A stretch of 33,693 nt of DNA from Microthrixaceae bacterium (GTDB taxonomy: Bacteria > Actinomycetota > Acidimicrobiia > Acidimicrobiales > Microtrichaceae). The notes beneath the pieces are model-generated. The model searched no databases and was not told the origin of the DNA. It was given only the letters and a program-made list of their open reading frames with translations. The stretch spans positions 1 to 33,693 of the forward strand of contig JAGQSZ010000007.1 of assembly GCA_020439285.1 (NCBI GenBank), given 5' to 3'. The position numbers were made by a program, and so were the translations under genes. Below, one piece after another: positions 1 through 33,693 of the stretch; position 1 is the stretch's first letter; each line of letters starts with the position of its first letter.

Positions 1-760
1 CGTGTCGGTGACACTCGAACGCATCGTGGCCGCTGGCGCCGGGGCGACCATGGGATGGTTGATCAACTCGGCGTTCCACCTCGATTTCATTCGACTCGCC
101 GTCCCGCGAGTACCGCCAACAGGGCTTCTCCAGATGGCGACTGTTTCGCTGACCATCGGCGCTGCTTCAGGTCTGGTGGCGGGGCTTACCGGCATAGCGA
201 TCTACGCGGCTCGCGGCTGGAAGGTCTCACCGTCCAAGAAACTCCTGCTCGGAGGTTCAGCTCTCGGGGTCATAGCGATGGCTCTGATGGCGATCGGTGG
301 TCCCTCGGCAGCCATCGGACCCGGTGGTGGGGCCGTCGCTTGGGCAGACACGGCCGCCGCCCGCGGGTGGACACTCCTTGCCATCGCGATCCTCCGCGGC
401 GCTGCCACAACAGCAGCGGTCGCTGCAGGGGGATGCGGTGGAGTGTTCGTACCGTTCCTTGCAATCGGTGATCTGACCGGCAGGGCATTCGTTCCACTTG
501 TAGGCGGGTCGACTGACCTTGCAGGCGCAGCCGGATCAGCCGGCGGAATCGCTGGCGGCTACCGACTCCCCCTGACAGCTGTAGCCATGTCGATCGGGGT
601 CGGCGGACCGTTCATAGCAACGACCACATGCGTCGCAACCGCCGCCATTGCTGCTGTCACGGGCTTCGGAGTCACTTCGGGACTCGATCGACTGACCAAC
701 AAGAACTCAGCTTCACCGCCGCCGCACCCGGTGGAGCCCGCAGATCCCGGTGCACAATAG
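1..760 (+). CDS. CLC-family chloride channel, C-terminal part (cut by window start)
   Basis: The reading frame is open from the first bases, so the gene begins upstream and only its last ~250 residues are visible. CLC proteins are dimeric membrane chloride channels or Cl-/H+ exchangers. The visible part has several hydrophobic helices and a GG-x-GGVFVPFLAIGDLTG segment at about residues 142-160, matching the GxFxP anion-binding signature of the second CLC half. It is followed by a PLTAVAMSIGVGGP segment like the PLTA...E helix of the family. The N-terminal GSGIP and GREGP signatures would lie outside the window, so channel versus antiporter cannot be decided. The end overlaps the GTG start of the DisA-like gene by 11 nt, suggesting co-translation. 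It is distinct from the fluoride-type CLC at 17626-19068. Confidence 0.85.
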   Translation, partial: VSVTLERIVAAGAGATMGWLINSAFHLDFIRLAVPRVPPTGLLQMATVSLTIGAASGLVAGLTGIAIYAARGWKVSPSKKLLLGGSALGVIAMALMAIGGPSAAIGPGGGAVAWADTAAARGWTLLAIAILRGAATTAAVAAGGCGGVFVPFLAIGDLTGRAFVPLVGGSTDLAGAAGSAGGIAGGYRLPLTAVAMSIGVGGPFIATTTCVATAAIAAVTGFGVTSGLDRLTNKNSASPPPHPVEPADPGAQ

Positions 761-2237
761 CGGCGTGGACAACGATCGCCCCGAGGACCCCGTCAGCGAA
801 CTGGTCGCCGAGGCGATGAGCGAGATCCTGTTGGGCACCCAGGTGGAGGTGCTCCACGAGCGAGCCGGCTCGCCTCAGACAGGAGACCTTGAGTCGCACC
901 CCCAGGTCGCTGCTGTCACAAATGATGACGACTACGCCTGCGCGACGGGGACCGGACCACCTGGGTGGAATGTGCAGATGCGCATCCGCCTCAGCGGCCG
1001 CCCTATTCCGCCAACAGCACCTGGAGGGTCACTCCTGTTGGAGATGGTCCGCCACCTGCCCGAAGCAGGAATCCTCACCGCCGCCAAGTTCAGAAGCACC
1101 CCACCCAGCCCAGGAACTGCTGGCGTCGGTCTACCAGCGCTGCGCAGGGCGATCAGAGACACCCTCGCTGCGCAGATCCTCTCGGACCTCATCGATGCGA
1201 GGTTCGACGGACACACGAGGCCAGGTCTGATCGACGAGACCATCGACTATCTGATCGAACTCGGAGGCAGTCGGGTCGAAGCAACGGATCTGACCCACGG
1301 CATCATCATCACCGATGCGGTGATCGACGAACCCCGCCTGAATTTCGAGTACCCGGCTGATGTGCGATCCGCCAAGCGGGCCCCACTTCTCTTTGACGGC
1401 TACCGCTCGATTCTTGTTGTCGATCCTCACGGTCGAGCACGCACCGAACTACAACGCCATCGTCTCGACAACTTGGCTAGTCGACATCTCTTGGCTCAAC
1501 CGAGGTCGGTCACTGGAACCGAACCGGATGACTCACAAGTGGGTCGCAGCGAGTGTTGGGATCCGCTGTGGGGAGCAGATGGGAGTTCTCTCGCTGCCGA
1601 GGTCACGGGTCGGCTCGGAGGGCTCGCGCTGATACTCGAGTCGGATCGGACGATCCGGGCATTCATTGACGGCGAACCGCTCCTGGTTCGAAGGGGTGAA
1701 CACTGGACCGCGTTCCCGTTAGAACTCGGGGGTGTCATCGGAATGATGATCGAGGGTGGCACCGCCGCTGATCTGGTTGTCGATACGGCACTCGCTATTT
1801 CGAGTGGCCGACATGGCGCGATCCTTGCGGTTGTCGCCGATTCGGCAAACCTCGATGACATCGTTCCGCTCAAAGACAGGTTCGATCTTCGCAACGAGAT
1901 CGACCCGCACGCAATGGTCGTGGAGACGCGACTCCATCATCTGATCGACGCCGGGCCTCTCGACGCGTTGACACTGACCCGGCTGGCAATGCTTGATGGT
2001 GCAACGATCATCAACAGGGATTCCGATCTGATCGCATATGGTGCGATCGTGGCTAGCAGCGACAGTCAGAACGAGGGCGCCAGAACCGCAGCCGCCCGCA
2101 CGCTATCCACCCGGGCTGACGTGGTGCTCCGGGTCTCTGCCGACGGCGACATAACGATCTTCCGGTCTGGAGCAGCATTGACCACCCTGTTGGGTAACCC
2201 GAATCAACATGAGGACCGGCCCAGTGGCTTCGCCTGA
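750..2237 (+). CDS. DisA_N (diadenylate cyclase-like) domain protein with degenerate catalytic motif
   Basis: This 495-residue protein has an N-terminal ~300-residue region of unrecognised fold and a C-terminal region (about 330-485) resembling the DisA_N/DAC domain, which makes c-di-AMP from two ATP. The DGA motif is present (D416 G417 A418, in a LDGATIIN context). The second motif, normally G-T-R-H-R-A-A, reads G443 A444 R445 T446 A447 A448 A449, so the His and second Arg of RHR are lost. It resembles DAC proteins with N-terminal sensor-like regions rather than checkpoint DisA, since no helix-hairpin-helix DNA-binding part follows. Start is GTG at 750, overlapping the CLC gene; a second in-frame GTG at 765 is possible. 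The neighbours suggest a link to ion homeostasis, which c-di-AMP commonly regulates. Whether it still makes c-di-AMP is uncertain. Confidence 0.75.
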   Translation: MHNSGVDNDRPEDPVSELVAEAMSEILLGTQVEVLHERAGSPQTGDLESHPQVAAVTNDDDYACATGTGPPGWNVQMRIRLSGRPIPPTAPGGSLLLEMVRHLPEAGILTAAKFRSTPPSPGTAGVGLPALRRAIRDTLAAQILSDLIDARFDGHTRPGLIDETIDYLIELGGSRVEATDLTHGIIITDAVIDEPRLNFEYPADVRSAKRAPLLFDGYRSILVVDPHGRARTELQRHRLDNLASRHLLAQPRSVTGTEPDDSQVGRSECWDPLWGADGSSLAAEVTGRLGGLALILESDRTIRAFIDGEPLLVRRGEHWTAFPLELGGVIGMMIEGGTAADLVVDTALAISSGRHGAILAVVADSANLDDIVPLKDRFDLRNEIDPHAMVVETRLHHLIDAGPLDALTLTRLAMLDGATIINRDSDLIAYGAIVASSDSQNEGARTAAARTLSTRADVVLRVSADGDITIFRSGAALTTLLGNPNQHEDRPSGFA

Positions 2238-3051
2238 CAGCAGCGCCATCCGGACTGCGTTGTGGCGCGCACTTCATGTTGAACTCGACGACGAGCCCCA
2301 CATTCTCGACGACACGATCGGTCTCGAGATCGCCGCACCGCCCGAGGGTTGGCGTGACCGTGGAGACATGCATCCCATGGGCACCCGGGACTACCGGGCC
2401 GCGGTTGTCGCCAGAACCCGCTTTGTTGAAGATCTGATCATTGCGGAGGGAATCAAGCAGTACATCTTGCTTGGAGCCGGACTCGACACGTTCGCCCAAC
2501 GTCACTCCGATCTTGATGCAACTGTGTTCGAAGTCGACCAGCCCGGCCCCCAAGCGTGGAAACGCCAGCGGTTGGAAGACCTGGGGTACGGCGTGCCAGA
2601 TCACCTGCGGTTGGTGCCCGTTGACTTCGAAGCCGGGGAGGACTGGTTTTCGGCGCTGCTAATGGCCGGCTTTGACGAATCGACTCCGGCCGTCGTGTAT
2701 TCGAGCGGAGTATCGATGTACATCACCAAACCGGCCACCGAAGGCACCTTGCGCCAGCTCTCGGCTCTGGCACCGGGCTCGCTCATCGCCATGACGTTCA
2801 TGTTGCCCATCGAGCTCGCGGACGAAGCGGACCGCGCAGGCCTAGAGGGCGCTGCCCGAGGAGCACGGGCTTCGGGAACACCGTGGATCAGTTTCTATAC
2901 ACCCGATGAGATCATCGCTCTTGCAGCGTCAGCCGGGTTCGATGACATACGAGTTGTCCCCACCGCTGAACTGTCCGCGCTCTACTTGTCCGGTCGGGAA
3001 GACGGCCTGCGCGCCGCCAGCGGCGAAAGCATCCTCCTAGCCAGAACCTGA
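2209..3051 (+). CDS. SAM-dependent methyltransferase, leucine carboxyl methyltransferase-like (PPM1/LCMT) family
   Basis: A 280-residue class I methyltransferase of the actinobacterial LCMT-like family. The fold-defining stretches are visible: VARTRFVED at about 67-75, the SAM-binding loop LLGAGLDTFAQR at 87-98, and the acidic strand end VFEVDQPGPQAWKR at 106-119, followed by LVPVDFE. Length is normal for the family (~270-310). The physiological methyl acceptor is generally unknown in this group, so I give no substrate. The ATG at 2209 lies inside the preceding gene. GTG at 2224, preceded by a GAGGA sequence, is an equally credible start and would still overlap. It is the last gene of the CLC/DisA-like/methyltransferase unit. 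Confidence 0.85.
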   Translation: MRTGPVASPDSSAIRTALWRALHVELDDEPHILDDTIGLEIAAPPEGWRDRGDMHPMGTRDYRAAVVARTRFVEDLIIAEGIKQYILLGAGLDTFAQRHSDLDATVFEVDQPGPQAWKRQRLEDLGYGVPDHLRLVPVDFEAGEDWFSALLMAGFDESTPAVVYSSGVSMYITKPATEGTLRQLSALAPGSLIAMTFMLPIELADEADRAGLEGAARGARASGTPWISFYTPDEIIALAASAGFDDIRVVPTAELSALYLSGREDGLRAASGESILLART

Positions 3052-3128
3052 GCGAGTCGAATTCATTGGAGAGGCTCCGCGTTCAGCTTCGGCTCGCTGG
3101 CGCCTGTCGCCAGAGACTGCAGGCCGTG

Positions 3129-4106
3129 TCAGACCTGGTCGAGGTGAGCGTCCATCCAGCCAATCGTGTCAGCCACCGAGATGTGAATCGGACGAGGGGC
3201 ATAGCCCAACTCCATTGCGGCTCTGTAGTGACTCACCGACGGCGAGTACTGCAGGGCGTGGAGCGAATCTCGGGTGAAAAGCGGAGTGTCATCCTTGGGT
3301 GTGAAGAACTCGACCAAGGGCGCTAGCGGTTTGACGAGTCCGAGTGGGACGTTGAGTCGAGGTGGTTTGGAGTGGTCCACCGCTGCCACTATCTGGGCGA
3401 GTTCACGAATCGAGATCCGGGTGCCCGACAACAGATAGTTCTCACCGGTACGACCGTGTTCGAGCGCGCCGATCACGCCGCCCACAACATCTCGCACGTC
3501 AACGAAGTCGAAACCCCCACCAACCGTGACTGGGATCTTCCCGCTACGCAGCTGTTGGATCGTCTCCCCGATTCGCCCGCCGCCGAAGTCGCGGGGTCCG
3601 AACACCCCGGTCGGGTTGACGATGACAGCGTCGAGACCCTCGTCGATCAGCTTGCGCACCTCTTGTTCCCCGTCGAATTTGGTCCGGTCATACGCGGGAG
3701 CATGGGCACCCGTTGTGCGGGGTCCGCTTTCATCCAATGAAGGGCCACACGTGTGCAGGTCGAACGCGTGAACAGAACTCATGTGGACCATGCGTCTCAC
3801 GCCCACATCGAGCGCGGCACGAGCAGCGTTACGGGGACCTTCGACGTTCACTCGTCGCACCATGCCGTCGGGGTCACCGACGATCGAGATCAGGGCGGCA
3901 AGATGGAACACGACTTCCACGCCATCAAACGCTTTTCGTAACGAGTCGCTATCGAGGACATCGACCTCTACGAAGTCCACATCGAGATCGTCGAGCGAAT
4001 TGGAACGATGGCGGTCGGCGGCGACGACCTGATGACCTTCGGAAAGAAGTCTCAACGCCAAGTTGTTGCCGATCAGACCACTGGCTCCGGTTATGGCTAC
4101 ACGCAC
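3129..4106 (-). CDS. NAD(P)-dependent epimerase/dehydratase (extended SDR)
   Basis: A 325-residue extended short-chain dehydrogenase/reductase. The N-terminal Rossmann motif TGASGLIG is at residues 6-13, an FHLAA stretch typical of extended SDRs at 67-71, HMSS at 108-111, and the catalytic Tyr-Lys pair at Y139 and K143 (YDRTK). The NPTGVFGPRD segment and substrate-side C-terminus resemble dihydroflavonol-4-reductase/3-beta-HSD-like members. The substrate cannot be read from sequence. The start is GTG at 4106; a TACGCT box lies 6 nt upstream on the minus strand, fitting a leaderless transcript. The gene converges on the methyltransferase with a 77-bp gap holding nothing recognisable. Confidence 0.88.
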   Translation of the reverse strand: MRVAITGASGLIGNNLALRLLSEGHQVVAADRHRSNSLDDLDVDFVEVDVLDSDSLRKAFDGVEVVFHLAALISIVGDPDGMVRRVNVEGPRNAARAALDVGVRRMVHMSSVHAFDLHTCGPSLDESGPRTTGAHAPAYDRTKFDGEQEVRKLIDEGLDAVIVNPTGVFGPRDFGGGRIGETIQQLRSGKIPVTVGGGFDFVDVRDVVGGVIGALEHGRTGENYLLSGTRISIRELAQIVAAVDHSKPPRLNVPLGLVKPLAPLVEFFTPKDDTPLFTRDSLHALQYSPSVSHYRAAMELGYAPRPIHISVADTIGWMDAHLDQV

Positions 4107-4112
4107 AACTCG

Positions 4113-4118
4113 AGCGTA
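4113..4118 (-). promoter_or_regulatory. Putative -10 box for the epimerase gene
   Basis: On the minus strand TACGCT (TANNNT) ends 6 nt before the GTG start at 4106. This spacing puts the transcription start at or next to the start codon. No clear -35 is seen. Confidence 0.45.
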
Positions 4119-4156
4119 CCTATGGGGGTGCCGCGCCAGCTATAGGTCAGCCGTGT

Positions 4157-4528
4157 TCAGCCGATGGCGAGAGTCACACCGAGTAGGACGACGAACCCGG
4201 TCTCGACAGGCACGGCCACCCGGCTGTATCGATCGGACCACCCCTTGTCGACGGTGGCGCCGATCACTCGCGTGACCAGAATCGCTGACGCTATGGCCAA
4301 CACTCCGGTAATCGCTTCACGCCCGAGTCCCCTAGTCCCTAGGTAGCCCACGAATACCGCTAGCCCCAACGCCAACGCGCCGTAGTAGCAGCGCACCTCT
4401 GTCGTGCCGGCGGGACTGTCAGCCCGAAGCCCGTAGTGGACCGCAGTCGATGGGCGGACCAGAAAGGTCAGCCCTGTGACAACGAAGTACCCAACGATCA
4501 AGACCACCGCAACGTCAATAAGTTCCAC
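4157..4528 (-). CDS. Small four-helix membrane protein, possibly DUF4345-like
   Basis: A 123-residue hydrophobic protein with four predicted membrane segments at about 5-24, 47-66, 72-91 and 103-122. Between the first two is a short polar region containing RPSTAVHYGLRADSP; a CYYGALALGLAVFVGYLG segment follows. The layout resembles small DUF4345-type integral membrane proteins but I cannot confirm the family. Start is GTG at 4528. No catalytic residues are apparent. It lies 50 bp beyond the start of the epimerase gene on the same strand and is divergent from the DUF1801 gene. Function unknown. Confidence 0.65.
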   Translation of the reverse strand: MELIDVAVVLIVGYFVVTGLTFLVRPSTAVHYGLRADSPAGTTEVRCYYGALALGLAVFVGYLGTRGLGREAITGVLAIASAILVTRVIGATVDKGWSDRYSRVAVPVETGFVVLLGVTLAIG

Positions 4529-4606
4529 TCACACAGCTTTGCCGACAATCGAGTGGGCCCGGTTCCTGCATGTCAGCGACGCGAACTGTGAACAGCTCGG
4601 GGGCGG

Positions 4607-4612
4607 TATCGT
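4607..4612 (+). promoter_or_regulatory. Putative -10 box for the DUF1801 gene
   Basis: TATCGT (TANNNT) followed by 6 nt and then the GTG start at 4619. This supports that GTG as the start and a leaderless message. Confidence 0.5.
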
Positions 4613-4618
4613 CACGCG

Positions 4619-5038
4619 GTGGGCAAGATCAAGACGAGACCGACCGGCGAGGATGTCACTGCATTCCTCGATTCTGTCGCTTCGACCCGTCGACGCTCAG
4701 AAGGTCATCAGACCCGAGCGCTATTCGAACAACTCACTGGCACCCCGGCAGTCATGTGGGGCCCGTCAATGGTCGGGTTCGGGTCCAAGTCCTACACGAA
4801 TACAACCGGAACCAACGACTGGTTCATCGTCGGGTTCTCACCTCGTGCAACAGCCTTGACCTTCTATGGGATCTACGACGGATACGGGCCGCCCGATCCG
4901 CTCTTCGATGAGCTTGGACCACACAGCACCGGCAAGGGTTGCGTCTATGTCAAGGACCTGTCCGCGATCGACTTGTCCATTCTGGAACGCTTGATCACCA
5001 ACGCTTGGAAGCGGGCGCACGAGGATGCCGAGGGTTAG
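4619..5038 (+). CDS. DUF1801 (YdhG-like) domain protein
   Basis: A 139-residue protein matching the DUF1801 family over its whole length. Recognisable blocks are the MWGPSMVGFGSKSY segment near residue 44, DWFIVGFSPRATALTFY near 66, and HSTGKGCVYVKDLSAIDLSILERLI near 100. These are the core strands and helix of the family, which has a small alpha/beta fold and no established biochemical activity. The TATCGT box 6 nt upstream favours the GTG at 4619. The 90 bp separating it from the divergent membrane-protein gene holds this promoter and nothing else obvious. Probably transcribed alone, because a 125-bp gap with its own promoter precedes the next gene. Confidence 0.85.
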   Translation: MGKIKTRPTGEDVTAFLDSVASTRRRSEGHQTRALFEQLTGTPAVMWGPSMVGFGSKSYTNTTGTNDWFIVGFSPRATALTFYGIYDGYGPPDPLFDELGPHSTGKGCVYVKDLSAIDLSILERLITNAWKRAHEDAEG

Positions 5039-5150
5039 ATCAACCAGTCCCGCACATTGATCCTGCGACTCGATAGCTGCACAGCAACTAGGCGCTGATC
5101 GGGATCAGAGTCGCTGGTCACATCACTTCCATCGCGTTGCGCGTTTTCCC

Positions 5151-5156
5151 TACAGT
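5151..5156 (+). promoter_or_regulatory. Putative -10 box for the 5164 gene
   Basis: TACAGT (TANNNT) followed by 7 nt and the ATG at 5164. This argues against the upstream in-frame TTG at 5137, which would precede the promoter. Confidence 0.5.
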
Positions 5157-5163
5157 CATCGCG

Positions 5164-5961
5164 ATGCGCAGACGGAAACTCGTGGTGGGTCTTGTAGTCG
5201 TAGCGATTGTGGTGGTTGCCGTCGGGTTGTTCTTCGCTCTTGGCGACAAGGCTCGGCCCGTGACCATCGATGAGGCGAAGCAGCGGGCCACCTCGTCAGT
5301 TCCGCCAGATGACTCGCCCGCTACTCGACGACCCAAGCCGGGCGTGTACAGCTATGTGGGCTCGGGCACGGAGTCGCTGTCGGTGCCACCATTGTCGCAG
5401 GAACAAGGGCCCGAGATGCCAGGCACGGTCGAGTGGGGACAGGACGGCTGTTGGACGTTCCGCATCGATTTCAGTTCCAACCATTGGCAGGCGTGGACTC
5501 ATTGCCCCGAAGGTGACGATCTGGTGGAGGCAGGCGGTCAGTCTTGGCAGCGCTGGATGATCGGAGCAACGGCGATCACCAACTTGTCGGACTTCAAGTG
5601 CGACGCGGGCGCCATGCTGATCCCGGCGAATCCGAAGGCCGGCGATGAATGGAAGGCTCGTTGTGTCGGCACCAATGAGGCGGTGGACGGCGAAGCTGTC
5701 TCGGCTGGCACCTACCGGTTCATTGGCACCGAGGACTTGAAGGTCGGCGACAAGACGATTTCAACTCACCGGTTCCTGCGTGAACGCACGATGTCGGGCG
5801 CTCAGGTCGGCACCGAACGCAGCGAGGTCTGGTTCGCCGTGGACACGGGTCTGCCTGTTCGCAACGAACGCACCGTCGAGGCACGCACTTCGACGCCGAT
5901 CGGTGAGTCCACCTACACCGAGACCGGCGAGTTCCATCTGGAATCAATCGAACCTGCCTGA
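5164..5961 (+). CDS. Membrane-anchored extracytoplasmic protein of unknown function
   Basis: A 265-residue protein whose first residues, MRRRKLVVGLVVVAIVVVAVG, form an uncleaved signal-anchor (positive charges, then about 20 hydrophobic residues). A low-complexity linker follows, then a predicted mostly beta exported domain rich in Trp, Gly and Thr. Blocks such as GVYSYVGSGTESLS, MPGTVEWGQDGCWTFRIDFSSNHWQAW and a C-terminal VDTGLPVRNERTVEARTST are visible. Three Cys in the exported part could pair. I recognise no named domain; the repeated edge-strand pattern suggests a lipoprotein-like beta fold. The ATG at 5164 was chosen over TTG 5137 because the membrane segment then begins directly and a -10 box sits 7 nt upstream. 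Confidence 0.7.
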   Translation: MRRRKLVVGLVVVAIVVVAVGLFFALGDKARPVTIDEAKQRATSSVPPDDSPATRRPKPGVYSYVGSGTESLSVPPLSQEQGPEMPGTVEWGQDGCWTFRIDFSSNHWQAWTHCPEGDDLVEAGGQSWQRWMIGATAITNLSDFKCDAGAMLIPANPKAGDEWKARCVGTNEAVDGEAVSAGTYRFIGTEDLKVGDKTISTHRFLRERTMSGAQVGTERSEVWFAVDTGLPVRNERTVEARTSTPIGESTYTETGEFHLESIEPA

Positions 5962-6034
5962 TTTTCAGGGTGTCGAGGCTCGTTTTGGGCCGTTTTCACC
6001 CTCCTTACGCACTTCTGTCGCCGCATCTGGCGCC

Positions 6035-6058
6035 GCATCCGCCGACGCATCCGCCGAC
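6035..6058 (+). repeat. Two tandem copies of a 12-mer
   Basis: GCATCCGCCGAC occurs twice head to tail, with a degenerate third copy just upstream (GCCGCATCTGGC). The end runs into the left arm of the palindromic repeat at 6057. Confidence 0.6.
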
Positions 6059-6103
6059 TTTTGTGGAGTTCGCGTTGCCCAGCAACCACAACTCCACAAA
6101 GTT
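6057..6103. repeat. Dispersed palindromic repeat, copy 1 (two-stem hairpin)
   Basis: The left arm ACTTTTGTGGAGTT (6057-6070) is complementary to the right arm at 6090-6103, except that the right arm lacks one A near its end. Inside are a 3-nt bulge on each side and an inner perfect stem GTTGC/GCAAC (6074-6078 and 6082-6086) with a 3-nt loop. The same design recurs at 24195-24241, where both stems are perfect. It lies 95 bp downstream of the 5164 gene and 82 bp upstream of the PcfJ-like gene. There is no T-run after either arm, so it is not a typical intrinsic terminator. Confidence 0.85.
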
Positions 6104-6184
6104 CGGACGAGGTCGGCGCGAAACGGGGCGAAAACCCCAAAAGGAACACTTGTTTGTTCCGATTCGAGATGTTTGACTGGCCTG

Positions 6185-7561
6185 ATGCCCGCTTCGCCGC
6201 CCATAGAAATCCTGGTCGACGCAAAGCCGGTGGTAGCGCTCACGCCCTTGGACCGTCGGGTTCAGGTCGGACTGGTGATGCCCGGACTGGGTCGGATTAT
6301 CGATATCAGCATCCAGCCCACAGCAGCATGTCGTGCGCTCAGCGAAGCCGCCCAGTCCTCACAAACCAACGCTGCCGAAGTCGAGGAGGTAACCCGAGAA
6401 GCGATCACGACCGCGACCGCGATCAGCGACGCTTGGACACCCTCACCAGATATTCCGCTATCGGCATGGTTCGGAGGGATCGCATTTCCGCTGCTCGGCG
6501 CGGCCTACGACGCTGGCGGCTCACCGGTCACCGAGGTCCCACGATGGGCCGAGCCGATACTCGCTGCGCCCAGCTTTGGACAGGGCGCAATTGCCGGCTT
6601 CGGCGATCGTGCGACTCGCCCGGTCAAGCGGGCCTTGGTGGAGGCCGTGCGACCACTGCCGACTGGTCAGATTCCAATCGGAATCCTGGCTCTGGCTCTG
6701 ATGGGCAAAGACATTCTCCAACCCGACCGACTTGCCCGAGTCCTCAGTTGTGAACGAGCGGTTCATCCCGCCACGGACTTCCCCGACCCTTCGACGCTCA
6801 AAGCTTCCCGCAAAGCGCTGGTTCGTTGGGGCGAGCCGCGCACCGAGCGAGTCCTTATCGACGCTGCATCACGACCCGACGGGCTAGCCGTGTTGTTGAG
6901 AACCGTGAGCTACGCACTCCAACTCGGTGATCATGGCCCCACCGGTCGACTACCGAACCGCCTCACGGAACTCCATGACACCTACCGGGTGCTCATTCCG
7001 ACGGCGACCGAGGCAGCGACCGATCCGCCGCCGCAGCGAACCAGGCGTTGCGCCGGCAGCACAGGCGGGCGCGCCAATGGCGCTCGGCGTCGACGATCCA
7101 ACGAGCGAGACCCGAACAGCCCCAATGGCGAGGACGCCCCAGTTCCTCATCCGGTGCTACGTGCCCCAGTGATCAACGGGACGCCGCCAAAGAACTCGTC
7201 GACACAACAAAGGATAAAGATGCCGGCGAACATCCGCTCCCTAGATGGAGTGCTCATCGGCGACTTGAAATTCGTGCTGCCACGCACCATTGGTGACCTC
7301 GCAAGGTGGGGACGCCTGATGTCGAACTGTCTCCAGACTTTCGGGACGGCCGTTATTGCTGGCCAGAGTTTCATCATCGGCATCGAACGCGAGGGCTGGC
7401 TGGTTTACGCGATCGAGATCACCGCCGCCGGCAATATTCGGCAATTCAGCGGAAGGGCGAATCGCCAACCGAGTGACAAGGTTCGCAAGGCAGTGATCGC
7501 GGAACTCATCAACGCTGGAGCGATCAACCCGAGGAGTGCCAACAATCGACGGTGGATGTAG
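6185..7561 (+). CDS. PcfJ-like protein
   Basis: A 458-residue protein read from ATG 6185; the frame stays open further upstream through the palindromic repeat, but that part is low-complexity and not protein-like. The C-terminal ~90 residues (about 355-445) match the PcfJ-like family: LPRTIGDLARWGRLMSNC (365-382, with the conserved W375, G376, N381, C382), then a GQSFIIGI strand, then an E-I-T...IRQFSGRANRQPS segment. PcfJ is best known from conjugative-plasmid gene clusters but chromosomal homologues of unknown role are common. Residues ~1-270 are alpha-helical with no recognised domain, and ~285-345 is a disordered Arg/Pro/Ser linker. No conjugation genes are nearby. It converges on the SIP gene 25 bp away. 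Confidence 0.72.
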   Translation: MPASPPIEILVDAKPVVALTPLDRRVQVGLVMPGLGRIIDISIQPTAACRALSEAAQSSQTNAAEVEEVTREAITTATAISDAWTPSPDIPLSAWFGGIAFPLLGAAYDAGGSPVTEVPRWAEPILAAPSFGQGAIAGFGDRATRPVKRALVEAVRPLPTGQIPIGILALALMGKDILQPDRLARVLSCERAVHPATDFPDPSTLKASRKALVRWGEPRTERVLIDAASRPDGLAVLLRTVSYALQLGDHGPTGRLPNRLTELHDTYRVLIPTATEAATDPPPQRTRRCAGSTGGRANGARRRRSNERDPNSPNGEDAPVPHPVLRAPVINGTPPKNSSTQQRIKMPANIRSLDGVLIGDLKFVLPRTIGDLARWGRLMSNCLQTFGTAVIAGQSFIIGIEREGWLVYAIEITAAGNIRQFSGRANRQPSDKVRKAVIAELINAGAINPRSANNRRWM

Positions 7562-7586
7562 CGCGAGCCTGTTGGAGGTTGGTGGC

Positions 7587-8390
7587 CTAGACGTCAGCCT
7601 CGGTCGCTGCCACCCATTCCCGCTTCACCTTGCGCCACTGTTCGTCTGTGTAGTCACGCCGCCAATAGGGCGAGATCGAGGTCCCTTCTTTGGGAATTCC
7701 TCGATCACCAAGAAGATGACGCCGTACCGAGCGGACCTCGTTCGCCTCGCCGTGAACGAAAACTCCGATGCTACCCTCGGGCAACTCGAGTCCCTCAACC
7801 GCCCGGAGTAGTTGGTCACGATCGTCTGCAGCTCCGTCGCAGCGGTGTACCCAGGTCACGTTGAGGGTGCCCGGCGATGACAGTTCTACGTGGTTTGTTG
7901 CATCGTCGACGATCACCACGACGTACGCCTGCTGGCGCTCGGTCAGGCGCTCCAACGACGCAGCGACTGCAGGAAGAGCGCTCTCGTCGCCAACCATCAG
8001 GTGCGTCTCGACATCCGGACTGGGCGCATATGCGCCGCTCGGTCCGACGAACTGAAGGAGATCACCGGGCTGGGCATGGTTGGCCCACCGACCAGCGAAT
8101 CCGATGTCGCCGTGCACGACGAAGTCCAGGGCAAGCGTGCGAGTCTTCTCATCCCACCAACGGATTGTGTAGCGCCTTCCCACGGGTCGATGCTCGGGCT
8201 CTAGCGAGCGGGCATGGTCGACATCGAAGGGAATCTCATACGGAGCACCTTCGGGAACGAATAGTGCGTTGACGTACTGATCACTGAACGGGGTAGGGGC
8301 GAAGTCGACCAGCCCCGGACCTCCGAGTACGACTCGCACCATCCGAGGTGTCAGTTGCTGAACTTCGAGAACTTCGCCGTAGTGGGCCAT
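7587..8390 (-). CDS. Siderophore-interacting protein (FAD/NAD(P)H ferric-siderophore reductase family)
   Basis: A 267-residue cytoplasmic flavoprotein of the SIP/ViuB family, which reduces Fe(III)-siderophores to release iron. The FAD-binding beta-barrel carries the signature R-R-Y-T-I-R (72-77) and GPSGAY near 115. A NAD(P)H-binding half follows, and the C-terminal family hallmark PYWRRDYTDEQWRKVKREW is near 240-258. Start is ATG 8390 with AGGAG 6 nt upstream. One nucleotide separates it from the stop of the dioxygenase gene, so the two are translationally coupled and share the MarR-operator promoter at ~9310-9339. A general flavin reductase role for phenolic-compound handling is an alternative to siderophore reduction. 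Confidence 0.88.
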   Translation of the reverse strand: MAHYGEVLEVQQLTPRMVRVVLGGPGLVDFAPTPFSDQYVNALFVPEGAPYEIPFDVDHARSLEPEHRPVGRRYTIRWWDEKTRTLALDFVVHGDIGFAGRWANHAQPGDLLQFVGPSGAYAPSPDVETHLMVGDESALPAVAASLERLTERQQAYVVVIVDDATNHVELSSPGTLNVTWVHRCDGAADDRDQLLRAVEGLELPEGSIGVFVHGEANEVRSVRRHLLGDRGIPKEGTSISPYWRRDYTDEQWRKVKREWVAATEADV

Positions 8391-8391
8391 T

Positions 8392-9279
8392 TCAAACTCC
8401 TGAATTGTTGGCTAGCGCGCTGCCAGTTGTGGGCGGGACCCCGAGCACCCGTCGGTCCAGACCGAACGCGAAACTGGATGAGTAGATACCGGTCCCCATC
8501 ATGTTTGTCTCGTGGTAGACACGGGAAGCCTTCTCGCCTTCGGCCGCACCGACAGCGACCATCAAGGGGATGAGGTGGTCCTCAGACGGGTGGCTCTGGC
8601 GAGCACCCGGAGCGGATTCCCAGTTGAGCAGTTGCCGGTCTCGGTCAGCGATGTCGCCATCGATCAGAACTTCGTGCAGCCATGCATCGAACGCCATGGA
8701 TGGAGCAACGCCCTCACCGCCCATCGCACGGAGATTGTGATAGCTGAGCCCGCTGCCCACGATCAGGACGCCCTCATCCCGCAGCGGAGCGAGAGCTCGT
8801 CCGACTGCAAGATGTTGAGCCGGGTCGTATCCCCTGCGGATCGACAGTTGCAGAATCGGAACGTTCGCGTCGGGATACATCACATAGAGGGGCGCGAACA
8901 CTCCATGATCAAACCCACGGTTCGGGTCGGTTGCGTTCGGGATACCTGCGGCGTCGAGTAGTTCCACGACCCGGGAGGCAACGCTTGGCGAACCAGGTGC
9001 CGGGTACTGGATCCGATATGTGAAGTCCGGGAATCCGCCGTAGTCGTAATACATGGGTGGATTGGGGTGGGTCTGGACGGTGAAGTCTCGTTCTTCCCAG
9101 TGGCCCGACACCACGAGAATGGCTTTGGGCGTCACACCGATCTGTTCGGGTATGGCCTGAAGCGATGACTCGAGGATGCTCCAGTCGCCCGGGAGCAGGT
9201 CCTTGATCCAGGGCCACGGTCCACCGCCGTGAGAAATGAAATAGCTGGGTAGTCGAGCGTCGTGTGCTTCGGTGCCCAT
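8392..9279 (-). CDS. Class III extradiol dioxygenase, 4,5-DOPA-dioxygenase (DODA/YgiD) type
   Basis: A 295-residue metal-dependent ring-cleaving dioxygenase of the LigB superfamily, which opens catechol rings beside the hydroxyls. Expected ligand and active-site histidines are all in place: H17 in FISHGGGPW, H60 in VVSGHWE, H125 in GFDHGVFAPL and H181 in GSGLSYHNL. Length fits the DODA family (~260-300). I chose ATG 9279 because GGAG lies about 8 nt upstream; the frame extends to a TTG at 9306. It is first in a two-gene operon with the SIP gene and lies under two MarR-type operators. The natural substrate (DOPA-like, catecholate siderophore, or another catechol) is not determinable from sequence. 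Confidence 0.9.
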   Translation of the reverse strand: MGTEAHDARLPSYFISHGGGPWPWIKDLLPGDWSILESSLQAIPEQIGVTPKAILVVSGHWEERDFTVQTHPNPPMYYDYGGFPDFTYRIQYPAPGSPSVASRVVELLDAAGIPNATDPNRGFDHGVFAPLYVMYPDANVPILQLSIRRGYDPAQHLAVGRALAPLRDEGVLIVGSGLSYHNLRAMGGEGVAPSMAFDAWLHEVLIDGDIADRDRQLLNWESAPGARQSHPSEDHLIPLMVAVGAAEGEKASRVYHETNMMGTGIYSSSFAFGLDRRVLGVPPTTGSALANNSGV

Positions 9280-9292
9280 CTGCACTCCAATG

Positions 9293-9308
9293 ACTTGAAT
9301 CTTCAACT
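9293..9308. promoter_or_regulatory. Imperfect second MarR-type operator
   Basis: ACTTGAATCTTCAACT is a near-palindrome matching the perfect operator at 9324 in 13 of 16 positions. It covers the expected transcription start of the dioxygenase operon. The two sites are 31 bp apart centre to centre, about three helical turns, so two dimers would bind the same face of the DNA. Confidence 0.6.
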
Positions 9309-9309
9309 G

Positions 9310-9337
9310 ACACTACATCAACAACTTGAACGTTCAA
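9310..9337 (-). promoter_or_regulatory. Putative promoter of the dioxygenase-SIP operon
   Basis: On the minus strand a -35-like TTGAAC (9337-9332, inside the perfect operator) is followed after 16 nt by a -10-like TAGTGT (9315-9310). Repressor bound at 9324-9339 would block the -35. Confidence 0.45.
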
Positions 9338-9339
9338 GT
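9324..9339. promoter_or_regulatory. MarR-type operator, perfect palindrome (copy A)
   Basis: ACTTGAACGTTCAAGT is a perfect 16-bp palindrome. The identical sequence recurs at 10090-10105 in front of the marR gene. Identity between the two copies extends over 26 bp (9321-9346 and 10087-10112), beyond the palindrome itself. Confidence 0.8.
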
Positions 9340-9415
9340 CATTCCCAAACAGGTGAAGCTTCTACGCATGACGCTGCGCCACCACCACTCAACACACCCT
9401 TGCGCATCATGATGC

Positions 9416-9421
9416 TAAAAT
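9416..9421 (+). promoter_or_regulatory. Putative -10 box of the vapBC operon
   Basis: TAAAAT followed by 6 nt and the ATG at 9428, fitting a leaderless transcript. Confidence 0.5.
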
Positions 9422-9427
9422 TGGCGC

Positions 9428-9649
9428 ATGCGTACGACCATCACCTTGGACGATGATGTCGCTGCCGCCGTGGATGCCGTTCGTCGAAGAGACGGCATCG
9501 GTCCGAGCGAGGCTGTCAACAACCTCATTCGGCAAGGCTTGGTCAACCAGCCCCGAAATCAAACCTATGAGCATCGCTCCGTCGCCATGGGGGCACGTGT
9601 CGACGTGAGCAACATCGGGGCAGTACTCGATCTTCTCGACGAGGACTGA
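9428..9649 (+). CDS. vapB: VapB-type ribbon-helix-helix antitoxin
   Basis: A 73-residue protein beginning with a ribbon-helix-helix DNA-binding segment (MRTTITLDDDVAAAVDAVRR, then helix 2 GPSEAVNNLIRQGL at about 28-41). The C-terminal tail, ending VSNIGAVLDLLDED, is the kind of extension that binds the toxin. In type II systems it neutralises the VapC nuclease and represses its own operon. It is followed after 3 nt by the PIN toxin gene. The pair is embedded between the dioxygenase operon and its apparent regulator. Confidence 0.88.
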   Translation: MRTTITLDDDVAAAVDAVRRRDGIGPSEAVNNLIRQGLVNQPRNQTYEHRSVAMGARVDVSNIGAVLDLLDED

Positions 9650-9652
9650 CCA

Positions 9653-10078
9653 TTGCTCCTCGATGCGAACATTCTGCTCTACTCAATCGACTCCGATTCA
9701 CCCTTCCACGACGCGGCGTCAGACTGGCTCACCAGAGTGTTAAGGGGCGATCGTCGTGTAGCCCTGCCCTGGTCGACAATCAGCGCCTTTCTCCGCATCG
9801 CCACTCACCCTCGAATCTATGACCGACCTCTGACCGGCGAAGGTGCTGCCCGCTTCGTCTCCGATTGGCTGGACTGCGACCCGGTGTGGATTCCGCCGAC
9901 CTCACCCAGGACGTTCCGTCATTACAGGAGTCTGTGTGAAGTGCATCAGATCACGGGCAACCTGGTCCCAGACGCGCTCTTGGCGGCAACCGCGCTGGAG
10001 AACGGTCTCATCGTGATGACCACAGACAGCGACTTCAGCCGTTTCGAAGAAGTTCAGTCCATGAATCCCCTCCGCTGA
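9653..10078 (+). CDS. vapC: VapC-type PIN-domain ribonuclease toxin
   Basis: A 141-residue PIN-domain protein. The first catalytic Asp is D4 in MLLDANILLYSID; the second block WSTISAFLRIATHPRI is typical of the VapC subgroup in which Ser/Phe replace the usual Glu environment. The C-terminal acidic positions lie in PDALLAATALENGLIVMTTDSDFSRF. Such toxins cleave RNA, often tRNA or rRNA, with Mg2+. The start is a TTG at 9653, 3 nt after the antitoxin stop, consistent with coupled translation. The gene ends just before the second MarR operator copy. Confidence 0.88.
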   Translation: MLLDANILLYSIDSDSPFHDAASDWLTRVLRGDRRVALPWSTISAFLRIATHPRIYDRPLTGEGAARFVSDWLDCDPVWIPPTSPRTFRHYRSLCEVHQITGNLVPDALLAATALENGLIVMTTDSDFSRFEEVQSMNPLR

Positions 10079-10089
10079 CGAACTCTACA

Positions 10090-10105
10090 ACTTGAACGTT
10101 CAAGT
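10090..10105. promoter_or_regulatory. MarR-type operator, perfect palindrome (copy B)
   Basis: ACTTGAACGTTCAAGT, identical to the copy at 9324-9339. It sits where a -35 element would lie relative to the TAGGAT box at 10121, so the MarR protein probably represses its own gene. Confidence 0.8.
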
Positions 10106-10120
10106 CATTCCCGGGGCGGA

Positions 10121-10126
10121 TAGGAT
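10121..10126 (+). promoter_or_regulatory. Putative -10 box of the marR gene
   Basis: TAGGAT followed by 6 nt and the GTG start at 10133, with TTCAAG 16 nt upstream as a possible -35 inside the operator. Confidence 0.5.
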
Positions 10127-10132
10127 CTAAGT

Positions 10133-10615
10133 GTGCACCAAGGTGGCCAAGAGCCCGACTGGCTCGACGAGGACGAGATGCAAGCCTGGATGGCGTTGGT
10201 GCGACTGCTCGTGCGGCTTCCCTCAGCTCTCGATGCTCAACTCCGCAGAGACGCCTCGATAACCCACTTCGAGTACCAGGTGCTCGCCCAGCTCTCGATG
10301 GCTGAGGGTCACACGATGCGGATGAGTGATTTGGCGCAACTCGCGGACGGGTCGCTGTCTCGGCTTTCACACACCGCAACCCGGTTGGAAAAGCGTGGGT
10401 GGATCTCACGCGCGACGGACCCCGAGGACGGGCGTTACACGATCGCCACGCTCACCAAATCCGGGATGACAAAGATGGTCGCGACGGCTCCGGGTCATGT
10501 GGCTGCGGTACGCGAACACGTCTTCGAACCACTGACGACGCGTCAGGTCCAACAACTCGCAGCGATCGCGAATCGCATTGTCGGCTCAATCGATTCCGAC
10601 ACTGGCCCAGCCTGA
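10133..10615 (+). CDS. MarR-family transcriptional regulator
   Basis: A 160-residue winged-helix protein with MarR features: N-terminal dimerisation helix, ITHFEYQVLAQLSMAEGHTMRMSDLAQLADGSLSRLSHTATRLEKRGWISRATDPEDGRYTIATLTKSG spanning HTH and wing at about 43-112, where DPEDGRYTIATLT is the wing, and C-terminal dimer helices. MarR proteins typically release DNA on binding phenolic ligands or on thiol oxidation. Its own promoter and the dioxygenase-SIP promoter share the same 16-bp palindrome, so I infer it represses both. The GTG at 10133 is supported by the -10 box 6 nt upstream. Confidence 0.9.
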   Translation: MHQGGQEPDWLDEDEMQAWMALVRLLVRLPSALDAQLRRDASITHFEYQVLAQLSMAEGHTMRMSDLAQLADGSLSRLSHTATRLEKRGWISRATDPEDGRYTIATLTKSGMTKMVATAPGHVAAVREHVFEPLTTRQVQQLAAIANRIVGSIDSDTGPA

Positions 10616-10651
10616 GGGAACAGAGCGAACCGCCGACATAACGCCGTGGGC

Positions 10652-10657
10652 TACGGT
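10652..10657 (+). promoter_or_regulatory. Putative -10 box of the thioesterase gene
   Basis: TACGGT followed by 7 nt and the ATG at 10665. This favours that ATG over upstream in-frame starts. Confidence 0.45.
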
Positions 10658-10664
10658 CGTCCCT

Positions 10665-11069
10665 ATGACAGGTAGCACGACCCCAAACCCCAAGCCGACA
10701 CGGTTCATGGAGGCATGCGGTCTTGTAGTCAACGAGGTCAGTCCCACACACGTGACCGGTTGGATAGATCTCACCGCAGACTTCCATCAACCATTTGGAA
10801 TTGTGCATGGCGGGGTCTACGCATCTGCTGTCGAGAGCGCTGCGAGCATGGGCGCGACGGCCGCTGTCAGTGACAAGGGACTGATCGCTGTTGGTGTCAA
10901 TAACAACACCAACTTCCTACGTTCGATGACCGAGGGGCGAGTGATCATCGAGGCACGCGCGATCAGCCAGAGTCGCACCCAGCAGTTGTGGGAAGTAGAG
11001 ATCACCGACGAGCAGGACCGACTCGTCGCTACCGGACAGCTCAGGCTTCAGAACGTCACACCGCGCTAG
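10665..11069 (+). CDS. PaaI-family hotdog-fold acyl-CoA thioesterase
   Basis: A 134-residue single hotdog domain. The active-site helix region FHQPFGIVHGGVYASAVESAAS (about 46-67) carries the HGG turn and the catalytic acidic residue position of PaaI/YdiI-type thioesterases, which hydrolyse aryl- or acyl-CoA esters. NNNTNFLRSMTEGRVIIEARAI and the closing strand complete the fold. The open frame extends upstream to 10578, but that part overlaps the marR end and precedes the -10 box, so ATG 10665 is preferred. Transcription is probably independent of marR. Substrate unknown. Confidence 0.88.
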   Translation: MTGSTTPNPKPTRFMEACGLVVNEVSPTHVTGWIDLTADFHQPFGIVHGGVYASAVESAASMGATAAVSDKGLIAVGVNNNTNFLRSMTEGRVIIEARAISQSRTQQLWEVEITDEQDRLVATGQLRLQNVTPR

Positions 11070-11280
11070 GCAGACGAACAGCTCAGCAGTTCTCTCCGAA
11101 ATGATTGTCGTGGGGACCTTTCATATCCGCGACCATCGACAGGGCCACCCATACGATTCATTCGAGGTCAGCCCGGACTCATCCCCTCGGCTGGATCCGC
11201 CCTGGATCAGCATTTAATTCGGCCAATCGGGAAATCTTGTCAACCGCTCCGGGCTGCTCGTGCGTCGTGGAGGTGTGACA

Positions 11281-11805
11281 GTGTCATCGTTGATTTCACC
11301 GAACCAGCGTCTAGGAAGGGATGATCTCGTTTCGTTCGTCGAGACCGAGTACTCCCAGGTCGTGGCATCGGTGGCGCTGATGACCGGTGATTCCGATGGT
11401 GCTGAGGATGCGGTCCAAGATGCGCTCGCGTCGTTGCGGCAAAGACAGGACGGGTTCCGGCCCGACAACGTCGCAGCGTGGGTAACCGTCGTCGCGGCCA
11501 ACGGATCCAGGTCGACACTCCGTCGCCGCGGTGCCGAGGCCCGTGCCTTCGAGCGACTCGGTCCGTCCGCTACCGCCAGCAATGACGACGCTGCATCACG
11601 GCTCAGTGACGCTGGCCTGATCTCGGCTGCGCTCGCAGAACTGCCTGACCGTCAACGCCACATTGCGGTCCTCTATTACTTGGGCGATCACTCGGTCCAC
11701 GACATCGCTGTCGCGCTCAAAGTGAGCGACGGGACCGTCAAGACCCAACTGTCACGCGCCCGGACGACTTTGAGGGCCTCACTCGAGCGAGGAGACAACA
11801 AGTGA
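11281..11805 (+). CDS. ECF-type RNA polymerase sigma factor
   Basis: A 174-residue group 4 sigma factor. Region 2 runs from about LVSFVETEYSQVVASVALMTGDSDGAEDAVQDAL to the WVTVVAANGSRSTLRRR end. Region 4 is the LPDRQRHIAVLYYLGDHSVHDIAVALKVSDGTVKTQLSRARTTLR helix-turn-helix, the HTH being about 136-158. GTG 11281 was chosen because GGAGG lies exactly 7 nt upstream (11269-11273); the frame is open to another GTG at 11260. It overlaps the next gene by 4 nt (GTGA), the usual sigma/anti-sigma coupling. The 211-bp upstream gap (11070-11280) shows no recognisable RNA or hairpin. Confidence 0.88.
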   Translation: MSSLISPNQRLGRDDLVSFVETEYSQVVASVALMTGDSDGAEDAVQDALASLRQRQDGFRPDNVAAWVTVVAANGSRSTLRRRGAEARAFERLGPSATASNDDAASRLSDAGLISAALAELPDRQRHIAVLYYLGDHSVHDIAVALKVSDGTVKTQLSRARTTLRASLERGDNK

Positions 11806-12911
11806 CCGACGACGATGCATTCGAGGAACGCCTTCGGGAATCGTTCCGGGATCTCGGCGAGAAGAACTCGCCCGAGATCGGGGATCCAAGCTCGATCGCG
11901 GATGGGATCCTCTCACGACCAGTTGCCGCTGGAGGATCCGCGGCCTATGCGGCACCAGGCCGGGTCGCCCCGTGGAAAATGCTCGGTGTTCTGGCAGTAG
12001 TTGGGGCCGCCGGCATCGGCACCGGTATCTGGGCGGGGTCATCGGGTGGCGACAAGAGTGCACCGACCGACAGTGCCGGAGTGGTCGAACTCGCTTCGGC
12101 CGATATGTGGCGTTGCCCTGACAACGGTGTGGTCGGCCGGCTCACCAGCGGCGACCGGGTACTGCTCACGGGCCGAACCGAGGACGGCTCCTGGGCACAG
12201 CTGCGTTCTCCGGGGAATCCTTCGAGCAATGTCTGGATCACGAAAGAAGCAATCGACCCGGACGGCGGATTCGATGACCTTCCGGTCGTTGAGTGCGACG
12301 ACCCGGACGCGAATCCCCGACTCCATTCGATAGCCCCACTGACCGATTCGGAATCAGTTCCCGAATCAACCACTACGACTCTGGTCCCCGAGGACACGAT
12401 CCCAGGCTCGGACTCCACAACCACATCAACCGAGCCATCGCCGACGACAACTATCAAGGGGGGCGGCTCGACTACGACCACCACGCCGTCTTCGACGACG
12501 ACTCGTCCGACCACCACCACAACGACCCCTGATAGGACCGGTCCCTCGATCACGAGCGTCTCGGCCAGCCCCAACCGCATCTGGACCTTGGAGATGCCTG
12601 GTGTCCCGTGTCCACCTGACAAGTCCGCACGAACAGTGATGATCAGCGCCGCTGTCAGCGATCCCGGCGGCGTCTCGTCGGTGCGCTTCGAGTGGTCCGT
12701 GGCCGGGCAGTCCGGAACGGTGACGATGACCAAGTCCGGTAACACCTGGACTGGCACCACCAAACCTTTTCCGGCCAACACCCTTCCCAATTCGGGCCCG
12801 AATATGAACCAGACGGTGACGGTCACGGTTCGCGCAGTCGACACAGCCGGCAACAGTTCCACCAGCGCCACGAGCTTCCAACTGCGCTCATCAGGCGAAT
12901 GTTTCGGGTGA
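11802..12911 (+). CDS. Probable membrane anti-sigma factor with SH3-like and Ig-like exported domains
   Basis: A 369-residue single-pass membrane protein. Residues 1-57 are cytoplasmic and acidic, 60-79 form the membrane helix, 98-152 resemble a bacterial SH3 domain (MWRCPDNGVVGRLTSGDRVLLTGRTEDGSWAQLRSP...VWITKEAID), ~175-245 is a Thr/Ser/Pro-rich wall-spanning linker with runs of Thr, and ~250-365 is an Ig-like beta domain (TGPSITSVSASPN...VTVRAVDTAGNSS). The four-base overlap with the sigma gene and the membrane topology imply it is the cognate anti-sigma factor, although the cytoplasmic part has no recognisable zinc-binding ZAS motif. The SH3 and Ig parts suggest sensing of the cell envelope; that is inference. 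Confidence 0.7.
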   Translation: MTDDDAFEERLRESFRDLGEKNSPEIGDPSSIADGILSRPVAAGGSAAYAAPGRVAPWKMLGVLAVVGAAGIGTGIWAGSSGGDKSAPTDSAGVVELASADMWRCPDNGVVGRLTSGDRVLLTGRTEDGSWAQLRSPGNPSSNVWITKEAIDPDGGFDDLPVVECDDPDANPRLHSIAPLTDSESVPESTTTTLVPEDTIPGSDSTTTSTEPSPTTTIKGGGSTTTTTPSSTTTRPTTTTTTPDRTGPSITSVSASPNRIWTLEMPGVPCPPDKSARTVMISAAVSDPGGVSSVRFEWSVAGQSGTVTMTKSGNTWTGTTKPFPANTLPNSGPNMNQTVTVTVRAVDTAGNSSTSATSFQLRSSGECFG

Positions 12912-12920
12912 GGAGAATCC

Positions 12921-15113
12921 ATGACCGATAACACGAACCAGCCATCGAACCTGACCGCTGACTCCCACAAGCAGGGATCCAACAAGCGACGTGTTCTCAC
13001 TGGGGCACTCGCTGCAGTAGCGGTCTTCGCCGTCACCTCCGGGGCATCGTGGGCTATCACACGCGACCGCTCAACCGCTGACGATGACGTTGTCACCGAG
13101 GCCATCGCTGCAGCACCGCTCGTCGACGATAACGGGGAGCCGATCACGGTCGATGCCGACTATTCGTCATCTCGGGTCGTGCTACCTCACACCAGGACCA
13201 TCACCCACGATGTCGCCTTCGACGCCATTGCCGCCACGGCTGTGCTCGGTGCAGACGACACGGGCACCGGAGAGGTGATTCTGGATACGCCGATCGAGGG
13301 AACGCTCTCGACCGACGGTCCAACCGATGACACGACCGATGCGACGGGGACGCCGCCAAGTACGGCCGGTACGGACTCAACTCCCGTCCCCTCTTCAAGC
13401 ATCCCTGCAACAACCGACGACGCCGGGAGCGCGGGAGGCACCCCAACAACCGCGCCCGACATTCGGTCCTGGCGTTTCATCGATCCTTGTGCTGATCACA
13501 CCGAGCGATGTGCAGCACTAGCCGGCGGGGTCACGATGGGGGCAACGGTTCTGCCACTTGCGGGCGATCCGGTCCTTCCCCCGGTCAAGATCCGTTCGAT
13601 CTCGGCGAGCGGGGGCAAGTCCAAGGGCTGTTCCGCAGACGAGGTGCCCCAAGGCCGGCGGGCCATCGAGGTGACAGTCAACCGTCCAGCGAGTCTCGAA
13701 CTCCAGTGGCAGCGGAATCTGTTGCCGGCTGCACAAGCAGTGCACGTGACTCCAGTGCCGGCGACTCTGAGCGAATACCGTGAGGACCCCAGCCGGGGTT
13801 GGACCACCTGTGTCGACATGGTGTTCCCAACTGGCCTCGACCGCACCGGCGCCTCGTTGGTGGTCAAGGCGACAGTCGCTGACCGCACCTCTGACACCAA
13901 GGTGCAGTTCGTGTACGACGACGATGTCCGACGCCTGTTGGTGTTCTCGGCGGGCAAGTCCGACGAAGTGATTGCCATGACACCCAAGATCGGTGACGTT
14001 CGTCTGGCGGCGGTGGCACTTGGAGTGGCCGAGGACGAACCCACCGGATGTGCCAGGGCTGCACAACGAGTGTTGCCTCGCAATCCCGCTCCCGGAACCG
14101 AAGCGTTGCGTGGCGAAGTGCTCAGCGATGATTTGGCGGCCACGCTCGCACCCAATGACAAGCAGTGGGTGGCCGCAAGGTTCACGAACCTCGGCGAGGC
14201 AGAGCGTTACGCCGTGTGCATGTTCTCGATCGGCACAGCACGAGGCAACCTCAACGGCGCTGTCGAGGCCACCGACGCTGTGTTGGTCCAGCCACCGAAC
14301 CGTGAGCGCTATGAGATCCAACCGGTGTCTTTCGATCGCAAGAGGCTGACCGGTCGGAGGGGGTTCTCCATCAAGGTCGAGGACACTTCGGCGTTGTGCT
14401 CATGGACCAAGTTTCTGAGCGACGACGACCCCGCGCGCCAGGACCTTCATGGCGATTTTCAACCTTGTGAGATCGGTCGACTCGAGACTGCTGATCAAGT
14501 GATCGGCAAGATCTCGACCAACTACGACAAGACCTCGACTAGCTACCTGAACCTTCCTGCCCACTGCATCCGCACAAGCGACTGCAAGGGACTGGGCGTC
14601 GTTCAACTCCACACGCTTGATGTCCCCGGCCCGAGCTACGGGCCGAATGTGTGTGGAGCGACCGGCGCGAGTTGCGACGGCGTACGCCCACGCGGCGTTC
14701 TAGATGGGATCCTCACCGTTTCGGTGAAGCGCATCGAGAGCCCCGTCGGCCCTGAATCCTGGACGATCGGTCCGAGCAAGCGAGTCGATGTGAACATCCC
14801 ACAGGAGTTCTACGAACTGATCGACTTCGCCCACAGCAGCATGTTGCTAGGGGTCGATGGACAGATCATCGCCAGGGTCCACACGCTCGTTCCAACCAAT
14901 GTCACCCTGTACCCAATGACCTGCGATGGCGGTGTGCGACGCACACTCGATCCGATGGTGAGCGTGCTGCTGAGCACCGACCACTACTTCGAGCTACCCA
15001 TGCGACTAGACGTCGGCCACTGCATGACCGCCGGAGTGATGGCTGTCGACCCGACGGGTGAACTTCATGACAACACAGATGGAATGTTCCCCCAGGTCTG
15101 GCGCACCGAATAG
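12921..15113 (+). CDS. Large membrane-anchored extracytoplasmic protein of unknown function
   Basis: A 730-residue protein with a short cytoplasmic N-terminus, a membrane segment at about 25-46, a Thr/Ser/Pro/Asp-rich linker (~115-180) and a ~550-residue exported part containing many cysteines (for example FIDPCADHTERC, LPAHCIRTSDCKG, NVCGATGASCDG, YPMTCDGG, VGHCMTAG) that probably form disulfides. I recognise no named domain; predicted repeated beta segments suggest several Ig-like or jelly-roll modules. ATG 12921 has GAGGAG about 7 nt upstream and follows the anti-sigma-like gene by 9 bp, so it is the third gene of the sigma operon. It may be a signal-transduction partner or an envelope target. 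Confidence 0.7.
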   Translation: MTDNTNQPSNLTADSHKQGSNKRRVLTGALAAVAVFAVTSGASWAITRDRSTADDDVVTEAIAAAPLVDDNGEPITVDADYSSSRVVLPHTRTITHDVAFDAIAATAVLGADDTGTGEVILDTPIEGTLSTDGPTDDTTDATGTPPSTAGTDSTPVPSSSIPATTDDAGSAGGTPTTAPDIRSWRFIDPCADHTERCAALAGGVTMGATVLPLAGDPVLPPVKIRSISASGGKSKGCSADEVPQGRRAIEVTVNRPASLELQWQRNLLPAAQAVHVTPVPATLSEYREDPSRGWTTCVDMVFPTGLDRTGASLVVKATVADRTSDTKVQFVYDDDVRRLLVFSAGKSDEVIAMTPKIGDVRLAAVALGVAEDEPTGCARAAQRVLPRNPAPGTEALRGEVLSDDLAATLAPNDKQWVAARFTNLGEAERYAVCMFSIGTARGNLNGAVEATDAVLVQPPNRERYEIQPVSFDRKRLTGRRGFSIKVEDTSALCSWTKFLSDDDPARQDLHGDFQPCEIGRLETADQVIGKISTNYDKTSTSYLNLPAHCIRTSDCKGLGVVQLHTLDVPGPSYGPNVCGATGASCDGVRPRGVLDGILTVSVKRIESPVGPESWTIGPSKRVDVNIPQEFYELIDFAHSSMLLGVDGQIIARVHTLVPTNVTLYPMTCDGGVRRTLDPMVSVLLSTDHYFELPMRLDVGHCMTAGVMAVDPTGELHDNTDGMFPQVWRTE

Positions 15114-15128
15114 CACCGTCCAACGATG

Positions 15129-16763
15129 TCACGAAACAGGCGTGGCGTCGCTGACCAGAGCGGAGGCTTCCGCTGACTTGCGGGGACCTCGTAGCAACAC
15201 AAACACGAACAGCACTGCTGTTATGGCTACGCCGATCCACATGGACTGAACCCATCCGTCGACGAACGCGAGCTGGGCATCGTGAATGAGTTGAGGAGCT
15301 TGGGCACCTGCTTGTGGAGCAATGCTGAACGCTGCACCGATTCCTTCTTTGGCAACATCTGCGATTGCTGCTGGGAACTGCGAAAGGCTCGGAGTGATCG
15401 AGTCCTTGTAGGTCGACGCGAGCACGGCGCCCAACAATGCGACACCGACCGCTCCGCCAACCTCTCGGGTCGTGTCGTTCAATGCCGAAGCAACCCCTTG
15501 TTTGTCGGCCGGCAACGACGCCGTGATGGCCTCTGTGGACGGGGTCATTGAACAACCCATACCCAGGCCCATGATCAACAACCCCGGCAGCACGGACCAG
15601 TAACCGCCGTCGACCGATGCCATCAGAGCGAGCGCTGCTAGTCCCACTCCTGCCACGACGATTCCGATCAGCATCGTGAGGTGAGAGCCGATCTTTCCGA
15701 TCAGCTTGGGGACGAGTGCCGATGAGGGCATCATCACGAACGCCATCGGCAACAGTCCAGCGGCTGAGTGCAGCGCGCTCCATCCGAGGACGGCTTGGAA
15801 GAACGGGAACAGAACGAGGAAGATCCCCGAAATCACTGCGAACAAAGACAACAGGGTGACTGAACCGGCGGCGAGTCGCCGATCACCAAAGATCCGGATA
15901 TCGAGCAGCGGAGCGCGCTGCTTGCGTTCCCACCAGATGAACAACCCGCCGGCGATCACAGCGACCACCAGGCCGGTGACCGCAATCGGGTGGCTCCACC
16001 CGCGTTCTGGTCCTTCGTGGATTCCGAGGACCAGTCCCCCGATCGCGAACAGCGAGAAGATCGATCCAGCCAGGTCGAAGGGGTGCTCGGTGTCCTCCCG
16101 GGAGTCGGGCACAAAGCGGAGCGAGAGAACGAAGGCGGCGATGATGAGTGCTATCGGGAAGACGAATAGCCATCGCCAGGTGACGAGGTCCACCATTGCT
16201 GCGGAGACGAACATGCCGATCATGCCGCCGCCCCCTGCGACACCGCTCCAGATTCCAATGGCCTGAGCACGAGCTTCCTCGGGGAAACTCGATGTGATCA
16301 CTGACAGGGTGACAGGCATGATCATCGCTGCGCCGAGTCCGGCGAGAGCGCGGGCGGCGATCATCACAGCAGTTGACCCGGCAAGGGCAGCAGCCAGGCT
16401 CGCGACCGTGAACGTTGCTAGTCCAACAAGAAGCACCCACTTGCGACCCCAGCGATCGCCGATCGCGCCAATGGGCATCAGGCACGCTGCCAGAACGAGG
16501 GTGTACGCGTTGATGATCCACAAAATGTCGTTCTGGGACGCACCGAAATCGAAAGCCAACTCCTGCTGGGCGACGTTCAGGCCGGCCATCGATGCCACTA
16601 CCGCCATGAGCGCCAGACACATTGCTATGAGGATCATCCGTCGCTGATGAAGATCCTCGACGACTGTCTCTTCTTCCATGTGTGGCAAGTGCGTCTGGTC
16701 GTCCACGTGAGTCCTGTCTGGTAATTCGGAACGGTTTCGGGCGCCGGTAGTGTTGGGTTGCAC
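15129..16763 (-). CDS. MFS multidrug efflux transporter, DHA2 (EmrB/QacA, 14-helix) family
   Basis: A 544-residue transporter with 14 hydrophobic segments. Family motifs are present: motif A-like GAIGDRWGRKWVL after helix 2, the ARALAGLGAAMIMPVTLSVI stretch (motif B/C area), and a long central loop. DHA2 members expel drugs, dyes or toxic amphiphiles using the proton gradient. The start is given as GTG 16763; ATG 16679 would remove a 28-residue polar N-terminus and is also possible. It is divergent from a TetR gene with a shared 44-bp control region, the standard drug-responsive arrangement, and converges on the 12921 gene with a 15-bp gap. Confidence 0.9.
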   Translation of the reverse strand: MQPNTTGARNRSELPDRTHVDDQTHLPHMEEETVVEDLHQRRMILIAMCLALMAVVASMAGLNVAQQELAFDFGASQNDILWIINAYTLVLAACLMPIGAIGDRWGRKWVLLVGLATFTVASLAAALAGSTAVMIAARALAGLGAAMIMPVTLSVITSSFPEEARAQAIGIWSGVAGGGGMIGMFVSAAMVDLVTWRWLFVFPIALIIAAFVLSLRFVPDSREDTEHPFDLAGSIFSLFAIGGLVLGIHEGPERGWSHPIAVTGLVVAVIAGGLFIWWERKQRAPLLDIRIFGDRRLAAGSVTLLSLFAVISGIFLVLFPFFQAVLGWSALHSAAGLLPMAFVMMPSSALVPKLIGKIGSHLTMLIGIVVAGVGLAALALMASVDGGYWSVLPGLLIMGLGMGCSMTPSTEAITASLPADKQGVASALNDTTREVGGAVGVALLGAVLASTYKDSITPSLSQFPAAIADVAKEGIGAAFSIAPQAGAQAPQLIHDAQLAFVDGWVQSMWIGVAITAVLFVFVLLRGPRKSAEASALVSDATPVS

Positions 16764-16793
16764 CGGACCGGGCCAAGAGCGAAACGAAACTGT

Positions 16794-16809
16794 ATCGTAG
16801 CGTTACGAT
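16794..16809. promoter_or_regulatory. Probable TetR operator between efflux and tetR genes
   Basis: ATCGTAGCGTTACGAT is a 16-bp inverted repeat with perfect 6-bp arms (ATCGTA/TACGAT). It overlaps the first bases of the tetR start codon and abuts a minus-strand TACAGT box (16794-16789) for the transporter gene, so bound repressor would block both. Confidence 0.65.
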
Positions 16810-17425
16810 GAAAGACGAGACAGCTGAAGATGTCAATGAGTCACCGCCCGATTCTTCGTGGACCGGTGACGCCCGCATCCAGCGGAGTCGCGCACGCATC
16901 ATCCAGGCTGCCATCGATCTGATCGCGCAGGATGGCGCACGGGCCCTGACCGTCGACGCGATCGCCGAGCGATCCGGAGTGGCCAAATCGACCCTGTACC
17001 GCCACTGGCCCTCGATCGATGCGCTCATACTCGATGTGTTCCGCGCTGCTGCTCCGGAGTTGGTCGAACCCGATCCGGAAGCATCGTTCGAGCAAGCACT
17101 GCGACAGCAAGTGGTGTCGGTCGCCGCGACACTTACCGATCCTCAGTGGATCAGACTTCTGCCAGATCTATTGGCGCTCCGGCAGCAGTATCCCGAGATC
17201 GGTGAGTTGGCCGACAGCGATCGTTTACAGAAGCAGGCCGCTCTGGCGAGCATTCTGGCTAGTGGTACAACTGAAGGACTTATCCCTGCAGGTCTAGACA
17301 TCACGACAGTTGCAGCCGTCCTGCTTGGGCCGATGGTCCTGTGCGCGTTGTTCGGAGAACCAGAGCGGATCGAAGAAGTTGGTTCCTTTGCTGTCGACCG
17401 GTTCCTCGACAGCTACGACAAATAA
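16808..17425 (+). CDS. TetR-family transcriptional repressor
   Basis: A 205-residue regulator. The N-terminal TetR DNA-binding region is clear: RIIQAAIDLIAQDGARALTVDAIAERSGVAKSTLYRHWPSIDALI at about 30-74, with the recognition helix near 59-66. The remaining helical domain is the ligand/dimer part, of normal length. Divergent from the DHA2 exporter gene and with an inverted repeat over its start, it most likely represses both genes until a transported compound binds. A TATCGT box 9 nt upstream of ATG 16808 may serve as its -10. Confidence 0.9.
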   Translation: MKDETAEDVNESPPDSSWTGDARIQRSRARIIQAAIDLIAQDGARALTVDAIAERSGVAKSTLYRHWPSIDALILDVFRAAAPELVEPDPEASFEQALRQQVVSVAATLTDPQWIRLLPDLLALRQQYPEIGELADSDRLQKQAALASILASGTTEGLIPAGLDITTVAAVLLGPMVLCALFGEPERIEEVGSFAVDRFLDSYDK

Positions 17426-17482
17426 CGGCGGCCGACGATCATCGCCCGTTGTGCGTAGATCGCGCTGCCGATAACGTATTCA

Positions 17483-17533
17483 GATGGCGATGGAGCTCGC
17501 CATTAACCGCCCTCGGGCTGATGGCTCCTACCG
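17483..17533 (+). ncRNA. Fluoride riboswitch (crcB motif)
   Basis: The element contains GGCGATGGAGCTCGCCAT (P1 stem ATGGCG/CGCCAT), a short hairpin GCC-CTCG-GGC, then GGGCTGATGGCTCCTACC. The GGAGC in the P1 loop can pair with GCTCC to make the pseudoknot, and the CTGATGGC...CTAC core matches the known crcB-motif aptamer. It lies 93 nt before the CLC-F gene, which exports fluoride. The downstream platform (17534-17625) has no T-run terminator; TCCGG at about 17556 and CCGGAGG at 17594-17600 could pair and hide a GGAGG, but that GGAGG is 25 nt from the ATG, so the control mode is unclear. Confidence 0.92.
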
Positions 17534-17625
17534 AAACGTATTTGTGATGTTCCGGTAGTCGAGCTCCCCCAAGGATCTAGGGCGCAAGAGTTTCCGGAGG
17601 TCACTCGACTTCGAACGGATTACCT

Positions 17626-19068
17626 ATGCGAAATCGCCTTTATGCCGACCAGCACCGCTGGGGTGCTCGCGGGGCCTCCGCCTACTCGACTCTCCGGTCC
17701 TTGGCACGCTTCGACCTGGAGGAACAGGCGCAGCTGATCTGGCACCTGGTGCGCAGCATCGCGCTCGGATCGATCGTGGGCGTGTTGGCCGGGCTGTCGT
17801 CAGCGGCGCTGCTCGAGTCTCTCTATTGGGCAACCGACACCCGCGAGGCGTACCCGTGGCTGCTCTTCGGACTGCCAATCGCCGGGTTCGTCGTCGGGCT
17901 CGCCTACCACTACGGCGGAGGTAGATCGTCCGAGGGCAACAACGTGATCATCGACGAGATCCACGATCCCAAGGCGTGGGTGCCACGGCGGATGGCGCCG
18001 CTGGTCTTCATCGGCACCATACTCACACACCTCTTCGGAGGAAGTGCCGGCCGTGAGGGCACGGCGTTGCAGATGTCGGGAAGTCTCACCGACTGGTTTT
18101 CACGCGTCGCCCGGATGGCACGCGTCGACCGTCGGCTGCTCCTGATCGCCGCATTGGCCGGTGGCTTCGGAGCTGTGTTCGGAGTCCCGCTCGCCGGATG
18201 CGTCTTCGCTCTCGAGGTCCAGTCAGTCGGACGCCTGCGCTACGACGCCATCGTCCCAGCGTTCACCGCTTCGCTGGTTGGCGATCTGGTGGTGCGCTCA
18301 CTTGGTGTCCACCACAGCGCAGTTCCCACCATCGGCGCGGTCGATCTCACGGCGCCGCTCCTGTTAAAGGTGTTGGTGGCGGGTCTCCTGTTCGGACTCA
18401 CGTCGCTGGTCTTCATCGAATTGACCCATGGCATCAAAGCCGTGTTCGCCACATTGTTTCGTTGGGCACCTGCCCGTCCGTTGGTCGGCGGCTTCATGGT
18501 GATCGGACTCACCTATGTCGTCGGTACTCGTGATTATCTGGGCCTGTCATTGCCGCTGATCTCACAGAGCCTCGCTGTGGGCGGAACCGTTGTGGCTGGC
18601 GCATTCGCACTCAAATTGATCTTCACCGCAGTGACACTCGGGTCAGGATTCTTGGGCGGTGAGGTCACACCACTGTTCGTTATCGGCGCAACGCTTGGAG
18701 CAACGCTTGGCCACCTGCTCAGTATCCCCGGGCCGTTGCTTGCTGCAATCGGGTTCGTCGCCGTGTTCGCCGGCGCCACCAACACACCGTTGGCATGCAC
18801 GCTGATGGGCGTCGAGTTGTTCGGCGCTGGGCCAATCATCCCCATCGCCATTGCATGTATCGCCAGCTACATAGTCGTCGGTGAACGCGGGATCTACACG
18901 TCACAGCGCATTGATACCGCCAAGTCCCGGGCCCACGAGTATGAGCCTGATGTCTTCACCTTGCACGCTCTGGCCGAAAGACGCAGGCCGTGGCTTCCGG
19001 CACCAGTCAGTGGTTCAGAACTTGGTTCCGGTGAGCGTTTCGTAGAGGTTGACGAGCCCTTCCTGTGA
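17626..19068 (+). CDS. CLC-F type fluoride/proton antiporter
   Basis: A 480-residue CLC-family membrane protein of the fluoride-exporting branch. In place of the chloride GSGIP motif it has SSEGNNVIIDEIH (101-113). The glutamate-gate motif is GREGTALQM (142-150) with Thr instead of Pro, and the third motif is GSGFLGGEVTPLF (about 339-351, E346-F351) instead of GxFxP; these are features of the CLC-F clade. Such proteins exchange cytosolic fluoride for protons. The upstream fluoride riboswitch independently supports the assignment. ATG 17626 has only a weak ribosome site. The 3' end overlaps the convergent lipoprotein gene by 54 bp. Confidence 0.93.
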   Translation: MRNRLYADQHRWGARGASAYSTLRSLARFDLEEQAQLIWHLVRSIALGSIVGVLAGLSSAALLESLYWATDTREAYPWLLFGLPIAGFVVGLAYHYGGGRSSEGNNVIIDEIHDPKAWVPRRMAPLVFIGTILTHLFGGSAGREGTALQMSGSLTDWFSRVARMARVDRRLLLIAALAGGFGAVFGVPLAGCVFALEVQSVGRLRYDAIVPAFTASLVGDLVVRSLGVHHSAVPTIGAVDLTAPLLLKVLVAGLLFGLTSLVFIELTHGIKAVFATLFRWAPARPLVGGFMVIGLTYVVGTRDYLGLSLPLISQSLAVGGTVVAGAFALKLIFTAVTLGSGFLGGEVTPLFVIGATLGATLGHLLSIPGPLLAAIGFVAVFAGATNTPLACTLMGVELFGAGPIIPIAIACIASYIVVGERGIYTSQRIDTAKSRAHEYEPDVFTLHALAERRRPWLPAPVSGSELGSGERFVEVDEPFL

Positions 19069-19875
19069 ACAGGTGGCGAGCCGGAAGGTAGAGAGGACCT
19101 CCCGCACTGTGCCCTCAGGCAGGTCGGCATCATCAGAGTCCCAGGAGAAGGTCACCGTTGCTGACTCGGGGCGCCGGTCTTTTCCAGCTGCTCCACCGGT
19201 GGGCACCTCACCGAAAACGATCCGCAGCTTGTACTCACTGGTAGACACAACGTCGCTCTGGGCCTGATCGAGAAAGTGGAGGTCGAAGGACTCACCATCT
19301 ATCTCTATGGGATCGAGCTTGGTGTAGGTGATACGGGTTGTCCGTTCGCCCGAATCGGTGAACTCAACATGGTCTCGATCCCATGTGGTCCATGGTTTCC
19401 CTTCGGGGCTCATCGGTTCTGTGCCTGAATAGCTGTCTGTCTCGATTGTGACCTTGATGCGTGATCCTTCGGGCAGTTCATAGCTGTGGTCACCTGAACC
19501 GGTCACACCGCCAGATCCCCCATAGCCTGAGCCTCGACGGACCCAATCACCCGATATGTAGTAGTCGAAGAACGGTGGACCGGACTCCTCAGTGCTTACA
19601 CAGTTGGCCGGATCAAGTACCCAGCCAGCGGGCGCATCTACCGCGCCGGTGAGCAGGAACTCCGGGGCTCTGACTGCGCCAGAGCCCGCCTGGTCATTAT
19701 CGGAGCCCCCACCAGATCCGTCGGAGTCGCCCGAATCGGTGTCGTTTCCTGTTGATTGGCCCATCGTTGATCGAGTGTTGTCGTCACTCGCGCTGTTGTT
19801 GTCGCTGCACGCAACAAGGTTCCATGATCCGAGCAGAAGCGTGCCGACAACAGCAGCCGATCTAATTGAAGCCAT
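19015..19875 (-). CDS. Secreted lipoprotein of unknown function
   Basis: A 286-residue protein with a signal peptide and lipobox LVAC (Cys at 23), so it is predicted to be lipid-anchored outside the membrane. A disordered Asp/Ser/Gly-rich linker (24-65) is followed by a ~210-residue domain of mostly beta character, with blocks APAGWVLDPANCVS, GSRIKVTIETDSYSGTE, EIDGESFDLHFLDQ and TVTFSWDSDDADLPEG. I recognise no family. Its 3' end overlaps that of the fluoride antiporter by 54 bp in antisense. It is divergent from the large regulator gene. Confidence 0.72.
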   Translation of the reverse strand: MASIRSAAVVGTLLLGSWNLVACSDNNSASDDNTRSTMGQSTGNDTDSGDSDGSGGGSDNDQAGSGAVRAPEFLLTGAVDAPAGWVLDPANCVSTEESGPPFFDYYISGDWVRRGSGYGGSGGVTGSGDHSYELPEGSRIKVTIETDSYSGTEPMSPEGKPWTTWDRDHVEFTDSGERTTRITYTKLDPIEIDGESFDLHFLDQAQSDVVSTSEYKLRIVFGEVPTGGAAGKDRRPESATVTFSWDSDDADLPEGTVREVLSTFRLATCSQEGLVNLYETLTGTKF

Positions 19876-19937
19876 GGTGCAAGAGTCTCATGACCACGTG
19901 AACGTTTGTTGTGAGCGCGGATAGTCTCGCCCGGAAC

Positions 19938-22900
19938 ATGGACACGTCTTCGACTGATTCCTCGCATGTCCACCCTGCCGACAGCCCGGTACCACCATCG
20001 TTCGTCGGTCGGACCGGGGAGTTGGCCGAGCTACTCGGTGCCCTGCCCCGTGACCGTGCTCCTTTTCTAAGGCCTTGGCTCATCGTCGGCGAAGCCGGCA
20101 TTGGCAAGACTCGTCTGGTCCGGGAGCTAGCTGTCGCGGCAGAACAGTCGGGACACCAGGTCGCATGGGGCCAGTGCTGGGACGAGTCAGGCACTCCGCC
20201 CTACTGGCCTTGGACACAGATCATCCGACAACTGCAGGGGCTCGACTCTGGCACGGATCTAGCCCGCCTGGTCCTAGGTGACGAGGCCGGCGAGCCTGAT
20301 CCTTTCGCACTGTTCGATGCTGTCGCCGCCGAGCTCCGCCGCGCAGCGATGAAATCACCGACGCTCGTGGTACTCGACGATCTTCACCGCGCCGACTTAG
20401 GCACGCTCCAATTGGCCCGCTTCGTTGTCGGACATCTGGCCGACTTTCCTGTCCAGGTGGTAGCGACCCAACGCCACACTGCTTTGGTGGATCGGCCCGA
20501 CATAGCTGACCATATCGAGTCTCTCATTTCCATCGGTCGTGCCATCGACCTGGATGGCCTCGATCTTCAGGCAGTCACCGACATGGTGGGGGGAATCGAA
20601 GAGGCACCGGGGATTCGGGCAGTGACCGGCGGAAATCCACTCCACATCCAGCACCTGATGCGTTCAAAGGCTCAGGTCGCAGCGGAAGCCAGTTCCTCGA
20701 GGGGTGAAGGGCATGCCGTTGGTGGATCGACCGGACCCGCTGCCTCGGCTCTCGGTGAAGTGCTCAGTTCTCGAATCGGAACCATTGATGCCCAATCGTT
20801 CGATCTGCTCGCAGCTCTGACGGTGCTCGGCGAGGCTGCCACGCACACATCAGCCTCCGCATTGTTGGGGTTGGGTGTCGATCAGGTCATCGATCTTGCG
20901 GCCTCGCTCCGAACCGCCGGGCTCATCGAGGCTGAAGGCATGCGATTGGCTCATGGTCTGGTCGCAGATGCCGTTGACGCTGTGGTTGCTCCGGATCGAA
21001 CAGAGGACCTACATCTGGCCGCGGCGCTCTTGGCCGCTGCTACAGGCGCACCCATCGCGCAACAAGCCCATCATCTCTGTCGTGCCGGGCACCAGCACCG
21101 ACTGGCGGCGGTCACAGCGTGCAGGGAAGCTGCCGCGGTGGCCACGAAGTCATTCGCTCACGAGGATGCCATCACGCATCTCAACCGTGCACTTGAACTG
21201 CTCGACGATGACATTGACCAGGCAGAGGCACGCTTCGAGGTCTCCTTTGCCCTCGCTGGCGCGTTGGAGAGAACCAAGGGAACGGTTGCTGCGGAACCCG
21301 TTTATCGACAGGCACTTGATGCAGCCCGGGAAACGGGCAACCAGTTGTCGGTGGCCCGCGCCGCTGCCCGACATGGGATCTCCTTTTATGCAGATCCGTT
21401 GGTGCAGATTGAAAGAGCCGAAGAGTGCCGCTCGGCTCTCGCTGGTCTGAGTGATGGCGATTCGCCGCTTCGAGCGCGTTTGCTCGCCAACTTGGTTGCA
21501 GCTGAGCCGCTCGCACAGGACCGGAAACAGATCGCCGCTCAGGCCCTGGAGATGGCTCGACGAACTTGCGACCCTGAGACGATCGGCATGGCGCTCGTCG
21601 CTGAACAACTCGTGGACCTGGGGCCAAGGACGCTTTCGCGACGTCTTCGATCGAGTCGCGAGATCATCGCTCTGGCCGAGAGTTCCGGGGAGCGCGATCT
21701 GGTCGTACGCGGAAGGTTCCTACTCAAGAGCGCTCTGCTTGAGGCCGGCGACGTCCGCGAGTTGGACGCCGAATTGGCCGCCCAAGATCGGAACATTTCG
21801 GCGATCGGTGAAATGCGGTTCGCTCGGCATGTTCTGTGGTTCCGATGCATGCGGGCGATGCTCGACGGACGCGCCCTCGATGCGGAGCACCTGGCGGAAC
21901 AGTGCTTCGCCTTGTCCCAACAGTTACAAGATCCTGACGGGTTCGGGGTCTACACGGGTCAGTACGGGGTGGCGTTGTGGCTTCAGGGCCGTCTGGTTGA
22001 ACTCGAACCGATATATGTCGACCTGATGCACGCCGAACCGGAGAACCCACTGTGGCCTGCGGTGGTCGCGTGGATTGCTCTTGACGACAATCGCCCCGAG
22101 ACGGCCAGAGGGCTCCTGAGTTCTCTGCCCGACCCTGAAGCTATTCCAGGGGGCATGCACACGTTGTTGAACCTGTTCACGATGGCCGATATCGCTGTCG
22201 CTGTGGGTGACGACGAACTCGCCACCCGGGTACGTGACGCTCTCCTTCCCTACTCTGACCGTGCCGTACCAATTGGCATGGGCGCGGCGTGTTTCGGGAT
22301 CGTTGCCCGTCCCCTCGGTCACTTGGCTATTCGATTGGGCCGTGTCGATGAAGGAATCGCCCACTTCGAGAGGGCCATGATGATTGCTGCCCGAATGGGT
22401 GCCCGGCCATGGCTTACGGATTCTCAACTTGCTCTGGCAGAGGTTCTCATCGCCACGGGGTCGAGCGACCGCGAGCGCATCAAAGCGCTTTACGCTGAAG
22501 CAGTTGCAACCGCGACTGGGCTTGGTCTCACGGTCTTCGATCAACGGATCAAGGCCCTGAGCGAGTTCAACCTCGATGGGCCAGACCCTGTCATATCGGT
22601 CACGCCAGCCCGGACCGACGATTCTTCACGTCCTAGCGACCGCCGGGCCCGTATATCCGTTCTCGGGACCTTCGACGTGCGCACCGTCGACGGGGAGCGA
22701 GCACGGTGGACCTCACGCAAGGCCCGATCACTACTCAAGATCCTCGTCGCTCGCCGCGGCGCACCCATGGCCCGGGAACAGGTGATGGCGATGCTTTGGC
22801 CTGACGAAGACCCAACTGAGTTGGGCAATCGTCTGGCGGTAGCGGTTTCGACCGTTCGGCGAGCACTGGATCCAAGCAGGTCACTGTCTCCTGAAGCACT

Positions 22901-23381
22901 CATACGGGCCGATGCGGGGGCGCTCTGTTTGGTGATCGACGCCATTGACCTTGATGTGGAGACGTTCCTCGACGAAGCCGCTGCAGCGCTCGAAGCCCAC
23001 AGATCAGAACGCAACAACGCTACTGAGTTACTTCAAGCAGCCATCGGTGCATACCAAGGCGAAGCGATGCCCGATGAGCCCTATGAGGAGTGGGCCGAAG
23101 GGTTGCGCTCGACTACCACTGCTGCGTTCACGAATCTGCTGCGCGCATTGGCGTCGCGGGCCTCCGATGACGATAACCATTTGTTGGCCTCGGAGACTCT
23201 GCGCCGTCTTGTTGAGCTGGATCCTTTCGATGAGCCATCCCATCTGGCCCTGATCGAGTCGCTTCGAGCGCTTGGAGCACGTGGCCAGGCTCGCTCTGCT
23301 CGCGAGCACTACATCGCACGGATGGCTGAACTCGGTATTCCCGTACGTGACGATCAACCCGAGACCGACGACGCAGGTTGA
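19938..23381 (+). CDS. AAA-ATPase / TPR / SARP-BTAD transcriptional regulator
   Basis: A 1,147-residue protein. The N-terminal ATPase (about 20-260) has Walker A GEAGIGKT (51-58) and Walker B LVVLDD (143-148). A long helical TPR-like region (~300-890) follows. A C-terminal winged helix of OmpR/SARP type (about 900-985: ISVLGTFDVRTVDG...KARSLLKILVARRGAPMAREQVMAMLWPDEDP...LAVAVSTVRRALDP) leads into a bacterial transcriptional activation domain (~1000-1135). In classic AfsR-like regulators the DNA-binding part comes first, so the order here is reversed. ATG 19938 has a TAGTCT box 10 nt upstream; GTG 19911 would precede it. The target genes are unknown; self-regulation or the flanking lipoprotein gene are possibilities. 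Confidence 0.88.
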   Translation: MDTSSTDSSHVHPADSPVPPSFVGRTGELAELLGALPRDRAPFLRPWLIVGEAGIGKTRLVRELAVAAEQSGHQVAWGQCWDESGTPPYWPWTQIIRQLQGLDSGTDLARLVLGDEAGEPDPFALFDAVAAELRRAAMKSPTLVVLDDLHRADLGTLQLARFVVGHLADFPVQVVATQRHTALVDRPDIADHIESLISIGRAIDLDGLDLQAVTDMVGGIEEAPGIRAVTGGNPLHIQHLMRSKAQVAAEASSSRGEGHAVGGSTGPAASALGEVLSSRIGTIDAQSFDLLAALTVLGEAATHTSASALLGLGVDQVIDLAASLRTAGLIEAEGMRLAHGLVADAVDAVVAPDRTEDLHLAAALLAAATGAPIAQQAHHLCRAGHQHRLAAVTACREAAAVATKSFAHEDAITHLNRALELLDDDIDQAEARFEVSFALAGALERTKGTVAAEPVYRQALDAARETGNQLSVARAAARHGISFYADPLVQIERAEECRSALAGLSDGDSPLRARLLANLVAAEPLAQDRKQIAAQALEMARRTCDPETIGMALVAEQLVDLGPRTLSRRLRSSREIIALAESSGERDLVVRGRFLLKSALLEAGDVRELDAELAAQDRNISAIGEMRFARHVLWFRCMRAMLDGRALDAEHLAEQCFALSQQLQDPDGFGVYTGQYGVALWLQGRLVELEPIYVDLMHAEPENPLWPAVVAWIALDDNRPETARGLLSSLPDPEAIPGGMHTLLNLFTMADIAVAVGDDELATRVRDALLPYSDRAVPIGMGAACFGIVARPLGHLAIRLGRVDEGIAHFERAMMIAARMGARPWLTDSQLALAEVLIATGSSDRERIKALYAEAVATATGLGLTVFDQRIKALSEFNLDGPDPVISVTPARTDDSSRPSDRRARISVLGTFDVRTVDGERARWTSRKARSLLKILVARRGAPMAREQVMAMLWPDEDPTELGNRLAVAVSTVRRALDPSRSLSPEALIRADAGALCLVIDAIDLDVETFLDEAAAALEAHRSERNNATELLQAAIGAYQGEAMPDEPYEEWAEGLRSTTTAAFTNLLRALASRASDDDNHLLASETLRRLVELDPFDEPSHLALIESLRALGARGQARSAREHYIARMAELGIPVRDDQPETDDAG

Positions 23382-23454
23382 TCCGCCAACTCGAGGTGTA
23401 CCGCGTCAGGTGCTTGTGGCGTTTGTGTGGACCAAGCCGTGGGTCAGAACCGGC

Positions 23455-24111
23455 TTACGGTTCGAGCGACTCCAGGCGATCTCGGACCTCGCCAAACATG
23501 CCGACCTTGATGGCAGCCAACGTCGCGGAGTCCTTGTTCTCCAGACCAGCGACCCGAGCGACAGCCGTGTCGAGGAGTTCGTCTTGTGTCGCTTGTCCAT
23601 CTACGAGTCCTGCGGCTACTGCGTCAGGCGCGGTCCAACGTCGACCTGTCGTCATGGCATCGACCGCGGCTCGCGGGGTGAGCTTCGCTTGGATCAATGC
23701 GGCCATCCCCGAGGTGAACGGAATCCCGATATCAACCTCGGGGAAACAGAAGTAGCCACGGTCTGATCGCATCACTCGCCAATCGTGAGCCATTGCGAGC
23801 ATCGCCCCTGCTCCGAACGCATGCCCGTTGACTGCAGCAACGGTCGGCACACCGAGAGTCAACACTCGAGCTAGCAGCGACTGGACCCGAGCTACATAGG
23901 GTTGCAGCCGAGACTCATCGGCTGCGACCCAATCGAGATCGAGTCCGTTCGAGTAGTACTTGCCCTCTCCGACTGTTACCAGCGGTGCTGGCGATTCCAT
24001 GACGCTGTCCAAAGCGGTTTCGAACGAGTCGATCCATCCAGGGCTGAACCGGTTCTCGTCGTCACCGAGGACAAGAACGTGGATGCCATCACGAGATTCA
24101 AGTGCGACCAT
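23455..24111 (-). CDS. Enoyl-CoA hydratase/isomerase (crotonase) family protein
   Basis: A 218-residue crotonase-fold protein, shorter than typical hydratases (~260) and closer to enoyl-CoA delta-isomerases. The oxyanion-hole regions are VGEGKYYSNGLDLDW and VNGHAFGAGAMLAMAHDWRVM, and FCFPEVDIGIPFTSGM occupies the position of the active-site loop. It probably acts on an unsaturated acyl-CoA in fatty-acid breakdown. ATG 24111 was chosen; the frame extends to GTG 24132. No ribosome site or -10 box is clear. The gene converges on the large regulator with a 73-bp gap. Confidence 0.87.
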   Translation of the reverse strand: MVALESRDGIHVLVLGDDENRFSPGWIDSFETALDSVMESPAPLVTVGEGKYYSNGLDLDWVAADESRLQPYVARVQSLLARVLTLGVPTVAAVNGHAFGAGAMLAMAHDWRVMRSDRGYFCFPEVDIGIPFTSGMAALIQAKLTPRAAVDAMTTGRRWTAPDAVAAGLVDGQATQDELLDTAVARVAGLENKDSATLAAIKVGMFGEVRDRLESLEP

Positions 24112-24194
24112 GTCAGTAGTTTCTAGCGGCACTGGCTCACTGGGTGGGAACTACTGCTGAGGAGCCAGCGAATGGCTTCCCAAAGCGATGGCGG

Positions 24195-24241
24195 ACTTTT
24201 GTGGAGTTTCGGTTGCTGAGCAACGCGAACTCCACAAAAGT
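24195..24241. repeat. Dispersed palindromic repeat, copy 2 (two perfect stems)
   Basis: Outer arms ACTTTTGTGGAGTT (24195-24208) and AACTCCACAAAAGT (24228-24241) are perfectly complementary over 14 bp. Inner arms GTTGC (24212-24216) and GCAAC (24220-24224) are also perfect, with a 3-nt loop and 3-nt unpaired bases on each side. Compared with the copy at 6057-6103 the stems are conserved while loop and bulge bases differ, as expected for selection on structure. It lies in the 195-bp gap between the crotonase start and the end of the zinc-protein gene. Confidence 0.88.
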
Positions 24242-24306
24242 CGCAAAGGGCGGTGGCGAAGGCGCCGCGAACGAGGGTCCACGGCGCTCGTTCAGCCAGC
24301 GGCCCC

Positions 24307-24636
24307 TCACCCGCCGGGTCCGACCTCGACCGATAGGTCCAAGTCGTCCAAGTCGTCCAAGTCGTCGAGGTCATCGAAGTCTTCGACATCGTCGCGCAGC
24401 CCGTCCCACGGGCAGCCACACATCAAGAGTTGGCCCCCACAACGCGGGCATCCCTGCATGTCGCATCCGATGTGATGGAAACCGCCCGGCGCGACTCCAC
24501 AGTCGCCGCACTCATCGCGACCGCGATGAGGAGCAACATCGAAGGGCACGCCGTCTAGGTGGAGGGTCTCCACTGTGCAGCTAGCGCCGGTTGTCATTTC
24601 GTGATTGCAAAAGGTGCATGTAGTCATGTTGGCCAT
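24307..24636 (-). CDS. Small Cys-rich zinc-ribbon-like protein with acidic Asp/Leu tail
   Basis: A 109-residue protein with ten cysteines in likely metal-binding pairs: C7/C10, C20, C43/C46, C58, C63/C66, C73/C75, plus H54/H55 in GFHHIGCDMQGCPRCGGQLLMCGCPWD. It probably binds structural zinc; the biological role is unknown. The last ~25 residues are a run of D-D-L repeats encoded by tandem 9-mers. Start is ATG 24636, with ATG 24627 an alternative. The 71 bp between it and the esterase gene show nothing else. Confidence 0.75.
   Translation of the reverse strand: MANMTTCTFCNHEMTTGASCTVETLHLDGVPFDVAPHRGRDECGDCGVAPGGFHHIGCDMQGCPRCGGQLLMCGCPWDGLRDDVEDFDDLDDLDDLDDLDLSVEVGPGG
24337..24381. repeat. 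Tandem 9-bp repeat encoding the acidic tail
   Basis: GTCCAAGTC occurs three times in a row (24337-24363), followed by two diverged units (GTCGAGGTC, ATCGAAGTC). It is in frame with the minus-strand gene and encodes D-D-L units, so copy number changes would lengthen or shorten the tail without a frameshift. Confidence 0.8.
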
Positions 24637-24707
24637 GATGTCGGGCCACTGTGACAGTCAAAGCTGGCGACACGAAAACTCGAATTGGTGGCGAGCGCTA
24701 ACCCAGA

Positions 24708-25748
24708 TCAATCAGACTTCGGATGAGCCGCGAAGAACTGCCAGATCACATCGGTTGCGTTCAGCGCATCCGAGGGTTCGTCGATCCCGAGGAGTTTCGA
24801 CAGGCCGGGGCGCTTCTTGACCGACCCGGGCCACTGGTGTCCAGCACCAGCGACTGTGATCAGCTCAACGGCTCGTTGATCGGCACATGTCGCTGTCTGG
24901 GACGTGACATCACCGGCGATCTTTGTGGTCGGATCACCGCAGTCATCGACTTGAAGCCATCTGTCGAAACTCGCCTGGATCGCCTCGTGGTCGGGAACGT
25001 GTCCTTTGCCGTCGCCGGGCGAGCCGTCCATCGGAACACTGGAATCGGTAGCACCGTGGATATGCAGGACCGAAATCGGAGCGGGGTCATCGCAGGGAAC
25101 CACCTGTGCACCCGCCACTGACGCGGCCGCAGCGAACAGATCCGTTTCGCACGCCAGCCGTTCAGCCATCATCGCTCCGTTGGACATGCCGGTCACGAAG
25201 ATGCGGTTGGGATCGATATGGGATCGGCCCTTTACCTGTTCAACCACTTTAGTGATGAAGCCGACGTCATCGACATCATCTTTGGCAGGACTCCCACAGC
25301 ACGTTCCAGCGTTCCATGCCCCGCCTTGCCCGTTTGGATAGACGACAATGAAGTCTTCGCTGTCAGCTTTGGAATCCCAGCGGTAGTCACGTTCGGCCTG
25401 CTCGTCAGAACCGAAACCACCGTGCAACATCATCACCATCGGGACCGGCTCAGATGGACCAACCGAAGCCGGGACGTAAGTGCGATAGGACCGTGTCACG
25501 CCATGGAAGTCAAGCGTGTGAGAACTAGATCCTCTGGCGAGACGATCGCTTGATCCACTCGCTGATTCGGAGCTCCCACCACCACCAGCGCCGTGGTCAG
25601 CGGCGCAACCCGCAATCACCATGGCGATCAACACAACTACGACCGTCGCGACGTGACTACGACGCCGAACCGTCGAGCGCGTAAGCCCACTCGTTGGTCT
25701 CGTATGAATCACCAGCTCACGAAACTGCGACAGAGACATCGCCATCAT
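24708..25748 (-). CDS. PHB-depolymerase/feruloyl-esterase-like alpha/beta hydrolase lipoprotein
   Basis: A 346-residue exported hydrolase. A long N-terminus ends in a membrane segment and lipobox VIAGC (Cys 48), then a Gly/Ser linker. The catalytic domain has the oxyanion strand MVMMLHGGFG (104-113), nucleophile elbow GMSNGA with S189, acid D235 in HIHGATDSSVP, and H304 in GAGHQWPG, the arrangement of the LpqC/esterase-depolymerase family. Likely substrates are polyester or hydroxycinnamate esters outside the cell. ATG 25748 and ATG 25739 are both possible starts; the signal-like part begins only after ~28 residues. An unexplained TTAGG-5-CCTAA dyad lies upstream at 25786-25800. Confidence 0.88.
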   Translation of the reverse strand: MMAMSLSQFRELVIHTRPTSGLTRSTVRRRSHVATVVVVLIAMVIAGCAADHGAGGGGSSESASGSSDRLARGSSSHTLDFHGVTRSYRTYVPASVGPSEPVPMVMMLHGGFGSDEQAERDYRWDSKADSEDFIVVYPNGQGGAWNAGTCCGSPAKDDVDDVGFITKVVEQVKGRSHIDPNRIFVTGMSNGAMMAERLACETDLFAAAASVAGAQVVPCDDPAPISVLHIHGATDSSVPMDGSPGDGKGHVPDHEAIQASFDRWLQVDDCGDPTTKIAGDVTSQTATCADQRAVELITVAGAGHQWPGSVKKRPGLSKLLGIDEPSDALNATDVIWQFFAAHPKSD

Positions 25749-25847
25749 CTGAACACATGTGGATTAGAAGAGAGTTAGAACTCAGTTAGGTCTCGCCTAA
25801 ACACAGACTCCAGGGAGAGCCCGCCCCAACAACACGGGCGTGGCTGG

Positions 25848-27755
25848 CTAGTCGAACACTCCGACTGACCGCAGATAGTCGACGACTTTGAGAGCGGAGT
25901 CCTCGGGGGTGACCGCTCCGCTGGTGTCCAGGTGGATCTCTGGGTTCTCGGGCGGTTCATATGGCGAGTCGATGCCCGTGAAGTTCACCAGTTCTCCCCT
26001 ACGGGCTTTGGCGTAGAGACCTTTGGGGTCACGTTCCTCAGCGGCGTCGAGTCCCGAGTCGACGAACACTTCGATGAACTCACCGTCGTCAAGCAGTTCG
26101 CGAGCCATGAGTCGTTCCGCTCGGAATGGCGAGATGAACGACGACAACACGATCAGTCCGGCGTCGACCATCAACGCTCCTACTTCGGCGACTCGGCGAA
26201 TGTTCTCGACCCTGTCGGCGTCGGTGAACCCCAGGTCGCGGTTGAGTCCGTGACGCACGTTGTCACCGTCGAGCAGATAGGTGCGGAGCCCGAGTCCATG
26301 GAGACGTCGTTCGACCAGGTTCGCGACGGTTGACTTGCCTGCGCCGGACAGGCCTGTGAACCAGACCATGACCGGTCGTTGCATGTTCAACTTCGATCGC
26401 GATGCCTTGTCAACGGCGAGGGACTGCCAGTGGATGTTGTCCGCTCGACGCAGAGCGAAGTTGAGCATTCCGGCGCCGACGGTCGCGTTGGTGAACCTGT
26501 CGATGAGGATGAACCCGCCCATCTCGCGGTTCTCGCTGTAGGGGTCGAATGGGATCGCCCGATCCAGACTGATGTTGCACGCACCGATCTCGTTGAGTTC
26601 CAAGGCCGCGGCGGCTGTGTGTTCGAGCGTGTTGACGTTGATCGAGTACTTGGGTCGGGTGACGGTCGCTGTGACAGTCCGGGTGCCGATCTTCAACAGA
26701 TACGGACGGCCCGGCAGGAGTTCGTCATCGGACATCCACACGAGTTGGCATTCGAACTGATCAGCTACCGCTGGAGGAGCGTCGCCGCTCGCGATCACGT
26801 CACCACGCGAGATGTCGATCTCGTCGTCGAGCGCGATCGTGACGGACTGGCCTGCAACGGCCTCTTCGAGGTCACCATCCGCGGTGACGATTCGTGACAC
26901 GGTGCTGGTCTGTCCCGACGGAAGAACACGAACCGGGTCTCCGGGTTGGATCCGACCTCCAACGATCTGACCCGAGAATCCCCGGAAAGTGTGGTCCGGT
27001 CGGTTGACCCATTGGACTGGCATCCGGAATGGACCGTTGATCACATCGTCCGCTACTTCGACGGTCTCGAGGGTTTCCAGCAGCGTCGGCCCGCTGTACC
27101 AGTCCATCTCAACAGAAGGCCTTGTGATGTTGTCGCCGAGCAACGCGGACAGTGGGATGCAGGTCACGTTGTCGATACCGAGTTCTGCAGCGAACGTCGC
27201 GTAGTCGGTTTCGATCGAGCGGAAGGTTTCTTCGGACCAGTCGACGAGGTCCATCTTGTTGACCGCTACCACCACCTCACGAATCCCCAACAACGACACC
27301 AGGTAGCTGTGCCGTCTGGTCTGGGTCAACACTCCTTTGCGAGCGTCGATCAATATGACTGCTAGATCCGCGGTGGACGCGCCGGTGACCATGTTGCGCG
27401 TGTACTGCTCGTGACCCGGGGTATCGGCGACGATGAACTTGCGTCGCTCGGTCGAAAAGAACCGGTACGCGACATCGATCGTTATCCCCTGTTCGCGTTC
27501 GGCGACGAGCCCATCGACCAGCAACGCGAAATCGATCGCGTCACCCTGCGTTCCGACTTTGCGTGAGTCGCTCTCGAGGGCTACCAACTGGTCTTCGAAG
27601 ATCAGGTGCGAGTCGTACAACAGTCGCCCGATCAGGGTCGACTTACCGTCATCGACGCTGCCACAGGTGATGAAACGCAACATCGATTTGTTCTCATGGC
27701 GGCCGAGATAGGCCTCGATGTCACGCTCGAGGAGTTCGTCATGCACGTGGGCCAT
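25848..27755 (-). CDS. cysNC: Bifunctional sulfate adenylyltransferase large subunit / APS kinase (CysNC)
   Basis: A 635-residue fusion. Residues ~1-440 are the GTPase subunit of ATP sulfurylase: G1 loop GSVDDGKS (32-39), [12 protein letters not shown] (G3), NKMDL (G4), then EF-Tu-like beta barrels. Residues ~460-635 are APS kinase with Walker A GLSGAGKS (468-475), [15 protein letters not shown] and the [23 protein letters not shown] block. With CysD it makes APS, then phosphorylates it to PAPS, the sulfuryl donor. Its ATG shares one base with the CysD stop (TGATG). No PAPS reductase or sulfite reductase follows; the PAPS is presumably for the neighbouring sulfotransferase. A weak hairpin lies just downstream, without a T-run. 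Confidence 0.95.
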
Positions 27756-28651
27756 CAGAAATACCCCTCCTGCTTCTTCTTCTCCATCGATCCTGTCGAG
27801 TCGTGATCGATCACACGCCCCTGCCGTTCAGAACTTGTGGCGAGAAGCATCTCTTGGATGATCTCCGTCAGTGTTGAAGCTTGGGACTCGATCGCTCCGG
27901 TCAGCGGATAACAGCCGAGCGTTCGGAAACGCACCGAGCGGTGCGTGACCTCATTTGGATCGACCGGCATCCGATCGTCATCCACCATGATCAGCGTGCC
28001 GTCACGTTCAACAACGGGACGTTGCGCAGCCAGATACAACGGCACGATCGGAATGTCTTCGCGGTAGATGTACTGCCAGATATCGAGCTCGGTCCAGTTG
28101 GACAGCGGGAACACACGCACCGACTCCCCGGGCGCTTTCCGAGCGTTGTACAGCGACCACAACTCGGGACGCTGAGCCTTTGGATCCCAACGATGCTGGT
28201 CGGAACGGATCGAAAACACCCGTTCCTTGGCCCGCGATTTCTCCTCGTCACGCCGAGCGCCGCCGAATGCCAGGTCGAAACGGTGCAGATCGAGCGCTTG
28301 TTTGAGTCCCTCGGTCTTCCAAAGATCGGTGTGCATCGCCGATCCGTGATCGAAGGGATTGATCCCACGGTCCCTCGCATCCGGGTTCTGATACACGATC
28401 AGATCCATGCCCGTCTCGGCGACCCTTTGATCACGAAACTCGTACATCGCACGAAACTTCCACGTGGTGTCCACGTGCATCAACGGAAACGGCGGCAGCG
28501 ACGGATAGAACGCCTTGATCGCCAGATGCAACATGACCGAGGAGTCCTTGCCCACCGAGTACAACATCACGGGGCGTTCACTCTCGGACACGGCCTCCCG
28601 CATGATCTGAATGCTCTCGGCCTCGAGCCGTTGGAGATGCGACAGAGTCAT
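27755..28651 (-). CDS. cysD: Sulfate adenylyltransferase subunit 2 (CysD)
   Basis: A 298-residue ATP-pyrophosphatase-type subunit that forms APS from ATP and sulfate. The PP-loop is [16 protein letters not shown] near 30-45, followed by [37 protein letters not shown] and the [22 protein letters not shown] segment; full family length. I chose ATG 28651 because it forms an ATGA overlap with the sulfotransferase stop; GTG 28660 is the next in-frame alternative. It is the fourth gene in the TetR-DUF1214-sulfotransferase-CysD-CysNC operon. Confidence 0.95.
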
Positions 28652-29874
28652 GTCTGCCACCGGTCAGCGAACGCGAAACGTTCACGGATCAAGCCGGGAT
28701 CGAGACCGAAGTCCCCGGGTGCGTAGTGGTGCGCGCCGTGTTCGTTGCGGGGTCTTGCCCGGTGGTAGGCGTCGACGAATGCCTCCGGGTCTGCGGGGGC
28801 TTCGATGCCGACCGCCTCGTAGATCCGGGCGATGGCAGTTGTCGGCGAAGCGACCAGATCGCTGTATGCCAAGTCGATGATCGTGGCTCCCTGGGAGTGC
28901 GGGTCGTCGGCGTATGCCGCGGCCCGACGGAGCCACAATTCGGTCTGATCGGTTTGGAACCGGCCCACGTCCACCGGATCGACTTCGTCACTGAAGGTGG
29001 AGCGGAACACGGCGAACAGTGACGCTCCGGACGCGATGGTCTCGACAATGTCGCGATGAAGGTGCACCACTACCGCACCGGGGAAGGTGTCGACCAAGGT
29101 TCGTAGTTCAGGCGTGTGAGCGGGGGCCTTGAGGACGAACCTGCGACCGTCGCCGTCGTCCAACAACTGCAGCAGCCGTCGGTACGCCCGGTAGGAGGGA
29201 CCGAGGTCCTCGCCCGCCAACCAGGTCGAGTAGCTCTCGAGTCGAACTGTGGATGACGGGCCCCAGCTCCGCAGGTCCACACCCATGGCGAGGACGCACT
29301 CCTCGGGCAGCCGGTTTCCGTGATCGTGGACCGAGCGGAGTGTCGGATTGAGAAAATGCAACGGCGAGGGCGTCTCGTCCAGCTTGACCAGGAGTTCCTC
29401 GCGTTCTGTTGCGGTCAGTCCAGCGACACGCCAGGGCTGAGTGAGGTCGACTGGCAACAGGGCACGAAGGCGCGGGTCGGTGGCGAGCAGACGGAACAGG
29501 AAAGTCGTGCCCGTGCGCCAGCCACCGGTGATCACGATGGGCGGGAGCAACTCCTTTGTGGCAATGCTCGGATCCTCATCGATTCTGGCGGCACCTTTTG
29601 CACCTGCAATGAGTTTGGATACGGCCTGTTCACCGATCGCTCGGGCACCGAGCGCGTTGAGTCGACCGTCCTCGGCGGCGGATCCGCAGAAATGTTCGAG
29701 GCCAGTTCGCCAGTCACCCACGAACTCGTCGACCGAACCGCCTGCGGCTACGGCTCGTTCGATGACCTCAGCTGGATCCAAGGAGTAGGACTTCGGGTTC
29801 GTCGACCGGTCCGCCTCCGCCATGGCATAGAGGGTGTGGGCATCGTCGGAGCGTGATGGTGCAGTCCAGGTCAT
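28648..29874 (-). CDS. PAPS-dependent sulfotransferase family protein
   Basis: A 408-residue sulfotransferase of the Sulfotransfer_3-like type. The 5'-phosphosulfate loop is [19 protein letters not shown] (113-131). The 3'-phosphate-binding stretch is [25 protein letters not shown] near 275-300, with [22 protein letters not shown] just before. The enzyme transfers sulfate from PAPS to a hydroxyl or amine; the acceptor is unknown. It begins 3 nt after the DUF1214 gene and overlaps CysD by four bases, so sulfate activation and transfer are translationally linked. A later ATG at 29823 is a less likely start. Confidence 0.9.
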
Positions 29875-29877
29875 TGA

Positions 29878-30942
29878 TCAACCCTTCAGTTCAGCAATCG
29901 AACAGCGACGAACCTCGGGCAGCGGCACATCACCCTGGGGCTGGAGCCAGCGCATCACCACCAGACCAAAGTCCCTGCCTTCGGTATCGAGCCAGTCGTG
30001 GGCTCCGCCGGGATCTCGCGCGGAGATGACGAAACTGAACCGGTCTCCGTTGATCCGTGAGTTGCCAGACGTTCGCGAAACCTGGCGGGAGCGGTAGTCG
30101 AGCGAGTTCAGGAACCGGCTGTACAACAGAATATTCCAGTACCTACATGGCACCACAGAACCCTCGATGACGAGCGCTTCGTCAGCTTCGAGTTGCCACG
30201 AGCCGCGCACGTAGTGAATGCCCGGTTCGGTGTAGACCGCTCCTCCTGCCATCTCGGCCCAGTGACGCAACTCGTTGGGACGCTCGATCTCCTCGTTCAG
30301 ACTCGATGCCCATACGTCGGGAACGAAGTTCATCAGGAATCCCAGACGACCAATTCGTTCCTCCAGGTCGGCGGTGTCGAATTCTGCCGGCGTACTCGGA
30401 GGATCGAGAGGCTCGATCGAGGCGGTCCCGAGTTGGTCGTGGGCCACATCGTCATGGAAGTGACGAACCCAGACGACGTTCGCACCCTCCTCCATCTGCA
30501 GCCAGTCGCCGGACTCGGGCTGCTCTTGAGACACGATCACTTCGAAGCGGCCATCTGCATCGACGTTGATCGTGTCACTGTCGATCCGCCCGGCCGCTTT
30601 GGCAGCAAGCGGGATACCGGAATACGCAGTGATCGATTGGTAAACGGCGTCACCAACCGTCCCCGTAATTCGGTAGCGCCGGTCGTCGCGCACATCCGCG
30701 ACCCAGTACCGGAAGTCCGGGTTGTCCATGAAGAACTTCTGGCGCCAACCGTTGAAGGGCACCAGTTCCGGACGTTCCAAGTCCACCTCGAAACGACCGA
30801 GTTGGTTGTTGAACGCTCGCAACAGCGCCCTGTAACCATCAGCCCGCTCGGCGTCATCCAGATCGGCGGTGTTCGCCGCGACCTTCTCACCAGCTTGTCG
30901 AAGACTCTCGACCAACGCTGTCCAAGTTTGTTCGATCGGCAC
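29878..30942 (-). CDS. DUF1214-domain protein
   Basis: A 354-residue protein. The C-terminal ~120 residues (WNILLYSRFLNSLDYRSRQVSRTSGNSRINGDRFSFVISARDPG...HDWLDTEGRDFGLVVMRWL) match the DUF1214 fold, and the central part (GDAVYQSITAYSGIPLAAKAAGRIDSDTINVDADGRFEVIVSQEQP) is the usual preceding beta region. No enzymatic activity is established for these proteins. Start is GTG 30942 with AGGAG 5 nt upstream. It sits between tetR (32 bp) and the sulfotransferase (3 bp), so it probably helps with the sulfated product or its precursor. Confidence 0.82.
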   Translation of the reverse strand: MPIEQTWTALVESLRQAGEKVAANTADLDDAERADGYRALLRAFNNQLGRFEVDLERPELVPFNGWRQKFFMDNPDFRYWVADVRDDRRYRITGTVGDAVYQSITAYSGIPLAAKAAGRIDSDTINVDADGRFEVIVSQEQPESGDWLQMEEGANVVWVRHFHDDVAHDQLGTASIEPLDPPSTPAEFDTADLEERIGRLGFLMNFVPDVWASSLNEEIERPNELRHWAEMAGGAVYTEPGIHYVRGSWQLEADEALVIEGSVVPCRYWNILLYSRFLNSLDYRSRQVSRTSGNSRINGDRFSFVISARDPGGAHDWLDTEGRDFGLVVMRWLQPQGDVPLPEVRRCSIAELKG

Positions 30943-30974
30943 GGCGTCTCCTTGTGATTGTCGGGTCGTGATTG

Positions 30975-31589
30975 TCAGGTCGTGCGTTTTGATCCACGTC
31001 GAGCCGGACGACCCATGAGCGGTTTGACCATCGCCCCGTACTGATCCAGCAGTCGTTCATGGGTGAAGATCGCGGGATCTGCCAGCCGCAGGCGGACCAG
31101 TTCATCAGCCACTGCCTGCATCAGGCGGGCGGCTAGGTCTGGGTCGCTCACACTGTCTGTTTCGCTGACTCCCCCGCCGAGAGTCTCGATCACATAGCGG
31201 CGGATTTCGGCACGGGCTCGTTCCAGTGCCTCGGCCAAAGCCGGCGGACCTGCCGGGGGTAGAACGAGGAACATTCGCCATGTGGCAGGGTCAGCATCGA
31301 CCGCGTCGAGAACCCGTGCCATTGCTTCGACCGGCGAGACCGCTGACCAGTCAGCCGTTGCAGCTGTCAGTGCTTCACCGGCACGGTCAGTCGCTCGTTC
31401 GATCACCGCGTCGAAGAGACCGTCGAGTCCGCCGAAGTGTTGGTAGAGCACTGTTCGGGACACGCCGGCATCGTTCGCCACTCTGTCGAGGGTGGCGGCA
31501 TGGAATCCCTCGACGTCCACGATCCGGGCGCACAGATCAAGCAGTTGCTCTCGCCGCTGCGGTGCCGACATGCGAGAAGACGATCCCAT
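30975..31589 (-). CDS. TetR-family regulator of the sulfation operon
   Basis: A 204-residue regulator with the TetR DNA-binding domain at about 10-60 (QRREQLLDLCARIVDVEGFHAATLDRVANDAGVSRTVLYQHFGGLDGLFDAVIE) and a helical ligand domain. It is the first gene of the operon. The -10-like TAAGTT 6 nt upstream of ATG 31589 is itself the arm of an inverted repeat, and the same control element is duplicated at 32513, so I infer autoregulation plus control of the genes next to the second copy. The ligand is unknown. Confidence 0.9.
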   Translation of the reverse strand: MGSSSRMSAPQRREQLLDLCARIVDVEGFHAATLDRVANDAGVSRTVLYQHFGGLDGLFDAVIERATDRAGEALTAATADWSAVSPVEAMARVLDAVDADPATWRMFLVLPPAGPPALAEALERARAEIRRYVIETLGGGVSETDSVSDPDLAARLMQAVADELVRLRLADPAIFTHERLLDQYGAMVKPLMGRPARRGSKRTT

Positions 31590-31595
31590 GAAGGG

Positions 31596-31601
31596 AACTT
31601 A
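31596..31601 (-). promoter_or_regulatory. Putative -10 box of the tetR-sulfation operon
   Basis: Minus-strand TAAGTT followed by 6 nt and the ATG at 31589. It overlaps the operator-like repeat that begins at 31596. Confidence 0.45.
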
Positions 31602-31632
31602 TGCCATGTAAGTTACAGGTTGCAAGTTATAT
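31598..31632. promoter_or_regulatory. Operator/promoter element, copy 1
   Basis: CTTATG, 4 variable nt, GTAAGTTACAG, 1 variable nt, TTGCAAGTTATAT. The 35-bp unit is identical to copy 2 (32513-32547) at 31 or so positions. AACTTA (31596-31601) and TAAGTT (31609-31614) form an inverted repeat with a 7-bp spacer, and AAGTTA recurs 14 bp further on, giving three similarly spaced half-sites. It lies directly in front of tetR. Confidence 0.75.
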
Positions 31633-31641
31633 CCACGTGCC

Positions 31642-31692
31642 GTGCCCTATCGCATCATCGTTCGGATTTCGATCAGGCCGGCAGTCCCTTGA
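31642..31692 (+). pseudogene. Decayed 5' stub of an oxidoreductase gene
   Basis: GTG at 31642 lies exactly 9 nt after the operator copy, as does the ATG 32557 of the intact-length gene behind copy 2. The first codons read M-P-Y-R-I-I-V against M-S-Y-R-I-V-I. After that similarity continues only if one base is assumed lost (GAT CAG GCC GGC against GGT CAG GTC GGT), and the frame stops at 31690. The rest is replaced by the 3' end of the alarmone synthetase gene (stop at 31673). I read it as a truncated duplicate. Confidence 0.6.
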
Positions 31693-32386
31693 TCTCGTGG
31701 TGGAGTCGTTGCATGTGATTGTCGAGCTCCGCAGCCGTGATCGCCGCGTTGTGGAGTTCAGCCAAGAGGCCCTCAGGAACTGATCGGTCGTACTTGTAAT
31801 AGATCTTGTGCTCCAAGGTCGCCCAGAAATCCATCGCTACCGTCCGCATCTGCAGTTCGACATCTATGATCTGCGGACCGGACGACAAGAAGTCCGGGAT
31901 CTGGACGATCGCATGCAGACTCCTATAGCCGTTCGGCTTGGGTTCGCTGATGTAGTCCTCCACCTCGACAACCGTGACGTCGGTCTGACGAGAGAGGATG
32001 TCGAACACTGAGTACACATCAGCCTCGAAGCTGCACACGACCCGCACCCCAGCGACATCGCGGATCTGATGCTTGATTGCTTCCAAGTCCATTGGACAGC
32101 CGCGACGTCGCGCCTTTTCGACGATGCTTGTCGGACTCTTCACCCGAGACTCGACGTGTTCGATCGGGTTGTAGTCGTGAACGTATGCGAACTCGTCACG
32201 AAGGATTTCCAACTTGGTCGTGATCTCACGAATCGCGAACTGATACGGCATCACGAAACTCGCAAGGTCACGCGTCAGAGTTGCCAGGTTCTCAAAGTGG
32301 TCAGTTGGGCCAACCGTCGGATCACCCGCCTCCGGCACTTGCATCAACTGCGCACTCGGTACGGGAACTAGATCGGGACCGACCAT
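31673..32386 (-). CDS. Small alarmone synthetase (RelA/SpoT synthetase domain)
   Basis: A 237-residue single-domain (p)ppGpp synthetase, like RelQ/RelP-type proteins without hydrolase or regulatory domains. Core motifs are ESRVKSPTSIVEKARRR (79-95), IRDVAGVRVVC (108-118), EPKPNGYRSLH (148-158) and VELQMRTVAMDFWATLEHKIYYK (176-198), where the acidic E177 and the R-x-K and NGYRSLH residues bind nucleotide and metal. ATG 32386 has AGGAG 5 nt upstream, preferred over the open-frame start at 32434. It sits between the duplicated operators, which suggests co-option by the TetR circuit. Confidence 0.9.
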   Translation of the reverse strand: MVGPDLVPVPSAQLMQVPEAGDPTVGPTDHFENLATLTRDLASFVMPYQFAIREITTKLEILRDEFAYVHDYNPIEHVESRVKSPTSIVEKARRRGCPMDLEAIKHQIRDVAGVRVVCSFEADVYSVFDILSRQTDVTVVEVEDYISEPKPNGYRSLHAIVQIPDFLSSGPQIIDVELQMRTVAMDFWATLEHKIYYKYDRSVPEGLLAELHNAAITAAELDNHMQRLHHEIKGLPA

Positions 32387-32488
32387 CGAAACTCCTTGGA
32401 GATGTGAACTCAACGTCCCCATTCTCGGGGCCACAGCTTGGAGGAACCTGAGAACTCACCGAGACGTTCCCATGAGAGATACCTCCGA

Positions 32489-32507
32489 TCCACGGAGACC
32501 TCGTGGA
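32489..32507. repeat. Short inverted repeat upstream of operator copy 2
   Basis: TCCACG and CGTGGA with a 7-nt spacer, in the 126-bp stretch between the alarmone synthetase start and operator copy 2. Purpose unknown. Confidence 0.35.
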
Positions 32508-32512
32508 GGATC

Positions 32513-32547
32513 CTTATGGGTCGTAAGTTACAGTTTGCAAGTTATAT
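32513..32547. promoter_or_regulatory. Operator/promoter element, copy 2
   Basis: The same 35-bp unit as 31598-31632, 915 bp to the right and in the same orientation. Its 3' end supplies TATATT (32543-32548), a good -10, 8 nt before ATG 32557. It lies between the divergent alarmone synthetase and oxidoreductase genes. Confidence 0.75.
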
Positions 32548-32556
32548 TGTCTCCCC

Positions 32557-33624
32557 ATGTCGTATCGCATCGTCATATGGGGTCCCGGTCAGGTCGGTCG
32601 AGCTGTCTTGCGGACGGCACTCGCTGGCTCTGACTTCTAGGTCGTCGCAGTGAAGGCCCGCAAGGACCGACCCGACGGCATCCGTGGCGTTCCAGTGGTG
32701 ACCACGACCGAAGCGGTGCTAGAGTTGGCCCCCGATTGCGTGGTCCTGACCCCTGCTGCCGCGTCGATTTACAAGGGCCTCGATGACGATGTCATCACTC
32801 TGTTGGGGGCTGGAATCAATGTCGTGTCGACCGCCGCTTATCACAGCCCTTCCGCGGTCAACTTTCTCTCACCCAAACGTGCCACCGCAACGCAGTTGAT
32901 CGAGGCCGCCGAACGGGGTGGAGCGACCTTGCACGGCACCGGTGTGCACCCGACGTTCATGGTTGAACGGGTCATCCTGACCCTGGCCCAAGCGCTCGAC
33001 GAGGTCGACCACATTCGCTTCGTCGAGGCCGCGAACTTCTCCGGCGCACCGGACTCGATGTGGGGTGGCCTTGGTGCGCTCGGACTCGGCAAGCCGCTCG
33101 ACGAGGTGACCTCTGATCATCCCGTCGCCATGGGCGGAGATATCTACTACGGGGACGTGATCGTCAATGTCGCCGAGGCGCTCTTCGATGCCGCTCCGGC
33201 TGACGTGCGAGTGGAGCGGTCGTTCCGTGGCGTTCCGAGCGATCGTGACGTCACGATCGGAAGCACCGAGATTGCCGCGGGTACCGCGGGTGCTGTCCAT
33301 CTGGTCCACCGCGGCTATCTGGGTGACCGCCACTTCTTCACCAACGAGGAGTGCTGGTACCTCGGTGACGCCGTTACCTTCAGGGGCGAGGATCTTCCCT
33401 TCGGTGGATTCAAGGGCGATGCCAGCTACACCGCCGAAATCACCGGACGTCCGACTCCGATGCGCCTGCAGATCGAGTTCGACCCCGTCGACGGAGGTCC
33501 CGATCCAATCACCACCGGCTCGGTTCGAGCGGCTCTCGCAGCCATTCCTGCTGTCGTCGAGGCCGATCCGGGAATCCTGGTGGATGACGTCCGACCGAGA
33601 TATCGGCACCACCAACCATCCTGA
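32557..33624 (+). pseudogene. NAD(P)-binding oxidoreductase (dihydrodipicolinate-reductase-like) interrupted by in-frame TAG
   Basis: Reading from ATG 32557, MSYRIVIWGPGQVGRAVL contains the Rossmann motif GPGQVG. Codon 28 is TAG (32638-32640), after which the same frame continues for 328 codons with clear family sequence: DCVVLTPAAAS, a GINVVSTAAYHSP segment, HGTGVHPTFMVERV and DHIRFVEAANFS. The protein resembles DapB-like or amine-dehydrogenase-like reductases of ~340-360 residues, and length with read-through would be 355. The internal GTG at 32650 would give a 324-residue product without the nucleotide-binding motif. One base change (for example GAG to TAG) would explain it; a sequencing error or read-through cannot be excluded. 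Confidence 0.75.
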
Positions 33625-33693
33625 TTCAATAGCGAGCGATCTTGGGATTCCGGTCACCATTTGGCCGTCAAGCGAACCGGCCTAGTGAACCAA
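33625..33693. other. Window end, no gene recognised
   Basis: The last 69 bp after the oxidoreductase stop show no start site, hairpin or repeat that I can support. Confidence 0.5.

Follow-up and report, generated by a model that had tools for sequence, protein, structure and literature searches.

How does a newly arrived alarmone synthetase gene come under the control of its new host? Horizontal spread as stand-alone modules has been proposed for small alarmone synthetases (PMC3153485), and how such an arrival gains regulation is rarely visible. We analyzed a stretch of 33,693 nucleotides (the window) from a Microthrixaceae bacterium (GenBank assembly GCA_020439285.1, contig JAGQSZ010000007.1), in which a synthetase gene lies between two copies of a repeat beside a tetR gene. 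At this locus both the junction and the duplicated predicted operator are visible, and relatives show the single-operator state, which makes it a case of possible regulatory capture. From left to right, the layout is a leftward tetR gene, an operator, the 5' remnant of an oxidoreductase gene that meets the end of a leftward small alarmone synthetase gene, a second operator, and a rightward oxidoreductase gene (Table 1). We regard the locus as a probable case of local rewiring that may affect regulation, and not as a new kind of system. In the literature searched, we found no paper in which a small alarmone synthetase was connected in such a way with a TetR operator.

Table 1. Features of the locus and of the adjoining leftward cluster (window positions; operators are predictions)
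Feature	Position	Strand	Basis and remarks
CysD-like gene and CysN-CysC fusion-like gene	27755-28660 and 25848-27755	-	Pfam PAPS_reduct, GTP_EFTU, APS_kinase
Sulfotransferase gene	28648-29874	-	Pfam Sulfotransfer_3; kept in relatives
DUF1214 gene	29878-30942	-	Pfam DUF1214; kept in cluster of relatives
tetR regulator gene	30975-31589	-	Pfam TetR_N 6e-9; first gene of leftward cluster
Left predicted TetR operator copy	31596-31632	.	Dyads CTTAT-GCCAT-GTAAG (31598) and GTTAC-AGGTT-GCAAG (31612); just upstream of tetR
Oxidoreductase 5' remnant	31642-31681	+	GTG, MPYRIIV, frameshift; gapped alignment to 32557-32597 continues through
Small alarmone synthetase gene	31673-32386	-	RelA_SpoT 1.6e-33; YwaC (6fgk) 9e-59 over 203/210 residues
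Right predicted TetR operator copy	32511-32547	.	Dyads CTTAT-GGGTC-GTAAG (32513) and GTTAC-AGTTT-GCAAG (32527); between synthetase and oxidoreductase
NAD(P)-dependent oxidoreductase-like gene	32557-33624	+	Homologues 40-58% identity

A single-domain alarmone synthetase

The synthetase gene likely starts at the ATG at 32386, which has a Shine-Dalgarno sequence (AAGGAG) and gives a protein of 237 amino acids; the open frame from the GTG at 32434 would give 253. RelA_SpoT is the only Pfam domain (115.7 bits versus a cut-off of 27), and there is no hydrolase or regulatory domain. The closest solved structure is YwaC, with YjbM less close, and by comparison with YwaC the catalytic domain is complete and all of the invariant positions are intact. 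The protein thus has both the single domain and the conserved catalytic residues of a small alarmone synthetase, and in these two respects it is like the RelP/RelQ-type enzymes YwaC and YjbM. It is predicted to make (p)ppGpp. The score against the NCBIfam equivalog for YjbM (GTPPhKinYjbM) was 190.3 bits, below the curated cut-off of 320. The toxSAS enzymes (e.g., FaRel2) are also small single-domain synthetases, but we saw no adjacent cognate antitoxin gene in the window, where the neighbors are tetR and the oxidoreductase, and the nearest solved relatives are YwaC and YjbM. The only PADLOC match was PDC-S33, covering just the RelA_SpoT region.

The synthetase ends in LPA-stop, whereas its nearest actinobacterial homologues run on for about 10 to 40 poorly conserved C-terminal residues. 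The missing tail lies outside the part that aligns with YwaC. The antisense strand of the left oxidoreductase remnant supplies the stop codon and the last two residues (PA), so that one junction truncates both genes.

No close homologue of the synthetase was found among 98 near relatives, and for this reason the gene looks acquired. The best homologues in 396 genomes drawn from the phylum are 51 to 57% identical and occur in other families. GC3 is 0.71, like that of the neighboring genes (GC content, 0.57 versus 0.58 to 0.64), so composition says little about a foreign origin. Phage and plasmid homologues were considered as a source and rejected: they are less than 60% identical, and the three plasmid loci inspected lack the tetR-oxidoreductase neighborhood found in the window.

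A repeat with matching first codons flanks the synthetase

A repeat search found two copies 915 bp apart (78 nt, 72% identity), and a gapped alignment widened the span of homology to 31582-31681 versus 32497-32597, with one gap. This alignment scored 79, and the best of 500 shuffles scored 33. The core TAAGTTACAG[G/T]TTGCAAGTTATA, at 31609 and 32524, has two matches in the window where 0 are expected, and a slightly shorter core pattern, allowing up to three mismatches, has only two matches in the whole assembly, both of them the repeat copies. The first-pass annotation had described a recurring element at this distance, which our alignments bear out over a longer extent than it reported. It had also placed a gene start behind each copy. 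Exactly 9 nt do separate the ...TATAT end from the first codon in both copies (GTG 31642 and ATG 32557), and the first codons match (MPYRIIV on the left and MSYRIVI on the right). The left start, however, opens a frameshifted frame of 16 codons that ends at TGA 31690-31692 and shows a 1-nt gap when aligned with the right copy; the right start opens a frame interrupted by TAG. The conserved starts therefore lead to a remnant and an interrupted gene. The repeat search found no terminal inverted repeats of the kind that end mobile elements around the synthetase (30500-33693), and there was no Rfam match to an RNA element up to an E value of 1 near the locus (31500-32700).

The in-frame TAG at 32638-32640 is codon 28 of the oxidoreductase, where three relatives (L073, L074, and L076) have Glu or Asp. 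It leaves a long open frame only from the GTG at 32650, without the GPGQVGRA nucleotide-binding motif; the rest of the frame is open for 324 codons. The NCBIfam match of the gene, 2,4-diaminopentanoate dehydrogenase-like, is far below the cut-off. Relatives of this oxidoreductase are rare. Within the family, one was found only in genome G010, and at the thresholds used there were none in the other sampled genomes of the order, class, and phylum; none was found on plasmids. The one further genome sampled from the host's genus has neither this oxidoreductase nor the tetR. The G010 gene (L002:1121-2161, minus strand, G010:C6) has an internal TGA and is missing about 32 residues of the window protein, making two damaged oxidoreductases in the family.

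In another relative (L073:7836-10387), two tandem oxidoreductase paralogues overlap at the stop of one and the start of the other; each begins M-K-PYR-(L/V)-IIWGPG or alike, and one operator region lies ahead of them. We rejected the idea that the second operator came directly from such an arrangement because there is no operator between the two paralogues, so that it shows gene duplication but not a route to operator duplication.

The repeat carries a predicted TetR operator

Each copy of the repeat contains a main dyad and, 14 nt after it, a weaker one, with the central half-site common to both. Exactly two dyads with no more than one mismatch occur in the window, at 31598 and 32513, and CTTAY-N5-GTAAG has exactly two matches in the 3.2-Mb host assembly, at the two repeat copies. 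When the two window copies are aligned, the operator cores are kept far better than the flanks. Both half-sites, CTTAT and GTAAG, match exactly, and drift has altered the 5-nt spacer (GCCAT/GGGTC) and the leader (4/11), the pattern to be expected were TetR binding the conserved feature.

CTTAC-N5-GTAAG dyads are present in the tetR-oxidoreductase gap of all six distant relatives that have a divergent homologous tetR (each gap has one to three dyads with up to two mismatches, and no gap is without a dyad that has one mismatch at most). In L073 they take the 14-nt arrangement of the window as a mirror image. The three relatives without a homologous tetR (L070-L072) have no such dyads. In G010, of the same family, CTTACATATTGAAAG lies just upstream of tetR, a dyad with one mismatch. 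By this footprinting across relatives, the reading of the repeat element as the operator of the window's TetR is well supported, and the palindrome is kept together with its regulator as in an autoregulated divergent TetR locus. A literature search on the operator word found no papers.

Single-operator relatives lack the synthetase

Our comparison set comprised twelve oxidoreductase-relative loci from the genome collection and the G010 locus (L069). A homologue of the window tetR is present in L073, L074, L076-L079, and G010, and no alarmone synthetase was found in any of the loci L069-L081. In six relatives tetR is divergent from the oxidoreductase; each of them has a single operator region, none carries the synthetase, and the two-operator state of the window is therefore derived. 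Gordonia sp. ABSL1-1 (L076) and Actinomadura sp. WMMA1423 (L077) have homologous divergent tetR and oxidoreductase genes with CTTAC-N5-GTAAG dyads between them, as in the window, and the Actinomadura locus shares the DUF1214 and sulfotransferase genes too. Unlike the window, both have one operator region, no alarmone synthetase, and an oxidoreductase that is open from its start. We found no second locus of the window's kind, and the case is that of one draft genome.

Proposed history and regulation of the locus

We moderately favor a model in which the operator and the oxidoreductase start were duplicated, an acquired synthetase came to lie between the copies, and TetR probably represses the synthetase. 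We infer an ancestral locus in which tetR and the oxidoreductase diverged from one operator, with both directions repressed by TetR. The operator and the oxidoreductase start would have been duplicated in the host lineage, and the gene for a small (p)ppGpp synthetase, gained by horizontal transfer, would have ended up between the copies, directed at tetR. The left junction would have cut both genes, leaving about 40 bp of one oxidoreductase copy, whose antisense strand would supply the synthetase stop codon. The left operator would still serve tetR along with its cluster, TetR probably acts through the right operator to repress the synthetase too, and a TetR ligand would then induce (p)ppGpp synthesis. 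Duplication of the operator and oxidoreductase start, with the synthetase arriving then or later, would account for the remnant, for the truncation of both genes, and for the orientation. Most likely, the synthetase gene was gained by horizontal transfer and came to lie next to a duplicated operator in a sulfonation-like cluster under TetR control. TetR control of the synthetase is plausible from the position and conservation of the right operator.

The first-pass annotation had proposed that tandem duplication or insertion placed the synthetase in a TetR-controlled locus. The derived state indicated by the single-operator relatives and the acquired look of the synthetase agree with this; the tetR-oxidoreductase junction, to which it had pointed, has a single operator region in six relatives that lack the synthetase and both copies in none. 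Its placing of a gene start behind each copy needs correction: the left copy leads only to the remnant, and a stop codon interrupts the right gene. In the stretch that separates the synthetase from the right operator, no remnant of the oxidoreductase (including its 3' end), tetR, or DUF1214 scored above shuffles; with no oxidoreductase 3' end or second tetR there, the evidence for the duplication step comes from a single side. Nor was a second junction recognized on the right; a tandem duplication that preceded the insertion therefore looks the same as insertion of a synthetase with its own operator, and the repeat may have arisen either before the synthetase or with it.

A bolder version of the model seems to us rather doubtful: the operator duplication would have recruited the acquired synthetase into a metabolite-sensing TetR regulon by the PAPS/sulfotransferase cluster, with the ligand setting alarmone synthesis and an orphan rightward promoter of the left copy giving antisense RNA to the synthetase. 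The synthetase could also have been inserted into the TetR-controlled locus with its own promoter, the right operator serving only the oxidoreductase and the duplication having no effect on (p)ppGpp. The distance of about 125 bp from the right operator to the synthetase start would suit this explanation, as would the roughly 110 bp ahead of the ATG, which have no assigned feature and offer a good Shine-Dalgarno site. Hexamers of the tetR type in the right copy (TTGCAA-16-CATAAG) are moreover weak and failed a promoter scan in which no sigma-70-like promoter passed. Yet the right copy retains both half-sites and the leftward hexamers despite the drift of the spacer, and although the oxidoreductase alone could account for that retention, we regard an independent promoter as unlikely.

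The locus might instead be decaying, with the oxidoreductase a pseudogene and the synthetase a truncated, inactive passenger. The in-frame TAG in the window oxidoreductase and the damage to its G010 counterpart fit such a history, as does the report that RelP variants of Corynebacterium glutamicum have no detectable synthetase activity (PMC5566576). The completeness of the synthetase's catalytic domain, the long open remainder of the oxidoreductase frame, and the operator cores that have outlasted their flanks make decay improbable. An assembly artefact, in which the loci of two related strains were joined through the repeat, is the least likely rival and, in our judgment, highly improbable. 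The draft genome has 519 contigs, 76% completeness, and 3.7% contamination, and the feature lies near a contig end, but the longest exact match between the copies (about 13 nt) is too short to mislead common assemblers, and tetR, DUF1214, sulfotransferase, and oxidoreductase genes all occur together in G010.

The leftward cluster behind tetR

Homologues of the window TetR with 42 to 51% identity occur near the same oxidoreductase in seven relatives. The series of tetR, DUF1214, and sulfotransferase genes leading to CysD-like and CysN-CysC-like genes suggests a sulfonation cluster that supplies its own PAPS, a role that the last two genes likely fill beside the sulfotransferase. Our literature search found no papers on DUF1214 with sulfotransferase and TetR. 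In G010, the sulfotransferase gene comes after a tetR-DUF1214 frame, with a convergent oxidoreductase gene at the far end. That frame (G010:C6, L069:8751-10430) joins the tetR and DUF1214 homologues in 559 amino acids and is possibly a fusion; the two are separate genes in the window. Between the start of DUF1214 and the end of tetR in the window (30954-30981) are two tandem 14-mers, GTGATTGTCGGGTC and GTGATTGTCAGGTC.
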